A stretch of 64,000 bases of DNA from Croceitalea dokdonensis DOKDO 023 (GTDB lineage Bacteria > Bacteroidota > Bacteroidia > Flavobacteriales > Flavobacteriaceae), in assembly GCF_001306415.1 (NCBI RefSeq), contig NZ_LDJX01000002.1, positions 124,001 through 188,000 of the forward strand. Direction: 5' to 3'. The notes under the pieces were generated by a model, which did not search any database, was not told the origin of the DNA, and saw only the letters and a list, made by a program, of their open reading frames with translations. Positions 1-64,000 of this stretch are shown one piece after another; position 1 is the stretch's first letter; each line of letters opens with the position of its first letter. The position numbers and the translations under genes are program-made.

Positions 1-1
1 A

Positions 2-721
2 AGTGACTTTATACATCTAAACCAGGCACTGGACAGCACCTTGCACCTAAAATTTATAAAACACCAGTGTCTCAATTGCGGAAACGATAGGAAAATTTAC
101 CGTCAAGGATTTTGCCAAAGCTGTTTTTTTGAAATTCCCTCTGCTGGTGATTGGATTATGAAGCCAGAGCTAAGCACGGCCCATTTGGACAAAGAGGACC
201 GGGATTTGGAGTATGAAAAAAAGGTACAGCTACAACCACATATTGTCTATCTTGCCAATAGTAGCAACGTAAAAGTTGGGGTGACCCGCAAAGCACAGGT
301 ACCTACCCGTTGGATAGACCAAGGAGCACATGAGGCCATTGAAATTGTGGAAGTGCCCAACAGATACCTTGCCGGTATTACTGAAGTAGCGCTAAAAAAC
401 CATGTGGGGGACAAAACCAATTGGCGTAAAATGTTACAGAACAATATAGAAGACCTTGACCTCGTGGAATGGCGCGAAAAACTAAAAACCCATATTCCCG
501 AGGAGGCCCAGGAGTACTTTATCACAAACAATACAGAGACCCAGCTCAATTTTCCCGTTTTGCGGTATCCAGAAAAAGTAAAGAGTTTAAACCTTGATAA
601 AACCCCAGAATATAAGGGTGTTTTAAAAGGAATAAAAGGGCAGTACCTGATGTTTGAGGACAATACCGTTTTTAATGTTCGCGGAAGTGAAGGTTATGTG
701 GTAGGAATTGATATCCGATAA
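2..721 (+). CDS. DUF2797 family protein (5' end outside window)
   Basis: The protein carries a four-cysteine zinc-ribbon-like pattern (CLNCG, then CQSCF) near its visible start, followed by a stretch IVYLANSSNVKVGVTR that resembles the GIY-YIG-like core of DUF2797 proteins. No biochemical function is known to me for this family. A TTG at position 41 could be read as a start, but the frame stays open back to position 2. The upstream residues (SDFIHLNQALDSTLHLKFIKHQ) fit the part of the family that normally precedes the first Cys pair, so the gene is cut by the window edge rather than starting at 41. It faces the AsmA-like gene across a 149-bp convergent gap. Family call is from motif memory; the truncation is seen directly. 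Confidence 0.75.
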   Translation, partial: SDFIHLNQALDSTLHLKFIKHQCLNCGNDRKIYRQGFCQSCFFEIPSAGDWIMKPELSTAHLDKEDRDLEYEKKVQLQPHIVYLANSSNVKVGVTRKAQVPTRWIDQGAHEAIEIVEVPNRYLAGITEVALKNHVGDKTNWRKMLQNNIEDLDLVEWREKLKTHIPEEAQEYFITNNTETQLNFPVLRYPEKVKSLNLDKTPEYKGVLKGIKGQYLMFEDNTVFNVRGSEGYVVGIDIR

Positions 722-804
722 TTTACATTTAAATTCAGATAAAAAAGTTTTTGCTTACCCTCTTTTCTCTTGGCTCTTGCAGAAAGCTAAAAAGGAAAAA
801 TCGT

Positions 805-830
805 ACTTAAAAAGTTGGTCTAAAACCAAG
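805..830 (-). terminator. weak intrinsic terminator of the AsmA-like gene
   Basis: Read on the minus strand, TTGGT and ACCAA form a perfect 5-bp stem with a 5-nt loop, followed at once by C and five T. It lies about 40 nt after the stop codon. The short stem makes it weak. Confidence 0.35.
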
Positions 831-870
831 TGAGGAGATTACAATCATCCCATCAATAACTATTTAAACT

Positions 871-3570
871 CTAGTTTTGGGTAGAATCTTGTTTCTTCTT
901 CCTGCCCAATAAGTTGCCCAAAACACTTTTTGCAGCATCTTTTACCTGGTTCCTTTGGCCGGAGGAATCTATCGTCACGGAATCTTTCTTTTGAGCACCC
1001 AGCAAACCGCCCAACATCTGTACTGCTTTTGTCTTAGTGGAATCAGAGGTTGTAGCATCCTTGTTATTTCCCAACAAACCTCCCAATAAATCTTTGGCTT
1101 TGTCTTTTCCTTGGTTGACCATTTTCTGTTTCTGAATCTCCACCAATCGCTTTGTTAGGTTGGTTACACCAGACTTTAAATCTGTAGTGACGTTTGGGCT
1201 ATTGTAAGCCCCGGTAATGGATGCCGTTACGGGAATGGTCAAACCATTTAGGCTGTCATCATCTAACTTGGCAATGATACTATTAACCTCATTACCCAAA
1301 TAGGCAGCAGGAACGTCCAAAACTGCCTGATATTCCAAGGCCTTATCAAACGTATGATTCCCAGAAATGTTGATGGTAATATCCTTATAGGTTAACTTAA
1401 AAGGTTTAACGGCAACCCTACCGTCATTAAAAGTAAGCGCAGTTTTCAAATCCTTTAGGTCCAAGGCATCCAAATCAATAAAAGTAACACTGTTGTTCAA
1501 CGCTTTTAAAACAGAGGCCTCCTTGGTATTTACCTGGGCGGATAGCAGTTCTCCCATTAAGCTACCGCTTAAGGTGGCCAAATTAGGAGTCATATCGTCT
1601 TTTAAAACACCGGACAACGTTATGTTGGAATTGAGTTTTCCCTCTAGGGCATTAGCCACAGGTGCCAATATTTTAAATAGATCCAAGGCTTTAAAGGACT
1701 CTGCAATTTGGAAATTGCTAATATCCAAGTTCATTTCAAAGTTAGAGACTTCCCCTTTGGTGGCTACTGCACCATCCATCCCTATGGTACCCCCAAATAA
1801 TCCAGCTTGTACATCTTTTAAGGTTGCAATTTCCTCTTTAATCAATAACGTCCCAACCACATTTTTAAGGTTAAGATTATCGTACAGTACATTGGCGGCC
1901 CTTGCTTGTATGGTACAATCCAAAAAAGAAGGGATTTTGATGCGCTCGGCCAGCTTAGTATCGCCGCTAATAGCACCTCCATCAGGTTCTGCAGGCTCCT
2001 CCACCATAAAATCACCAACGGCAAAGGTATCAGAGGCCAAATTAAAATTTCCTTCAAGTTTTTCATCGTTAAATACAAAACCCAATAAATTGATCAATGT
2101 GCCCGTAGCCTTAAAATCGGTTTGGCCCATTTTTCCAGAAAAAGAATTCAAGCTTACCGTAGTTGGATTAAACGTCATCACTGCCTCGTCAATGGTAACA
2201 GGGTGCTTTAGTTCTTCTGACTTATATTGAAAATCTGCCAATTTAAATGTCCCATTCGTGGTGGTGTTTTTATACTGTTGATTCTCTACCGATGCCATAT
2301 CAAAAGCAGTAGTAAGGTCTGTGGCCAAAATTCCTTTAAGGTTAAAATCGTTAGAAACAGGGTAGGCTTTGGAAATGTTGGCCAAATTAATTTTTCCGTC
2401 CGCATGGGCCTTTACTTTGGTATTGCCCAATAGCTCATGAATTTTAGCATTCAAATTAAAACGGTCGTCATCAATTTTAAATGATAAACGGTCGATGTCT
2501 ACAAAGGTATCCTCGGTAATACCCGTGGTGTTCTTAATCTCGGTTTTTAGAAAGATGTTAGTGACCGCTTTTGGCAGGTCCGGATACTTAAACGAGGCAT
2601 TTTCAGAATTGATGCTGATACCAAAAGTGGGAATATGGGTATCATCTACCAAGCCTTTAAAAAAACCTGAAACCTCAAAATTTCCAGTGGTGGTGACATT
2701 TTCAATATTTTTGGAATAGCCCTCAGGAATCACGGCCAAAAAATTCTTAAAATCTGAGGATGGGGTGTTAAAGTTGATATCAACCTCTTGGTTTTCATCA
2801 TTGAGCTTCACGAATCCATCAAAAACCAACGGTAACTGATTCACCAAAGCCTTATTTTCTAAAAAGCTAAACTTGCTTTGTTCTAAATCTATACCAAGGA
2901 GCGCATCCAATGCAACGGCGTTGTTGTCCAAATAGTTGGTTCCATCAAAAGCAAAGGAAACCAAGGCGTCTGTTTTGGTTTGCAACTGGGAATTGGCCAA
3001 TGATAGATCACCAGTACCAACATGGTTCATATCGGATATCTCCAAATGCATTCCAGTTGCATAATCGTCATAGATTATCTTGGTACCCGTGACTGCATAT
3101 TGCCTTAAATCCAATTTAAAATCTGAGGAACTGCCAGAATCCGTTTGCTGGGTGTCCGTTTTGGAGGGCAATGCAATATCATAATTTACATTTTCCAAGC
3201 TATCCACCTGAATATGGAGAAGTGCGCCGTCCAAAGTGAGTTTTTTGATCGCAATGGGGTCTTCTTGCCTCTTAAAAAGCTCCTTGACAGAAAGTTCCAA
3301 GGCAATATCCTTTGCTGCAAAAAGGGTATCACCCTCAAAAGGTACTTTATTCACCAAGGACACCCCTTGTAAATCCAAATACGCATCAGGAAAACTTTTG
3401 ATCAAGCTCAACTTTGCTTGCTCAAAGTCAAAAGTGGCATTGATATTTTGGTTGACCTTATTTTTAATGATATCTGCAATTTTACCCTCTAGAAAAAAAG
3501 GCACGGCTATCACAAGCAGTAAAAGAAAGGCAAAAAAGCCCAAGGCTATTTTAAGGAGTCGTTTTTTCAT
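871..3570 (-). CDS. AsmA-like inner-membrane/periplasmic protein
   Basis: An 899-residue protein with one N-terminal membrane anchor (about residues 5-25) and a long predicted beta-rich periplasmic part, the layout of the AsmA superfamily of bridge-like proteins linked to outer-membrane lipid homeostasis and biogenesis. The segment after the anchor (VNQNINATFDFEQAKLSLIK...FPDAYLDLQGVSL) matches the AsmA N-terminal pattern, and the later half carries the AsmA C-terminal type region. Unusually, the last 70 residues hold three copies of an LLGxLLGxxK-like motif (LLGGLLGNNK, LGGLLGAQKK, LGNLLGRKKK) in a basic tail. It appears to be transcribed alone. A short TTGGT/ACCAA hairpin with a T-run on the minus strand near 805-830 may terminate it. 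Family confidence is good; lipid role is inference from the family. Confidence 0.8.
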   Translation of the reverse strand: MKKRLLKIALGFFAFLLLLVIAVPFFLEGKIADIIKNKVNQNINATFDFEQAKLSLIKSFPDAYLDLQGVSLVNKVPFEGDTLFAAKDIALELSVKELFKRQEDPIAIKKLTLDGALLHIQVDSLENVNYDIALPSKTDTQQTDSGSSSDFKLDLRQYAVTGTKIIYDDYATGMHLEISDMNHVGTGDLSLANSQLQTKTDALVSFAFDGTNYLDNNAVALDALLGIDLEQSKFSFLENKALVNQLPLVFDGFVKLNDENQEVDINFNTPSSDFKNFLAVIPEGYSKNIENVTTTGNFEVSGFFKGLVDDTHIPTFGISINSENASFKYPDLPKAVTNIFLKTEIKNTTGITEDTFVDIDRLSFKIDDDRFNLNAKIHELLGNTKVKAHADGKINLANISKAYPVSNDFNLKGILATDLTTAFDMASVENQQYKNTTTNGTFKLADFQYKSEELKHPVTIDEAVMTFNPTTVSLNSFSGKMGQTDFKATGTLINLLGFVFNDEKLEGNFNLASDTFAVGDFMVEEPAEPDGGAISGDTKLAERIKIPSFLDCTIQARAANVLYDNLNLKNVVGTLLIKEEIATLKDVQAGLFGGTIGMDGAVATKGEVSNFEMNLDISNFQIAESFKALDLFKILAPVANALEGKLNSNITLSGVLKDDMTPNLATLSGSLMGELLSAQVNTKEASVLKALNNSVTFIDLDALDLKDLKTALTFNDGRVAVKPFKLTYKDITINISGNHTFDKALEYQAVLDVPAAYLGNEVNSIIAKLDDDSLNGLTIPVTASITGAYNSPNVTTDLKSGVTNLTKRLVEIQKQKMVNQGKDKAKDLLGGLLGNNKDATTSDSTKTKAVQMLGGLLGAQKKDSVTIDSSGQRNQVKDAAKSVLGNLLGRKKKQDSTQN

Positions 3571-3606
3571 GATATTATTGGGAACGTGAAACTTTGGAAA
3601 ATGTGA

Positions 3607-4314
3607 TTAATCCAACGTTAATTCTTCCTCTATTTTTAGGTTAAAGCGCTTACGCATCATATATACGCACAAATAGAGCAAAGGGGTGTCCAGAAAGGCA
3701 ATAAAAATTTTAAACAAAAAACCACTGACCACAAGACCATAAAACAATTCCCACGGTATGACCCCAAATGCACATAACAGACCTACGACGGTAAAGGTAT
3801 CCACAAACTGGGATGAAAAGGTTGAAAAATTATTTCTGAGCCAAAGATATTTGCCATTGGTCATTTTTTTCCAGAAGTGATAGATTGAAATATCTATGTA
3901 CTGGGCAAACAAATAGGCCAACATTGAGGCCAACACCCCCAAAGGGGACAAGCCAAACACTTGGGTAAAGGTAACGTCATCTATAGGTGAGCTTTCAATG
4001 GCGGGCACCACATTGGCTACATAAATAATAAGCATGGAGAACACAGACGCAAAAATACCTGCGGTAACCACTTGATTGGCCTTTTTCTTACCGTAGATTT
4101 CGGAGATCAAATCAGTAATCAAAAACGTGATGGGATAAGGCAAAATACCCACGGATACCTGAAATAAAGAAGCTCCAAAAAGTTGGATTTCCCCAAAAGG
4201 CTCCCAATAAAAAAATTTCTGGAAAATCAGGTTGGAGACTACCAGAGAGGTTATGAACAGTGCCCCCAGATATAAATAAATCTGAAAGGCCAATTTCTTA
4301 TCCTTTTGGGGCAT
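3607..4314 (-). CDS. queuosine precursor transporter (VUT/YhhQ family)
   Basis: A 235-residue hydrophobic protein with about six membrane segments. The sequence around PYPITFLITDLISEIYGKKKA is the signature of the VUT/YhhQ (PF02592) family, which imports queuine precursors such as preQ0/preQ1 for tRNA modification. The acidic/polar FSSQFVDTF motif in the fourth-fifth helix region also fits. It starts 4 nt after the stop of sppA on the same strand, so the two genes are probably co-transcribed; I see no functional reason for that pairing. Family identity is strong, the exact substrate is inferred. Confidence 0.85.
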   Translation of the reverse strand: MPQKDKKLAFQIYLYLGALFITSLVVSNLIFQKFFYWEPFGEIQLFGASLFQVSVGILPYPITFLITDLISEIYGKKKANQVVTAGIFASVFSMLIIYVANVVPAIESSPIDDVTFTQVFGLSPLGVLASMLAYLFAQYIDISIYHFWKKMTNGKYLWLRNNFSTFSSQFVDTFTVVGLLCAFGVIPWELFYGLVVSGFLFKIFIAFLDTPLLYLCVYMMRKRFNLKIEEELTLD

Positions 4315-4318
4315 AGGC

Positions 4319-6082
4319 TTATTTGATGTTCAATATATAGGGCATCCGGGCCTGAACCCCTTGCTGCTCTGTGAGCTTTTTAAGCTCTATGAAGGCGTTA
4401 TACGTTTCCACACCCAATTCTTCTTTCATAACGGACCCACCTATTTTGGCTTTTACGCCTCCCAGGTCTTCCATTAATCGTTCAAAATCAGATTTATATT
4501 TAGGATATTTACGGAGCCCATAGTTTTGCAGTTCTACCAACTCAGCGGCGTACTCAATAGCATCATCTAAACTGCCCAATTCATCTACCAGGCCATTGTT
4601 TACTGCATCAACCCCGCTCCATACACGGCCTTGGGCTATTTGGTTTACCGCCTCCTTGGACATGTTTCTCCCTTCCGCCACGCGGGACACAAACGTATCG
4701 TACACATTTTCGATACCCTCTTTTATTTGCGCACGGAACGCATCGGTCATGGGTTCAAAAAGGGAATAATCCACTGAATTGGCATTGGTACCAACCTGCT
4801 CCGCATTGATACCTATATCGGCTGCCAGCTGGTTCATATTGGGTATGGTACCAAAAACTCCTATAGAACCGGTAATCGTGGTTGGCTCTGCAAAAATCTT
4901 ATCCGCGCCTGCGGCTATATAGTAACCTCCAGAAGCGGCCACGTTGCCAAAAGATACAATTACGGGCTTTGTTTTTTTGGTGAGCTCTATCTCCCGCCAA
5001 ATAATGTCAGAGGTCAACGCACTGCCACCAGGGGAATTTACCCGTAGCACAATTGCTTTTACCTTATCATCTTCCCTGGCTTTTTTCAATGCTTTATTGA
5101 TAACTCCCTGGCCTATAAAATCCTTGTTGCCCTCCCCGTACAAGATTTCTCCCTGCGCATAGATTACGGCTATCTTATCCGTTCCCTTTCGTAAAGTCTT
5201 TTTATTGGCCACGGTGATATAATCTTCAAAATCCAGATAGTTGATTTTCTCCTTTTCTTGGATGGACAGTTTATCCCTTAGCAACTGCTCATACTCATCA
5301 TAATACCACAAGTCATCTACCATATGTGTTTGTGCCGCATATTTTGGCAAGCGTGCTCCCAAGGTATCGGCAATTAGGTTCAGGTTTGTTGTAGATAGGT
5401 TTCTAGAATCCGAGATATCTGTTAACATACTGGACCAAATGGCCGTGATGAGCTCTTTAATTTGAGCCCTATTCTCGTCACTCATACTATCTGCAATGTA
5501 AGGTTCCACGGCACTTTTGTACTTCCCGTGACGAATGACCTCTATCTTAATTCCTGTTTTTTCCTGTAAATCTTTCAGATACAAAACTTCCGATGACAAC
5601 CCTTTAAAATCCATAGCCCCTTGCGGGTTCACATAAATGGAATCTGCCACACTGGCCAGATAATAATCTTTTTGGGTGTAAAAATCCGCATACGCGTAAA
5701 TAAACTTGCCGTTATCCTTAAAAGTCTGCAAGGCCCGCCGTAACTCCTGCGCTTGTGCATAACCAGCTAATAAAAAACTGTTTTTTATGCTTATTCCTTT
5801 AATGTTGTCATCGTTGGAAGCGACTTGGATGGCATGTAATATATCATCCAAACCCATTCCAGCCTCGGCAAACAAGGTGGCAAAGGGGTCCGTATCATCT
5901 GTCCCTTCATAGTCCCTTATGGGTGTCTTAAAACTGAGCTCCAACACGGAATTAGGCTTTACCATTACCCCGTCCTCGCCGCTGCCCACCAAAGCAGCGA
6001 ACACAAAAAACATGACAAAAAGGATTCCAATGGCAATTAAAGTTCCCAGAATGGCCGCCAAAAGATTTCTTAGAAAATTCAT
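4319..6082 (-). CDS. sppA: signal peptide peptidase SppA, 67-kDa type
   Basis: A 587-residue double-domain SppA, the membrane-bound Ser-Lys protease that degrades cleaved signal peptides. A membrane anchor spans about residues 8-32. The general-base lysine is K189 in GKYKSAVEP of the N-terminal domain, and the nucleophile is S384 in NVAASGGYYIA of the C-terminal domain; NSPGGSA (349-355) forms the oxyanion-side loop. Both catalytic residues and the two-domain length match the E. coli enzyme. A good -7 promoter element (TATCTTTG) lies 22-29 nt upstream. It leads a two-gene unit with the queuosine-precursor transporter. The divergent folK fusion begins 68 nt away. Confidence 0.93.
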   Translation of the reverse strand: MNFLRNLLAAILGTLIAIGILFVMFFVFAALVGSGEDGVMVKPNSVLELSFKTPIRDYEGTDDTDPFATLFAEAGMGLDDILHAIQVASNDDNIKGISIKNSFLLAGYAQAQELRRALQTFKDNGKFIYAYADFYTQKDYYLASVADSIYVNPQGAMDFKGLSSEVLYLKDLQEKTGIKIEVIRHGKYKSAVEPYIADSMSDENRAQIKELITAIWSSMLTDISDSRNLSTTNLNLIADTLGARLPKYAAQTHMVDDLWYYDEYEQLLRDKLSIQEKEKINYLDFEDYITVANKKTLRKGTDKIAVIYAQGEILYGEGNKDFIGQGVINKALKKAREDDKVKAIVLRVNSPGGSALTSDIIWREIELTKKTKPVIVSFGNVAASGGYYIAAGADKIFAEPTTITGSIGVFGTIPNMNQLAADIGINAEQVGTNANSVDYSLFEPMTDAFRAQIKEGIENVYDTFVSRVAEGRNMSKEAVNQIAQGRVWSGVDAVNNGLVDELGSLDDAIEYAAELVELQNYGLRKYPKYKSDFERLMEDLGGVKAKIGGSVMKEELGVETYNAFIELKKLTEQQGVQARMPYILNIK

Positions 6083-6103
6083 AGCAAAGTTTTATAAGGC
6101 AGC

Positions 6104-6111
6104 AAAGATAA
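6104..6111 (-). promoter_or_regulatory. -7 promoter element of sppA
   Basis: TATCTTTG on the minus strand is a perfect match to the Bacteroidetes -7 consensus TAnnTTTG and sits 22 nt upstream of the sppA start. I see no clear -33 TTG at the normal distance. The surrounding 16 bp (GCAAAGATAACCAATG on the plus strand) recur identically upstream of mpl. Confidence 0.5.
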
Positions 6112-6150
6112 CCAATGTCAGATTGTTTTGTTTATTTTGCCCTTGCAAAC

Positions 6151-7296
6151 ATGATCGCAACAACAACAGCCTACATTTCCATTGGGAGCAATCAAGGAAA
6201 ACGCCTTGCCAATCTGCAAAACGCCATCCTGCACTTTAACATGGATGGAACGGAGGTAATTGCTACTTCCCATGTCTATGAAAACGCAGCAATGGGATTT
6301 GATGGAGCTGATTTTTTAAATGCCTGTTTTTGCATACGTACGGATAAAAGCCCCACTGAACTTTTAAAGCATATCACGGCCACCGAAGCATATTTTGGCC
6401 GCAAGCGCTTTACGGACGGGCAATACCACTCACGAACAGTAGATTTGGATATCCTCTATTACGGAGCAGATTGTATTTCCACCGATACCCTGACCATTCC
6501 GCATCCCCGAATGACCCAACGCAATTTTGTCCTTAAACCCCTGGCCGATATTGCACCACAGTTCTATCATCCATTGGAACAAAAAGATACCAGAAACCTT
6601 TTGCAACAATGTCAGGATACCAGCGTACTTTGCAAAAGAAAATATCGATTGTTCGTTTCTCGCGTGGCACTTTTTAAACAGTTACAATTTTTGGCCATAG
6701 AGGGAACCATTGGGGCGGGCAAGACCACTTTGGCCAAAATGATATCCAAGGATTTTAATGCCAAACTGGTCTTGGAACGTTTTGCGGACAATGCCTTTTT
6801 GCCCAAATTTTATGAAGACCCAGAACGGTACGCATTTCCATTGGAAATGTCTTTTTTGGCAGATCGGTACCAGCAATTTACAGACGATACCAGTCAGTTT
6901 GATTTGTTCAAAAATTTTATGGTAAGTGATTATGACATTTTTAAATCCCTCATTTTTGCCAAAGTAACCTTGCAAAATGAAGAGTTTGGGCTATATCGGA
7001 AGCTTTTTAATTTTATGTACAAAGAAGTGAAAAAACCCGATATCTATGTTTATCTGCACCAAAATACGGATAGGTTATTGGAAAACATTAAAAAAAGGGG
7101 GCGCGATTACGAGCAGAACATTTCGCGGGATTACCTGGAAAAAATAAACCGCGGCTATCTAAACTTCATCAAAAGCCACCCACAACAAACCAGTTTACTC
7201 ATTGACCTTGGAAATTTGGATTTTGTTTCCAACCCGGCTGATTACCGCTCTATTTTGGAAAAAATTGGGGCAGCGTTGATGGATGTATTGAATTAG
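6151..7296 (+). CDS. folK: FolK (HPPK) - deoxynucleoside kinase fusion protein
   Basis: The N-terminal 150 residues are 6-hydroxymethyl-7,8-dihydropterin pyrophosphokinase, which makes the folate precursor: YISIGSNQGKRLANL at the start, and the Mg/ATP motif SRTVDLDILYYG (94-105) followed by IPHPRMTQRNFVLKPL. Residues 178-381 are a deoxynucleoside kinase with P-loop EGTIGAGKTT (184-193) and the DRYQQF-type substrate region. Such fusions are known in Flavobacteriia; folate and dNTP salvage both feed nucleotide synthesis. I chose the ATG at 6151 (MIATTTAYISIGSN) rather than the in-frame ATG at 6115, because the extra 12 residues are not part of HPPK and would overlap the divergent promoter of sppA. 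Product length is 381 residues. Confidence 0.88.
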   Translation: MIATTTAYISIGSNQGKRLANLQNAILHFNMDGTEVIATSHVYENAAMGFDGADFLNACFCIRTDKSPTELLKHITATEAYFGRKRFTDGQYHSRTVDLDILYYGADCISTDTLTIPHPRMTQRNFVLKPLADIAPQFYHPLEQKDTRNLLQQCQDTSVLCKRKYRLFVSRVALFKQLQFLAIEGTIGAGKTTLAKMISKDFNAKLVLERFADNAFLPKFYEDPERYAFPLEMSFLADRYQQFTDDTSQFDLFKNFMVSDYDIFKSLIFAKVTLQNEEFGLYRKLFNFMYKEVKKPDIYVYLHQNTDRLLENIKKRGRDYEQNISRDYLEKINRGYLNFIKSHPQQTSLLIDLGNLDFVSNPADYRSILEKIGAALMDVLN

Positions 7297-7475
7297 CTAG
7301 TGGGGTTTTATTAAGGCCAAGACCTTTTTACATTATTTGGTGTGATTTACCATCCATCCACTTTTAGCAATCTACTGTTTTAACAATTTTTAGATTTTAT
7401 TTGGATTTCCACATGGCTTTTACTTTCTTAGCAGCCTGTGAGATTCAGAAACTAACTAACTCAAACTATATAGTG

Positions 7476-7507
7476 CACCCTTGGTACCGAGTATCAAGGG
7501 TTTTTTG
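7476..7507 (+). terminator. strong intrinsic terminator
   Basis: ACCCTTG (7476-7482) pairs perfectly with CAAGGGT (7494-7500), and three further inner pairs give a 10-bp stem with a 5-nt loop, followed by seven T. It points along the plus strand and lies 180 nt after the folK fusion stop. It therefore ends either a long 3' UTR or an independent short transcript. The 7297-7475 stretch has no convincing ORF. Confidence 0.7.
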
Positions 7508-7558
7508 TTTACTGTCAAATTATTGCTGATACCGCTTTAATAAAAACCAAAAATGGCT

Positions 7559-8101
7559 TTATCCCTGTAATTTGGACCAGAAGTCCCAAAGCACTATCCC
7601 AGCACTCACCGAAATATTCAATGAATGCTTGGTGCCAGACTGGGGAATCTCAATGACCCCATCACATGCTGACACTACTTCCTGGGATACGCCTTTTACC
7701 TCATTCCCAAATACCAGACCATAGGTCTTTAAAGGTTCCGGTTGAAAATTGTTCAACAGAATTGCCCGTTCCGCCTGCTCTACAGAGAAAATGGCAACCC
7801 CGCTAGCCTGTAGTTTTTGCACGAGCCCAAGGGTATCCCCAACGTATTCCCAGGATACGCTATCCGTGGCTCCTAGTGCCGTTTTTTGAATATCCTTGTG
7901 AGGGGGTTTTGCGGTAATACCACAGAGATAGATTTTTTGAATCAGAAAGGCGTCCGAGGTCCTAAATACCGATCCGATATTGTTCAAACTCCGAATATTA
8001 TCAAGAATCACGATAATCGGGGTTTTTTTGGCTTTCTTAAATTCATCAACGTTTAAGCGTTGTAGCTCTTCATTAGCAAGTTTACGCATAGACTTATCCA
8101 C
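7559..8101 (-). CDS. TrmH/SpoU-family RNA 2'-O-methyltransferase
   Basis: A compact 180-residue SPOUT methyltransferase with all three SpoU motifs: NIGSVFRTSDA (motif 1, ribose-methylating Arg), YGLVFGNEVKGVS (motif 2) and IPQSGTKHSLNISVSAGI (motif 3, knot and SAM site). It lacks the N-terminal substrate-binding domain seen in RlmB (which is present elsewhere in this window), so it resembles the short TrmH/TrmL-like enzymes that act on tRNA. The exact target nucleotide cannot be read from sequence. It is transcribed divergently from mutS, 78 bp apart, and is convergent to the folK fusion. The start may be residue 1 or 5; both are ATG-type positions in an unstructured leader. Confidence 0.85.
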   Translation of the reverse strand: MDKSMRKLANEELQRLNVDEFKKAKKTPIIVILDNIRSLNNIGSVFRTSDAFLIQKIYLCGITAKPPHKDIQKTALGATDSVSWEYVGDTLGLVQKLQASGVAIFSVEQAERAILLNNFQPEPLKTYGLVFGNEVKGVSQEVVSACDGVIEIPQSGTKHSLNISVSAGIVLWDFWSKLQG

Positions 8102-8179
8102 TTTTATCCTTGAAATATCAACAATAGTTCAAGAACCCTAGGTAACTTCATATTTTCGATAAAATTAAGACAATCTATT

Positions 8180-10801
8180 TTGGGCAAAATTACAAAGGTT
8201 AAAAAGGTGACACCTTTAATGAAGCAGTACAATGCCATCAAGACCAAACATCCTGATGCGCTTTTACTTTTTCGTGTTGGGGATTTCTATGAAACCTTTG
8301 GTGCAGACGCCATAAAAGCCGCTGAAATTTTAGGTATAGTGCTCACCCACAGAAACAACGGTGGTGACCAAACGGAACTTGCGGGCTTCCCACACCATTC
8401 CTTAAACACCTATCTACCAAAACTGGTCAAAGCAGGGCAGCGGGTGGCCATTTGTGACCAACTGGAAGACCCCAAACAGACCAAGAGTATCGTAAAAAGG
8501 GGGGTGACCGAGCTAGTGACACCGGGGGTTGCTTTAAATGATGACATTTTAAGCGCCAAGAGCAATAATTTTCTCGCAGCCGTGCATTTTGGAAGGAAAA
8601 AATTGGGGGTTGCATTTTTGGATATTTCAACGGGGGAATTTTTAATCTCCGAAGGCTCCATGGAGCAAATTGATAAATTATTGCAAAACTTTGCCCCAAA
8701 TGAAATTCTGGTCCCAAAAACGCATCGGAAGGAATTCACAGAGCAGTTTGGCACAACGTACCACAGTTTTTTTCTTGAGGATTGGATTTTTCAAGAAGAC
8801 TACGGCAACGAGCGCCTAACAGACCATTTTAGAACCATAGGCTTAGAAGGCTTTGGTGTCGCACATCTACAGCACGGCATTATTGCCGCTGGGGCGGTAC
8901 TGCATTACTTATCGGAAACCCAACATAGACAGCTAAAGCATATCAATAAAATTGAGCGAATCGCAGAGGAATCCTACATCTGGATGGACCGTTTTACCAT
9001 TCGTAACCTAGAACTCTACCAATCTGCCAATACCAATGCCGTCACCTTGTTGGACGTTATAGACAAAACTATTTCACCAATGGGTGGTCGTTTGTTAAAA
9101 AGATGGTTGGCGCTTCCTTTAAAAGACGTTGCAGAGATTACCCGTCGCCATGAGACGGTTGGTCACTTGAAAGATACAAGTGCGGTCTTAGAAAAAATGC
9201 AGCATTGGATGAAGCAAATGGGGGATTTGGAACGATTGATCTCCAAAGTGGCCACCGGCAAAATCAACCCAAGGGAGGTAGTTCAGTTAAAAAATTCACT
9301 TTTGGCGGTGCAGCCCATAAAACAATTGGCGTTAAAAAGTGGCAACAAAGCACTACAAGGTCTGGGAAACAACTTAGAGGATTGTAGGTTGCTTACAGAA
9401 AAAATAAAGGCAATGCTCAACGAAGATGCCCCGGTCAACATCGCCAAGGGAAACACCGTTGCCACTGGATATTCCAAGGAATTGGACGAATTACGCGGGT
9501 TGGCTTTTTCCGGCAAGGACTACCTTAACAAAATGTTGGCCCGTGAGACTGAAACTACGGGTATTACCTCATTAAAAATTGCGTCGAACAATGTTTTTGG
9601 ATATTATATTGAAGTCCGGAACACGCATAAAGACAAGGTGCCAGAAAGTTGGATACGCAAACAGACCCTTGTTAATGCAGAACGCTACATTACAGAAGAG
9701 CTTAAAGAATATGAAGCTAAAATCCTTGGTGCGGAGGAACGTATTTTTACTCTGGAACAACAGTTGTTTGAGCAGCTTTTGGTTTGGATGCAAGCACATA
9801 TCACCGAGGTACAGCAAAATGCCCAAGGAATTGCCAGATTGGATTGCCTTTGTGGTTTTGCACAGTTGGCAAAAGACAACAATTATACCCAACCAGAGAT
9901 AAATACCTCTACGGATTTAATCATTAAGGATGGCAGACATCCGGTGATAGAAAAACAGCTTCCATTGGGTGAAACCTACATCACCAATGATGTTGTTCTC
10001 AACAGGGAAGAACAGCAGATCATTATGATCACAGGACCAAACATGAGCGGTAAATCTGCCATTCTTAGACAAACCGCGCTCATTGTTCTCTTGGCCCAAA
10101 TGGGAAGTTTTGTTCCTGCGGCATCTGCCCAAATTGGCTTGGTAGATAAGATTTTTACGAGGGTTGGGGCAAGTGATAACATCTCCATGGGGCAGTCTAC
10201 CTTTATGGTTGAAATGAATGAGACCGCTTCCATCCTCAACAACTTATCCGAAAGAAGTCTTGTCCTACTTGACGAAATTGGCAGAGGCACATCTACCTAT
10301 GACGGTATTTCCATTGCCTGGGCCATTTCCGAATACCTGCATGAACATCCTTCGAGGGCCAAAACGCTTTTTGCAACCCACTACCATGAACTCAATGAAA
10401 TGACCAACACCTTTGAACGAATCAAAAATTTTAACGTATCGGTCAAGGAGTTAAAAGACAATGTTCTCTTTATAAGAAAACTGGTTGCGGGAGGCAGTGA
10501 ACACAGTTTTGGCATCCATGTGGCCAAAATGGCCGGTATGCCGCAGCAAGTAGTACAAAGGGCTGGCAAACTTTTAAAAAAGTTGGAGCAAACGCATGCC
10601 ACGGAAGATAACGGTGCGCGTCTTCAATCTGGACAGGACGAGCTTCAACTAAGTTTTTTTAACCTAGACGACCCCCTTTTGGAAGAAATCAAGGAGGAAA
10701 TCCTGCATTTGGACATTGACACCCTAACGCCAGTAGAGGCCTTAATGAAGCTCAACGAAATCAAAAGGCTATTGAGTAAGAACAAAAAAGCAACTTCCTA
10801 G
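8180..10801 (+). CDS. mutS: DNA mismatch repair protein MutS (TTG start)
   Basis: A full-length 873-residue MutS that recognises base mismatches and small loops and recruits MutL. The mismatch-reading Phe-x-Glu is F36-Y37-E38 in [11 protein letters not shown]. The ATPase has Walker A GPNMSGKS (619-626), Walker B ending D698-E699 in [16 protein letters not shown], and the HYHEL signature further on. The start is TTG at 8180 ([17 protein letters not shown]), because family members begin about 12-14 residues before the conserved TPLMKQY; the first ATG in frame would cut this off. A near-consensus -7 box (TATTTTCG) lies around 8151-8158. Confidence 0.96.
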
Positions 10802-10938
10802 TCCAATATCATTATCTTATGGTAATGGACTAATGTTTCTCCCTATTGGGATACTTATCAAAAACAGCCAACGAAGTAATGTTTAAAAGGATACCATTCA
10901 TTTAAATTTTGGAGCGGCTATTATTTTTCATTCAAAAA

Positions 10939-10971
10939 TTGTTTTAGATTACAAGAATTGTTTTAAATTTG
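10939..10971 (+). promoter_or_regulatory. promoter of the tRNA-Gly/tRNA-Leu unit
   Basis: TTG at 10939-10941 and a perfect TAAATTTG at 10964-10971 match the Bacteroidetes -33/-7 boxes with a 22-nt spacer. Transcription would begin about 30 nt before the tRNA-Gly gene. The remaining 10802-10938 interval after mutS holds an imperfect hairpin (AGTCCA/TGGACT) but no T-run and no gene. Confidence 0.65.
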
Positions 10972-11008
10972 CATCCGCATGTTAATAAATATGCACGTTC
11001 ATACAAAC

Positions 11009-11081
11009 GCGAAAATAGCTCAGCTGGTAGAGCATCACCTTGCCAAGGTGGAGGTCGCGGGTTCAAATCCCGTTTTTCGCT
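11009..11081 (+). tRNA. tRNA-Gly (anticodon GCC)
   Basis: A complete 73-nt cloverleaf: acceptor GCGAAAA/TTTTCGC (7 bp), D arm GCTC/GAGC, anticodon loop TTGCCAA (anticodon GCC), T arm with loop TTCAAAT, and U73 as expected for glycine. The 3' CCA is not encoded. It follows a clear promoter and is followed by its own hairpin terminator. Confidence 0.97.
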
Positions 11082-11089
11082 CAATTTCG

Positions 11090-11124
11090 ACTCCGCTCAG
11101 TCAACCAGAGTGGAGTTTTTTTTT
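11090..11124 (+). terminator. intrinsic terminator after tRNA-Gly
   Basis: ACTCC-G-CTC pairs with GAG-T-GGAGT as a 9-bp stem (one G-T pair) with a 9-nt loop, followed by nine T. It begins 9 nt after the tRNA. Confidence 0.75.
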
Positions 11125-11152
11125 GAGGTAAAAAAAAATCAGATGAAGTCCT

Positions 11153-11236
11153 GCTCGAGTGGTGGAATTGGTAGACACGCCGGACTTAAAATCCTGTGGG
11201 CATTTGCCCGTGCGGGTTCAAGTCCCGCCTCGAGTA
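11153..11236 (+). tRNA. tRNA-Leu (anticodon UAA)
   Basis: An 84-nt class II tRNA: acceptor GCTCGAG/CTCGAGT (first pair G-U), the leucine-type D arm TGGTGGAATTGGTAGACAC, anticodon loop CTTAAAA (anticodon UAA), a long variable arm (TGGGC/GCCCG) and T arm GCGGG/CCCGC with TTCAAGT. The discriminator is A73, as required by LeuRS. The anticodon stem has one C-U mismatch (CCGGA against TCCTG). CCA is not encoded. Confidence 0.95.
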
Positions 11237-11242
11237 CAGAAA

Positions 11243-11272
11243 AAGCTACAATCCCCGTATTGTGGCTTTTTT
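11243..11272 (+). terminator. intrinsic terminator after tRNA-Leu
   Basis: AGCTACAAT pairs with ATTGTGGCT (9 bp, one U-G) around a 6-nt loop and is followed by six T, starting 8 nt after the tRNA. Confidence 0.8.
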
Positions 11273-11391
11273 GTTGCGACCAATCTTACGTACCAACAAT
11301 TTGGTCTTCCTGTTCAAAAAGCCAATTCACATTCCTGTATTAGGGCATTTAAAGTTCCCCATTGTATCTTTATCCCAAATTAAGATAAGAA

Positions 11392-14300
11392 ATGAGATTA
11401 TTTTTTGGTTTTATCCTCCTATGGGTTGCATCGGCCTGCATTAACAATAAAACAGAAGATAAACGTGGGGTTGCTGTCCCCAAAACTGCTCCCCAGCCCA
11501 TTTTTAGTTCCTTATCCCCATCAAAAACCAATATAAATTTTAAAAATACACTTCAGGAAAACCTTTCTACCCTGGACAACTTGTTCGATTATGACTATTT
11601 CTATAATGGGGCTGGCGTAGGCCTGGAAGACATTAATAACGACGGGTTATTGGACATCTTTTTTTGTGGCAATCAAGTTCCCAATAAACTTTACCTAAAC
11701 AAGGGAAACTTTGTGTTTGAGGATATCACGGAACAAGCTGGCATTAACCAAGGAAAGATATGGACCAACGGGGTCACCTTTGTTGACATCAACCATGACG
11801 GCTGGATGGATATCTATTTGTCCCAAGGCGGACCAAACCAAAGGTTACAAAGAAAAAACCTGCTATTTTTAAACCAACAGGACAATACTTTTAAGGAGGT
11901 TGCGGAAGAAATGGGACTTGCAGATATGGGCATAAGTACCCAGTCCGCTTTTTTGGACTACGATAAAGATGGTGATCTTGACCTGGTGGTAATGAATGAA
12001 AATGAATACTATGGCGTTGATCCCATTACCTTGGGCAACTTAATCACAAAAAATGAAGAGGCCGCTTATTTTAACTCTTCCCACTTTTATGAAAATAGTA
12101 ACGGTAAATATGTGGACGCTACCAAAAAAGTGGGTTTAAATAGGCCAATTTTTGGATTGGGTCTTTCCATTCATGATTTTAATGGAGATATGTGGCCAGA
12201 TATTTATATTGCAAGTGATTACTATTTACCTGACGCCCTATTTATTAATAATCAAAATGGTTCTTTTACGGATGAGATAAAAACCCATACCAACCAAATC
12301 TCTTTCTATGGCATGGGAATGGACGTGGCGGATATTAATAATGATACCCATGATGACATCTTTGTTTTAGATATGGCAGCTAGCGACCATAAACGGTCCA
12401 AGACACTTATGGCCTCAATGGATACCAAAAGATTTGAGTTTTTAACCGAAACTGCAAAATTCCACCACCAATATATGTACAATTCCCTGCAGTTGAATAC
12501 CGGGACCAATCAATTCAACAACATAGCACATTTAACCGAAACTGCAAACACGGATTGGAGCTGGTCCGTTCTTATGTCCGATTTTGATTTTGATGAAGAC
12601 AAGGATATTTATATTACCAATGGTTACCGCCGCTACGCACTGGATAATGATAGCCAGCGAAAGGTGTTCCAAGCGAGGCAAAAATACGGACGTAATGTAC
12701 CCCTATCCGTAAAAAAGCAATTGTACAATGACCTTCCCACAGAAAAATTACCCAATATTTTATACCAAAACCACGGGGATTTAAGGTTCCAAGAATCAGC
12801 GGCGACATGGGGTTTGGCAGACTATACTTATAGTAATGGAGCTGCAACGGGCGACTTGGACAATGATGGTGATTTGGATCTTGTCATCAATAATCTGGAT
12901 GATATGGCCTTGGTTTACCAGAACCATACGATGGAAAGGGAAAACAAGAACTACATTAAAATCCAGCTAAAGGGAAACCACTCTGAACAAACCGCGAAGG
13001 TTGTTCTTAACTATAATGGAAAACAGCAGGCCGTTACCCCAAGAAGGGTCAGGGGATATAGATCTTCCCAAGAAAAGGCCGCGTATTTTGGTTTGGGAAA
13101 CAATACGATTATAGATTCCATAGACATAATTTGGGACACCGGTAAAAAGCAGACCCTAACCAACATAGCGCCCAATACTACCGTTGAGGCTTACATAAAT
13201 GCTGCTACCAAAACCTATAAAGCCCCAAGCTCAACAACTCTTTTTGAAGAGATTAGCACACCCAAAATATCCCATACACATATTGAAAATCCGTACAACG
13301 ATTTTGAAAAGGAAATTTTATTGCCGTACAAACAATCCTCATTAGGCCCATTGATGAGCAAAGGAGACGCCAATGGGGATGGATTGGAGGATGTCTACAT
13401 TGGAGGGAGCTCCGGTCATGCCGGCCAGTTATTTATTCAAGGTGCCAATGGGTTTTCCAAAAAAAGGACCATCGCATTTGAGCTTGACAAGGACTTTGAA
13501 GACATGGAATCTGTATTCTTTGATTTTGATGGTGACAATGACTTAGACCTATTTGTGGCCAGCGGCGGCAATGAATTTGAGGAGCACTCGTCTCTTTTCC
13601 AAAACAGACTCTATGAAAATGATGGAAAGGGCAATTTTAATAAAGTTAAGGTAAAGGCCTTTGAGGAATATCCAAAAAACAGTAAAACCGTTGCCATTAT
13701 AGATTTTGATGATGACGGGGATCCGGACATTTTAATAGGCAACCGTGTCATCCCTAAGAACTATCCAACGTTCCAACCCTCCACATTATACAAAAACGAA
13801 CAAGGAACTTTTGTAGACGTAACCCAAGAATTTGCACCCGGACTCTTAGATTTTGGCATCATAAACAAACTCTTGGTCACGGATTTTAACAGCGATGGCA
13901 ATGAAGATTTTATCGCCGTGGGGGAATGGACAGGTATCGGTTTTTTTGAAAATAAGGACGGTAGGTTTGTCCAGGTCAAGGATGAATCCAAAAATCCTGG
14001 TGCCACGGCCAAGGGTTGGTGGTTTACAGCAGAAGAGACTGACGTGAACAAGGATGGACTAAAGGATTATGTCATTGGTAATGTAGGCCAAAATCTAAAG
14101 TTTAAAGCAAGTAAAGAAAAACCCCTTAAAGTGTACGCAAATGATTTTGATGACAATGGAACCACAGATGTTGTCCTAAGCAAAAAATACAATGGTGAGT
14201 ACGTCCCCGTTAGGGGCAGGGAATGCTCATCGCAACAAATGCCTTTTATCAGTGAAAAATTTGAAACCTATTCTGAATTTGCCGACGCAAAACTCATCGA

Positions 14301-14721
14301 TATCTACGGGGATAAACTTGACAAAGGATACGCTGCAGAGGCAACCGATTTCCGCTCCGTTCTCTTGATTAACCAAGGTGATGGTGTTTTTAGACTTGGT
14401 TACCTGCCCATAGAAGCCCAGTTTATACCTAATTTGAGTTACTGTGTACAAGACCTTAACCATGATGGTTTTGAAGATATTGTGGTTACCGGGAATATTT
14501 ATGAAACGGAGGTAGAAACCCCTAGGCTGGATGCCTATTCTGGAATTGTTCTTATATCCAACCAAAAGGACGGCTACAGCGTGTTGGCACCAAGCAAAAG
14601 TGGGCTCATTGTCAACGGAAACATCAAGGATGCGATTTTTGTGGAGCATCGGGACCAAACGCTTTTGCTGACAGCCCAAAATAATGGAAAATTACAGCTA
14701 TTTCAATGGCAAGACCAATAA
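11392..14721 (+). CDS. FG-GAP/VCBS-repeat lipoprotein with ASPIC/UnbV domain (CRTAC1-like)
   Basis: A 1109-residue exported lipoprotein: the signal peptide MRLFFGFILLWVASAC ends in a lipobox with Cys16. I count about fourteen calcium-loop repeats of the DxNxDGxxD type (for example DINNDGLLDIF, DYDKDGDLDLV, DFDGDNDLDLF, DLNHDGFEDIV), which would fold into beta-propellers. A central part (about 540-610) with RVRGYRSSQEKAAYFGLG is the ASPIC/UnbV module. The order is propeller, ASPIC, second propeller. Relatives often accompany SusC/SusD-type polysaccharide uptake loci, but no such genes are nearby, so its ligand is unknown. It stands alone between the tRNA terminator and an unrelated exported protein. 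Confidence 0.85.
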   Translation: MRLFFGFILLWVASACINNKTEDKRGVAVPKTAPQPIFSSLSPSKTNINFKNTLQENLSTLDNLFDYDYFYNGAGVGLEDINNDGLLDIFFCGNQVPNKLYLNKGNFVFEDITEQAGINQGKIWTNGVTFVDINHDGWMDIYLSQGGPNQRLQRKNLLFLNQQDNTFKEVAEEMGLADMGISTQSAFLDYDKDGDLDLVVMNENEYYGVDPITLGNLITKNEEAAYFNSSHFYENSNGKYVDATKKVGLNRPIFGLGLSIHDFNGDMWPDIYIASDYYLPDALFINNQNGSFTDEIKTHTNQISFYGMGMDVADINNDTHDDIFVLDMAASDHKRSKTLMASMDTKRFEFLTETAKFHHQYMYNSLQLNTGTNQFNNIAHLTETANTDWSWSVLMSDFDFDEDKDIYITNGYRRYALDNDSQRKVFQARQKYGRNVPLSVKKQLYNDLPTEKLPNILYQNHGDLRFQESAATWGLADYTYSNGAATGDLDNDGDLDLVINNLDDMALVYQNHTMERENKNYIKIQLKGNHSEQTAKVVLNYNGKQQAVTPRRVRGYRSSQEKAAYFGLGNNTIIDSIDIIWDTGKKQTLTNIAPNTTVEAYINAATKTYKAPSSTTLFEEISTPKISHTHIENPYNDFEKEILLPYKQSSLGPLMSKGDANGDGLEDVYIGGSSGHAGQLFIQGANGFSKKRTIAFELDKDFEDMESVFFDFDGDNDLDLFVASGGNEFEEHSSLFQNRLYENDGKGNFNKVKVKAFEEYPKNSKTVAIIDFDDDGDPDILIGNRVIPKNYPTFQPSTLYKNEQGTFVDVTQEFAPGLLDFGIINKLLVTDFNSDGNEDFIAVGEWTGIGFFENKDGRFVQVKDESKNPGATAKGWWFTAEETDVNKDGLKDYVIGNVGQNLKFKASKEKPLKVYANDFDDNGTTDVVLSKKYNGEYVPVRGRECSSQQMPFISEKFETYSEFADAKLIDIYGDKLDKGYAAEATDFRSVLLINQGDGVFRLGYLPIEAQFIPNLSYCVQDLNHDGFEDIVVTGNIYETEVETPRLDAYSGIVLISNQKDGYSVLAPSKSGLIVNGNIKDAIFVEHRDQTLLLTAQNNGKLQLFQWQDQ

Positions 14722-14825
14722 AAAATCGACCTTAAAGTAAGGTAAATGCAACATCAATGTTAACAACATCCAAATGTTGCTCATTTCGGTTGAAATTAAT
14801 TAACTTACCCGCAAAATCAATCATT

Positions 14826-15563
14826 ATGAAAAGTATTCTTTTATTCTTTTGTGTTTTTTCCATGTTTTTGGGTGAAGCGCAGTATTCTGGACAGTTTGCC
14901 TCATCTGGCTCTGCCGCGGGAAATGCCAATGGATTAGGACAGCTTGAACAAGCTTTGGGACCAATCAATGAACGTAATAGTAAAACGGCAAAAAAAATGG
15001 AAACCATTCAGGGTTCTCCATATACATCAAATACATTCCTCCCTGGAAACGTGTACTATAAAGAAGAAAACACGGGGAGCGTTTTCTACCGTTACAATGC
15101 GTACAATGAAGAAATAGAAATAAAAACCCAAAACCTGGAAGACGCCCCGATAAGAGGTCTTAGCCGAGACAAAAATATTGCCGTAATCGGGGTAGATGGC
15201 AGACAAGTAAGATTTAGCACTTTTATTGACAAAAGGAACAGAACGCAAAATGGGTATCTAACCTTAGTGCAGGACGGGAAATTTAAGCTCTATGAAAGAA
15301 ACAACATCAAGTATACGGAAGGGCAGCCCGCCCCAAACCCATTTATTAAAGCAGTTCCGCCAAAATTCTCACAATTTAAAGAGTATTATTTGGAGATTGA
15401 GGGAAACAACAGGGTTGATGAGGTAGAGCTTAAAAATAAGAAACTCTTAAAATTATTGCCCGCGGATATGAAAGTGTCCACACAGCAATATTTAAAAGAA
15501 AATAAAATTAAGATTAAGGACATTGAGGATTTGATGGCGGTAGTCACCTATTTGAATCAATAA
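14826..15563 (+). CDS. exported protein of unknown function
   Basis: I do not recognise this family. The 245-residue product begins with a clear Sec signal peptide (MKSILLFFCVFSMFLGEAQ) with probable cleavage after EAQ. I chose the ATG at 14826, because the in-frame ATG at 14757 would add 23 residues ahead of a perfect signal peptide and would lie inside a nested dyad (14748-14780). The mature part is rich in charged residues and has a lysine-rich C-terminal helix region. A strong terminator follows at 15587. There is no operon partner. Confidence 0.7.
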   Translation: MKSILLFFCVFSMFLGEAQYSGQFASSGSAAGNANGLGQLEQALGPINERNSKTAKKMETIQGSPYTSNTFLPGNVYYKEENTGSVFYRYNAYNEEIEIKTQNLEDAPIRGLSRDKNIAVIGVDGRQVRFSTFIDKRNRTQNGYLTLVQDGKFKLYERNNIKYTEGQPAPNPFIKAVPPKFSQFKEYYLEIEGNNRVDEVELKNKKLLKLLPADMKVSTQQYLKENKIKIKDIEDLMAVVTYLNQ

Positions 15564-15586
15564 ACAAAAAACTTTTATCCACTTAG

Positions 15587-15615
15587 ACCCTACTACTGCC
15601 GTAGTGGGGTTTTTT
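15587..15615 (+). terminator. strong intrinsic terminator
   Basis: ACCCTACTAC pairs with GTAGTGGGGT (10 bp, one U-G) around TGCC and is followed by six T. It ends the unknown exported gene 24 nt after its stop and separates it from rlmB. Confidence 0.85.
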
Positions 15616-15637
15616 AATAGGCATCATACCATCAAAC

Positions 15638-16375
15638 ATGAAAAAGGGTAACCTCATCTACGGCATTAGGGCAATCATAGAAGCTATTGAAGCCGCCAAA
15701 CCGATCAATAAAATATACCTTCAGCGCGGATTGTCGGGAGACCTTTTCAAAGAATTGGAGCAACACATCAGAAGAAAGGGACTAAGCAGTTCTTATGTAC
15801 CTGTGGACAAACTCAACAAACTTACCACCAATAAACACCAAGGTGCCATTGCAAGCATTTCCCCGGTAGCTTTCCAGGACTTTGAGGCCACAGCCGAAAA
15901 AATATTGACAAGTACGGAAAAACCCTTGTTCCTTATTCTCGATGGTATTACAGACGTCCGCAACTTTGGGGCCATTATCAGAACAGCGGAGTGTACAGGG
16001 GTCCATTTGATCATTGTTTCCAAAAACGGTGCAGCCCCCATAAATGATGACACTATAAAAACCTCAGCAGGTGCCGCCTTTAACATTCCCATCGCAAAGG
16101 TAGACCATATAAAGGATGCGCTGTTTTATTTACAGGCCTCCGAGGTAAAAATTGTTGCCGCAACGGAAAAAGCGCCAATGGATATATATCAAGTTGATTT
16201 AACCAATCCGCTCGCTATCATTATGGGGTCGGAGGATAGGGGAATAAACCCTTCCGTTCTAAATTTGGTATCAGAAAAGACTAAGTTACCCTTATTGGGC
16301 AGTATAGCCTCGCTGAACGTTTCGGTTGCCTGCGGGGTTTTCCTTTATGAAGTGGTAAGACAACGCATGGGTTAA
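15638..16375 (+). CDS. rlmB: 23S rRNA (guanosine-2'-O)-methyltransferase RlmB
   Basis: A 245-residue SPOUT enzyme with the RlmB/TrmH group 3 layout: an N-terminal L30e-like substrate domain (about 1-75, starting IYGIRAIIEAIEAAKPINKIYL) and a C-terminal knot domain with DVRNFGAIIRTAECTGVH (motif 1), IIMGSEDRGINPSVL (motif 2) and LPLLGSIASLNVSVACGVFLYE (motif 3). In E. coli it methylates G2251 in the 23S rRNA P loop. The gene overlaps the convergent rhomboid gene by 4 nt, so no terminator lies between them. Confidence 0.9.
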   Translation: MKKGNLIYGIRAIIEAIEAAKPINKIYLQRGLSGDLFKELEQHIRRKGLSSSYVPVDKLNKLTTNKHQGAIASISPVAFQDFEATAEKILTSTEKPLFLILDGITDVRNFGAIIRTAECTGVHLIIVSKNGAAPINDDTIKTSAGAAFNIPIAKVDHIKDALFYLQASEVKIVAATEKAPMDIYQVDLTNPLAIIMGSEDRGINPSVLNLVSEKTKLPLLGSIASLNVSVACGVFLYEVVRQRMG

Positions 16376-17115
16376 TCCTTTGTTTTAGGATTTTTTTTAT
16401 AATGGTATATAATTTCCGTTTTATCGTCCGGGTCTTGCTCTTGGCCGGTTTCCATAAAATTCCCATCTGCATCAAAGTGCTTTAGGAAGGGATCGTCATC
16501 TTCGTTAAAATCCTCTTTTTCCCATTGATACCTTTGCGGACTGGGCAACCGTGTTGGAATTACTTTGGCCAAAACCAAACCAACTAAAAATCCAGATAGG
16601 TGGCCCTCCCATGAAATTCCGTCCTCAATCGGGAAAATATACCAAAGCATACTTCCATAAATAAACACCACCCCTAAGGATAGGGCTATCAACCTATAGT
16701 ATTTTGAAAAAACACCCTTAAAAAAGATAAACGCAGCCAAGGCGTAAATCAACCCACTGGCACCAATATGGTAAGAAGGCCTACCAATGACCCAAGTAAG
16801 GGCTCCAGAACATACAACGCCCAGCAGAAACACTCTTAGGGCTGCATCCTTATAAAAATACACCACGGCCAAGGACAAGATGGCCAGTGGAATGGTATTG
16901 TTGTACAAATGTTCCAGGGAACCATGAATCAACGGGCTTAGCCCTATGCCAGCCAGACCCTTAATGGTTCTCGGATAAACGCCTAAATAGTTTAAGTTTA
17001 CCTGAAACCGCACCTCTATCCAGAAAACCGTCCAAATAGCGAGTACGGCAAATAGCGGCACTAGCAGCATGGACGTCGTAAACTTATAATAGCTATTTTC
17101 GTTCATGGACCACAT
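16372..17115 (-). CDS. rhomboid-family intramembrane serine protease
   Basis: A 247-residue polytopic protein with the rhomboid catalytic dyad: S120 in HIGASGLIYALAAF and H172 in SWEGHLSGFLVGL. The HGSLEHLYNN motif (64-73) is the conserved loop of bacterial rhomboids. About six membrane helices precede an acidic cytoplasmic tail (DFNEDDDPFLKHFDADGNF). It cleaves substrates within the membrane; the targets are not known. A second possible start is the ATG at 17106. It is divergent from rarA and overlaps rlmB by 4 nt at its 3' end. Confidence 0.88.
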   Translation of the reverse strand: MWSMNENSYYKFTTSMLLVPLFAVLAIWTVFWIEVRFQVNLNYLGVYPRTIKGLAGIGLSPLIHGSLEHLYNNTIPLAILSLAVVYFYKDAALRVFLLGVVCSGALTWVIGRPSYHIGASGLIYALAAFIFFKGVFSKYYRLIALSLGVVFIYGSMLWYIFPIEDGISWEGHLSGFLVGLVLAKVIPTRLPSPQRYQWEKEDFNEDDDPFLKHFDADGNFMETGQEQDPDDKTEIIYHYKKNPKTKD

Positions 17116-17177
17116 AAAAGCAAAGAATTGACCAGTTTAACCAAAACGGCTAAATTGTCAGATATATTTTACTTGGA

Positions 17178-18464
17178 ATGAACCAAATGAACGCACCTTT
17201 AGCGGAACGTATGCGACCGGAGCATCTAGAGGATTACATCAGTCAACACCATCTAGTGGGCAAAAATGGCTCATTGACACAACAAATTAAGTCTGGCGTA
17301 ATTCCATCATTGATTCTTTGGGGACCGCCCGGGACCGGAAAAACCACCTTGGCCAATATCATCGCCAAGGAAAGTAAACGTCCGTTCTATACCTTAAGTG
17401 CCATTAGCAGTGGGGTAAAAGAAGTACGGGAGGTCATTGCAAAGGCCAAAGATCAAGGAGGTCTCTTTACCACTAAAAACCCAATCCTGTTTATAGATGA
17501 AATCCACAGGTTCAGCAAATCCCAACAAGACTCTTTGCTGGGAGCTGTAGAAAAGGGTTGGGTGACCCTAATTGGAGCAACAACGGAAAACCCTAGCTTT
17601 GAAGTGATTCCGGCCCTTTTAAGCCGCTGTCAGGTATATATCCTGCGGCCTTTTTCAAAAGAGGACCTGGAAGCGTTGCTAGAACGTGCCATTAAACAGG
17701 ATCCTTTATTAAAATCCAAAAAAGTTCATCTCAAAGAAACCGAAGCCTTAATAAGATTGTCCGGGGGTGATGGCAGAAAGCTTCTAAACATTTTTGAACT
17801 GCTGATTAATTCCTATCCGGAATCCAAGGTTATTGTTACTGATGAGCTGGTCTTAAAGCAAGTACAGGCCAATACAGTGCTGTATGATAAAACTGGGGAA
17901 CAGCACTATGACATTGTCTCTGCTTTTATAAAATCCATCCGCGGTAGCGATGCCAATGCAGCAGTATATTGGTTGGCCAGAATGATCGAAGGCGGGGAAG
18001 ATGTAAAATTTATTGCTAGAAGAATGCTTATTCTTGCCGCTGAGGACATTGGCAATGCCAACCCTACCGCATTGGTGATGGCGAACACTACGTTTCAAGC
18101 GGTGACGACCATTGGTTACCCAGAGGCAAGGATAATCCTGAGCCAATGCGCCATTTATTTAGCAGCATCACCAAAAAGCAATGCCAGCTACATGGCCATC
18201 AACAAAGCCCAGCAAAGCGTGAAGCAGACTGGTGACCTGCCCATACCGCTACACTTGCGAAATGCACCAACCAAATTAATGAAAGACTTAGGGTATGGAG
18301 ATGGGTATGCATACGCCCATGACTACCAGAACAATTTTATTGACCAAGAGTTCTTACCAGAGCAACTAAAGGGAACTTCCTTTTATATTCCAGGAAAAAA
18401 CGCTAGGGAACAGGGAATGAAGGATTTTTTACTGGCGCGATGGAAAGACAAATATGATTTCTAA
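17178..18464 (+). CDS. rarA: replication-associated recombination protein RarA (MgsA) AAA+ ATPase
   Basis: A 428-residue clamp-loader-like AAA+ ATPase acting at stalled replication forks. It has [22 protein letters not shown] at the start, Walker [10 protein letters not shown] (about residues 49-57), Walker B FIDEIHRF, sensor 1 GATTENPSF and the C-terminal tetramerisation region with [11 protein letters not shown] near the end, all typical of RarA/MgsA/WRNIP1. The ATG at 17187 (MNAPLAERM) is an alternative start 3 codons downstream. Its 3' end overlaps the convergent unknown gene by 4 nt. Confidence 0.95.
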
Positions 18465-19234
18465 AATACAATGACCAATTCCTCTACCATTTTGTCCTGC
18501 TCCTTTTCAGACTCAAAATACCATTTCCCCTCTTTCTGGTACACAATTCCCTTAACGCCTTTTTTATCTGCATGAAAAACATTTTCAGCAGCGGTTTTGG
18601 TCAAACGGTATTGTATGGTATCCGCGCCATCGACCAAAAGGTAACCATCATTGGTACCGATGGCATTTAAGCTAGTGCCGTTATTTGCAGAAAGGCCCTC
18701 CTTGGCTTCAGTTGGCACAATATTGCCATCGGTTGGGGAAGCACTTATGGGAGAAGGGGCTTTGGACTGTTCGGTGACCTGGGTATTTATTTTCTTTGGT
18801 GCGGTTGGAGGCCTGTAATTGTGGGTTAATCCAGTAAAATAGGAAGAAGCTTCCGTTATCACCTCTTTATAAGCCTTTAATAAGTCTTTTTCTTTGGTTT
18901 GTGCCTCAGGGGTGAGGTATACACTATTTCCCTTACAATCGTTAAGCGCTATGGCCACCTTTGTCTTTAACATGCTAGAATTGTCCTGAACATCCGCAAA
19001 TAGCGCTAAGCATCTATTCGCTGCGCCATCTTGGGGCAGCTCGTCCTCATACAACACATTAAAGCCCGCCTGTTGCATGAAGTGCTTTATAATGGTGCTA
19101 CTTTGATATTGGTTATACTCCTTAAAAGTCAAAAACTTTTTGGGTACCACAATGTATTTATATCCATCCAACTGTGCACTTATTGAGGTCCCGTACAAAA
19201 CTACAAAGGTAAAAACCACTATATTCCTTAACAT
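18461..19234 (-). CDS. exported protein of unknown function
   Basis: I do not recognise a family. The 257-residue product has a Sec signal peptide (MLRNIVVFTFVVLYGTSISAQ). The mature N-terminal half, with LDGYKYIVVPKKFLTFKEYNQYQSS, could be a small alpha/beta domain. A proline/serine-rich linker follows (about 140-185), then a C-terminal module (YLLVDGADTIQYRLTKTAAENVFHADKKGVKGIVYQKEGKWYFE). It starts 12 nt after the DUF5723 gene on the same strand, so it is the last member of a three-gene envelope operon (21243 to 18461). Confidence 0.65.
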   Translation of the reverse strand: MLRNIVVFTFVVLYGTSISAQLDGYKYIVVPKKFLTFKEYNQYQSSTIIKHFMQQAGFNVLYEDELPQDGAANRCLALFADVQDNSSMLKTKVAIALNDCKGNSVYLTPEAQTKEKDLLKAYKEVITEASSYFTGLTHNYRPPTAPKKINTQVTEQSKAPSPISASPTDGNIVPTEAKEGLSANNGTSLNAIGTNDGYLLVDGADTIQYRLTKTAAENVFHADKKGVKGIVYQKEGKWYFESEKEQDKMVEELVIVF

Positions 19235-19246
19235 CTATACAAATTA

Positions 19247-20695
19247 CTAATTAGGGTTCCAAGATAGTATATTCAACCCAAACTGTAAAGAGGCATAGTT
19301 ACTCGCCGGCAGGTTTTGGTAACCGAGCAAGTTATCCGCCATTAGGTAAAAGTTCACAGGTCCTGCCTGCATACTAACCCCAAGCCCGAGATTGGCAAAG
19401 GAGTATTTATCCATGGTGTAAGTGCCTTTTAACGCCAAAACATTGCCCAATCTTTTTTGATAAAAAGCGGTTAACGCCGCCTGGGGCCCTCTGGGCCGAT
19501 GAATCATGAAAAGTTGCGCTCCTACGGCATTCTTATAATCGATGTTGATATTTCTTCCACTTGGAGCGATATCGCAATCGCAATTTGATTTCTTGCTATA
19601 TTCCCCAAAATGGTAGCGATAAGATGCATTAAGTTGTGTAGGCCTTAGCGAAAAAAAGGCATCGGCATTGGTATCCAGCGGAATACGTTCTTCAAAATCA
19701 TCCACCAAATCCTGCCAAATGTCCACACTCAGGTTTCCCAAATCCTCGGGTAAGATAATTTCTATACCCTCATTGGTTCCGGCACCATTTAGGGTGTAGT
19801 TTTTAACATCATTATTGTGGTAAATAAACCCGATATCCAGAACGCTAATGGTGAAATAGGAATTTGAACCCAGTCTTTTTGTAAACCCAAAATCAAGACC
19901 AACACCTAAGTTTCCGCCCAACAGGGAGCGACCCAACAACCATCTGGGCAATTCTACACTTTGGGCCAAGGTATCATCCCCAAGCAGTTCCAGAAGGCTT
20001 TCCACGCCGGAAGTCCTCATGGTAACATCTGCCACTACCGTATTGCGCAAAATATTGTTCTCCCCTTGGGTGGTCACAAAATACCCATCGTTACCTTTGG
20101 ATGTAAATTCAAATACACTGGAATATACCTTGAACCGCAACCCCGCGGTCAACCTATTGTTAATCTGCCTATTGATGCCAAAATGGAAGACATTGACGGC
20201 TTCGCCCCCAGTTGTTAAATGATTGAATTGAAACCTGCGGCCGATATTGTTGGCGTTGCCTTCAAAAGCTAGCTGTGCCAAATCGGACGGCCAATATTGG
20301 GCAATAAACCCTTCGCCGTACATGCCAAAAGAATAATAATCCGTAGGCCTTTTGGAACTTCTGAAACCACCCGAAAAAACCTCTATTTGTCCGCTGCCCC
20401 CAATGACATCGTTTGGGCTTAAACCATTGACCACACGTTCCCGGAACTTTGTGGTAAAATCAATGCCGTCATTGGCAAAAATATCGTTTACGGCAATTCC
20501 ACTGCTTCCCGCCTGTACGGAAAGTCCTGACAACAAAGGAACTCCAGCGTGCCATTGGTATGGGGTAATGACCCCTGGGTTTAAAAGTAACGACTGGGGC
20601 ACTTCATAGAAATCATACAATAACTGCTTATTTTGTGCAGTTACGCCCGCGGTCCAAAGGGCAATGAACCACAAAAAGGTATTGGTCCACCTCAT
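19247..20695 (-). CDS. DUF5723 family outer-membrane protein
   Basis: A 482-residue exported protein with a signal peptide ending at TAGVTAQ. The motif PQSLLLNPGVITPYQWHAGVPLLSGLSVQAGSSGIAVNDIF is the start of the DUF5723 outer-membrane beta-barrel family common in Bacteroidota, and the rest alternates short polar and hydrophobic stretches as in barrels (GLRFKVYSSVFEF, NFYLMADNLLGY). A cluster CDCD near residue 370 is unusual. Its first codons overlap the stop of the upstream lipoprotein gene by 4 nt, implying translational coupling. Function of the family is unknown to me. Confidence 0.7.
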   Translation of the reverse strand: MRWTNTFLWFIALWTAGVTAQNKQLLYDFYEVPQSLLLNPGVITPYQWHAGVPLLSGLSVQAGSSGIAVNDIFANDGIDFTTKFRERVVNGLSPNDVIGGSGQIEVFSGGFRSSKRPTDYYSFGMYGEGFIAQYWPSDLAQLAFEGNANNIGRRFQFNHLTTGGEAVNVFHFGINRQINNRLTAGLRFKVYSSVFEFTSKGNDGYFVTTQGENNILRNTVVADVTMRTSGVESLLELLGDDTLAQSVELPRWLLGRSLLGGNLGVGLDFGFTKRLGSNSYFTISVLDIGFIYHNNDVKNYTLNGAGTNEGIEIILPEDLGNLSVDIWQDLVDDFEERIPLDTNADAFFSLRPTQLNASYRYHFGEYSKKSNCDCDIAPSGRNINIDYKNAVGAQLFMIHRPRGPQAALTAFYQKRLGNVLALKGTYTMDKYSFANLGLGVSMQAGPVNFYLMADNLLGYQNLPASNYASLQFGLNILSWNPN

Positions 20696-21243
20696 CTGAG
20701 TTCTAGGCTAAAGGTAGCACTTGAACGAATTATAATGACTGGGGTACGTTCTGAGGATGTGCTGGAAGCGTCTCCCAAATTCTCCCCCGTTACCTTAATT
20801 AAGGTGGTGTTTCTTAGAATATCCAAGCTTTTGCCCCCCTCCCCATAGGCTACCTGACGTTCCAATAAGGGAAAAGGGTGCTCACCAATGGCAAAGTTTT
20901 CCGTATCCAGCACTGTTCCAGCATTGTCAAGAAAAGAGATACTCGCGGCTATTGGTTTACTGGTGGTGTTTTCTATTTGATAGGTAATGGTGCCATTAAC
21001 AACCCGTTCTGAAACAAAAGGCTCGTTAAAGGCTTCAAAGGTAAAGTCCTGTTCGTAAAACGTTCCGCCACCCGCCGCGTTTATGGTGCCTTCATCGGAC
21101 TCAAAATAAAAAATGCTACTAGACACCTCTGGAATTATGGACAGATTGTTAAACTGGTCAAAATCCTGCTCCTCCGCACAAGAAACGGCGAACAACAGGG
21201 CTATATACCAAAGAGGCCTACAAAGGGAACTAATTTTCATCAT
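20692..21243 (-). CDS. lipoprotein of unknown function
   Basis: A 183-residue lipoprotein when started at the ATG at 21243 (MMKISSLCRPLWYIALLFAVSC): the lipobox FAVSC marks the lipidated Cys. An in-frame ATG at 21270 would add nine residues and is less likely. The mature part has Ig-like beta-strand patterning (VVNGTITYQIENTTSKPIAASISFLDNAGTVLD). No family is recognised. It heads an operon with the DUF5723 barrel (4-nt overlap) and the 18461 protein, so a shared role at the outer membrane is plausible but is inference. Confidence 0.7.
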   Translation of the reverse strand: MMKISSLCRPLWYIALLFAVSCAEEQDFDQFNNLSIIPEVSSSIFYFESDEGTINAAGGGTFYEQDFTFEAFNEPFVSERVVNGTITYQIENTTSKPIAASISFLDNAGTVLDTENFAIGEHPFPLLERQVAYGEGGKSLDILRNTTLIKVTGENLGDASSTSSERTPVIIIRSSATFSLELR

Positions 21244-21298
21244 AGTGGAATACTTAATAAGAGATAACAATCAACAAAAAGTATACCCTACTATAACT

Positions 21299-21988
21299 CT
21301 ACAAATAGTTTTTTATTTCGCTCAATTCCATGACCGATGGACAAATAGTATGGTCCAGTTTTTTTTGATATTCAAAATGTAAGGTATGCAAGCCCATATT
21401 CTTTGCGCCCAAAATATCCGCTTCTAGGCTATCTCCTATCATAAGTGAGGTTTTAGGTTGGGCATCTGCCATTTCCAATGCCATTTTAAAAATCTTGGGA
21501 TGCGGTTTTTTTACCCCTGCCATTTCTGAGTTCACTACCACCTTAAAATAGTCCAAGATGCCCGCATTACGCATTTTCTTTTCTTGGATTTCCTCAAACC
21601 CATTGGTAATTATATGCAGCTTATAGCTGCCCTTTAAATAATCTAGAAGTTCCAGTGTACCGGGAAAAAGATGGTTAAAGGTAGATAGGTTGGCAATATA
21701 ATCCTCTGCAAGTTGGTTGATATCATCATCGCTTACGAACATGCCCAATTGGTCAAAAGCGGTCCTTAGCCGCTGGTAGCGCAGTTCTTCTTTGCTAATT
21801 TTTTCCTCGCGGTAAAGCCTCCAAAAACTAAGGTTCAATGGAACATAGATTTCCAAGAACCTGGCCAGTTCAATGTCCAATTCGTTGCTTTTAAAAATCT
21901 TTTGAAAGGTTAATGCAGAGTTTTTCTCAAAATCCCAAAGGGTGTGGTCCAAATCAAAAAACACATCGGTAACAACCGCTTTAAACAT
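21299..21988 (-). CDS. YjjG-family noncanonical pyrimidine nucleotidase (HAD)
   Basis: A 229-residue HAD-superfamily phosphatase. Motif I is FFDLDHTLWDF (nucleophile Asp in DxD), motif II is the Thr in IITNGF, motif III is K in VKKPHPKIF, and motif IV is MIGDSLEADILGA. The order and cap region match the YjjG/YfnB subfamily (TIGR02254), which dephosphorylates modified pyrimidine nucleotides and so cleans the nucleotide pool. It overlaps the stop of the upstream deacetylase-like gene by 8 nt and ends a radC-led operon. Confidence 0.88.
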   Translation of the reverse strand: MFKAVVTDVFFDLDHTLWDFEKNSALTFQKIFKSNELDIELARFLEIYVPLNLSFWRLYREEKISKEELRYQRLRTAFDQLGMFVSDDDINQLAEDYIANLSTFNHLFPGTLELLDYLKGSYKLHIITNGFEEIQEKKMRNAGILDYFKVVVNSEMAGVKKPHPKIFKMALEMADAQPKTSLMIGDSLEADILGAKNMGLHTLHFEYQKKLDHTICPSVMELSEIKNYL

Positions 21989-23276
21989 AATATCTTTTTA
22001 AGGTGGCCCCGTAGAGTTCCAACCAGTTTATTTTATGGTTGCCCCCCAAGAGCTCATTGGAAAAAACAAGGGTAAAGGTTCCATTCACCTGTTTAACTTG
22101 TTGATAAAGGAGATCTAATTTCTGAAATACCTCTTGTTGATTCTTAAAATTCCTTAGGGCATAATCACACAACACAAACGGGTGAATGCGCAAGGGTTGC
22201 TGTGCCTCTAAGGTAAGGTCGTAAAAATAGAATGGAGTACAGGTTCCGGCCCTAAAACCAAGGTGGTGGGTATAGCCCATGGTATAATCGTCCGTAAATT
22301 CCGCTTCAATTAAATTGCGGTACGTTTGCGGAATGGCCACGCGGTTATACCGTAAACGAACATGCTGTACGGGCCTATTGATCAAATCAGAAAGACGTTT
22401 TCTTTCCTTGACCAATATGGAAATATCCCTAACCGAGGCCAAGGAAGCGCTTAGCGCCACTTTGCTATAATCCGAAACCGATTTAATGAGGTGCCTAAAT
22501 TTGTTACGGTAAATGGAGATGTTCTTATCATGGGCAGAATATGCCGCAAATTGAAAGAAGAACATGGCCTTTACCTTAAATTTCTTATGAAGGCCCAGCA
22601 AGAAATCAAAATTGTCATACGGATCTTTTTTGGGGTTGAACCAAACCGTAATCCTTTTGACCAAACGAGATAAGCGCAGACGGCTTAAATCCAGAAAAAA
22701 TCCGGCAATGCTCCTGGAAAAACCTTTGAGCGCGTAACAATGGGAGGTTGTCACATTTATGATAGGGGTAAAGGAATACGTTTTTGATGCCTGTTCTAGG
22801 TCTGGAAACCGCTGCTTTAAACCGTCCAACAGTAAATACGCCCATTGATCTACCAGCGGGCATTCCAAAAACCCTTTTTCAAACCCCAAGCTTTTTTTGG
22901 CCGGAAAACGACCTAAATCGTCTTTTACATGGGGTAAATATTCCTCATACCTACTAAGCAAGTAAAATGCTGCAGAAAAAATATCAAAGGGGACATTGCT
23001 GCGTTCGCCAGCATCAAAAAAGCATGGCACCCCGTTCCATTCTCCAAGCTTAATCTCTATATCATTGATGCCTTGCTCAAAAAGCAAATCATTGGAGCGA
23101 ACAAAGAACTCGTTCTGCAAAGGCTGTTTGGTATAGGTGATTTTTGGCCCGGTGTGTTTGATAAAGTCCTCTACTTTGGTGGTAAACGTGACCTCAATAC
23201 CTAAAATCCGCACAAAAACCTGCTTCATCACATAGGTGAAACGTTTTGTAATCTTATGTGTATAGATCAAGAGCAT
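21981..23276 (-). CDS. polysaccharide deacetylase-like protein, apparently catalytically dead
   Basis: The 431-residue protein matches the Bacteroidota polysaccharide deacetylase-like family with an N-terminal DUF7033-type region: MLLIYTHKIT start, FDIFSAAFYLLSRYEEYLP (98-115), KKDPYDNFDFL, TYRNLIEAEFTDDYTMGYTHHLGFRAGTCTPFYFYDL (318-354). In relatives as I remember them, the metal and acid/base positions read DxD, LHPS, RQH and HNE. Here they read N174-V-T176, L-S276-A-S, R-L308-R309 and S406-N-E, so every likely catalytic Asp and His is lost while the fold signatures are kept. The start codon abuts the radC stop. A binding or regulatory role is possible. Confidence 0.7.
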   Translation of the reverse strand: MLLIYTHKITKRFTYVMKQVFVRILGIEVTFTTKVEDFIKHTGPKITYTKQPLQNEFFVRSNDLLFEQGINDIEIKLGEWNGVPCFFDAGERSNVPFDIFSAAFYLLSRYEEYLPHVKDDLGRFPAKKSLGFEKGFLECPLVDQWAYLLLDGLKQRFPDLEQASKTYSFTPIINVTTSHCYALKGFSRSIAGFFLDLSRLRLSRLVKRITVWFNPKKDPYDNFDFLLGLHKKFKVKAMFFFQFAAYSAHDKNISIYRNKFRHLIKSVSDYSKVALSASLASVRDISILVKERKRLSDLINRPVQHVRLRYNRVAIPQTYRNLIEAEFTDDYTMGYTHHLGFRAGTCTPFYFYDLTLEAQQPLRIHPFVLCDYALRNFKNQQEVFQKLDLLYQQVKQVNGTFTLVFSNELLGGNHKINWLELYGATLKRYYV

Positions 23277-23975
23277 CTACAGGAGTTGTTCATCGGCAAA
23301 ACTAAAGTACGCCTTTTGTGTGATGATTAAATGGTCCAACACCTTTATATCCAATGCTTGGGCCGCATTCTTAAGTTTTTGGGTGAGTTGCTTATCGGCC
23401 AAACTCGGTTTAAGGGTCCCAGAGGGATGGTTATGCGCCAAAATGAGTCCTACCGCAGCATGTTCAAGTGCAAGTTTTAAGACCAGCCTAACGTCTACCA
23501 ATGTACCCGTCATACCCCCTTTGCTCAGTTGTTCCTTGTGAAGCACCTTATTGGCATTGTTTAGGTACAAAATCCAAAACTCCTCATGTGGCAACTCCCC
23601 CAGAATAGGTTGTAGCAAATCAAAAGCGACTGCACTACTGGTGATTTTACCAACCTTGACCAAGTCTTCTCCCCTTCTGCGCCGGCCAATCTCCAAAGCT
23701 GCGGCTATACCAATGGCTTTGGCCTCCCCAATACCTTTAAATTTCATAAGTTGCTGCAAGGACAATTTACCCAAATTGTTTAAATTATTGTCTACAGATG
23801 CCAAAATGCGCTTTGATAATTGTACCGCACTTTCTTCCCTACTGCCAGAACCAATAAGAATGGCGATAAGCTCTGCATCGGAAAGTGCGGAACGTCCCTT
23901 TTGCGCTAGTTTTTCACGTGGCTTATCGTCATCAGACCAGTTTTTTATGGGAAAGGAGGTTGGCTTATCTTGCAT
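23277..23975 (-). CDS. radC: RadC-family JAB/MPN-domain protein
   Basis: A 232-residue RadC (UPF0758) protein. The N-terminal part has helix-hairpin-helix-like LQQLMKFKGIGEAKAIGIAAALEIGRR, and the C-terminal JAB/MPN domain carries the zinc motif HNHPSGTLKPSLADKQLT with upstream E in EEFWILYLNN. The family was once linked to recombination repair, but its real role is unresolved. It is the first gene of a tight operon: the deacetylase-like gene starts at the next base after its stop codon. A near-consensus -7 (TATCTTTA) lies about 10 nt upstream of the ATG. Confidence 0.9.
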   Translation of the reverse strand: MQDKPTSFPIKNWSDDDKPREKLAQKGRSALSDAELIAILIGSGSREESAVQLSKRILASVDNNLNNLGKLSLQQLMKFKGIGEAKAIGIAAALEIGRRRRGEDLVKVGKITSSAVAFDLLQPILGELPHEEFWILYLNNANKVLHKEQLSKGGMTGTLVDVRLVLKLALEHAAVGLILAHNHPSGTLKPSLADKQLTQKLKNAAQALDIKVLDHLIITQKAYFSFADEQLL

Positions 23976-24112
23976 GCGCTAAAGATACTTGGAATTTTGG
24001 ATTTGATGTTTCCCAAAGCCCATCGGATTCCATCTTTGCGATACCATGAACATTTGTCTAAAAAAGATTTAGGCCTTATCTTATAACGCATTAACACTAG
24101 CACCTATACGAA

Positions 24113-24556
24113 ATGAAATCCCTATTAACCACCGATGGCCATGCTGAAATCAAAGATAGACTAGCAAAACTAACCGAGAATTCTAAAGGCCAATGGGGTA
24201 AAATGACGGTAGGCCAGATGTTGTGGCATTGTCAATACCCATTGCAACTTGCTATTGAAAACAGGCCAAACACCTCAAAGGGAAACTGGTTCATAAGGAC
24301 TTTTTTTAAAAAATCGCTCTACAATGACAAGCCTTGGCGAAAAAACCTCCCTACTGCCCCACAGCTTAAAGCAAAAGAGCCCAAGGATTTTAGCACTGAG
24401 TACGAGGCTCTCACCCGTTTGGTAGATGAGTTTGCACAATTGCACGATCGTGAAACTTGGCACCCACACCCAGCTTTTGGCACATTTACCAAGAACCAGT
24501 GGGGACAATTGGAATTTAAACATCTAGACCACCATTTAAAGCAGTTTGGGGTATAG
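24113..24556 (+). CDS. DUF1569 (DinB-like) protein
   Basis: A 147-residue protein with the DUF1569 pattern: GQMLWHCQYPLQLAIEN near the start and HPAFGTFTKNQWGQLEFKHLDHHLKQFG at the end. The histidines W-H38-C and H-L-D-H-H are placed as metal ligands in the related DinB/YfiT four-helix fold. No substrate is known. It is monocistronic and convergent to mpl, with a 49-bp gap that has no clear terminator. Confidence 0.8.
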   Translation: MKSLLTTDGHAEIKDRLAKLTENSKGQWGKMTVGQMLWHCQYPLQLAIENRPNTSKGNWFIRTFFKKSLYNDKPWRKNLPTAPQLKAKEPKDFSTEYEALTRLVDEFAQLHDRETWHPHPAFGTFTKNQWGQLEFKHLDHHLKQFGV

Positions 24557-24605
24557 ATTTCTATGTGCTGGATGGGGCATTGGCCCAAACACTGGAAAAT
24601 TACCG

Positions 24606-25961
24606 CTAACCAAATAGGTCTTTAACTGCATTTAAGTCCAAACCGCCATAGTTGCCAGAACTCATAAACAGGGCTACCGTGTTGTCATAGTTCTTTTGAA
24701 ACACCACCTCCCTAAAAGATGAAGCGTTGGTATAAATTTTTAGGTCTTCCCGCTTAAAGGCACTTTTAATTTGCTGCGTACTTACAGGTTCTAATTTTTT
24801 TATGGCCACGGATTCTGGCAAATAGAATACAATAGCCTCATCTGCCGCCGCCAACGAGCCTTCATACTCTTTTAAAAACTCCGGGTTAAAGCTGCTATAG
24901 GTATGTAATTCCAGAAATGCCACCAATCTTTTATCAGGATACTGTTCTTTTACCGCCTTAGTGGTGGCTTTTACCTTACTGGGAGAATGTGCAAAATCCT
25001 TATAGGCAACCTTGCCATTGCCCTGCACCAACTTTTCTAGACGTTTGGAAGCTCCCTTAAATGTGCCGATGGCTTCGTAGAAATCAGCTTCGTCCACCCC
25101 CATTTGCTGGCATATCCATTTGGCACCGGCTAGGTTATTGAGATTGTGTTGCCCAAATATTTCAATAGGCATCAATCCTTCCGGGGTATCCAGTAGCGTC
25201 TTTCCATCCTCTACCTTATAATTGGGGGTGCGATACGGAAATTTGCGAATGGTATTTTGGGACTGCTCTACCACCTGCACAACGGCAGGGTCTTCTTCGT
25301 TATAAGTAATAGAACCCCCATTTACAATGCTATCCACAAATATTTGAAACTGCTCCACATAATTCTCCAAGGTTGGGAATACATTGATATGGTCCCAAGC
25401 AATTCCGCTCAACAAGGCGATATTAGGTTGGTATAAATGAAATTTTGGACGCCTGTCCACGGGGGAAGAGAGGTATTCATCCCCTTCCAGGACCATAAAG
25501 TCATTATCTTCGGTTAAGTGCACCATGCGTTCAAACCCCTCTAACTGGGCTCCAACCATATAGTCCACCTCCTTTTCGTGGTACTTTAACACATGCAAAA
25601 CCATAGAGGTTATCGTAGTCTTTCCATGGCTACCTCCTATGACCACCCTAGTTTTATTTTTGGATTGTTCATATAAAAACTCGGGATAGGAATATATGGT
25701 AAGCCCTAGTTCTTGTGCTTTTAAAAGTTCTGGATTATCCGCTTTGGCATGCATTCCCAAAATAACGGCATCTATGCCTTCGTGGATTTTATTGGGAAAC
25801 CATCCAAAGACCTCTGGCAGTAACCCATGGGCTTGGAGCCTTCCTTTTGAGGGTTCAAAAATCACATCGTCACTACCGGTGACCTGATATCCTTTATGTG
25901 CCAAAGCCAATGCTAAATTATGCATCGCGGAGCCACCAATGGCAATAAAATGTACGTTCAT
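24606..25961 (-). CDS. mpl: Mpl: UDP-MurNAc:L-Ala-gamma-D-Glu-meso-DAP ligase
   Basis: A 451-residue Mur ligase that reattaches the recycled murein tripeptide to UDP-MurNAc. It has the NVHFIAIGGSAMHNLALALAHKGYQVTGSDD N-terminal nucleotide domain, P-loop GGSHGKTTITSMV, and FAHSPSKVKATTKAV in the C-terminal domain, the Mpl version of the MurC motif. I chose the ATG at 25961 (MNVHFIAIGG); the ATG at 25991 adds ten residues overlapping the -7 box. Presence of mpl implies cell-wall peptide recycling and meso-DAP in the murein. Confidence 0.92.
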   Translation of the reverse strand: MNVHFIAIGGSAMHNLALALAHKGYQVTGSDDVIFEPSKGRLQAHGLLPEVFGWFPNKIHEGIDAVILGMHAKADNPELLKAQELGLTIYSYPEFLYEQSKNKTRVVIGGSHGKTTITSMVLHVLKYHEKEVDYMVGAQLEGFERMVHLTEDNDFMVLEGDEYLSSPVDRRPKFHLYQPNIALLSGIAWDHINVFPTLENYVEQFQIFVDSIVNGGSITYNEEDPAVVQVVEQSQNTIRKFPYRTPNYKVEDGKTLLDTPEGLMPIEIFGQHNLNNLAGAKWICQQMGVDEADFYEAIGTFKGASKRLEKLVQGNGKVAYKDFAHSPSKVKATTKAVKEQYPDKRLVAFLELHTYSSFNPEFLKEYEGSLAAADEAIVFYLPESVAIKKLEPVSTQQIKSAFKREDLKIYTNASSFREVVFQKNYDNTVALFMSSGNYGGLDLNAVKDLFG

Positions 25962-25978
25962 AGCTGTTTTATTGCTGG

Positions 25979-25986
25979 CAAAGATA
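25979..25986 (-). promoter_or_regulatory. -7 promoter element of mpl
   Basis: TATCTTTG on the minus strand, a perfect TAnnTTTG box, lies 18 nt before the chosen mpl start. The 16-bp context 25978-25993 is identical to that at 6103-6118 upstream of sppA. Confidence 0.5.
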
Positions 25987-26041
25987 ACCAATGGGCCAAA
26001 AATGTGTTTTGATTCTTGCTATCTTGTCAAAAAAGAAATTC

Positions 26042-26353
26042 ATGAACCTATCAGAAATACCTTCAAAAGAGATGATGCCGGGCTATCACGGTAAAATGGT
26101 ACACGCAAACACCATGAGTTGGGCATTTTGGGATGTAGAGATTGGTGCTCAGGTACCAGAACACCAGCATATCCACGAGCAGATCATGCACGTGGTGGAA
26201 GGAACGTTTGAATTTACCCTAGATGGCAATACCAAAACCTATAAAGCGGGTGATGTTGTCATTATCCCTTCCAATGTGCCACACAGCGGCAAGGCCATTA
26301 CCACCTGTAAATTAATGGATGTTTTTAGCCCTGTTCGGGAAGAGTATAAATAA
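26042..26353 (+). CDS. small cupin-domain protein
   Basis: A 103-residue single-domain cupin. Cupin motif 1 reads G-x5-HxH-x3-E (GAQVPEHQHIHEQIMHVVEG) and motif 2 is GDVVIIPSNVPHSG, so the three His and one Glu metal ligands are all present. The ATG at 26042 (MNLSEIPSKEMM) is preferred over the in-frame ATG at 25991, which would overlap the divergent mpl promoter. Substrate unknown. It may be co-transcribed with the SDR gene 86 nt downstream. Confidence 0.82.
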   Translation: MNLSEIPSKEMMPGYHGKMVHANTMSWAFWDVEIGAQVPEHQHIHEQIMHVVEGTFEFTLDGNTKTYKAGDVVIIPSNVPHSGKAITTCKLMDVFSPVREEYK

Positions 26354-26439
26354 GGCGGTGAGGCTCCATGGGTGAACAAGCGGAACGTACAACAAACTAA
26401 GCAAATCCAGGGGTACAGAAACTTAAAAAAACGAAACAT

Positions 26440-27225
26440 ATGAACATATCACTACAACATAAAAACGCCCTTGTTGGCGGGAGCAGTGGCGGTATTGGTA
26501 AAGCCATTGCCCAACAACTGGCCGCCAGCGGCTCCAATGTTACCTTAATGGCTAGAAATAAGGAAAAACTAAAATTGGTTTTGGAAAGCCTAGATACGTC
26601 CCTAGGACAAAAACACCAGTATTTGGTGGTGGACTTTTCTGACTATGAAGGATACCTGCAAAAGATTACGGCGTATTTTAAAAGGAATACGATTGATATT
26701 TTAATAAACAACACCCAAGGACCCGCAGCCGGCAGCGCGTTAGAAAAGAAGGTCATGGAGTATCAGGAGGCTTTTGACCTGCTGTTTAAGACCGTAGTCC
26801 TTACAACGGAACTGGCCTTGCCCAAAATGATGCAAAACCAATGGGGCCGCATCATCAACGTAGCATCAATATCCGTTAAAGAGCCCTTGTCCTATTTGGC
26901 CCTATCCAATTCCATCAGGGCCAGTTTGGTTACCTGGGCAAAATCTTTGGCCACTGATGTTGGGGATAAACAGATTACCGTAAACAGTATTCTAACGGGA
27001 TACTTTAATACCGAACGCATTGTACAGCTCAATGAAAAAAAAGCGGAACAATTGGGAATTTCACAAGATGAGGTCTTGGCAGACATGAAATCCAAAGTGC
27101 CCTTAAAACGCATAGGCGACCCAAAAGAGTACGGATATCTGGTGGCTTTTTTGGCATCGGACAAGGCGTCCTATATTAACGGAACACAAATTCCCATTGA
27201 TGGAGGTCTATTAAAGAGTCTGTAA
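26440..27225 (+). CDS. SDR-family protein lacking the classical Tyr-Lys pair
   Basis: A 261-residue short-chain dehydrogenase/reductase fold with cofactor motif GGSSGGIGKAIA (13-24), NNTQGP in place of NNAG and the C-terminal GSxTxxxG-like INGTQIPIDGG. The active-site serine is in NVASISV, but the expected YxxxK is replaced: the segment reads LALSNSIRASLVTWAKSLA. This substitution is shared with a known SDR subgroup (LSNxxRA type), so it is not random decay; those proteins may use other residues or act as binding proteins. The substrate is unknown. Confidence 0.82.
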   Translation: MNISLQHKNALVGGSSGGIGKAIAQQLAASGSNVTLMARNKEKLKLVLESLDTSLGQKHQYLVVDFSDYEGYLQKITAYFKRNTIDILINNTQGPAAGSALEKKVMEYQEAFDLLFKTVVLTTELALPKMMQNQWGRIINVASISVKEPLSYLALSNSIRASLVTWAKSLATDVGDKQITVNSILTGYFNTERIVQLNEKKAEQLGISQDEVLADMKSKVPLKRIGDPKEYGYLVAFLASDKASYINGTQIPIDGGLLKSL

Positions 27226-27424
27226 ATACGCTAGGCAGTGAACCCCACACCTGCTTGTACAACCAGTACCGTTTTGAAGCTTTTTACTCATCCAAACACC
27301 TGTTTCCCTCATTTTTCATGGTATTCCGGGTACTTTGGAGGCATCTTTGTCCGTAATTTTATCATTCTATAAGCTAAGTAAGATTACCACTTCCTTGCTA
27401 AAGCGTATAGTTTAAGCGCAGCAC

Positions 27425-30400
27425 ATGAAACACATTGTAATCCTAATTGCCCCACTATTTTTTTTCCAAATGGCAAAAGCCCAACAACATAATGATTCTT
27501 TTGAAACCCTTTGGTCACAGGTTGAAAAACTAGAGGCAGATGCCTTGACCAAGTCTGCCGTTGCAGTAGTGGACATCATTAGGGCCAAGGCAGAAAAGGA
27601 AAAAAATGCCCCGCAGAACGTTAAGGCGCTTTTGTATGCAGCTAAGTACGCCCTTACCCTTAAGGAAGATGCCCAGTTGAGCATAATACAGGATTTTAAT
27701 ACCGCCATCCAGAACGCAGAATTCCCTACCAAGAATATTTTAGAAAGTTATTTGGCCAATCTCTACTGGCAGTATTTTCAACAGAATAGATATCGATTTT
27801 ATAATCGTACACAAACAGAACAAAAAGTAGACCCAGTAGATTTTAGGACTTGGGACCTTAGCACCATTTTTAAAGAAATCACCACCCATTTTGAGGCTTC
27901 CTTGGAGAATGAATCTGCCCTTCAGCTGCTTCCAATTTCAGATTTTGAGCAGATTCTGAACCAACAGAAAGGTTCTGCGGAATACCGCCCTACCCTTTTT
28001 GACCTGCTGGCACATACCGCACTACGTTTTTATACCACTGGTGAAGATAATATGACCAGACCTGCGGACAAATTTGAAATTGATGATGCTGAATTTCTTT
28101 GTGACGGGGAAACCTTTGTACAGTTAAACATCTCCACTACAGATAACACCTCCCTCCAAGTTAAGGCTCTATGTGTTTTTCAAAAACTTTTAACCCTCCA
28201 TGCCGCTTCCAAAAAGCCGTACACCTATGCTGAAGTGGACATCCAGCGTCTAAAGTTCATTTATCAAAATGCAGTTTTTCAGAATAAAGAGGGTAAATTT
28301 TTGCAGGTGCTTCAAAATAATGCCTCTAAGGAAAAAGGGAACTTGGCCGCTAGCCTTTACCACTATGAAATAGCCTCTTTACTGCATCAACAGGGTGCCA
28401 CTTATAATCCAAAAACCAATACGGAAACGCGTTGGAAAACAAAGGAGGCCCTTGAACTTTGTGAGCAGCTCATAAGGGAAATGCCGGATAGTAGAGGGGC
28501 AGAAAAATGCCGGGGCCTTAAATCCCAGATTCTTTCCCATGACCTGCGTCTGACTGTGGAGCGGCACATTCCTATGCACCAAACATCACGCCTGTTGGTG
28601 AATTATAAAAATTACGATGGTCTACAACTCACCGCCCACAGCATTTCCCAAAAGCAATGGAACGCATTGCAACGTATCTATCCGCAAGAAAAGAAGCTGG
28701 TCTTTATCAAAGACTTGGTTGCCGTTGCTTCGTGGGAAGCCAGCTTAAGGAACGAAAACGATCATCAATCCCACAGTACCGAAATTTCCTTGCCCCCTTT
28801 GGGGAATGGGCAATATCTCATTTTAGCACTACCCAAGGACAACACCGATAACACATTCGCCTACACCCAAGTACAGGTTACCGATCTGGCTTTAATTCAG
28901 ATAGAGACAGAAACCCATCAGGAGTTTCAAGTAGTGGATAGGAATAACGGAAATCCGGTTATTGGAGCAATGGTGACCTTGCGATATCGTTTAAACTATA
29001 ACGGTAAAAAATTGACCAAAACATGGTACACGGACCAAACGGGAACAGTATCCATTAAGAGGACTCCCAAAGAGTGGAATGACGTGGATATTACCGTGTC
29101 CCACAAAAAAGATACGGCCTTCTATGGGAAGTACTACATTTACCGAAACTATGAACCAGGCGAACCCAAACCTACCTATTCTTCTTTTTTATTTACAGAT
29201 AGGAGTATCTATAGGCCGGGGCAACCGTTATATTTTAAAGGCATTGCGCTAAAAAGATGGAAAGAAAATTCCTCCTTATTGAAAGACCTCAATGTTACGG
29301 TGCAGTTAAAAGACGTAAATGGCCAGGTAATAAACACTGCAGATTTTACCACCAATGAATATGGTTCTTTTGCAGGGGAATTCATCTTGCCAAATACCGG
29401 GCTCACCGGACAGTTTTCATTACAAGTGAGTGCAAAGGACCATGCCTTGGCCGGTTACACCAGTTTTTCCGTAGAGGAATACAAACGTCCCAAATTTGAA
29501 ACGGCTTTTGAACGGGTCATGGAGAGTTATAAGGTCAATGATACTGTTACCGTTCATGGAACCGCTACGGCCTATGCAGGAAGCAACATCACCGATGCCA
29601 AAGTTAGTTACAGGGTAAAACGTTCCGTTTCCTATCCTCGCTGGTACTATTGGCGATATCCCTCCCAAAATACAAGTCCTCAAGAAATAACGAAGGGCGA
29701 AACAAAAACGGACGCCACGGGTACCTATTCCATAGATTTCAAGGCTATTCCGGATAACCGAACGGACAAAAAAAACCTACCCACCTTTACGTACGAGATC
29801 ACTGCGGACGTGACCGACATTAATGGGGAAACGCATAGCGCCACTACTTTTGTGACCGTAGGATACCATGCCATGATGGCTAGGATGTCTTTGGCCAACC
29901 CAATGGATAAGGACATCAAAACCCATACGCTTAGCATTGCCACACGCAATCTTAACGGTCAGTTTGTAGCCGCAAAGGGAACTGTAAAAATGTATAAGCT
30001 AAAAGCCCCAAGTACTGTTTTAAGGCCACGGCAATGGCAATCACCGGATTATCCCGGTTTTACGAAAGAGGAGTTCCGAAAGTTATTTCCACACGATGCC
30101 TATGAGAATGAACATGATGCCTCTTACTGGGAAAAAGGTGCATTGGTATGGGAATCAAATTTTAATACGGAAACTTCCAAAGAACTTTCCTTGGGGAACA
30201 TTAAAAAATGGGCATCGGGCAAGTACCTCTTGGAATTGGAAACCACCGATAGATTTGGGCAGGAAGTCAAGGATATTCTAGAAACCACCCTGTTTAGCCA
30301 AAACGATGAACAACTGGCAGACCATCAATTGTTCCAAATTAAGACCGATAAAAACAGTTATCGTACCGGTGAGCGCGTTAAAGTGACCCTACTTTCCAAT

Positions 30401-33400
30401 GCAAAGGACGTTCATGTAACGGTTGCCATAGAAAAAAACAAAAAAATTATCGATACCAAGATTATCCGCTTGAACAAAAACTCAGCTAGTTTCACCATAC
30501 CCGTAAATCAGGAAGATTTGGGAGGGTTTGCAGTTTCCTACAGCTACGCTGTGTACAACCATTTTGATTCTGGTACCCTTAATGTTGCTGTACCCTATCC
30601 CAGTACCGACCTCCAAATAGAGACCCTGACATTTAGGGATAAACTACAGCCTGGTACTGATGAGACTTGGTCGTTTAAAATTAAAGGGCCTAAAGGGGAC
30701 AAGGTCGCTGCAGAGATATTGGCAAGCATGTATGACGCCTCCCTGGATGCCTTTAGGAATCATTACTGGGGATTTAACCCTTTGGTACGGCCACATTACT
30801 ATGCCAATAGAACGGTGAACGCTTATTCCTGTTTTACCAATGCTACCTTTATCACCCATTTAGACAATGAGTTTTACACCTTTAAGAGCCTAAATTTTGA
30901 TAGTTTTAATTGGTTTGGCCTTTATTTTGGGCATGGCAACTACAGGCTTGCAGGTGCCCAAGTAATGCGCAGTAAAACGGCTATGGCACCAAGGGCAGCA
31001 TTAGGAGAGCCAATAATGGATAATGAAGGGTCTGAACTTGATGAAGTTGCTTTCTCCGAAGATTTTAAAAGAGAAAAGAAAGCCTTAGGTTATGCCGTAA
31101 CCTCAGTGGATTCTAAAAAAATTGCTGATACTTCTTCTGAAGCAACCAAAGCCGAGAATTTACAAATCCGTAAAAACCTTCAGGAAAACGCATTTTTCTT
31201 TCCGCAATTGCAGACTGATGCGGAAGGTACCGTTTCATTTAGCTTTACCACCCCAGAAGCCTTGACAAGATGGAATTTACAATTGTTGGCCCATACCAAA
31301 AACCTTGAGAGTTCCTACACTACGCTGCAGGCCATCACCCAAAAAGAACTGATGGTAATACCCAATACGCCAAGATTCCTTAGGGATGGTGATCAAATAG
31401 TAATCAGCAGTAAAATTACAAACCTAACGGATAAGAAGCTATCCGGTTTAGCAAGGCTTACATTGATAGATGCTATTTCCGGCAAGGATATTTCCAAGAA
31501 ATTGGCATCCTCCGCTCCCGGAACTGACATAAATGGAGTTGCCTTTACAGTAGATTCCCTTAACAATGCCCAGGTATCATGGCGATTAGAAATACCATCT
31601 GACATACAGGCCGTTCAATATACCGTAACCGCCAAAGCAGGGGATTTTAGTGATGGGGAGCAAAACGTTTTGCCCGTTTTGACCAACCAGATGCTAGTGA
31701 CAGAAACCTTGCCCATGTGGGTCAGAAGCAACCAAACCAAGACCTTTACCTTAGATAAGTTAAACAAAGCTTCCTCCCCTACGCTCAAGCACCATAAGTT
31801 AACTTTGGAGATGACCAGTAATCCCGCTTGGTATGCGATACAGGCACTCCCCTATCTAATGGAGTACCCGTATGAGTGTAATGAGCAGACCTTCTCTAAA
31901 TATTATGCAAATACCTTGGCCACGCATATTACCAACAGCAATCCAAGAATTCAGGAGGTTTTTGACCAATGGGCTACTACGGATGCCTTGGTCAGCAATC
32001 TGGAAAAAAACCAAGAATTAAAATCCCTTTTGATTCAAGAGACCCCATGGTTACGCGATACACAATCTGAGACCGAGCAGAAAAAACGTATTGCGCTGTT
32101 GTTCAACCTCAACAAAATGAACAGTGAACAGGCAATTGCCCTGAACAAACTACAACAGAACCAAAGCCGTTCCGGTGCCTGGCCTTGGTTCAATGGCGGT
32201 CCGGACAGTCGTTTTGTAACCCAACATATCGCTGCCGGCCTTGGACATTTAAAAAAGTTGAACGTTACTTCTGGAGTAGTTGAAATGCAATCCGTTTTAG
32301 AAAGAGCTATCTATTATTTGGATGACCAATTTGTGCAAGAGTACCTCCAAATGAAAAAGTATGCCACCAACCTTAATGACGATCATCTAAGCCAAACGCA
32401 AATCCATTATTTGTACATGCGTAGCTTTTTTAACGATATTAAGACTACCAAAAAAGTTAAGGACATCCAAGACTATTACATGGGGCAAGCACAGCACTAT
32501 TGGAAGAACAAAAATCTGTATTCCAAAGGAATGTTGGCCTTGATCGTGCATCGGGACGGGGATAGCAAAACGTCTAAAAAGATACTCCGCGCCTTGGAGG
32601 AAAATAGCATCACTTCAAAAGAATTGGGTATGTACTGGAAGGAAAACACAAGTTCTTGGCATTGGTACCAAGCCCCTATTGAGACCCAGGCATTGTTGAT
32701 TGAAACGTTTTCTGAACTGCGGCCCGCCGATGTAGAAACCATTGACAACCTTAAAATTTGGTTGTTAAAAAACAAACAGACCAACCAGTGGAAAACGACC
32801 AAGGCAACCACCGAAGCCGTTTACGCCCTCTTATTGCAGGGCAGTGATTGGTTGTCGGTGACAGATGCCGTGGACGTTTTGGTGGGAGGAGAAAAAATAG
32901 CGCCTTCCCAATTGCAACATGTAAAAGTGGAAGCAGGAACAGGATACTATAAAACGTCATGGAACGGTAACGAAGTACTACCCAAAATGGCAGAAGTTCA
33001 AATTTCAAAAAAAGGGAATGGTATAGCCTGGGGCGGATTGTATTGGCAATATTTTGAGGATTCGGATAAAATCACCTCGGCGGAGACCCCATTAAAACTA
33101 AACAAGAAGCTGTTCCTCAAAAAGAATACAACCACCGGAGAGACCATTTCAGAAATTACGGATAAAACGGCTTTAAAGGTTGGTGACCTGGTTAGGGTAC
33201 GGATAACCATACGGGCCGATAGGCCCATGGAGTTTGTGCATATGAAAGATATGAGGGCAGCAGGTTTTGAGCCGGTAAACGTTATATCCAGGTACAAATG
33301 GCAAGACGGTTTAGGCTATTATGAAGCCACTAAAGATGCCAGTACCCATTTCTTTTTTGACTATCTGCCCAAAGGGGTCTATGTGTTTGAATATGATTTA

Positions 33401-33514
33401 CGTGTGAACAATGCAGGGGATTTTAGTAATGGCATCACCACCATCCAAAGCATGTATGCGCCAGAATTCACCAGTCATTCAGAAGGGGTCCGGATTCGTG
33501 TACAAGCGCCATAG
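27425..33514 (+). CDS. bacterial alpha-2-macroglobulin family protein
   Basis: A 2029-residue exported protein: signal peptide to about residue 19 (FQMAKA-QQ), no lipobox. It has an MG2-type region (LFTDRSIYRPGQPLYFKG, about 588-605), further MG domains, the A2M module (TPEALTRWNLQLLAHT, about 1275), and a thioester domain with C1485-N-E-Q1488 in YPYECNEQTFSKYYAN. CxEQ forms the internal Cys-Gln thioester that traps attacking proteases covalently; Asn in the second place is a mild variant of CGEQ/CAEQ. The C-terminal half of the thioester domain has the helical repeats SRSGAWPWFNGGPDS. The 200 bp before it hold a motif related to that described near 43386, but no clear promoter. It is monocistronic. 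Confidence 0.92.
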   Translation: MKHIVILIAPLFFFQMAKAQQHNDSFETLWSQVEKLEADALTKSAVAVVDIIRAKAEKEKNAPQNVKALLYAAKYALTLKEDAQLSIIQDFNTAIQNAEFPTKNILESYLANLYWQYFQQNRYRFYNRTQTEQKVDPVDFRTWDLSTIFKEITTHFEASLENESALQLLPISDFEQILNQQKGSAEYRPTLFDLLAHTALRFYTTGEDNMTRPADKFEIDDAEFLCDGETFVQLNISTTDNTSLQVKALCVFQKLLTLHAASKKPYTYAEVDIQRLKFIYQNAVFQNKEGKFLQVLQNNASKEKGNLAASLYHYEIASLLHQQGATYNPKTNTETRWKTKEALELCEQLIREMPDSRGAEKCRGLKSQILSHDLRLTVERHIPMHQTSRLLVNYKNYDGLQLTAHSISQKQWNALQRIYPQEKKLVFIKDLVAVASWEASLRNENDHQSHSTEISLPPLGNGQYLILALPKDNTDNTFAYTQVQVTDLALIQIETETHQEFQVVDRNNGNPVIGAMVTLRYRLNYNGKKLTKTWYTDQTGTVSIKRTPKEWNDVDITVSHKKDTAFYGKYYIYRNYEPGEPKPTYSSFLFTDRSIYRPGQPLYFKGIALKRWKENSSLLKDLNVTVQLKDVNGQVINTADFTTNEYGSFAGEFILPNTGLTGQFSLQVSAKDHALAGYTSFSVEEYKRPKFETAFERVMESYKVNDTVTVHGTATAYAGSNITDAKVSYRVKRSVSYPRWYYWRYPSQNTSPQEITKGETKTDATGTYSIDFKAIPDNRTDKKNLPTFTYEITADVTDINGETHSATTFVTVGYHAMMARMSLANPMDKDIKTHTLSIATRNLNGQFVAAKGTVKMYKLKAPSTVLRPRQWQSPDYPGFTKEEFRKLFPHDAYENEHDASYWEKGALVWESNFNTETSKELSLGNIKKWASGKYLLELETTDRFGQEVKDILETTLFSQNDEQLADHQLFQIKTDKNSYRTGERVKVTLLSNAKDVHVTVAIEKNKKIIDTKIIRLNKNSASFTIPVNQEDLGGFAVSYSYAVYNHFDSGTLNVAVPYPSTDLQIETLTFRDKLQPGTDETWSFKIKGPKGDKVAAEILASMYDASLDAFRNHYWGFNPLVRPHYYANRTVNAYSCFTNATFITHLDNEFYTFKSLNFDSFNWFGLYFGHGNYRLAGAQVMRSKTAMAPRAALGEPIMDNEGSELDEVAFSEDFKREKKALGYAVTSVDSKKIADTSSEATKAENLQIRKNLQENAFFFPQLQTDAEGTVSFSFTTPEALTRWNLQLLAHTKNLESSYTTLQAITQKELMVIPNTPRFLRDGDQIVISSKITNLTDKKLSGLARLTLIDAISGKDISKKLASSAPGTDINGVAFTVDSLNNAQVSWRLEIPSDIQAVQYTVTAKAGDFSDGEQNVLPVLTNQMLVTETLPMWVRSNQTKTFTLDKLNKASSPTLKHHKLTLEMTSNPAWYAIQALPYLMEYPYECNEQTFSKYYANTLATHITNSNPRIQEVFDQWATTDALVSNLEKNQELKSLLIQETPWLRDTQSETEQKKRIALLFNLNKMNSEQAIALNKLQQNQSRSGAWPWFNGGPDSRFVTQHIAAGLGHLKKLNVTSGVVEMQSVLERAIYYLDDQFVQEYLQMKKYATNLNDDHLSQTQIHYLYMRSFFNDIKTTKKVKDIQDYYMGQAQHYWKNKNLYSKGMLALIVHRDGDSKTSKKILRALEENSITSKELGMYWKENTSSWHWYQAPIETQALLIETFSELRPADVETIDNLKIWLLKNKQTNQWKTTKATTEAVYALLLQGSDWLSVTDAVDVLVGGEKIAPSQLQHVKVEAGTGYYKTSWNGNEVLPKMAEVQISKKGNGIAWGGLYWQYFEDSDKITSAETPLKLNKKLFLKKNTTTGETISEITDKTALKVGDLVRVRITIRADRPMEFVHMKDMRAAGFEPVNVISRYKWQDGLGYYEATKDASTHFFFDYLPKGVYVFEYDLRVNNAGDFSNGITTIQSMYAPEFTSHSEGVRIRVQAP

Positions 33515-33761
33515 TCCCTCATGGGAAAATTACCGACGTTTACAAAATTGGCGCCTCTGCTAACTTCGCAAAAAATGGATGCCAGATGAAGCTTGTTCCA
33601 TGTAGTAAGAAAGGTTAAACACCCTTTTAAGTCCCGGTGTTACTTAACTAAAGTCTTATTTTAGGGCTGTTCCCTCAACCAAAACCGCGGCTACCTCATT
33701 ATTGGTTTTATTTGCCGCAACGGTCTCTTAGCTTAGCTCCATCATTTAAAACCAATACGTT

Positions 33762-34478
33762 ATGAAAAATGCCATTAAAATTTCCATTACCGAACCATGC
33801 TCCAAAAATTTTAATAATTTTAAGCGTACCCATGGGGGAGGCTTCTGCAGCAGCTGTAAAAAAGAGGTCATTGATTTTACGGGTATGTCAAATGCTGAAA
33901 TGATACTACACTTAAAGAAAAAGAAGGAAGACATTTGCGGAAGATTTACCCAGCAACAGTTACAACAGTCTATTTCAATTGTGCCAACCCGAAGCGCATG
34001 GCTCCATAGGGCAGCAATTTTTGGGATTTCCATTTGCACCTTGGGAACTATGGGAACCTTGGAGGCACAACAAACAACCACCAAAAACAAGGAGATACAA
34101 ACCCAAGTAAGCAAAACCACACAGTTAGAGGTATTGGCGGCCAAAAATTATACCATCAAAGGAACGGTGCTGGATGACCAAAGCCTGCCGCTGCCCGGGG
34201 TGAACGTGGTCTTAAAAGGTGCTGCCATTGGCACCCAAACAGCTCTTGACGGTAGTTTTGAATTTCCTAAAAAATTAGAGGTAGGTGATATCTTGGTCTT
34301 TAGTTATATCGGGTTCGAGACCAAGGAGTATATGGTAAAAGCATCCGAAAACGAGACCATTAACGTTACCATTTTATTTGAGGCAACGGATATTATCCTC
34401 ATGGGCGATGTGGCCATAGAAGGCGTTTATAGTTCTAAAAAGAACTTGTTCCAAAAATTCTTTGGACTGTTTAAATGA
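33762..34478 (+). CDS. Cys-motif membrane protein with carboxypeptidase-D-like regulatory domain
   Basis: A 238-residue three-part protein. The N-terminal 65 residues carry a conserved cytoplasmic Cys pattern (EPCSKNF, then GGGFCSSCKKEVIDFTGMSNAEM, then ICGRF) seen in many flavobacterial membrane proteins and possibly metal-binding. A hydrophobic segment (about 85-103, HRAAIFGISICTLGTMGTL) crosses the membrane. The C-terminal part (YTIKGTVLDDQSLPLPGVNVVLKG...DGSFEFP) is a CarboxypepD-regulatory-like beta-sandwich as found at the start of TonB-dependent receptors. The stop overlaps the start of the transglutaminase-like gene (ATGA, 34475-34478), so the two are translationally coupled. Confidence 0.75.
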   Translation: MKNAIKISITEPCSKNFNNFKRTHGGGFCSSCKKEVIDFTGMSNAEMILHLKKKKEDICGRFTQQQLQQSISIVPTRSAWLHRAAIFGISICTLGTMGTLEAQQTTTKNKEIQTQVSKTTQLEVLAAKNYTIKGTVLDDQSLPLPGVNVVLKGAAIGTQTALDGSFEFPKKLEVGDILVFSYIGFETKEYMVKASENETINVTILFEATDIILMGDVAIEGVYSSKKNLFQKFFGLFK

Positions 34479-35485
34479 GGTTTTTATTGGTTTTATGCAT
34501 TGCATTTACAACGGTAACCCAAGGGCAGCGAATAGCTTTTTCCGGTATTGACTTTGCAAAGGCAGATAGCTTGGCCAAGCACTATCATGGGGCAAGTCTT
34601 ACCAACCTGCCCCATTTAACGCATAACCTTACAGAAGGTTTGGATACGGAGGTTGAAAAGTTTAGGGCAATTTACCGCTGGGTATGCACAAACATCGAAA
34701 ATGACTATGCCGCCTATCAACGTACCAAAAAAAAGCGCAAAAAAATAAAAAAGGACCAAGCCTCCTTTTTGCTTTGGAACAAAGGATATACCCCTAAAAT
34801 GTTCCAAACTTTGATGAAGCATAAAAAAACGGCTTGTACCGGTTACGCTTATCTCATTAAGGAAATGGCAAACCTTGCAGGGCTGGACTGTGAAATTATT
34901 AACGGCTTTGGAAAGGTACTTAACGCTAACCTTGGTGCAGAAAGTGAACCTAACCATTCTTGGAATGCCGTTAGGCTGGCAAACACTTGGTATTTATGCG
35001 ATGCCACCTGGTCCGCAGGGACTTTTGTCATCAATGAGGGGGTACCCAGCTTTAAAAAGGAGTATGTGGATGGCTATTTTCTGACCGAACCCCGATATTT
35101 TGCCAAAAACCACTATCCATTGGATACCAAATGGCTGCTTATGCCTAACCCGCTGGGGTTTGAAGATTTTTTGGCGGGACCCTTGTTGTATAAGGACGCT
35201 TTTGAAATGAAGGTATTCCCGGAAGAACCCCAAAAAATGCATGTCCGTGTCCAAAAAGGACGGTCTTTTGTAGTAAAGTTCAATGGGCAGGTTAATTTGG
35301 AGAAAGCATTGGTCCTTTTTATGGTGTACGATGGCAACCAAACAACAGCCGTTGTCCCAGAGCTTCAAAAAAAAGATACCGTTTATTTCCTAAGGGAGCC
35401 ACTTAACCGTCGTGGCACCTATGATATTCACCTGAACATCAATGGAAAGCCAATTGCCACTTATGTGGTTAAGGTGACAAAATAA
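34475..35485 (+). CDS. exported transglutaminase-like protein
   Basis: A 336-residue protein with a Sec signal peptide (MRFLLVLCIAFTTVTQGQ). The transglutaminase/protease-like core has all three catalytic residues in order: Cys in KKTACTGYAYLIKEM, His in PNHSWNAV and Asp in YLCDATWSAG. A C-terminal beta domain follows (about 235-336). It probably acts in the periplasm as a peptidase or amidase rather than a true cross-linker. It is coupled to the preceding membrane protein by a 4-nt overlap and is convergent with the LytTR regulator 12 bp away. Confidence 0.82.
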   Translation: MRFLLVLCIAFTTVTQGQRIAFSGIDFAKADSLAKHYHGASLTNLPHLTHNLTEGLDTEVEKFRAIYRWVCTNIENDYAAYQRTKKKRKKIKKDQASFLLWNKGYTPKMFQTLMKHKKTACTGYAYLIKEMANLAGLDCEIINGFGKVLNANLGAESEPNHSWNAVRLANTWYLCDATWSAGTFVINEGVPSFKKEYVDGYFLTEPRYFAKNHYPLDTKWLLMPNPLGFEDFLAGPLLYKDAFEMKVFPEEPQKMHVRVQKGRSFVVKFNGQVNLEKALVLFMVYDGNQTTAVVPELQKKDTVYFLREPLNRRGTYDIHLNINGKPIATYVVKVTK

Positions 35486-35497
35486 GTGACCTAAGAA

Positions 35498-36217
35498 TTA
35501 AAAACTCATCTTATCCTTAAACAGGTAGGACTGCCTACGGGACACTTCAATTTCCTCCCCGTTTTGCATGGTGAGCTTTAATTTGCCGTTAAACCAAGGC
35601 ACCACGTTACCAATGTAATTGGTATTTACTATTTGTTGTCTGTTCACCCTAAAAAAGGAGGCTTCGGGCAGTTTTTCTTCTATTTGGTTCAACGATTTGT
35701 ACAACAATGGCCTTTCTCCCCTAAAAAAGACCCGCGTGTAATTGCCAACAATCTCAAAATGCGAAATATCTCCAATCTTTACCAACCAACAAGATTCGCC
35801 ATCCTTAATGAAGATTTGGCTCTGCTCTGTAAGTTTCTCCCTGTCAGAAACTTCAGGATTTTGCTCTAGTTGCTTTTTCACCTTGTCGATGGCGCCGGCA
35901 AAACGTTCCTCACTAATAGGTTTTAACAAATAATCCAATGCATTATATTCAAAAGACTTTATGGCATACTCATCAAAGGCGGTTGTAAACACCGTAATGG
36001 GCACCTCATCCAACATTTCCAATAGTTCAAAACCGTCCTTCTCCGGCATATTGATATCTAGAAAAAGAAGTTCTGGCTGTTCTTTTTGTATCAGTTCCAA
36101 GCCATCGTCCACATTTTCCGCCTCCCCTACCAAAGTAATATCCTGATGCTCCTTTAACAGCTCTTTAAGTTCATTACGGGCCAAACGGCTATCTTCCACT
36201 ATTACGGCTTTGATCAT
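35498..36217 (-). CDS. LytTR-family response regulator
   Basis: A 239-residue two-domain regulator. The receiver has the acidic pocket E8-D9, phospho-acceptor D54 in LLFLDINMPEKDG, the Thr in FTTAFDEYAI and K in LLKPI. The C-terminal LytTR domain (about 130-239, IFIKDGESCWLVKIGDISHFEIVGNYTRVFF...FFRVNRQQIVN) binds paired 9-bp direct repeats in DNA. The gene starts 4 nt inside the end of the kinase gene. Two perfect LytTR sites lie upstream of the operon's predicted promoter (39090-39119), so this protein is the likely autoregulator. Confidence 0.92.
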   Translation of the reverse strand: MIKAVIVEDSRLARNELKELLKEHQDITLVGEAENVDDGLELIQKEQPELLFLDINMPEKDGFELLEMLDEVPITVFTTAFDEYAIKSFEYNALDYLLKPISEERFAGAIDKVKKQLEQNPEVSDREKLTEQSQIFIKDGESCWLVKIGDISHFEIVGNYTRVFFRGERPLLYKSLNQIEEKLPEASFFRVNRQQIVNTNYIGNVVPWFNGKLKLTMQNGEEIEVSRRQSYLFKDKMSF

Positions 36218-37269
36218 GGTATTAAAGGTATTTGTATGGAGGCCCCAACGGTATGGTCTGCAATCTCCTCCAGTTTAAAAACGGCTTTGGGCCCGTATAA
36301 TAGGGACAATCTTTTTCTAATATTGGCAAGCCCCAACTGGGTGGTATCTTTTGCCATCAGCAATTTACCGGTATTGCTTACCAAGATGGACATGGTTTGG
36401 GCAGATTTGGTAATTTGGAGCCGTATCACCCCACCTTCCTTTAACTTGGAAATCCCGTGTTTGGCGGCGTTTTCCACCAAAAGCTGAATGACCATGGGAG
36501 GAATTTTAAGGCGTAGACATTCTGGGTCTATGTCTTCGTCATATTTTAGGCGTTCTTCCATTTGGATTTTGGAGAGCCCAACATAGTTCCGGACCATTTC
36601 CAGTTCCTCTTTAACGGTAATGCTATCCACTGAATTTTTGGTCATTGAAAATTCCAACATCTCAGAAAGCTTGGTAATCATTTCCTTGGACTTGGGAACA
36701 TCCTCTAACATGAGGCCCCTAATATTGTTTAAACTGTTGAACATAAAATGTGGATTCACTTGGCCCTTTAGCGTGTTTAATTGTGCCTCCCTAAGGGTGC
36801 TGTTCAATTCCAAACGCTCCAGACTGTTTTTATTGGCCCTGATGCTAAAATTTATGACAAAGTAAAGGACAGTCCAGCATAACATGGTGAACGCAGCATT
36901 GGCAAATGCAAGGGCATAGTTAAAGTTTTCCTTGATAAATGCTTTTTCTTCCGCCGTGCGCCCTATATAGGCATCATAAAAATGCTCTGCAGTAAATATC
37001 AACATAAAATAGAGCCCGCAGGTGGCAATAAAGGCCAATAGCAACCTAATGTACTTTCGTTTCTGGTCAAACTCAAGCCCTACATATTGTTTTAGGTACC
37101 AACGGTAACCAAAGGTCACAGCAATTCCAAATACCGTGGAAACCATAAAAGAAAAAAACAAATAAGTCTTACTAAAACCTAACGGTACAATAAATATGGT
37201 GGCGTCCAAAACCGACCAACCCACCAATTGTAAAACCCAAAACAGGATGTTTTTATTCCTAGGCCTCAT
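36214..37269 (-). CDS. LytS/YehU-type sensor histidine kinase
   Basis: A 351-residue kinase of the His_kinase (PF06580) class. Four hydrophobic segments cover about residues 8-28, 35-55, 75-95 and 118-142. The phosphoacceptor is H174 in GQVNPHFMFNSLNNIRGL, and the ATPase has the N box VENAAKHGISKL and a G box GLANIRKRLSLLYG. All catalytic elements are intact. It overlaps both the pseudokinase gene upstream and the LytTR regulator gene downstream by 4 nt, so the three are translated as a coupled block. The signal sensed is unknown. Confidence 0.92.
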   Translation of the reverse strand: MRPRNKNILFWVLQLVGWSVLDATIFIVPLGFSKTYLFFSFMVSTVFGIAVTFGYRWYLKQYVGLEFDQKRKYIRLLLAFIATCGLYFMLIFTAEHFYDAYIGRTAEEKAFIKENFNYALAFANAAFTMLCWTVLYFVINFSIRANKNSLERLELNSTLREAQLNTLKGQVNPHFMFNSLNNIRGLMLEDVPKSKEMITKLSEMLEFSMTKNSVDSITVKEELEMVRNYVGLSKIQMEERLKYDEDIDPECLRLKIPPMVIQLLVENAAKHGISKLKEGGVIRLQITKSAQTMSILVSNTGKLLMAKDTTQLGLANIRKRLSLLYGPKAVFKLEEIADHTVGASIQIPLIP

Positions 37270-38360
37270 AAAAGTTGTGGTTTTAGGGCTTTGGGTGCCA
37301 CGGGCAGGGTGAGCTGTACGGATAGCCCCCCATCAAATGACTTGGTATAGCCTCCCTCCTCCTTAAATAGTAATTTTAAACGCTGTTTGATTCTGGATTC
37401 CATGACATCATCTGGTCTGGCCAATGAAAACTTGGGACAGGACAGCGTAAGTGTCAGGGTTTCCTTGACCAAACTTCCCGCCAGCCCAAATTCATTGGTT
37501 CCAGCTTGTCTAAAATCTTCATTTTCAGCGACCATTTCGCACAAGTTGAGCAGAAGCATTGGCGGAATTTCCAAACCTAGGGTCTCTTTGGTAAAATCCT
37601 TTTTAAACAGGACATCGGATGCGGTAACCTTGTTTAGGAGCAGTGCATAGCGGTCTACCATTCGCAACTCTTCATTAATAAAGACTTGGTGCACATCATT
37701 TTTAGTCAATGAATACCGTAAGATTTCGGAAAGTTCCGTAAGCATACGTCTGGCAAGTTTTACATCGGTATCCATGGTTGTTCTTATCGCACTTAATACC
37801 TGAATGATGAAATTAGGGTTTAAATGGCCTTTTAACGTATTTAGCTGTGCTTTTTTAATAGAGTCTTTGAGGACGATGCGTTCTGCCCTTTGGTTGTTAA
37901 GCCTAAAAAAGTACTGCACCCCCAAATAAGCAGAGGTCCAGGCAGCCATCAATATCAAACTAAAAATAAAGCGAGAGGTATCCGAGGTAAATCCCATAGT
38001 ATTGGAAACGTCCAATGGGTCCTCAGGGGCAATACGTTCCGTTAACCAGCGCGAGGCAATTCCCAAGTAATAGGGAATAGTGATAAAAATCCAGCTGGCC
38101 GTCATAATACCTATGATTACCTTTAGGACGTTCCACCAGCTAAACCGCGCAATACTTTTTGTAAGTTTAAGGTAAAACCTAAGAAGTGTAGTGGGGATTA
38201 CACCCACCAATACCAAGGAAATATATAGTAAAAGCCTGGCAAAAATTCCACCGGATGCGTTTAAGGAAATAAACACCAATAAGAAAAAAGCACCCCAACC
38301 CAAAAACTGCAGTACAAAGAAAATGAAGTTTCTATTTTTAATGTTCCAAGTCATACACAT
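37266..38360 (-). CDS. LytS-type histidine pseudokinase
   Basis: A 364-residue homologue of the neighbouring kinase with the same membrane-helix layout and the KxxAQLNTLKGHLNP lead-in. The phosphoacceptor His is replaced: the motif reads LNPNFIIQVLSAI with N183 where the partner has His. The ATP-binding N box is also gone (LLLNLCEMVAENEDFRQAG instead of VENAxKHG), although PPMLLLNL before it and a weak G-box remnant (IKQRLKLLF) remain. It should not autophosphorylate. Coupling (4-nt overlap) to an intact kinase suggests a heterodimer partner or sensor subunit. The start may be ATG 38354. Confidence 0.85.
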   Translation of the reverse strand: MCMTWNIKNRNFIFFVLQFLGWGAFFLLVFISLNASGGIFARLLLYISLVLVGVIPTTLLRFYLKLTKSIARFSWWNVLKVIIGIMTASWIFITIPYYLGIASRWLTERIAPEDPLDVSNTMGFTSDTSRFIFSLILMAAWTSAYLGVQYFFRLNNQRAERIVLKDSIKKAQLNTLKGHLNPNFIIQVLSAIRTTMDTDVKLARRMLTELSEILRYSLTKNDVHQVFINEELRMVDRYALLLNKVTASDVLFKKDFTKETLGLEIPPMLLLNLCEMVAENEDFRQAGTNEFGLAGSLVKETLTLTLSCPKFSLARPDDVMESRIKQRLKLLFKEEGGYTKSFDGGLSVQLTLPVAPKALKPQLL

Positions 38361-38464
38361 ACTGCCCCGTTAGGCCATTGAGCGTCTAATTGAACCAAAG
38401 ATATGCAAGTTTTCCAAGCCTACTGTGCTTATCAACCCCACAGGAAAACCAAGGACACTGGGCC

Positions 38465-38671
38465 CTAAAGTTTACTTTTGCTCTTTCTTCTTTTTTTAAG
38501 GCACCCATATAATTTTCTATCCTCCTTAACCCCCCAAATGATGGCTACTACCGACGAGGCAACCATGAAAATGGTCCATACCTGTTTACCCGCATTAAAT
38601 TGGGAGGCCAATGCTGATGCCAATAGCAGGGCTGCCGCTCCGTAAAGGGCATTGCGTATGGGTTTTTTCAT
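38465..38671 (-). CDS. small two-helix membrane protein
   Basis: A 68-residue protein with two predicted membrane helices (about 7-25 and 30-47) and a very basic tail (KKRRKSKSKL). No family is recognised. Its start overlaps the stop of the preceding 66-residue gene by 4 nt, which supports translation. It lies between the LytTR-controlled promoter and the kinase genes, 104 nt before the pseudokinase start, so it is probably part of that operon. Confidence 0.6.
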   Translation of the reverse strand: MKKPIRNALYGAAALLLASALASQFNAGKQVWTIFMVASSVVAIIWGVKEDRKLYGCLKKRRKSKSKL

Positions 38672-38868
38672 TTTTGCAATTTTTGGGTGGCAGCTGTTGT
38701 GGTTTCTTCTTTGTGGAGCACTGCCATTCCCATGAACATAAAACCGGCGTGTATGGGTAAAAAATAATGAATGACACTCTGGTCCGCGATGGCTCCAAAT
38801 GCACCTAAAAGGAGGGCGATGAAACCAATGACAAATACGGCTTGCTTAATATTCTTTGAATTTTTCAT
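38668..38868 (-). CDS. small two-helix membrane protein
   Basis: A 66-residue protein with hydrophobic stretches at about 10-27 and 34-50 (FVIGFIALLLGAFGAIA; YFLPIHAGFMFMGMAVL) and a polar tail. I recognise no family. It is coupled by a 4-nt overlap to the following small membrane protein. It is the first substantial gene after the promoter at 39049-39076 and so may be a target or accessory part of the LytTR system. Confidence 0.6.
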   Translation of the reverse strand: MKNSKNIKQAVFVIGFIALLLGAFGAIADQSVIHYFLPIHAGFMFMGMAVLHKEETTTAATQKLQK

Positions 38869-38966
38869 AATACTTGTTTTATATTGGATTGATTTGATAA
38901 CTATACTTGCCCGATGAAGGAGTTTTGATAATTTGATTTCCTAAGCTACGTGCCCCAATAAGGAAC

Positions 38967-39020
38967 CTATACCAAAATGCTTAGGATAAGTGAAACGATT
39001 ATTTTTACTAATGCTACCAT
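38967..39020 (-). CDS. possible 17-residue hydrophobic leader peptide
   Basis: An ATG 29 nt after the TACATTTG box opens a 17-codon frame (MVALVKIIVSLILSILV, then TAG) that is almost wholly hydrophobic. It could be a leader peptide, or the remnant of a lipoprotein signal sequence cut by a stop. Its size means it may be chance. Confidence 0.25.
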   Translation of the reverse strand: MVALVKIIVSLILSILV

Positions 39021-39048
39021 CTGTTTTGATTTAATTGATTTGATGACA

Positions 39049-39076
39049 CAAATGTAGCCGGCAGGTCACCTTCAAA
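39049..39076 (-). promoter_or_regulatory. promoter of the LytTR/pseudokinase operon
   Basis: Read on the minus strand, TTTG (39076-39073) and a perfect TACATTTG (39056-39049) form a Bacteroidetes promoter with a 16-nt spacer, slightly short. It drives leftward into the small membrane proteins and the kinase-regulator block. Confidence 0.6.
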
Positions 39077-39089
39077 AAATAGAATTATG

Positions 39090-39119
39090 ACGAACGGTAA
39101 ACTGGTCTTACCGAACGGT
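39090..39119 (-). promoter_or_regulatory. paired LytTR-type operator
   Basis: Two direct repeats on the minus strand, ACCGTTCGG (39119-39111) and ACCGTTCGT (39098-39090), each fit the LytTR consensus [TA][AC][CA]GTTN[AG][TG] at all nine positions and are separated by 12 bp, the known spacing for this class. They share a longer core TTTACCGTTCG. The pair is centred about 60 bp before the predicted start of transcription, a typical activator position. Confidence 0.7.
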
Positions 39120-39156
39120 AAAAAGAGGATACTTAGTTTATAAAAGTGGTGGTGCT

Positions 39157-39684
39157 TTAGTTCTTGGAAGGAGGAAATTTCGAGAAAATCTTGTGGACCA
39201 CACGCTGAATTTGTTGTTCACGTTCAACCGGGGTAGCTTTTTCCTTATAATTGGCAGAACCAACTCCCTGCCAGAACATCTTATTGGTCTGGGAATCCAC
39301 AAAATCAAATTGTAATTGACGCTGAAGTCCAGAGCGGCCCATAGGAATACCAATGGTCATACCGCCACCCATATTACGGTTGGTGCCACCAATCCCAACC
39401 CCTACATTATTTGTACTGGGCGCAGATTGGAATTCCTCACTTTGGATGTTGATATAGAAATCTGGTTCCTCTACCTGAAGGAAGCCTTTGGCACGTAAGG
39501 TAGAGTCCAATACGCTAAAAAGTCGTCTATCGTCAAAAACACTTAGGCCAGTTTCCACATCGGAAAAATAGTTATACGTAGTGTAGTTGTTAAAATTGGT
39601 CCTTTTATCATAGTCATAAGCCACGCGGACCGTATTGCATGAGGTCAGGAAAAGAAGGACACAACAAACCAAAAGTAGCCTCAT
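39157..39684 (-). CDS. DUF4136 family lipoprotein
   Basis: A 175-residue lipoprotein: MRLLLVCCVLLFLTSC has a clear lipobox with the lipidated Cys16. NTVRVAYDYDKRTNFNNYTTYNYF is the DUF4136 signature, and the middle holds a glycine-rich loop (VGVGIGGTNRNMGGGMTIGIPMG). The C-terminal VHKIFSKFPP is also typical. I start at the ATG at 39684; the TTG two codons upstream is unlikely. Function unknown. The LytTR operator lies just beyond its 3' end. Confidence 0.85.
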   Translation of the reverse strand: MRLLLVCCVLLFLTSCNTVRVAYDYDKRTNFNNYTTYNYFSDVETGLSVFDDRRLFSVLDSTLRAKGFLQVEEPDFYINIQSEEFQSAPSTNNVGVGIGGTNRNMGGGMTIGIPMGRSGLQRQLQFDFVDSQTNKMFWQGVGSANYKEKATPVEREQQIQRVVHKIFSKFPPSKN

Positions 39685-39744
39685 AACCAAGTAGTTTCTT
39701 TAAAATTAGCAAAAAATTGAGTGTGGTTTCCAGTAAAAAAGAAA

Positions 39745-40743
39745 CTATTCGTTCAAAAGGCCCCAAAGCTTATCCTTGAGTTCTTGTATTCCTTTTTGGG
39801 CAACGGAAGAAATAAACATGTAGGGAACTTTTAAGGTATGGTCCAACTCCACTTTCATCATTTCCTGAAGTTCATCATCCAACATATCGGACTTTGATAT
39901 GGCCACAAAGCGTTGTTTGTCCAATAGCTCTGGATTATATCGGCGTAATTCATCCAACAAGATTTCATACTCCTTTACAATGTCCTTACTATCGGCAGGA
40001 ATAAGGAACAAAAGCGTGGCATTACGCTCAATATGGCGCAAGAAATAATATCCCAACCCTTTGCCTTCCGCAGCTCCTTCTATGATACCTGGAATATCTG
40101 CCATGACAAAACTTTGGAAATCCCTGTACTCCACAATGCCTAGATTGGGTTTTAAGGTAGTGAATTCATAATCCGCTATCTTGGGCTTTGCCGATGTCAT
40201 GACGGACAGCAGGGTGGATTTTCCCGCATTGGGAAAACCTACCAGACCCACATCTGCCAAAAGCTTTAGTTCTAAAATCACGTATTTTTCCTGACCGGGG
40301 ATTCCCGGTTGCGCATAACGTGGGGTTTGGTTGGTAGAAGTTTTAAAATGCCAATTGCCACGACCGCCCATTCCTCCTTCTGCCACAATTTTTTCTTCCC
40401 CGTGTTGGGTGATTTCAAAGAGGATTTCATTGGTTTCCCCGTTCCGTACCACGGTACCCAAGGGCACATCCAAATACACATCTTCACCATCTGCACCGGT
40501 ACTTCTATTTTTGCTGCCATGCTCACCATGGCCCGCTTTAAAGTGCTTTTTAAACTTATATGTGACCAGCGTCCAAAGATTGTTGTTCCCCCGGAGAATC
40601 ACATGGCCACCGCGCCCACCGTCCCCACCATCAGGCCCACCTTTGGTGATGTACTTTTCACGGTGCAAATGCACAGAGCCCTTGCCCCCGTTACCAGAAG
40701 AGACAAACAGTTTTACGTAATCAACAAAATTACCTTCGGTCAT
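39745..40743 (-). CDS. obg: GTPase Obg (CgtA)
   Basis: A 332-residue Obg GTPase involved in late 50S ribosome assembly and stress control. The glycine-rich Obg fold covers 1-158 ([33 protein letters not shown]). The G domain has G1 [12 protein letters not shown]2 TTLKPNLG, G3 DIPGIIEGA and SKSD (a variant NKxD, G4). It lacks the extra C-terminal OCT domain of some Gram-positives, as usual in this phylum. It follows the 47-residue membrane-protein gene and hpt-adk on the same strand. Confidence 0.95.
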
Positions 40744-40775
40744 ATGTTTAATTCAATCATCAGTTTTGTACAGCT

Positions 40776-40919
40776 TTAGCCTGTGGGCAGGGAATCGTCC
40801 AAATAAAAGGTATACACCAAGTAACAGACCGCAACTATTACAAATATGAGCACGGCAGAGCATCCGGTGATAAAGCATCCCTTAAATGCATATTTTGGCG
40901 GAATGGCTTCTTCTGGCAT
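40776..40919 (-). CDS. 47-residue single-pass membrane protein
   Basis: A short frame between adk and obg encodes MPEEAIPPKYAFKGCFITGC, then a strong membrane segment (SAVLIFVIVAVCYLVYTFYL) and a short acidic tail. It starts 13 nt after the adk stop and ends 32 nt before the obg start, and fills the gap neatly with a proper ATG and TAA, which argues that it is real. No function is known to me. Confidence 0.6.
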   Translation of the reverse strand: MPEEAIPPKYAFKGCFITGCSAVLIFVIVAVCYLVYTFYLDDSLPTG

Positions 40920-40932
40920 GGTTTTATATCAC

Positions 40933-42042
40933 TTAGGCCAAACGATCGATCACCTTTGCCAAACGCTGGGTAATTTCTGTGATTTCACCAATACCGTTCA
41001 CTGCATAAAATTTATCCTGTGCACTGTAGTACTCTTTTAAGGGCGCTGTTTTTGCGTTGTACTCATCAAACCGATTGCGGATTTTGGCTTCATCCTGGTC
41101 ATCACTCCTTCCGCTGTCCTTACCACGTTCCAATAAACGAGCTACCAAAATATCATCTTCCGCCTCAAGGGCAATAGTGGCATGTATCTGCATATCCCTG
41201 CTTTCCAAGAAATGGTCCAATGCCTCTGCCTGGGTGGTAGTTCTTGGAAATCCGTCAAAAATAAATCCAGCGGCATCCGTGTTCTTTTCCACTTCTGCCT
41301 TGAGCATATTAATGGTTACCTCATCTGGCACCAAGTCACCGTTATCCATATAAGATTTGGCCAATTTCCCCAATTCCGTCCCGTTTTTAATATTATATCG
41401 GAACACGTCCCCGGTAGAGATGTGCTTAAGATTGTATTTTTCTTTTAAAAATCCAGCCTGCGTTCCTTTGCCCGCTCCGGGTTTTCCAAAAAGTACTAGG
41501 TTGATCATATGGTCTTCATTTAATTGATATACTTCTTTTAAGTTTCTTCCCAGCTCCCTGTAATCCAATCCATACCCAACAATAAATTTATTGGGAATTT
41601 CAAGCCCTACATAGTCAATATTATATTCCCCATTGTATACTTCCGGTTTATAGAAAAGGGAAGCTATTTTAAATTCCTTGACCTTAGAATTGGCAAATAA
41701 ATTCACCAGCTGCTTTAAGGTCCTGCCCGTGTCTATAATGTCTTCCAAAATAACCACGGTCTTGCCCTCCAGATTTTCTGGAACATCCAATAAGGTTTCC
41801 ACAATACCTGTAGAGGTGAGCCCTTGATAGGAGCTAAGTTTTACAAAGGAGACCTCGCATGGCTCTTCATAGGCCTTTAAAAAATCTGCCACAAACATAA
41901 AAGACCCGTTCAACACCCCTACAAAAATGGGTACTTCATTTTTAAGGTCCGCTGCAATCTGGCTTGCCATTTTATGAACCGCACCCAAAATCTGTTCTTG
42001 GCTTAAGAAGGGTTTAAAGTATTTGTCATGCAATTGTATCAT
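40933..42042 (-). CDS. adk: hypoxanthine phosphoribosyltransferase - adenylate kinase fusion
   Basis: A 369-residue fusion. Residues 1-175 are a type I phosphoribosyltransferase (PRPP loop VVILEDIIDTGRTL, 96-109; KFIVGYGLDYRELGRNL near its end), the hypoxanthine/guanine salvage enzyme. Residues 179-369 are adenylate kinase: P-loop GKPGAGKGT (186-194), HISTGDVFR, FIFDGFPRT and a short LID (GKDSGRSDDQDEAKIRNR). The fusion joins purine salvage to adenylate balance and is known in Flavobacteriia. A near-consensus -7 (TATCTTAG) lies upstream. Confidence 0.93.
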   Translation of the reverse strand: MIQLHDKYFKPFLSQEQILGAVHKMASQIAADLKNEVPIFVGVLNGSFMFVADFLKAYEEPCEVSFVKLSSYQGLTSTGIVETLLDVPENLEGKTVVILEDIIDTGRTLKQLVNLFANSKVKEFKIASLFYKPEVYNGEYNIDYVGLEIPNKFIVGYGLDYRELGRNLKEVYQLNEDHMINLVLFGKPGAGKGTQAGFLKEKYNLKHISTGDVFRYNIKNGTELGKLAKSYMDNGDLVPDEVTINMLKAEVEKNTDAAGFIFDGFPRTTTQAEALDHFLESRDMQIHATIALEAEDDILVARLLERGKDSGRSDDQDEAKIRNRFDEYNAKTAPLKEYYSAQDKFYAVNGIGEITEITQRLAKVIDRLA

Positions 42043-42128
42043 GGCAAGGGTTCTTTTTTGCAGGCCGCTAAGATACTATTTTAAGAGCGGTTTCCTTTTG
42101 AAACCTTCACCCTTTTGGGAATTCACCG

Positions 42129-42136
42129 TATTTTTG
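42129..42136 (+). promoter_or_regulatory. -7 promoter element of purK
   Basis: TATTTTTG is a perfect TAnnTTTG box 20 nt before the purK ATG. TTTG boxes at 42097 and 42114 are not at ideal distance, so the -33 element is unclear. Confidence 0.4.
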
Positions 42137-42156
42137 TTTTTTAAGCACAGGGTGTT

Positions 42157-43314
42157 ATGGACTATTTTTCTTCAGACTTTAAATTAGGAATTCTCGGCGG
42201 CGGGCAGCTGGGCAAAATGTTGCTCTATGAAACCCGAAAATGGGATATTTACACCAAAGTTTTGGATGCTTCTGAAGAAGCGCCCTGTAAAGTTGCTTGT
42301 AATGAATTTGTGCTGGGCAGTCTTTTGGACTATGATACCGTCTACAGTTTTGGAAAAGATGTTAATGTACTTACCATCGAAATTGAAAATGTAAACTTAG
42401 ACGCCCTTGAACAATTGGAACGGGAAGGGATTACCGTTTATCCACCCACCAAATCCCTGCGTACCATACAGAATAAGGCCACCCAAAAGTTGTTTTATGT
42501 TGATAATAACATCCCCACGGCAGGTTTTCAGCGTTTTGCCTACAAAAGTGAAATTACGGACAGTATAAAGAACGAAGCCTTGGATTTTCCCTTTGTTTGG
42601 AAAGTTGCCCAATTTGGGTATGACGGACAAGGGGTTAAAGTGGTCCGGTGCTTGGAAGATTTGGAAGAACTTCCATCTGGGGAGTGTATTGCGGAACAAC
42701 TGGTTCCGTTTAAAAATGAACTGGCCGTGATCGTTGCCAGAAGCGCCAGTGGCGAGGTTAAGACCTATCCCGTGGTAGAAATGGAGTTTCACCCAGAGGC
42801 CAATCAGGTAGAATACGTTATCTGTCCTGCCAGAATACCGGAAGAAGTAGCCAAGAAAGCCCAAAAGGTGGCGCTGGCCGTTTCGGAAAAGATAGGACAG
42901 GTTGGCTTACTGGCCGTAGAGTTGTTCCAGACCCATGAAGATGAAATCCTGGTCAATGAAGTGGCACCTAGACCCCACAACAGCGGCCATTACAGTATAG
43001 AGGCCAGCTTTACCAACCAGTTTGAACAACATCTGCGGGCCATTTTAAATTTACCTTTGGGAAATACAGCGAGTAAGCTCGCCGGCATTATGGTGAACCT
43101 GGTTGGTGCAGAAGGGCATACCGGCCCTGTAATTTATGAACATTTAAATCAGGTTCTTGCCAAAAAAGGGGTTACCCCGCATATTTACGGGAAGAAACAA
43201 ACAAGGCCCTTTAGAAAAATGGGACATGTGACCATTGTAAATGAAAACATTGAGAGAGCTAGGGAAATAGCACAGCAGGTGAAGGAAAAAATCAAGGTAA
43301 TTGCAAAGGAATAG
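42157..43314 (+). CDS. purK: 5-(carboxyamino)imidazole ribonucleotide synthase PurK
   Basis: A 385-residue ATP-grasp enzyme of de novo purine synthesis that uses bicarbonate and ATP to make N5-CAIR. It has the N-terminal LGILGGGQLGKMLLYE, the ATP-grasp strand KVAQFGYDGQGVKV and the metal/ATP part VNEVAPRPHNSGHYSIEASFTNQFEQHLRAI. Its product is used by PurE, encoded 715 bp downstream beyond a TPR gene that has its own promoter. Confidence 0.95.
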   Translation: MDYFSSDFKLGILGGGQLGKMLLYETRKWDIYTKVLDASEEAPCKVACNEFVLGSLLDYDTVYSFGKDVNVLTIEIENVNLDALEQLEREGITVYPPTKSLRTIQNKATQKLFYVDNNIPTAGFQRFAYKSEITDSIKNEALDFPFVWKVAQFGYDGQGVKVVRCLEDLEELPSGECIAEQLVPFKNELAVIVARSASGEVKTYPVVEMEFHPEANQVEYVICPARIPEEVAKKAQKVALAVSEKIGQVGLLAVELFQTHEDEILVNEVAPRPHNSGHYSIEASFTNQFEQHLRAILNLPLGNTASKLAGIMVNLVGAEGHTGPVIYEHLNQVLAKKGVTPHIYGKKQTRPFRKMGHVTIVNENIERAREIAQQVKEKIKVIAKE

Positions 43315-43385
43315 GTGGCAGCAAATCCAATGAGGGTGATAGCTTATATAGAATAGTACATCTGCGTTTATCGTTTACGGTACAA

Positions 43386-43400
43386 ACCCCTGTTTACCGT
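43386..43400 (+). promoter_or_regulatory. candidate operator ahead of the TPR gene
   Basis: ACCCCTGTTTACCGT sits directly upstream of the -33 box. Together with GTTTACGGT at 43373-43381 it makes a direct repeat of GTTTACNGT with 19-bp spacing. The same 15-mer, with one mismatch and opposite orientation to transcription, lies at 50888-50902 before the MORN-repeat gene. Confidence 0.4.
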
Positions 43401-43403
43401 GGT

Positions 43404-43432
43404 TTTGAGGAAATAATTGTATTGTATTTTTG
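43404..43432 (+). promoter_or_regulatory. promoter of the TPR gene
   Basis: TTTG (43404-43407) and a perfect TATTTTTG (43425-43432) with a 17-nt spacer; the start of transcription would fall about 20 nt before the ATG at 43458. Confidence 0.7.
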
Positions 43433-43457
43433 AATGGACTAATTAAAAAGAAATAAC

Positions 43458-43970
43458 ATGAAATTCAGTTTTAACAGCGGTGGCAACCAGTTTAAGCTCG
43501 AGGAAAAATTTAACGTGGCAGACCAAGAGATAAAAGCTGCCAAATACGAAGCTGCCGTAGCACTTTTACAGGAAATCATCAGCGAAGATCCCAAATTTGG
43601 AAAAGCCTACAATCATTTAGGTTGGTTGTACGAAACCAAGTTCAAAGATTTGGCAGTAGCCGAAAAGCACTACAAATTGGCACTAGAGCATGCGCCGGAA
43701 TACACTGCCGTTTATAAAAATTATGCTATTTTATTATCCACTTTGGGCAAATATGATGATTTAAAGGTACTACTGGACAATGCCATCAACGTACCTGGGA
43801 TGGACAAGTTTACTGTGTACAATGAATATGGCATCATGTATGAGCAGTTAGAGCAATACAACCAAGCCATTAACTATTATCGTGATGCCGCAAAAGCCAC
43901 TATGAATGATAAGACCATGAAAACGGCCATGGATTCCATTGAGCGCTGTAAAACCAAAATGAGTTTATAA
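43458..43970 (+). CDS. tetratricopeptide-repeat protein
   Basis: A 170-residue cytoplasmic protein with about four TPR units (AKYEAAVALLQEIISEDPKFGKAYNHLGWLYE; AEKHYKLALEHAPEYTAVYKNYAILLSTLG; FTVYNEYGIMYEQLEQYNQAINYYRDAAKA). There is no signal peptide. It lies between purK and purE and has its own strong promoter, so it may be a separate unit rather than a purine gene. No specific partner can be read from sequence. Confidence 0.8.
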   Translation: MKFSFNSGGNQFKLEEKFNVADQEIKAAKYEAAVALLQEIISEDPKFGKAYNHLGWLYETKFKDLAVAEKHYKLALEHAPEYTAVYKNYAILLSTLGKYDDLKVLLDNAINVPGMDKFTVYNEYGIMYEQLEQYNQAINYYRDAAKATMNDKTMKTAMDSIERCKTKMSL

Positions 43971-44029
43971 GCTGTTTAGTAAGAGTGGTAATTGTAATAC
44001 CTTGTAGCCATTAAATAAAAAATGATACC

Positions 44030-44518
44030 ATGAGCAAAGTAGCCGTAGTAATGGGCAGCACCAGCGATTTACCCGTAATGCAAGATGCTATTGATATTTT
44101 AAAGGGCTTTGATATTGAAGTGGATGTGGATATTGTATCTGCCCACAGAACTCCAGAAAAACTTTTTGACTTTAGCAAAAATGCCCACACCAACGGGTAT
44201 TCCGTAATCATTGCCGGTGCTGGTGGTGCGGCTCATCTACCCGGTATGGTAGCTTCAATGTCTCCTTTGCCCGTCATTGGAGTTCCTGTGAAAAGCTCAA
44301 ATTCCATTGATGGTTGGGATTCCGTATTGTCCATTCTTCAAATGCCCGGAGGGGTGCCCGTAGCAACAGTAGCCCTAAACGGAGCCAAAAATGCGGGAAT
44401 ATTAGCTGCCCAGATTATTGGTTCGTCCGATACCTGTGTTTTGGATAAGGTGATTCTCTACAAAGAAGGCCTAAAAAAGAAAGTGATTGACGGCGCAAAA
44501 TCCGTAAACGGGAAATAG
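44030..44518 (+). CDS. purE: N5-CAIR mutase PurE (class I)
   Basis: A 162-residue PurE that converts N5-CAIR made by PurK into CAIR. It has VAVVMGSTSDLPVMQDA, the catalytic SAHRTPEKLFDF and GAGGAAHLPGMVAS, all in standard places for the class I mutase. Its TAG stop lies inside the first unit of the 7-bp tandem repeat that follows. Confidence 0.95.
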   Translation: MSKVAVVMGSTSDLPVMQDAIDILKGFDIEVDVDIVSAHRTPEKLFDFSKNAHTNGYSVIIAGAGGAAHLPGMVASMSPLPVIGVPVKSSNSIDGWDSVLSILQMPGGVPVATVALNGAKNAGILAAQIIGSSDTCVLDKVILYKEGLKKKVIDGAKSVNGK

Positions 44519-44570
44519 TTGGCAGTTGGCAGTTGGCAGTTGCAGTTGGCAGTTGGCAGTTGCCATTGGC
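44517..44570 (+). repeat. 7-bp tandem repeat (AGTTGGC units)
   Basis: About eight units of AGTTGGC: three perfect (44517-44537), one short AGTTGC, two perfect (44544-44557), then decaying AGTTGCC and ATTGGC. The unit sequence is not codon-periodic and the purE stop falls in the first unit, so it is a variable-number repeat in the intergenic space. Copy number may vary by slippage. Confidence 0.9.
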
Positions 44571-44593
44571 AAAACATAACTAACAAAAATTTA

Positions 44594-44995
44594 ATGAAAG
44601 TCTTAAATTGTATCTTATTGCTACTTGCATTGTTGGGTTCATGCCAAACCAAGACCACCATTACACATACCTTAAATTCGCCCACCTTAATTGATATTTT
44701 TCCGGATAGCTTAGCGCTTGTGGAAATTGAACAAAAATGGGGCGAAGAGGATTTTCCTGTTTTTATGGATGACGTTATGTGGTATCACAGTGAGCTAATG
44801 ATAATGGTTGATACACTGAGGATGGACCGCATTAGCACCGAAAGCAGAAACCTTAAACTCATTGGTGGAGAAAAAACATGGGAGATAGAAATGGACACCA
44901 CAGCCCAAAAATGGCGGTATATTTATTTTGATGGTACTGATTTTATTGAAAAGGACGCCATTGCCATGAAAGACTACCTTATAGAAAATTACTAA
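44594..44995 (+). CDS. small lipoprotein of unknown function
   Basis: A 133-residue lipoprotein: MKVLNCILLLLALLGSC gives a clean lipobox. I start at the ATG at 44594, because the frame upstream runs through the tandem repeat and gives a repetitive, non-protein-like leader. The mature part has a beta-rich feel (TWEIEMDTTAQKWRYIYFDGTDF) but no family is recognised. It ends 9 nt before the M3 peptidase gene, so the two are probably co-transcribed. Confidence 0.65.
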   Translation: MKVLNCILLLLALLGSCQTKTTITHTLNSPTLIDIFPDSLALVEIEQKWGEEDFPVFMDDVMWYHSELMIMVDTLRMDRISTESRNLKLIGGEKTWEIEMDTTAQKWRYIYFDGTDFIEKDAIAMKDYLIENY

Positions 44996-45004
44996 AAAAA
45001 GGAC

Positions 45005-47032
45005 ATGCACAACCCACTTCTTATACCTTTTGACGAAGCCCCATTTTCCCAAATAAAAAACGAACATTTTAAACCTGCTTTTTTACAAGCTATGGAAGAT
45101 GCTCGTGCCGAAATTGATGCTATTACATCAAATTCAGAAAAACCTACTTTTGAAAATACAATTGTAGCTTTAGAATTTTCAGGGCAACAGCTAGATAGAA
45201 TTTCGAGTGTATTCTTTAACCTCAACTCAGCGGAAACCAACGAGGAAATTCAGAAAATCGCCCAAGAGGTTTCTCCGCTGCTTTCGGAATTTGGGAATGA
45301 TATTACCCTAAATGAAGATTTGTTTCAAAGGATAAAATCCGTCTATGAGCAAAAAGACAGTTTACCCCTGTCGGTTGAGCAACAAACCTTACTTGAAAAA
45401 AGATATAAGAGTTTCAGTAGAAATGGAGCCAATCTTTCTAAAGAAAAAAAGAAACGTTTACGGGAAATCGATGCCGAACTTTCCAAGCTTACATTAAAAT
45501 TTGGGGAGAACATCCTGGCGGAAACCAACAAATACCAAATGCACCTCACCAACGAGGCGGATTTGGACGGTTTACCGGACGGCGCAAAAGAGGCTGCCGC
45601 GCAAATGGCAAAGTCAAAAGGAAAGGATTCTGGTTGGGTAGTTACCCTAGACTATCCTAGCTACATCCCTTTTATGAAGTATGCCAATAACCGTGAGCTA
45701 CGCAGGGAACTCTCGCTAGCCTTTGGAAGCAAAGGTTTTCATGAAGATGAACTTGACAATCAAGAAAACGTACTTAAAATAGCCAACTTAAGGCACCAAA
45801 GGGCAAATCTTTTAGGATATGCTACCCACGCCCATTTTGTATTAGAGGAGCGTATGGCGGAAACGCCCAAGAAAGTCCATTCTTTTTTAAATGAAATCTT
45901 GGAAAAAGCAAAACCGGCTGCAGAGCGAGAATTCAAACAACTGGAAGAATTTGCAAAAGAGTTGGATGGTATAGAACAATTACAAAAATGGGACGGCAGC
46001 TACTATTCGGAAAAATTAAAGCAAAAGTTGTTTCGTCTGGATGACGAACAATTGAAGCCTTATTTTAAATTGGAGCATGTAATCGATGGGGTTTTTCTAG
46101 TTGCTGAGAAATTATTCGGTTTACGGTTTAAGGAAGTATCCGATATTGATACCTACCATGCAGAAGTAAAAACCTATCGCGTTTATGACCAGGATAAAAA
46201 TTTTGTTGCTGTGTTTTATGCAGATTTCCATCCAAGGGCGGGAAAACGGGGTGGTGCGTGGATGACTTCCTTTAAATCACAATGGAAAAAAGATGGGAAA
46301 AATATACGCCCTCACATATCCAATGTGTGCAACTTTACACCGTCCACAGAAACCAAACCATCCCTGCTCACTTTTAATGAAGTAACTACCTTGTTTCACG
46401 AATTTGGCCATGGGCTGCACGGCATGCTCGCCAACACCACCTACCCAAGCCTATCTGGCACATCCGTTTATTGGGATTTTGTAGAACTTCCCAGTCAGGT
46501 CATGGAGAACTGGTGCTATGAAAAAGAAGCACTGGAGCTTTTTGCAAAACACTATGAAACGGGAGAAGTAATTCCTATGGAACTTATTGATAAGATTAAG
46601 GCATCTGCCACTTTCCAAGAGGGCATGCAAACCATGCGCCAATTGAGTTTCGGGTTATTGGATATGGCATGGCACGGGGCAGACCCCTCTGATATTACTG
46701 ATGTAAAAGCGCATGAAAAAAAGGCTTTTGAAGGCACCAACCTGTATCCGGATACGCCAGAGACTTGTATGAGCACCTCTTTTGCACATATTTTTCAAGG
46801 TGGATATTCCTCTGGCTATTACAGTTACAAATGGGCCGAAGTACTGGATGCCGATGCCTTTGCCTACTTTAAAGAAAACGGAATATTCAACAAAGAGGTG
46901 GCCACTAAATTTAAGGAACACGTGCTATCCAAGGGCGGAACGGAAAAACCCATGGTTTTATATAAGCGATTCCGTGGTTCGGAGCCCAAGGTGGAGGCCT
47001 TGCTGGAGCGTGCGGGGCTTTTACAGGATTAA
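45005..47032 (+). CDS. M3-family oligopeptidase (PrlC/Dcp type)
   Basis: A 675-residue zinc metallopeptidase of family M3. The catalytic motif is LFHEFGHGLHGML (H465, E466, H469) with the third ligand Glu in the following SxxxE region (WDFVELPSQVMENW). The start NPLLIPFDEAPFSQIKNEHFKPAF and the C-terminal GGTEKPMVLYKRFRGSEPKVEALLERAGL are standard for Dcp/oligopeptidase A. No signal peptide is seen, so it should degrade peptides in the cytoplasm. The distinction between dipeptidyl carboxypeptidase and oligopeptidase A cannot be made here. Confidence 0.92.
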   Translation: MHNPLLIPFDEAPFSQIKNEHFKPAFLQAMEDARAEIDAITSNSEKPTFENTIVALEFSGQQLDRISSVFFNLNSAETNEEIQKIAQEVSPLLSEFGNDITLNEDLFQRIKSVYEQKDSLPLSVEQQTLLEKRYKSFSRNGANLSKEKKKRLREIDAELSKLTLKFGENILAETNKYQMHLTNEADLDGLPDGAKEAAAQMAKSKGKDSGWVVTLDYPSYIPFMKYANNRELRRELSLAFGSKGFHEDELDNQENVLKIANLRHQRANLLGYATHAHFVLEERMAETPKKVHSFLNEILEKAKPAAEREFKQLEEFAKELDGIEQLQKWDGSYYSEKLKQKLFRLDDEQLKPYFKLEHVIDGVFLVAEKLFGLRFKEVSDIDTYHAEVKTYRVYDQDKNFVAVFYADFHPRAGKRGGAWMTSFKSQWKKDGKNIRPHISNVCNFTPSTETKPSLLTFNEVTTLFHEFGHGLHGMLANTTYPSLSGTSVYWDFVELPSQVMENWCYEKEALELFAKHYETGEVIPMELIDKIKASATFQEGMQTMRQLSFGLLDMAWHGADPSDITDVKAHEKKAFEGTNLYPDTPETCMSTSFAHIFQGGYSSGYYSYKWAEVLDADAFAYFKENGIFNKEVATKFKEHVLSKGGTEKPMVLYKRFRGSEPKVEALLERAGLLQD

Positions 47033-47143
47033 CGGGTTTTACCACAACTTCTTCCCACTTTACAACAAGGTATTGGGGAATCCAAATAGCAACCTTAATT
47101 TTCTGGATGTTAAGGCAACATTGCTTGCATCCATAAGAAAATT

Positions 47144-48151
47144 ATGAAGAAATCCTTTTTTGTATTAGCCACCTTGCTGGCATTTAGTTGCAGCTCTGAC
47201 TCCGAAGATATTGCTGGGAATGAAGAAAATACCGCTCCCATCATTGCCAACCAACAATTCCAAATTGCTGAGCATGCACCAAGTGAAACTGGTGTTGGAC
47301 GTGTTATTGCCACGGATGCCAATGAGGACGAGCTGATGTTTATCCTAAATGATAGTGAAGATTTTATTTTGGACGAGGTTACCGGCAACATTACCGTGGG
47401 GCCTAACCTACAACTGGATTTTGAAAGCCAAACAACCTACGAACTATCCGTTTCCGTATTTGATGGGGAAGCACTGGCAGATGCTACCATCACCATTAAT
47501 GTGACCGATATCAACGAGTTTGATGAACTAAGTGATGAACAAAAGGAACTTGTTGCCCATTTTAAGCATTTGACCCTTTTTCAGGATAACACTTCACCCA
47601 CCCAAGATGTTATGAGAAAATGGCAAGAACCTATGAAACTTTTCCTTTTGGGAACCTTTGACAACAGTGCCCGTACTATGGTGCAAGAGGTAATTGCCGA
47701 TTATAACCGATTGACGGACACCGGTTCTTTTGATATTAGTTTGGTCACCAATGAGACCGAGGCCAACGCCAAATTGTTCTTGGGCACTAAGGCATCCGTG
47801 GAATCCGTTTTCCCGGCCATGTACGAACAAATACGGAACCTTAACGTGGATGGCTTTGCCGTTTCCTCATTTGCCAACGACACCTATTTTTCATCAGAGA
47901 TATGGATATCAAATGGAGGGCAGGCAATCTGTAGGCACGAATTAGGGCATGCTCTGGGCTTGGGGCATTCCAATCTTTGTGATGGTGAAAACGCCAGCGT
48001 GATGTGCTCTAGCATCCGTCCGCAAAACCAATTGCTGGGTATCGAGGAAAAAGTCATTAGCTACTTTTACCATGAAGCTATGCCCACCGGCCTTAACGAA
48101 AACTTGATACAAGACCAATTGTCCAATCTTATCCTCTTGGAGGATTTCTAA
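47144..48151 (+). CDS. cadherin-like lipoprotein with HExxHxxGxxH metalloprotease motif
   Basis: A 335-residue lipoprotein (MKKSFFVLATLLAFSC, lipidated Cys16). Residues about 30-125 form a cadherin-like domain (APIIANQQFQIAEHAPSETGVGRVIATDANEDELMF...VTDINEF). The second part has the extended zinc motif RHELGHALGLGHS (H265, E266, H269, H275) typical of metzincins and seen in the DUF2927 family, here followed by NLCDGENASVMCSS, where the methionine could be the Met-turn. A surface-anchored protease is likely; the substrate is unknown. Confidence 0.8.
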   Translation: MKKSFFVLATLLAFSCSSDSEDIAGNEENTAPIIANQQFQIAEHAPSETGVGRVIATDANEDELMFILNDSEDFILDEVTGNITVGPNLQLDFESQTTYELSVSVFDGEALADATITINVTDINEFDELSDEQKELVAHFKHLTLFQDNTSPTQDVMRKWQEPMKLFLLGTFDNSARTMVQEVIADYNRLTDTGSFDISLVTNETEANAKLFLGTKASVESVFPAMYEQIRNLNVDGFAVSSFANDTYFSSEIWISNGGQAICRHELGHALGLGHSNLCDGENASVMCSSIRPQNQLLGIEEKVISYFYHEAMPTGLNENLIQDQLSNLILLEDF

Positions 48152-48248
48152 GGGAACTGCCTGTTGATTTTCCACGAATCCTAGAGGGCCGGGTAATGGT
48201 TTAGATATGGATTTCGCTACAAATTATTCATCGGTTCAGATACAGGTG

Positions 48249-50816
48249 TTAATACAATTTATTTCCCGTGACTTGGTCCAAATACACGTATAGCTTCTTC
48301 ATAAAAATGGGGCTTCCCGTAGTTGTAGTATTTTCCTCAGCAGAAAAGATATTCTGCTGCTCTATGTCATAAAATTCCACGTTCACCAAATCCTTAGTTT
48401 TAGAAACCTTTAGGTAGTGTACATTGGAGCCTACATCAAAACCTTTTAAAAGCACAGTTCCGCTTTCCAAGACCCCGTTCACAAATACTGCCGTGTGGAG
48501 TACGTTTCCTCTCTCATCGTATCGGATTGCCTTTCCGTCCAGCATATTGCTAGTGGTAAGGTATTCCAATTTCTTTGTGTCAGAATCCTTAAAATAGGCT
48601 ATGGATTTCTTATTACTGCCCGTCAAGTTCTTGGAAAGCACTTTTCCATCCGCACCGTAGGACTGCTGTTCTACCAAGTTCCCATTTTTATATATCTCAT
48701 ATTGCACTTCATTACGGTATGCAGAGGTTACGCGCTTTCCGTTCATCGGCTTGCCATTTTCGTACAACATACGGCCAATTTCCTTGGTGGTGTCATCATA
48801 ATAAAAGGCTGTGCCATTAAGTTCCCCATTTTTAAAAGTCTCCTTCTTGGTTAACGTCCCTTGGTAGTTGTAATATTTAAATTCACCTTCTGGCCTACCG
48901 TTTACAAAATTGCCCTCTTCCAATACGCGCTGGGAATAGTCCAGTTTTTGATATAGCCCATTGCGCACCCCTTGGCTAAGAGTGTGCAGTGTACCTTTGT
49001 TCTTGTCATATAATTGGCCGTTCCATGGCTTACCATCTTTGTAGGTAAGTTTTGCAATAAGTTCCCCTTCCCTGTTGTAGTAAGCGGCACAACAGGCAGC
49101 ATCAATATCTTCTATTAACACGGGGTTAATTTCCCCATACTCGGACCTGGGACCATAATCATACAATTTTAACTTATTTATCTTTCCATTTTCGCGGACT
49201 TCCATTCTTTTAAGTTCATCAGACTCCGAAAAGAATTCGTAGAGACTGCCCTCCTCTTTTTCATAATCATAGAGGCCTATTTGGTTACCATCCATATCAA
49301 AAAACTTCCCGGTAACCTCCTTATAATTTTTGAACGAAATATCGGATTGTAGCTTTCCATTGCTATAAAACTCCATGCGTCTTGTTCTATAACTTCGATC
49401 ATCATACTCCTCAATACTTCTAAACGTTTTATATTCCCCATTGCCTACTTGGCGCTTTCTGTAGTCCGTGCGGTTGGTGACATAGCCCTCCTTGAGGATT
49501 TCTATACTTATTACATCCCCATCCTTATAGTCCATGATAAAGCGCTGACCGTTCAATGGTCTGGCATACTTGTTCTTATACTCCAATTGCAACTCGCCAA
49601 GGACATTTCCCTTCTTGTCATAAAACACCTCTTTGGTCTGTGTTTTTTTGCTCTGGACAATTTCTGTATCTGGATAATACGTAATCTCCTCTACCAGTTC
49701 ACCATCTTTGTAAGTGGTTTTTTTGTCCTTTAGGATTTCAGTACCATTATAAGGATTGTACCCTTTGTACTGCATGCTGTTAATCTCCTTCCCATTGGCA
49801 TCATAACTCACCTGCAATTCTTTTTGTTTGTCCGCATACTGGGTTTTGGTTTTAACCTGCCCAGAGGGATAAAAAGTCTTCTCCTCCACCAAATTGCCCT
49901 TGCTATAGGTTTTAGCGGAAACCACCACATCCGTAATCTCCCTATAATTCTTACCATAGTCAAACAGTAGTTCTGTACCGTCTTGGGGCACTAAGCGCTC
50001 ATTTGCATAGGCATATCCAATCTTTGCAAGTTGGTTACCCGTTTTATCAAAGTAGGTTTTGGTCCACCCCGGCTCTTTGGAAACTTTTTCCCTTGGCTGT
50101 CCATTGGCATAGTACCGCTCCCCAATGAGCAAGTTTCCAAAAGGATAGTAATTAATCTCCCTTACACGCATGGGATTGTAGTTGTAAAAAACCTCAACCC
50201 CTTTAAAATAACCGTTAGGTAATGGTAGCTTCTCCCCAATTAGTTCCCCATTGGCGTCAAAATACCTTGAAAGTCCGCGAGAGTTGGTTTTGGTTCCGTA
50301 ATACTCATAACGGATACCATTAAGGTCTTCTTGATAAAACTTTTCAATAATGGAATCGCCCTTTTTTTCCGTAAATAGTTGAATGTTCCCAGAGGGTATG
50401 TTCTGCTGGCCGGATATAAAGTAGCCGTTTTGGTAGTTAGCCACAATCTTCTTGCCCATAAAGGTGGTAATAAACTCCCCTTGTAGCCTGTTATTTACAT
50501 AATTACCTTGTTGGTACAAGGTTCCATCTTCATTGTACCAGCTTGCTTTTCCCTCCCATAGATCTCTTTTGGCACTCGAGGAGGTGGCTCGCATTTGTAT
50601 GCCACCGGATATATAATAATCTTCTACCTTGTACAAGTTACCCACTTTGGTGACAGGTGGCCTATAAAACGCAGCACTATCCTTCACTGTTGGTTTCCAT
50701 TTAGAATCATAATAAATGGTGTCTTGTTGCCCTATGGCAGAGATGGTAAAGAGCAAGATAAGCATGCAAAGGCCCTTTGTTTTGTAATGGCATTTCTGAA
50801 GGAGAAGGTGTATCAT
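48249..50816 (-). CDS. exported MORN/YwqK-type repeat protein
   Basis: An 855-residue exported protein (hydrophobic segment about 17-30, LCMLILLFTISAIGQQ) built almost entirely of MORN-2/YwqK-type repeats: short units such as YNEDGTLYQQGNYVNNRLQGEF, YANGQPREK, FYSNGKLQSDISF, KNGELNGTAFYYDD, ENGKPMNGKRV. I count well over fifteen. Such proteins are often annotated as antitoxin-like, but here a signal peptide and repeat number suggest a cell-surface or periplasmic binding protein. A -7 box TAATTTTG lies 43 nt upstream. It is monocistronic. Confidence 0.75.
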   Translation of the reverse strand: MIHLLLQKCHYKTKGLCMLILLFTISAIGQQDTIYYDSKWKPTVKDSAAFYRPPVTKVGNLYKVEDYYISGGIQMRATSSSAKRDLWEGKASWYNEDGTLYQQGNYVNNRLQGEFITTFMGKKIVANYQNGYFISGQQNIPSGNIQLFTEKKGDSIIEKFYQEDLNGIRYEYYGTKTNSRGLSRYFDANGELIGEKLPLPNGYFKGVEVFYNYNPMRVREINYYPFGNLLIGERYYANGQPREKVSKEPGWTKTYFDKTGNQLAKIGYAYANERLVPQDGTELLFDYGKNYREITDVVVSAKTYSKGNLVEEKTFYPSGQVKTKTQYADKQKELQVSYDANGKEINSMQYKGYNPYNGTEILKDKKTTYKDGELVEEITYYPDTEIVQSKKTQTKEVFYDKKGNVLGELQLEYKNKYARPLNGQRFIMDYKDGDVISIEILKEGYVTNRTDYRKRQVGNGEYKTFRSIEEYDDRSYRTRRMEFYSNGKLQSDISFKNYKEVTGKFFDMDGNQIGLYDYEKEEGSLYEFFSESDELKRMEVRENGKINKLKLYDYGPRSEYGEINPVLIEDIDAACCAAYYNREGELIAKLTYKDGKPWNGQLYDKNKGTLHTLSQGVRNGLYQKLDYSQRVLEEGNFVNGRPEGEFKYYNYQGTLTKKETFKNGELNGTAFYYDDTTKEIGRMLYENGKPMNGKRVTSAYRNEVQYEIYKNGNLVEQQSYGADGKVLSKNLTGSNKKSIAYFKDSDTKKLEYLTTSNMLDGKAIRYDERGNVLHTAVFVNGVLESGTVLLKGFDVGSNVHYLKVSKTKDLVNVEFYDIEQQNIFSAEENTTTTGSPIFMKKLYVYLDQVTGNKLY

Positions 50817-50858
50817 TTTAATTGCTTTATAACCAGGATTGGATGTTTTTTAATACCA

Positions 50859-50866
50859 CAAAATTA
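50859..50866 (-). promoter_or_regulatory. -7 promoter element of the MORN-repeat gene
   Basis: TAATTTTG on the minus strand matches TAnnTTTG. The -33 zone shows no TTG; instead the 15-mer at 50888-50902 lies there, which would suit activator-dependent transcription. Confidence 0.45.
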
Positions 50867-50887
50867 GGACACTTAGGGCAGCGATAC

Positions 50888-50902
50888 ACCCCTGTTTTCC
50901 GT
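50888..50902 (+). promoter_or_regulatory. candidate operator ahead of the MORN-repeat gene
   Basis: ACCCCTGTTTTCCGT differs at one of 15 positions from the motif at 43386-43400, and both sit at about -36 to -53 relative to the predicted transcription starts. The orientation relative to transcription is reversed here. Confidence 0.4.
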
Positions 50903-50904
50903 TA

Positions 50905-51987
50905 TTATTTTGGGTGCAACTTTAAATTTGCGGTAGCTAGACTATCAACAACTTCATAGTAGCGCATTTCATATTTCTGTCCAAACAGTTCACCAAGCCA
51001 AAAGTCGGTCGGGAACATCGCCTCAAAAACAGCATCTACCTTATCTTTTTGATTTGACGGTCCCAATTTTTCTTGGATTAGCGTCTTTATTTGTTTTTTG
51101 GACAAACCTGCCCTCACAAACGCTGGGGTAAAATCATGTGCCTTTACCTGCTCGTAAAAATCTTTTGTACACCGAAAATGCAGTTGTTGGCCATACAACA
51201 AGTAACCGTCCAAGGTAATGGTTCCTTTGTTCTCAGAATTGCGCAAATAATGGGTAGCATGCTCTGTTTTCATAATCAGTGTGGGACCAGTTTCCATGAT
51301 GTTAGCCGCATTGTCTCCTGCTTTAAAGCCCTTTAATCCCGAAAGGCTCGCTATGATGTTGTTTGCGAATTCTTTACCGTAGGCATGGTGATCAAATATG
51401 GTATCTTGCTCAGAAACCAGTATAGCAGGGCAATGCAGGTTGAAGCGATATTCGTAACCATCAGCATCCACTTCTGAAGCCCTAGTGATATAGACCCGAT
51501 TATTTTTTTCTAGGGAGTCCTTCTGTTTTAAGTAAGATTCCCTATAATCGTAAATAGCGTTAAACCGCAGTGGTTTTCCGTGTTGCCGCAAAGAACCCAT
51601 TTCAAAAGTTTTGAATTTTCTCGCAATCTTGTTCTTTACAAGCACGTTATCTTTAAAAAGCCAGATACCTTTTGGTGATGGGCCTTCTCCTGGCAGATAG
51701 CTCATCCAACTTATGGCCACCTCTATACTATCTTTATTAGCCTCTAAAACGGCCTTATCATCTATCAAAATCGGTGGGTTTTGGTCATCTAAAATAATCG
51801 CATAGGCTGCCGTGGAAAGGTCTGTGCCTTCTAGGAATTTAGCCCTTTCAGCAGTTAGGATACCGTCCACCGCCTTGCCCACTTCTTTTTTTACAAAGGA
51901 CATGCAGCCTCTGACCACTAGTAATAGAAGAATCAGAATTCCTAAAACGATAAAAAGGGTCTTTGGTTTCATGGCTGCCGGAATCAA
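50905..51987 (-). CDS. membrane-anchored protein of unknown function
   Basis: A 360-residue protein with one N-terminal anchor (about 10-28, LFIVLGILILLLLVVRG) followed by a large extracytoplasmic part. I recognise no family. The more likely start is the ATG at 51972 (MKPKTLFIVLG). The mature part mentions no known catalytic motif. It overlaps the upstream gene by 4 nt (ATGA) and ends the macro-domain operon. Confidence 0.65.
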   Translation of the reverse strand: MIPAAMKPKTLFIVLGILILLLLVVRGCMSFVKKEVGKAVDGILTAERAKFLEGTDLSTAAYAIILDDQNPPILIDDKAVLEANKDSIEVAISWMSYLPGEGPSPKGIWLFKDNVLVKNKIARKFKTFEMGSLRQHGKPLRFNAIYDYRESYLKQKDSLEKNNRVYITRASEVDADGYEYRFNLHCPAILVSEQDTIFDHHAYGKEFANNIIASLSGLKGFKAGDNAANIMETGPTLIMKTEHATHYLRNSENKGTITLDGYLLYGQQLHFRCTKDFYEQVKAHDFTPAFVRAGLSKKQIKTLIQEKLGPSNQKDKVDAVFEAMFPTDFWLGELFGQKYEMRYYEVVDSLATANLKLHPK

Positions 51988-52883
51988 TAGGTTTGGTCCT
52001 TTAATTTTTGCAAATATGCTTTAAGGGCCTCCTTATGGGCATAGGTGGTATTATGCCAATACACCCTGTCTTTTTTGAGGTTGGTCCGGTTTTTACCCAT
52101 TTGTTCCCCCGTAATAAAATATAAGGTATAATACTGTTTATCATGAATCACCAGTTCATTATAGTTGGTGCGTGCAATTTTCTTTGTCTCTAGTAAATTC
52201 AATTGCCCACTAGCGCCCAAATACAAATCAAAATCTGAAAATCGGTAATGGGGGTTGCCATTGTCCATATTTCTAAAGGTTCTTCTGTCTCCATTTTTAA
52301 AAACAAACTTTCTAACTTTTTCAAAGTCTTTTTTGGAGAACTCAGCACTAACATCTATAAATTTTTCATTTTCCAATGCTTTCCATGCGTTGGCCAAACT
52401 ATACGTTTTCCGGGACAGATCACCTTTTTGTCGCATGGTGAACTTCACCGTATTTTGCGCATCAAAACGGATATACCGCCCATCTATACGGCCCTGTTCC
52501 AAGTCATAATTATATTGGTGTATATAGGGGTAACTAAGACGTCCCTCTGCATCGGCATAAAAAGAAATCTTTCGTAAATCTTTATCATCTTTATAATGCA
52601 AATACAGAATGGCGTTAAGTTTACCCTCATCTTCGTACATATGTTTAGAGGTCATGGATATGGGGGCCAAATCTGCGTTTAACGTATGGGTACGCATTAA
52701 ACTGTCAAGCCCTGCCTTGGCCAGTTCAGCATAAGGTTCTGTACAATGTAAATCATATTGGTGCAGTCTTATCTGCCTGGTTTCCCTATTGATTTCTATT
52801 TCTGCCGAAGTTGCGGCGATGGGCAGTTGTTCCTGTGACAGGAAGGATACAAAGGCATACACTAGGATTTTTACTTCCTCCAT
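51984..52883 (-). CDS. protein of unknown function in macro-domain operon
   Basis: A 299-residue protein with a hydrophobic start (VKILVYAFVSFLSQEQLPIAATSA) that could be a weak signal peptide, followed by a charged, tyrosine-rich sequence (LHYKDDKDLRKISFYADAEGRLSYPYIHQYNYDLEQG). I recognise no family. Its start lies 13 nt inside the end of the macro-domain gene and its stop overlaps the next gene by 4 nt, so all three are translationally coupled. Confidence 0.65.
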   Translation of the reverse strand: MEEVKILVYAFVSFLSQEQLPIAATSAEIEINRETRQIRLHQYDLHCTEPYAELAKAGLDSLMRTHTLNADLAPISMTSKHMYEDEGKLNAILYLHYKDDKDLRKISFYADAEGRLSYPYIHQYNYDLEQGRIDGRYIRFDAQNTVKFTMRQKGDLSRKTYSLANAWKALENEKFIDVSAEFSKKDFEKVRKFVFKNGDRRTFRNMDNGNPHYRFSDFDLYLGASGQLNLLETKKIARTNYNELVIHDKQYYTLYFITGEQMGKNRTNLKKDRVYWHNTTYAHKEALKAYLQKLKDQTY

Positions 52884-53395
52884 GCTTTCAGTTTTTGTAG
52901 TTGGGTGTTGAACTTTTGGAAATACACATCGTTATAACAATAAAACTGGATTTCCCTAAACTTGGTAAAAGTAATAGCTTCTTCTAGGCCAGCAGCCACT
53001 ACTTGGTCCATTGGATACTTAAAAACACCGGTAGACAAACTGGGAAATCTAATACTTTGATATCCTTCTGCCGCCGCAGCGGATAAAGAGGTTTGATAAA
53101 AGTGCTTTAATGCTTTAGTATCGGTGCTGCATGCCTCTGAAAGTACGGCATACATTAAACTGGATTGGGCACCATGTTCTTCAGGTATAAGGTACACATC
53201 TCCATATGCTACCTTGTCCTTATTGGGGACAACCTCATGTAATTTACGCAAAGCATATCTATGATTATAAATTACATAATCTAAAGGTTTGTGGCTACCT
53301 GATGTTTCCAGTCTTTTGTTTACCGGGGCCACGATAAGGTCTATCGTCCTTTCTGTGATATCATGGGATTTATCAAAGATTTTAATATGGTCCAT
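52871..53395 (-). CDS. macro-domain (ADP-ribose-binding) protein
   Basis: A 174-residue single macro domain. DLIVAPVNKRL near the start corresponds to the DAIVNAAN strand, and SLSTGVFKYPMDQVV is the conserved ADP-ribose phosphate loop (usually GISTGVYGYP). The usual catalytic Asn-Asn-Ala pair is altered to APVN, so ADP-ribose or O-acetyl-ADP-ribose hydrolase activity is uncertain; binding is more likely. It leads a three-gene overlapping operon with two unknown envelope-associated proteins. Confidence 0.75.
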   Translation of the reverse strand: MDHIKIFDKSHDITERTIDLIVAPVNKRLETSGSHKPLDYVIYNHRYALRKLHEVVPNKDKVAYGDVYLIPEEHGAQSSLMYAVLSEACSTDTKALKHFYQTSLSAAAAEGYQSIRFPSLSTGVFKYPMDQVVAAGLEEAITFTKFREIQFYCYNDVYFQKFNTQLQKLKAWRK

Positions 53396-53487
53396 CTTAC
53401 AGGTAAATTAGCTATTGTTTTGTATTAGGGTTTCCTTCGACAGAATTTCACAAGTCCAAAGGATTTAAAGTTCATACTAAGCATAAA

Positions 53488-53925
53488 CTACCAATACGCC
53501 CCCGACAAAAATGTCATCCTCATAAAGGTAAAGACACTTTTTTGAGTTAAGTTCAGGGGATGTTCCAAATCGGTAATCTCATGGTCATCCACGAAAACGA
53601 GATACAGTCCGTCTTTGTGCGCCAGCAGGGCATTTTCAATGGCGGTTTCTTCCGCGGCCAGGGTTTTGTTGGCCAGATCGCCAAACACTATTTTACCGGT
53701 TTCGCCCTGCTCTTGGATTTCGGTGGCGTTCAAGAAGGACAGCACGATATCGCCCTCGCGTTTTTCGTTGTATTTTTTTACTTCGTGGCGCACGCAGGCC
53801 CCAATCAACTGTTTTAGGTTTTTCGGGGTGGAATCCAGAACAACATCAATCGTTTTTACTTTTTTCTTGCCGAGGCGTTTTAGTTGTAGGCTGAGTTGGT
53901 TCATAACTTTATGGTTCATTTTCAT
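53488..53925 (-). CDS. small cytoplasmic protein of unknown function
   Basis: A 145-residue protein without signal peptide or membrane segment. It begins with a basic region (LKRLGKKKVKTIDVVLDSTP) and ends with FMRMTFLSGAYW. I recognise no family. The DNA is clearly richer in G and C than its flanks (35 of 60 bases in 53701-53760), and it sits beside two similar-sized unknown genes on the same strand. The start may be one of three in-frame ATGs (53925, 53919, 53904). Confidence 0.6.
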   Translation of the reverse strand: MKMNHKVMNQLSLQLKRLGKKKVKTIDVVLDSTPKNLKQLIGACVRHEVKKYNEKREGDIVLSFLNATEIQEQGETGKIVFGDLANKTLAAEETAIENALLAHKDGLYLVFVDDHEITDLEHPLNLTQKSVFTFMRMTFLSGAYW

Positions 53926-54048
53926 TGCGTCAGGGATTGCAGCGGAAAGCCCACAGCCGCTTTTTGACAGCGAGGACTTGGGTTTAACCCCTCCGTCTTT
54001 AATGTTATCCTAATTACTATATCAGACTCTAATAACATTGTTGCTGTA

Positions 54049-54492
54049 TCACCCCTTATGTATCTGCGCCATTACGGTGGGGTCCTGGATTTTATGGTCT
54101 TCGGCCAATAGTTTCATTTTTGAAATCAATTCCGCCGTTTTTGGGTCGTCATCCACAAAGGGCAAAAACATACGGCCGCAATGCTGACTGTGTACGGGTA
54201 TGATGTTGAGGGCCAGGCCGCCCTTGCTGACGTTGGCACTGCCTAACCCCATGCCGGACTCAGCAAATATTAACACTTTACCGCGTTGCCAAGGGTTTAT
54301 TTTATAGTCTTTGCCAAAGGCGTCGCTGTAATAGGAAATCATGGGGGTGGTGTCCCGGTATTTGGGAAGTTTCCCCACCACCAATTTCCCTAAAATTTGG
54401 TAGGGCTTGGAGAAACCGCCAAAGGTTTCGTCCTTAAAGTCCTGTTTCCTTTTTCCCTTTAGAATGGTTGCCGCCTGTTGTTTTGATATCAT
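54049..54492 (-). CDS. small cytoplasmic protein of unknown function
   Basis: A 147-residue protein (MISKQQAATILKGKRKQ...MAQIHKG) with no signal peptide. The middle WQRGKVLIFAESGMGLGSANVSKGGLALNIIP is rich in glycine. I recognise no family. It follows the DUF6714-like gene by 13 nt, so they form an operon. Confidence 0.6.
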   Translation of the reverse strand: MISKQQAATILKGKRKQDFKDETFGGFSKPYQILGKLVVGKLPKYRDTTPMISYYSDAFGKDYKINPWQRGKVLIFAESGMGLGSANVSKGGLALNIIPVHSQHCGRMFLPFVDDDPKTAELISKMKLLAEDHKIQDPTVMAQIHKG

Positions 54493-54505
54493 TTCTGTAT
54501 TCTTT

Positions 54506-55078
54506 TTATGGCACCAGTGCCTTTACCTTCCAAAAAGCGATGGCCTCTTTTAATTCTTCGTGATTTTTATTGAAAAGATGGTTTTGCTTTACCCTGTACT
54601 GTTTACAATGCCGTTCTCTTTCTCCTTTGGTATATTCCAAAAAATGAACAATACAGGCAATCTGTTCCGTGTTCAATAATGAAAATCGACTTTTGGAATA
54701 GTCTGACTCCAGATTATGTGTCAACGCAAACTGGATTTCCGGTGGCCAAAGCGTAAAGTCTTTGTCTTCATGCAATTCCTCCTCTTCGTCCATAAAGACA
54801 TACAAAGCAAATAGAAGGTATAAGGGCAGGTGAAAACGCATGCCCTTGGCGTCATGAAACGATATGGAACTACTGCATTCATACAAACGCACTATTGGTA
54901 TTTTTTGCCAATCCAATCGTTCGTCTTTTGCCCTTAAGCGCTCGTACGCCGCTGTATTTTCCAGTCTATCGTCCAAAGCCTGCCCTTCCCAAAGTCCCAC
55001 GCCATCCTCTAGAACAACGCCTTCAAAAGCCTTATAGATCTTTCCAATAAGCTGGGTTTTAGTGAGGATCATGGTCAT
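54506..55078 (-). CDS. DUF6714-like protein
   Basis: A 190-residue protein resembling the DUF6714 family: LIGKIYKAFEGVVLEDGVGLWEGQALDD at the start, then IVRLYECSSSISFHDAKGMRFHLPLYLLFAL, which matches the family's FxDAxGxRFYLPAY signature. The function of that family is unknown to me; members occur near polymorphic-toxin-type immunity genes, but no toxin is visible here. It heads the 55078-54049 pair. Confidence 0.6.
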   Translation of the reverse strand: MTMILTKTQLIGKIYKAFEGVVLEDGVGLWEGQALDDRLENTAAYERLRAKDERLDWQKIPIVRLYECSSSISFHDAKGMRFHLPLYLLFALYVFMDEEEELHEDKDFTLWPPEIQFALTHNLESDYSKSRFSLLNTEQIACIVHFLEYTKGERERHCKQYRVKQNHLFNKNHEELKEAIAFWKVKALVP

Positions 55079-55248
55079 TAGCCTAGCGTGATTTTGTTTC
55101 GGTTTATTTTAACTCTATCGGTGCGTTAAAATTACGGGATGGTTCCTTTTTTAAATTCCCTGTTTCCAGTGAAAATAAGCAATACAAAAGTCTTACTTTT
55201 ATTCTCATCAAGATTATGACCGAAAAAATCCTTAAACAAAAGCCCTAG

Positions 55249-56454
55249 ATGTTCTGGAAAAGTGCCTTTAACTACAAACAGCCCAAAACCGCAGCATCCA
55301 TTAACTTTAGAATAGGTTTTATAGCTGAACTATTGTCCAAACAAACAGTAACCAACACCCCTTATTCTTCATTTACACATCCATTTAATGATACCTTGAC
55401 CAAAGAAGAGGCAAAACTGCTCTTTAGACAAGTGAAACAACATATGGGTCTGGCAGGGGCAAACATACAACTGGAGTTTTTCTGGGAAAAACCCTTGGAA
55501 ACCAAGGAAAATACCGGTTTTATTGATACTTCTGAACTCTACCGGAAAGAACGGCTAAAAGTTGGTGAATATCTAGAGAACAAGGACGGCTTCACCATTA
55601 AATTGGGAATGACCACCCTTAAAAATTCCGATGCACTGGTGTTTACCATGGCCCATGAGCTTGCCCATTATCACCTTTTGGGAAAACACCGGATTTTTTT
55701 TAATGATGAAAAGCTCACCGATATTTACGCCATACGAGCCGGATTTGGAGGCTACTGGCTCAAAGCGCAAAACTGGGAGGATACCACCAACCAGGAACGT
55801 TACAGTTATCTAGACAAGAATGAAGGGCTGTTTACCTTGGGGAGGTTAAAGCAACTGCATTTGCAAGATGTTGACCTTGAAGCCTTGCCCAACAAATGCA
55901 GTACTGCGCTTAAAGAGGCCATTGATCAAACGCATGGTTATAACCACATGGAAATACCGTACACGGAAAAGTTTCTCATTGCTAATTTTGCAATTAAAGT
56001 GACGCATTCAACCTATGTTGATGCCCCACTGAACGATACCGACATTTACTCCTCCATATCCACATATAACACTTGGGTAAAAAAAGGACGCGGACGGCTT
56101 TTTAAGAAAAAAAGGACAGATATTGACCAAACAGTACGCCTGTTTTTAGAAAGCCATAAAAAGTGGGTCATAAAAGAAACCGATTTTCTTTATAGGGCAG
56201 AAGCACATTTGAGACGCTTATTAGCTTCCCAACAAGTTAAAGCGGTTAGCACCCTAACAAGCTCATGGAAAAAGCTGCTAAAAAAGCATGACGCAAACAT
56301 GGACGCACATATGGTACGCTATGAAAAAAATTCCTTTGTGGCCGTGGAAGAGATTGTCCAAAATTATGCCGACTACAAAACACAAAAAACAAAGGATATA
56401 TACGCTTGGGCAACGACAGAAATTGGAGATCTTGATGTCCAAGAACCCCAATAA
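55249..56454 (+). CDS. orphan HELAH zinc-peptidase-like protein
   Basis: A 401-residue cytoplasmic protein with a zinc-peptidase motif MAHELAHYHLLG (H136, E137, H140). The third ligand could be Asp/Glu in LTDIYAIRAGFG about 20 residues later, as in gluzincin-like proteins. The rest (coiled, Lys-rich C-terminal part with TDIDQTVRLFLESHKKW) is not recognised. It is the only plus-strand gene in the 48-64 kb part of the window, divergent from the DUF6714 pair and convergent with rtcB. Confidence 0.65.
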   Translation: MFWKSAFNYKQPKTAASINFRIGFIAELLSKQTVTNTPYSSFTHPFNDTLTKEEAKLLFRQVKQHMGLAGANIQLEFFWEKPLETKENTGFIDTSELYRKERLKVGEYLENKDGFTIKLGMTTLKNSDALVFTMAHELAHYHLLGKHRIFFNDEKLTDIYAIRAGFGGYWLKAQNWEDTTNQERYSYLDKNEGLFTLGRLKQLHLQDVDLEALPNKCSTALKEAIDQTHGYNHMEIPYTEKFLIANFAIKVTHSTYVDAPLNDTDIYSSISTYNTWVKKGRGRLFKKKRTDIDQTVRLFLESHKKWVIKETDFLYRAEAHLRRLLASQQVKAVSTLTSSWKKLLKKHDANMDAHMVRYEKNSFVAVEEIVQNYADYKTQKTKDIYAWATTEIGDLDVQEPQ

Positions 56455-56614
56455 AAATAACGTGGCCATTTTGTACAAATCACCATCATAGACGCCGTTT
56501 AATTTTCATCCACCAAACCATAAAAACCCTGTTAGCATATTTACCGTTAAATGGCAAAGCAGTTGCATTCAGCACTTTTAATTATGTTTTTGACTTAAGC
56601 CGATAGTGAGAACA

Positions 56615-56656
56615 CAAAAATGCCGCCTTGGACAAAAGACGGCCACTTTTTACCTA
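56615..56656. terminator. bidirectional terminator between the HELAH gene and rtcB
   Basis: GCCG-C-CTT pairs with AAG-A-CGGC (one internal mismatch) around GGACAA; there are five T after the stem on the plus strand and five T on the minus strand. It could end both convergent transcripts. The remaining 56455-56717 interval shows no gene. Confidence 0.5.
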
Positions 56657-56717
56657 GCTCCAATTCTTAATGCACCACAAGCGCACCAGGGAAAGTTTTC
56701 CTGAGAACAACTCAACC

Positions 56718-58121
<1,404 letters not shown>

Positions 58122-58151
58122 TTAGTAGGGTTCACAGACTCCAACATGAAT

Positions 58152-58179
58152 TGGGTAATTCATGAAGTCCATGAACCCA
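58152..58179. promoter_or_regulatory. hairpin in the rtcB leader region
   Basis: TGGGT pairs with ACCCA and TCATG with CATGA, separated by a 3-nt bulge and a 5-nt loop, 40 nt before the rtcB start. It has no T-run, so a structured leader or operator is likelier than a terminator. Confidence 0.35.
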
Positions 58180-58214
58180 CTTGTTTATGATTCCGTAACA
58201 AACTTGCGATACAA

Positions 58215-58235
58215 CTACGCAATTATTTTGCGTAG
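58215..58235. promoter_or_regulatory. perfect 8-bp palindrome upstream of rtcB
   Basis: CTACGCAA (58215-58222) and TTGCGTAG (58228-58235) are a perfect inverted repeat with a 5-bp AT centre, the size of a dimeric repressor operator. The rest of 58113-58340 shows no gene. Confidence 0.5.
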
Positions 58236-58340
58236 TACTAAGTAGTATAATTCTACCTTTAGTTTACCCTTCTTATGAAGGAAAATAAAATTGCCTTTAT
58301 CAGCGCCGTAAAATAATCGGCTGTATAGGACGGAATTTGG

Positions 58341-58848
58341 TTATAGGCTATCAAAGACTTCCTTGCTTATAACGGAAAAATAACGCAAACTTTCCAGGCG
58401 GTGCAACTGGGTGGGAATCTGCGTCATTCTATGCCGCCCCCTGAACGTATCGGTGTTGGTTAAACTAAGCTCCACCAAATAGGGCATTTGGAGTATGACC
58501 TCCAAAACGTATTACGGCACGCCGTCCACTTTGTCCAGACACAGGCTATTGAGTTTCTTGAAGCCGAACAGCTTTTGGGGCTCCCTTTCCTTCTCGGAGG
58601 AGCCCCTACCAAAGATTCTGCCCCGGCGGGGCTTTTGTATCTTTTTAAAGAAGGTCTCCTCCAGGGCCAACACCTGTATTTGAAAACGGAACGCTCCTTT
58701 GGGCACTGGGGCGAGGCGCCTTGTGGGCAGGATCTGACAGATGGAGCACACCTCCCGTCCGTGCCCATTGGCTTCCTTTAAGAGGATATCGCCAAAGTCC
58801 GTCAACCCCAGCAAGCGCTTTGCGGTCCTGGATTACGGCACTTAGCAT
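58341..58848 (-). pseudogene. broken leucine-rich-repeat gene
   Basis: Read on the minus strand, an ATG at 58848 opens MLSAVIQDRK, then the frame must shift near 58815-58830 to continue as RLLGLTDFGDILLKEANGHGREVCSICQ and on to FGFKKLNSLCLDKVDGVP. There an in-frame TAA (58512-58514) interrupts, after which the same frame resumes as YVLEVILQMPYLVELSLTNTDTF...LHRLESLRYFSVISKEVFDSL and stops at 58341. The parts around the TAA look like leucine-rich repeats (LNSLCLDKVDG; LVELSLTNTDTF; LESLRYFSV). It is the last reading frame of the operon entering from the window end. The product would be about 169 residues if repaired. Confidence 0.6.
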
Positions 58849-58873
58849 TTGGTTTTAGAGGGTCATTTTTCCC

Positions 58874-59629
58874 TTATATTTTCAAATCATCCAAGCTACC
58901 GTCATAAAACCCAAAACTATGGGGCAACCAAAAACGGGCTTCCAAACTGTTTTTTCCGGTACCGCCAAAGCCCAGGTCGGGGTGTTCCAGACAGACCTCA
59001 TCCCGGTCGTTTTCTTCGGCGGCCATATCCAATAAAATAGTGGCCAGCGCACACAGCCCATCCACGGTAAGGCCAATGATCAGTTGGTCCGCATATTGAA
59101 CACGGTCTTCAAGATACCTCTTTTGTGCATCGCTCCAGCCATACAAAAATACGGGGCAGTCTTCCAGGGCCAGGCTCCTGTCACTGAAGCCCGGGCCAGA
59201 AAGCGGAAATTTTTCCAGCTTCTCCCGGTAATACCCATAAGACCTAATGGCCAACGCTTCGGTTTTGAGAAAAGAATCTTTTACAAGCGTTCTATCGATA
59301 TATAAAAATACATCTTTAATTTTCGATTGTTCCCCAGTCAGTTTTAGATGGATATGGTTCTTGTTGGAAAACAGCAACTGAAACAAATACAGTCCCAAGG
59401 CTTCGTAGGACGACTGGTACCCGTAAAAATCGACCGCATCTACCTGATGCGTTATTTCGAACGGAAGTGCTTCATCTCCCGTAAAACCAATGTTGCGCTT
59501 GCGCTTGGCCACCAAGAGGTCCGGGAAGGTGACCACGGGCGCGGGTTCACCAAAATCAGTGCGCAGCAGGTTGAGCGACTCGCCCTGTTTCAAGTTTTGG
59601 AGTGGTGTATGTTTTTTAAAGCCTTCCAT
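58874..59629 (-). CDS. protein of unknown function in the 3' accessory operon
   Basis: A 251-residue cytoplasmic protein; I recognise no family. Visible points are a region rich in aromatic residues (YGYQSSYEALGLYLFQLLFSNKNHIHLKL, YGYYREKLEKFPL) and a glycine-rich end (HPDLGFGGTGKNSLEARFWLPHSFGFYDG). Start ATG at 59629, 13 nt after the preceding gene. DNA here is rich in G and C. Confidence 0.65.
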   Translation of the reverse strand: MEGFKKHTPLQNLKQGESLNLLRTDFGEPAPVVTFPDLLVAKRKRNIGFTGDEALPFEITHQVDAVDFYGYQSSYEALGLYLFQLLFSNKNHIHLKLTGEQSKIKDVFLYIDRTLVKDSFLKTEALAIRSYGYYREKLEKFPLSGPGFSDRSLALEDCPVFLYGWSDAQKRYLEDRVQYADQLIIGLTVDGLCALATILLDMAAEENDRDEVCLEHPDLGFGGTGKNSLEARFWLPHSFGFYDGSLDDLKI

Positions 59630-59642
59630 AACATATCATCCA

Positions 59643-60359
59643 TTAAAAACGATACCGTATCCTGACCCCTCCATTTGGGGCATCCGTACCATCCATTTGT
59701 GAGTGTACCGCCACGGCTCCATAGATGGATGCAAAGCAATCCTGGATTTCTTTGATCATATCGCCCTCGGAGAGACCCACAAACTCATTGGCATAGCCTT
59801 CAATTTGAAAATTGTACGCCAAGGGCAAAGCCTCCTCCCCAATGGAAAACCCGAGTTCCGCCACGGCGTCCTTTACCTTCCCCTTTGCACAAAACCCAAT
59901 ATGTGAGCCCTCCGACAATTGCCCAAAGCCCAGTTGCGAAAACCGCGCTGGAACGCCAAATTCCGGAAACCAGCATGTGGTCTGTTCTAAGGTGGCCGCT
60001 CCAAAACGGTGGTTCTCCAAAACTGCCGGAAGGGGAAAGTGGGGAAACCCATTGTGCATGTCCAATTTGGCCGTTTTGGGATTGTAACTGGAATGACCGA
60101 TATCAAAATCCAGTTGTAGGCGATTGCGTTGCCCCTCTTCCAAATCGTCCAAGCTCAGGGGCACCACACCTTGGTGGAACAAGGCATCTGTAACTTCCAA
60201 AGGAACCTCATAGGTTAAGCTCAGGGACAAAGCCAGCAGACCATCCCCATTCTTGTAATCCATGGTGCGCCAATTTTCATCCAAAGTGTAGACACCGGTT
60301 ACCGCACCAATGTTTAATGGCAAAGCGTAGATTTTATGGTCAAGAATTAGATTTAACAT
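59643..60359 (-). CDS. protein of unknown function in the 3' accessory operon
   Basis: A 238-residue cytoplasmic protein (MLNLILDHKIYALPLNIG...GGVRIRYRF); no family recognised. It is rich in beta-strand-like alternation (LLALSLSLTYEVPLEV; NRLQLDFDIGHSSYN). One 60-base line inside it (59941-60000) has 34 G or C, against 25-26 in comparable lines at 31741 and 56041. Spacing to its neighbours is 13 and 50 nt. Confidence 0.65.
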   Translation of the reverse strand: MLNLILDHKIYALPLNIGAVTGVYTLDENWRTMDYKNGDGLLALSLSLTYEVPLEVTDALFHQGVVPLSLDDLEEGQRNRLQLDFDIGHSSYNPKTAKLDMHNGFPHFPLPAVLENHRFGAATLEQTTCWFPEFGVPARFSQLGFGQLSEGSHIGFCAKGKVKDAVAELGFSIGEEALPLAYNFQIEGYANEFVGLSEGDMIKEIQDCFASIYGAVAVHSQMDGTDAPNGGVRIRYRF

Positions 60360-60409
60360 TATTTTTTTGCTTACTCAAAATACGCGTAAATACATCGCTG
60401 AAAGCCCAA

Positions 60410-60940
60410 TTAAGGCACCTCAATAAAATACTTTTTCTCAAGGGGTTTATCCAGCCAAAAGGTCTCGCCAAAAAACCAATAGGGCTGGTCTTGGTACAAG
60501 GAACGATATTCACCCCAGTTGTAAAATATATTATAGCTTTTCTGCTTTTCTTCACTAAATACGGTGCCGAACAAATACGCCGCGGTAGTACCACTAACGC
60601 CCCCTGTAATCAACGTTACCTTGTCAAAGTTCACTTTTGTGCCTATGGGTAGTTCCGCCAAAACCTGTAAACTTTTTTCCATTCCAAAACCACTGCCATC
60701 TTCAAGATAATAGGCATAATCTTCATCTGGTGGAACACTCGGGTATGTTATAATGATGGTCTCTTTAATAGTAGTTACGGGCTGGCTCATCAATTCAGCG
60801 AACGGAGCTATATTGGAAACATCGCTTTGCTTTGGCGCTAAGACCATATAGACATACAGTATAAAAAGAGCTATACCAACAACAACCGTAATAACCAGAC
60901 CTATAACCACTTTTTTCATCATTAAACCATTTAATTTCAA
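60410..60940 (-). CDS. single-pass membrane protein of unknown function
   Basis: A 176-residue protein with an N-terminal anchor (about 10-33, VVIGLVITVVVGIALFILYVYMVL) and an extracytoplasmic part with VTLITGGVSGTTAAYLFGTVF. The start is one of three ATGs; 60922 or 60919 fit best. No family recognised. It follows the LRR-DUF1963 gene by 23 nt in the same operon. Confidence 0.65.
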   Translation of the reverse strand: MKLNGLMMKKVVIGLVITVVVGIALFILYVYMVLAPKQSDVSNIAPFAELMSQPVTTIKETIIITYPSVPPDEDYAYYLEDGSGFGMEKSLQVLAELPIGTKVNFDKVTLITGGVSGTTAAYLFGTVFSEEKQKSYNIFYNWGEYRSLYQDQPYWFFGETFWLDKPLEKKYFIEVP

Positions 60941-60963
60941 GAATGTTCCAAGCCATAGCTGGC

Positions 60964-63534
60964 CTAACTGCTTTCCAAGGTCACAAACACATTACTAAAG
61001 TCCAGCTTGGCCAAATCGCTCTTATGGATTACATAAAAGATATCCCCGGCATCGCCCCATTGCATATCGCCGGCCGAGGTCACCACCAGCAGGGTCACCC
61101 AATCCTCGGGATTTCCTTTTTTTGCCAGTGATGCCTGCAGTTCCGGCGCTTCGTGTTGGGTAAAACCGTGGGCGTTAACGGCATAATCAAACTGTATTTT
61201 ATCATTGAGCGGTTGTTCAAAAGTATCATAAAGCTCATCCAATACCCTGTCCTTGTCCAACAGAACCTCACTTTCTCCCTTAAAAAGATGCTTGTTCACG
61301 TAACTGGCATAGAACGAGGGGGCACTGTTCATTTTTTGGGCGGTTACCTTGTATCCTTGATACCCATCGCCAAACATCTCAAAATAATCTTCTTTTGTAA
61401 ATTGAAAACGCTTTCCGGAGGCCAAGGTGCTGTTGTCTCCAACGTAGATGATCTTGCCGGGGTTTATATCGCCTGCATAGATGTTGTGCATAGTTTCCAA
61501 AAAGAAGAACAAAGTGCCGGTTCTAGGCAGATAGTCTTGTAAATGTGCAATGGCCTCGCAATTTATTTGCCCAATAAATTCCAGCACATAGTCTTCTTTA
61601 TCATCGCGCCAATTTTCACCGAATCTTGGGTAAGGAACACGTTCTGGCAAATCTGGCATGCCGCCAAAACGGTGATTGCCTACAGCTGCATAATCCTCTT
61701 CCGTGGTATGCTTAAAACCAATGCCCTTTTTCACCATGGGACGCAGGGCATCGGCAAATTCCTCCAGTTTGTTATTTTTAATTACTCCATCGACCTCAGC
61801 AACCAACTCTTCATCGTGTTGCGCCCAAAAGTGGGTATCGTCCCAATCCGTGAGCCCAGTGCCGTCCGCACCTTTATAACCAAAGTCCAACAAGCGCTGT
61901 TTGTCCTCTATGGACAAGTCGATTTCCTTGATGGCGTTGAAGGCATCTGGTAGGCTCGCCAAAGGATTCCCATTCAGTTTTATACGTTTCAATTTTGGCT
62001 GTTTGGCCAAGGATTCGGGCAAGGTGGCCAAGTCATTCTTATCCAAGGAAATGTTCTGTAAACTGGGAAGATCGATGTTCTCCGGGATGCTCGTTAGTTT
62101 ATTGGCGGACAACCAAAGGAATTTGAGCTTGGGCAGCTGCCAAATGGCATCCGGTATTTGCTCCACCAAGTTATTGTTGATGCTCAACTGCTCCAGTTGG
62201 GTAAGCTGCCCGATGCTTTCCGGCACTTGTTCCACGGAGGTGCCACTGATGTGGAGCTTTTTTAGTTTTGATAATTGCCCCAGTTCCGGTTGAAGCACGC
62301 TTAAAGGCAGTTTTTCCGCATCCCAGACATTGGCTTTTTGGTGCAGCGTAAGCTCCTCCAAATGGGTGAACCCGAACAGGGCCTCCGGTAATGCTGTAAA
62401 ACTTGGATTTTGTAGCGAAAGAAAACGTACGTCCGTTGGGTTGGCGGTGGCCGTCTCTTCCATGGATGAAAAGCAGTAGTCCTCCCAATTTAAGGCCGAC
62501 ATATCCAGCTTTTTGGCCACAAAAATCGGGAATGCCTTGTCGTGATAGCTCTTGGTCATTTCCCCCTTTAACAGCACCCAACCGTTATCAAAGGTGAGCG
62601 AACCAGAGAAGGCCAAACGGTAATCGAACCCTTCGCTTCTGGCATTCAAAAACAAGGGGGCATTGGTCTTTTCCTCTTCAAAATACAGTTGCCCTTGGGG
62701 CTGCCCATTTAGATGAATGTCCTTTGCGGGAAAGGTCAAGGTGACCGTACCATCTCCCGGATAATCATCCAGCACTTTTGTTTTGATCGCTTGTTCAATT
62801 GCTTTGGTCTTGGCCTTGAGCGTTAACTGAATATCTCTAGACATTGCTCCGATACTGATTTTGGTTTCTTCAGGAACAAACTCAAAATCAAATATTCCCA
62901 CCTTGAACACTTCTTTTTCATCTTTAGGGATCTGCACCTGCCGGAAGCTGTTCTTTTTCTCCTCTGCCTGCTGCTCTTTCTTGGTTCGCTGGGCCTCCAA
63001 TATTTTTTTGTAATCTACTTGCGTGTCCAGCACATGCTGGGCATAGGCCTTTTTTCTGGTGTCCGTATCACCCAAAATGGCAATGGATTCAAAGGTTTGT
63101 AGCACCCAATTGTCCAGTTCGTTGGAGGGGATTTTTTCATGAATGGTCTTGAACTCTAAAAAATAGATATCATCCAAAAACACCGCAGCCTGAAAATACT
63201 GCAATTTAAAATGCAGATCGTTCCAAGCGGCATCGGTATGGGAATGGACAATAAAACACGTATAACCTTTGAACTCCGTCTCCTCAAAACGGATAAGTTC
63301 GGATTTATAATTTAGGGAAATGCACCAATCTTCCCACTTTTCTGCCAATGTATCTCCTTTATAGTCGTCCGACTTTAAATCCGCAATCTCAAATAACCTT
63401 GCCTCTACATGTGGATGCTGAACCTTACCATCCGTTGTATCATCTTCTGCCCGCAACCCAATTTTACTTTCATAAGTAATTTTGAAGTCGTCCGGAAGCT
63501 GTAGTTCCAATATTGGGGTGGTCAATGTTTTCAT
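60964..63534 (-). CDS. chimeric leucine-rich-repeat and DUF1963 protein
   Basis: An 856-residue cytoplasmic protein of at least three parts. Residues 1-150 form an unknown alpha/beta domain (ELQLPDDFKITYESKIGL..., with some resemblance to DcrB/DUF1795-type domains, not certain). A lysine/glutamate coiled-coil-like linker (KKILEAQRTKKEQQAEEKKNSFRQ) is followed by an unknown beta domain. About 400-545 is a run of leucine-rich repeats (LKKLHISGTSVEQVPESIGQLTQLEQLSINNNLVEQIPDAI). The C-terminal 230 residues match DUF1963/YwqG (HRFGGMPDLPERVPYPR, LEFIGQINCEAIAHL). The combination is unusual. Confidence 0.75.
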   Translation of the reverse strand: MKTLTTPILELQLPDDFKITYESKIGLRAEDDTTDGKVQHPHVEARLFEIADLKSDDYKGDTLAEKWEDWCISLNYKSELIRFEETEFKGYTCFIVHSHTDAAWNDLHFKLQYFQAAVFLDDIYFLEFKTIHEKIPSNELDNWVLQTFESIAILGDTDTRKKAYAQHVLDTQVDYKKILEAQRTKKEQQAEEKKNSFRQVQIPKDEKEVFKVGIFDFEFVPEETKISIGAMSRDIQLTLKAKTKAIEQAIKTKVLDDYPGDGTVTLTFPAKDIHLNGQPQGQLYFEEEKTNAPLFLNARSEGFDYRLAFSGSLTFDNGWVLLKGEMTKSYHDKAFPIFVAKKLDMSALNWEDYCFSSMEETATANPTDVRFLSLQNPSFTALPEALFGFTHLEELTLHQKANVWDAEKLPLSVLQPELGQLSKLKKLHISGTSVEQVPESIGQLTQLEQLSINNNLVEQIPDAIWQLPKLKFLWLSANKLTSIPENIDLPSLQNISLDKNDLATLPESLAKQPKLKRIKLNGNPLASLPDAFNAIKEIDLSIEDKQRLLDFGYKGADGTGLTDWDDTHFWAQHDEELVAEVDGVIKNNKLEEFADALRPMVKKGIGFKHTTEEDYAAVGNHRFGGMPDLPERVPYPRFGENWRDDKEDYVLEFIGQINCEAIAHLQDYLPRTGTLFFFLETMHNIYAGDINPGKIIYVGDNSTLASGKRFQFTKEDYFEMFGDGYQGYKVTAQKMNSAPSFYASYVNKHLFKGESEVLLDKDRVLDELYDTFEQPLNDKIQFDYAVNAHGFTQHEAPELQASLAKKGNPEDWVTLLVVTSAGDMQWGDAGDIFYVIHKSDLAKLDFSNVFVTLESS

Positions 63535-63536
63535 CG

Positions 63537-64000
63537 CTAATTGTTTTCAATGTTAAGTGTGGCCGTAGCCGTAATCGCCGCAGCGCTATTTTTATCCCAT
63601 AACCTCACCGTCCAGCGTAACGGACTGTTAAACCTACCATTATTTAGGGACAAGGTGGCCTTTAATACCTGATCGTTGGTGATGCCCTCTACATTAAAGT
63701 TGGGAAGTGCATCTTTATTTTCCGTTAAGACCCTACCCCGGGAATCTACCAATTGGGTATACATTCCAAGTTGTATTCTTCCGTTCTTTTTTTGATACCC
63801 TTCCAAGAGTTGAAAATCCATGGAAATGTTACTGGCCTTTGGGGTATTGGAACCAAATAGTACGGAATTGGTATCCGAATTAAAGAGGTAGACTTCCTTG
63901 GCCATGAGACCATCGGGTGTTATAGTGATTTGACTATCGGGCAAGAGTTCAAAATCCATTTCTGTCTGTAGCTCATGGTCACTTTTAGTGTCATAAAGGC
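63537..64000 (-). CDS. protein of unknown function, probably cut by the window end
   Basis: The visible part has at least 140 residues (MDFELLPDSQITITPDGLMAKEVYLFNSDTN... to TATATLNIENN), beta-rich and without recognised family. An ATG at 63957-63959 could be the start, but the frame stays open to the window edge and encodes plausible sequence (LYDTKSDHELQTE) directly before it. I therefore treat it as partial. It is 2 nt from the LRR-DUF1963 gene, so the operon extends beyond the window. Confidence 0.55.
   Translation of the reverse strand, partial: LYDTKSDHELQTEMDFELLPDSQITITPDGLMAKEVYLFNSDTNSVLFGSNTPKASNISMDFQLLEGYQKKNGRIQLGMYTQLVDSRGRVLTENKDALPNFNVEGITNDQVLKATLSLNNGRFNSPLRWTVRLWDKNSAAAITATATLNIENN

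What the first reader, a model, noticed from the sequence alone, without database searches (positions are those of the whole stretch)
39049..39119. Exact LytTR operator and promoter ahead of a pseudokinase-kinase-LytTR operon
Two 9-bp direct repeats (ACCGTTCGG and ACCGTTCGT, 12-bp spacer) fit the published-type LytTR consensus [TA][AC][CA]GTTN[AG][TG] at every position. They are placed about 60 bp before a good Bacteroidetes promoter. The operon they control ends with the LytTR regulator, predicting direct autoregulation. Such a complete operator-promoter-regulator set can rarely be read from sequence alone.
Basis: partly seen in the sequence, partly recalled or inferred. Interest (0 to 1): 0.75.

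Follow-up and report, generated by a model that had tools for sequence, protein, structure and literature searches.

The report
Self-activating switch with a hidden micropeptide
A short repeated DNA site in front of a bacterial sensor operon is kept, at a fixed distance from the promoter, in nearly all relatives of that operon that were examined, and just behind it lies an overlooked, conserved gene for a membrane-loving peptide of only 17-18 amino acids.

Summary
The two direct repeats are real: the only such pair in the window and the only extended match in the genome at up to 3 mismatches. The same site lies upstream, in the same orientation, of 77 of 80 orthologous kinase-LytTR operons, nearly all from records titled as Flavobacteriaceae, and of 9 of 9 further orthologues not used to build the motif. 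In 83 of 111 sites a TAnnTTT box sits exactly 33 bp after the second repeat, against a mean of 0.27 at other offsets.
Corrections: the conserved half-site is longer than the quoted consensus, which both halves meet in only 7 of 78 sequences. The -33 box is weak. The operator lies 10 bp before it.
New: behind the promoter lies an overlooked ORF for a 17-18 aa hydrophobic peptide, found in 70 of 81 sequences, under coding selection and, in the DNA held, seen only beside this operator. Relatives carry the operator again before an S9 peptidase.
Most likely: a positively autoregulated LytTR two-component operon whose output includes a membrane micropeptide. Binding and the peptide's role are untested. 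Close orthologues occur in 12 of 120 sampled genera.

The parts
39111..39119 (-). distal LytTR half-site ACCGTTCGG
39084..39098 (-). proximal half-site ACCGTTCGT plus conserved CATAAT extension (39089-39084); contains CCGTTCGTC, the AlgR core site
   Evidence: AlgR core from passages of PMC4064291
39073..39079 (-). weak -33 region (TTTT at the standard 19-bp spacing, TTTG 3 bp closer)
39049..39056 (-). -7 box TACATTTG, exactly 33 bp after the proximal 9-mer
38967..39020 (-). overlooked micropeptide ORF, 17 aa, MVALVKIIVSLILSILV
38668..38868 (-). small membrane protein 1, 66 aa, one hydrophobic segment (no Pfam family over cut-off)
38465..38671 (-). small membrane protein 2, 68 aa, one hydrophobic segment, overlaps the previous gene by 4 bases (no Pfam family over cut-off)
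37266..38360 (-). pseudo-histidine kinase (PF06580 over cut-off; phosphoacceptor His replaced by Asn)
36214..37269 (-). histidine kinase, 4 hydrophobic segments + PF06580, His kept
35498..36217 (-). REC-LytTR response regulator, presumed binder of the operator

Best explanation
The element is an activator operator-promoter. The response regulator at 35498-36217, when phosphorylated by the kinase of the same operon, binds the two 21-bp-spaced half-sites as a head-to-tail dimer, 10 bp upstream of a weak -33 region, and recruits RNA polymerase to the TAnnTTTG promoter. This switches on its own operon (micropeptide, two small membrane proteins, pseudokinase, kinase, LytTR regulator): positive autoregulation. 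In relatives the same operator also drives an S9 prolyl-oligopeptidase-family gene next door; no orthologue of it was found in the window's genome. The 17-aa micropeptide is translated, enters the inner membrane as a short helix with one polar stripe (positions 3, 6, 10, 14) and most likely acts there on the sensor kinase as a feedback component. Shown: conservation, orientation, fixed spacing, uniqueness at up to 3 mismatches, coding selection on the peptide. Inferred: binding, activation rather than repression, phosphorylation dependence, membrane insertion and the peptide's target.
For: Site upstream of 77 of 80 orthologous operons and the window, forward strand only (reverse maximum 8.4, backwards maximum 16.0, against a cut of 22). 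9 of 9 further orthologues, at most 83% identical in DNA to any training locus in the matches found; 7 of these 9 have the box at exactly 33. Fixed 33-bp spacing in 83 of 111 sites and TTTG at the -33 position in only 5 of 111, as expected of activator-dependent promoters. Similar geometry to LytTR autoactivation: HdrR repeats 8 nt upstream of -35, other LRS operons mostly 12 bp apart and 10 bp upstream of -35 (passages of PMC6193735). Proximal half contains CCGTTCGTC, the AlgR core site (passages of PMC4064291). No such site at the genome's other 15 LytTR loci; the genus member without a site (G002, 88% complete) has no close match to the operon's pseudokinase or kinase either. Three of five gene junctions overlap by 4 bases; terminator-like sites 4 against 4.8 in shuffles. 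Peptide: pN/pS 0.34 in frame against 0.62 and 2.9 in the other frames, third-position share reached by 0 of 100000 column permutations; in the DNA held, found only beside this operator.
Against: No binding or expression data. Activation rather than repression rests on position and the weak -33 box. 28 of 111 sites lack TAnnTTT at offset 33, some through variants such as TAnnTTA. The operon itself is not universal: a regulator match at E 1e-85 or better is in 12 of 120 sampled genera. The micropeptide is missing from 11 of 81 sequences (one a truncated contig), several of which have a hydrolase or a GldB-like lipoprotein behind the operator instead. Its place varies (30 to 425 nt from the -7 box position; 61 of 69 at 30-62). 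Two of the nine further orthologues have only weak peptide candidates. The amphipathic pattern is only moderately beyond chance (203 of 5000 column permutations reach it). A terminator-like stem at 38466-38452 lies between small gene 2 and the pseudokinase, and sigma-70-type hits are above shuffles in the region (14 against 7.9), so internal promoters are not excluded (that consensus is not the Bacteroidota one).
Confidence: 0.75

Rival explanations
1. The operator is a repressor site: the unphosphorylated regulator, or an excess of it, binds and limits expression (negative autoregulation).
For: Autoregulation of either sign would conserve the site; nothing tested here measures expression.
Against: The site lies wholly upstream of the -33 position at a fixed distance, with a weak -33 box, and its position resembles that of autoactivating LytTR repeats (PMC6193735 passages).
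Confidence: 0.12
2. The micropeptide is an effector (membrane-active or stress peptide, like small hydrophobic type I toxins, a recalled comparison) whose expression is the purpose of the switch, rather than a modulator of the kinase.
For: Short, strongly hydrophobic, net side-chain charge 0 or +1 in 62 of 70, a polar stripe on one face, under the autoregulated promoter.
Against: In the loci seen it lies within the kinase operon and no peptide of this family follows the operator of the S9 gene. No antisense RNA or antitoxin was looked for.
Confidence: 0.3
3. The tiny ORF is a leader ORF that only couples or attenuates translation of the downstream genes; its amino-acid sequence does not matter.
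For: It starts 30-62 nt behind the -7 box position in 61 of 69 cases.
Against: Amino-acid level constraint (second codon positions nearly invariant); distance to the promoter varies up to 425 nt; in the window the leader folds no better than shuffles and no Rfam family matches.
Confidence: 0.15
4. The repeats are a chance fit to a loose consensus.
For: The loose consensus alone gives 20 genome hits against 7 for its control.
Against: Conservation in 77 of 80 loci and 9 of 9 further orthologues with fixed spacing.
Confidence: 0.01

Closest known systems
AlgZ (FimS)/AlgR of Pseudomonas aeruginosa
   Same: Kinase plus REC-LytTR regulator; core site CCGTTCGTC is contained in the window's proximal half-site (passages of PMC4064291). 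That AlgZ is also a PF06580 kinase with several membrane segments is recalled.
   Different: Here two half-sites at a 21-bp period and mostly a fixed 33 bp to the -7 box, in front of the regulator's own operon, with a micropeptide and small membrane proteins; AlgR sites lie at varied places, some several hundred bp upstream.
LytTR Regulatory Systems (HdrRM, BrsRM) of Streptococcus mutans
   Same: Direct repeats mostly 12 bp apart just upstream of the -35 element (8 nt for hdrRM, mostly 10 in other species), positive autoregulation, co-encoded membrane protein (passages of PMC6193735).
   Different: There a LytTR regulator is paired with an inhibitory membrane protein (passages); that no kinase is involved is recalled. 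Here a kinase and a REC-LytTR regulator, and a 17-aa peptide.
Bacteroides LRS-like operons (B. thetaiotaomicron, B. ovatus)
   Same: Bacteroidota LytTR operons with direct repeats 11 bp apart, 11 bp upstream of a TGTA/TGTG-19-TATCTTTG promoter (PMC6193735 table).
   Different: Different repeat sequence (TCCGGTATTCA type), LytTR regulators with membrane segments, upstream gene with NfeD-like and DUF2154 domains; no micropeptide mentioned in the passages seen.
BtsS/BtsR (YehU/YehT) and LytS/LytR
   Same: REC-LytTR regulator; BtsR is the best NCBIfam model for the window's regulator (175 bits). That their kinases are PF06580 kinases is recalled.
   Different: Below the BtsR cut-off (246) and the LytR cut-off (150.5 of 375); different operon content.

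Membership tests
LytTR response regulator with its operator | REC + LytTR domains in the regulator | tested here: met
   PF00072 5.2e-21 and PF04397 1.2e-24
LytTR response regulator with its operator | two direct 9-mers, 12-bp spacer, fitting [TA][AC][CA]GTTN[AG][TG] (consensus as quoted in the finding) | tested here: met
   met in the window, but in both halves of the kinase-nearest site in only 7 of 78 sequences and in at least one half in 38 of 78
LytTR response regulator with its operator | binding of the cognate regulator to the repeats | not testable with these tools
   only conservation beside the gene was shown
Autoactivating LytTR operon | repeats just upstream of the -35/-33 element, about 10 bp away | tested here: met
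   33 bp to the -7 box in 83 of 111 sites = 10 bp to the -33 position at a 19-bp spacing
Autoactivating LytTR operon | transcription of the operon rises with active regulator | not testable with these tools
   no expression data
LytTR Regulatory System (LRS) sensu PMC6193735 | LytTR regulator paired with an inhibitory membrane protein, without a kinase (the last point recalled) | tested here: not met
   a PF06580 histidine kinase with intact His is in the operon
BtsR equivalog | NCBIfam NF008677 score over 246 bits | tested here: not met
   175 bits
Pseudo-histidine kinase | loss of the phosphoacceptor His in the PF06580 H-box | tested here: met
   N, Q or E in 8 of 8 tandem operons read, window included; the pattern did not read L018 and L019
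Micropeptide as a real gene | codon-level purifying selection and recurrence in further genomes | tested here: met
Micropeptide as a kinase modulator | physical or functional interaction with the kinase | not testable with these tools
   co-location only

The most novel reading that the evidence does not exclude
A new family of 17-18 aa intramembrane peptides, found in many genera of Flavobacteriaceae and encoded behind an autoinduced LytTR promoter, acts as the built-in ligand or brake of a LytS/AlgZ-type kinase (with a catalytically dead partner kinase in some lineages), making a closed peptide-kinase-LytTR feedback circuit analogous to, but independent of, Gram-positive peptide-LytTR circuits such as agr.
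Probability: 0.3. Interest if true: 0.82.

Novelty: new variant of a known kind. Interest (0 to 1): 0.6.

Why it matters
It gives a specific, testable operator for a two-component system kept at a comparable locus in many flavobacteria. The listings (titles and starts of abstracts) of ten searches of the open PMC library show no LytTR target site described for Flavobacteriaceae; one paper, read in passages, gives LRS-like repeats in Bacteroides. It reveals a gene so short (17 codons) that ordinary annotation is likely to skip it (not checked), and links it to a kinase and to a serine peptidase whose expression can be measured. If the peptide modulates the kinase it would be, to my recollection, among the shortest regulators of a sensor kinase.

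Tried and rejected
Loose consensus search of the genome: too noisy to prove anything. Two TTACCGTT halves with 2 mismatches: 20 hits against 41 for the control; its only other exact hit (C9:659964) scores 2.7 on the matrix and was dropped. Allomuricauda-form pattern over 120 genomes of the family: 13 hits in 11 genomes against 29 control hits in 23 genomes, so at family level this form carries no signal by count, other relatives having CCRYT variants; of the 11 genomes, five (G000, G023, G030, G080, G111) have sites with the micropeptide behind them, the hits of the other six have none and are taken as chance. Search for residues in the LytTR domain that follow CCGTT against CCACT: no convincing column. 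Leader attenuator or riboswitch: the window leader folds no better than shuffles, no Rfam family. Solved structures (best 60 of 181 shown): the rows shown cover the receiver part except one chain matching residues 174-236 (3d6w), so no transfer of DNA contacts was attempted. A wider regulon in the window's own genome beyond 3 mismatches of the pattern was not settled. The peptide set of 70 was picked by stated filters (17-24 aa, mean hydropathy at least 1.7, M followed by I, V or F, ATG or GTG start, under 500 nt behind a site or on a contig without one), and two secondary candidates of L126 were removed by name.

Full report
Observation. On the minus strand at 39119-39090 the window reads ACCGTTCGG, 12 bases, ACCGTTCGT. 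Shuffles of the window give 0.09 such matches; 8 of 100 shuffles hold at least one. In the whole genome the loose consensus with spacers 11-14 gives 20 matches and its backwards control 7, so the consensus alone proves little.

Conservation. Eighty loci encoding close relatives of the regulator were fetched with up to 5 kb upstream (the best 80 of 565; record titles mostly Flavobacteriaceae, one Saprospiraceae). In many the neighbourhood is syntenic (Obg, DUF4136 protein, kinase, regulator). A search for two ACCGTTCG halves with one mismatch each found the site in 19 of the 80, always on the forward strand and followed by CATA. A 40-column matrix grown from these found sites above 22 bits in 77 of the 80 loci plus the window, 111 sites in all; the misses are L054 and L059, with little upstream DNA, and L120, which scores 19.3. 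The best reverse-strand score was 8.4 and the best on backwards sequence 16.0. Because the matrix was trained on these loci, it was tested on orthologues from other genomes of the family: 12 of 120 genomes, drawn evenly over genera, have the regulator at E 1e-85 or better, the own one included, and the other 11 were taken. Two are identical to training loci (L176, L177). The remaining nine are at most 83% identical in DNA to a training locus in the matches found (L175 had no match at 1e-50); their genera are unnamed and may be represented in training. Nine of nine have a site above 22 (best per locus 27.6 to 41.2), the reverse strand never exceeding -3.6, and seven of nine have TAnnTTT at exactly 33. 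The window's site scores 47.9, the next best place in the window 6.5, and the other 15 LytTR loci of the genome (about 3.2 kb each, so not every operon's full upstream) at most -0.6. With the extended pattern at up to 3 mismatches the own genome has one match, and the eight genus genomes 11 matches in seven genomes against 0 in the control. The one genus member without a match (G002, 88% complete) also lacks a close match to the operon's kinases (best E 8.6e-8). At family level the same pattern gives 13 hits against 29 in the control, so this form is specific only near the window's genus.

Anatomy. The consensus is tTaCCGTTca-N~9-aatTTACCgcTcgTCATAattt. The conserved half-site is wider than the 9-mer and tolerates CCACT as well as CCGTT: the second half of the kinase-nearest site reads AC at positions 4-5 in 39 of 78, GT in 24, GC in 12, AT in 3; both halves fit the quoted consensus in 7 of 78 and at least one half in 38 of 78. 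So the perfect fit in the window is partly luck; the operator is supported for another reason. A TAnnTTT box lies exactly 33 bp after the proximal 9-mer in 83 of 111 sites, against a mean of 0.27 at other offsets. With the Bacteroidota 19-bp spacing (as in the promoters of PMC6193735's table; otherwise recalled) this puts the operator 10 bp upstream of the -33 position, where only 5 of 111 sites have TTTG. The window has TTTT there and TTTG 3 bp too close. This is how an activator-dependent promoter is expected to look, and it resembles the autoactivating HdrR repeats of Streptococcus mutans (8 nt upstream of -35) and other LRS operons (mostly 12 bp apart, 10 bp upstream of -35; passages of PMC6193735). 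The proximal half contains CCGTTCGTC, the core AlgR site (passages of PMC4064291).

An overlooked gene. Between the promoter and the first longer ORF lies ATG at 39020 to the stop at 38967: MVALVKIIVSLILSILV. By stated filters a peptide of the same kind is found in 70 of 81 sequences (44 of 17 aa, 19 of 18 aa, 7 of 20-24 aa); of 69 with a site upstream, 61 start 30-62 nt behind the -7 box position and eight at 95-425 nt. Missing are L059 (truncated), L097, L110, L114, L118, L119, L120, L121, L122, L123 and L125; in several of these the operator is followed by a longer ORF instead, among those searched a GldB-like lipoprotein (L097) and alpha/beta hydrolases (L114, L119). Over 211 moderately diverged pairs (not independent of each other), pS is 0.53 and pN 0.18 in frame (ratio 0.34), against 0.62 and 2.9 in the other frames; 55% of differences fall on third positions, a share reached by 0 of 100000 column permutations. 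A profile of the 65 distinct peptides was run over 370,838 bases outside L047-L126: 21 rows above 12, which are 11 genomes, namely the own one (in the training set), G080, G111 and G004 (identical to training loci L087, L089, L053), and seven others (G001, G003, G005, G006, G007, G023, G030), every one at a locus with this operator. There was none at the other 15 LytTR loci; 925,064 shuffled bases gave a maximum of 9.8. In the family scan the loci of five genomes (L147, L162/L172, L164, L167, L170) have the peptide and the seven loci taken as chance hits do not. In the nine further orthologues each has a tiny hydrophobic ORF about 93-128 nt behind the start of a site; seven score 16.3 to 37.8, L185 12.0 and L183 8.8, the last below the shuffle maximum. 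Lysine is at position 6 in 61 of 70; positions 10 and 14 are polar in 54 and 64 of 70. These fall with position 3 on one face of a helix; the hydrophobic moment is reached by 203 of 5000 column permutations, suggestive only.

The operon. Behind the peptide come two small membrane proteins (66 and 68 aa, one hydrophobic segment each, no Pfam family over cut-off), a pseudokinase and a kinase, both over the PF06580 cut-off, the kinase with four hydrophobic segments, then REC-LytTR. Three of the five junctions overlap by 4 bases; the other two are gaps of about 100 bp. Upstream kinases in tandem operons have lost the phosphoacceptor His in 8 of 8 cases read (window N, L054 Q, L077 Q, L082 Q, L088 E, L091 Q, L092 E, L094 N), while the partner keeps it. 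The pattern did not read L018 and L019, two nearer pseudokinase relatives. Terminator-like sites in the region are not above the shuffled mean (4 against 4.8), sigma-70-type sites are (14 against 7.9).

Other targets. In 16 loci an operator stands before an S9 peptidase gene (L053 and 15 others, 47-80% identical to it, 649-767 residues aligned), and in three more (L119, L121, L122) before a shorter protein sharing its N-terminal region (L053 PF00326 3.1e-46). No peptide of this family follows these. The window's genome gave no orthologue of this peptidase (best match 26% over residues 466-760), so here the autoregulatory site is the only strong one seen.

Mechanism and limits. The best reading is positive autoregulation by the phosphorylated LytTR protein, with the peptidase as a shared output in relatives and the micropeptide as a membrane component of the circuit. 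Binding, sign of regulation, signal, membrane insertion and the peptide's partner are inferred. The listings of ten literature searches in the open PMC collection show no paper on this operator or peptide in Flavobacteriaceae; the listed papers were not read except for passages of PMC6193735, PMC4064291, PMC6222199 and PMC10197871, and subscription papers are mostly not held.

Noticed in passing
window 37266-38360; L054, L077, L082, L088, L091, L092, L094: A pseudo-histidine kinase precedes the true kinase; its phosphoacceptor His is replaced by N, Q or E in 8 of 8 cases read, suggesting a maintained partner subunit.
   Followed up: partly
L053:888-3191 and 15 further loci: An S9 prolyl-oligopeptidase-family gene beside the operon carries its own copy of the operator; no orthologue was found in the window's genome.
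   Followed up: partly
behind the sites at L077:1502, L088:666 (gene partly masked), L092:1027, L094:1666: In Cellulophaga loci extra operators precede short proteins that share an IK[DN]VAP segment near the N-terminus, possibly exported and ankyrin-like (by eye; not searched).
   Followed up: no
L097, L110, L118: In Tenacibaculum loci the operator is followed by a lipoprotein-like ORF of about 440 aa; the one searched, L097, matches the GldB-like lipoprotein family PF25594 at 3.1e-8.
   Followed up: no
window 40933-42042: One ORF reads as a hypoxanthine phosphoribosyltransferase fused to adenylate kinase (by eye; recalled, not searched).
   Followed up: no
window 39108-39121: The distal half-site lies in a near-palindrome TTACCG-TT-CGGTAA in the window and, in part, in some relatives; many relatives lack it, so it was not taken as functional.
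   Followed up: partly
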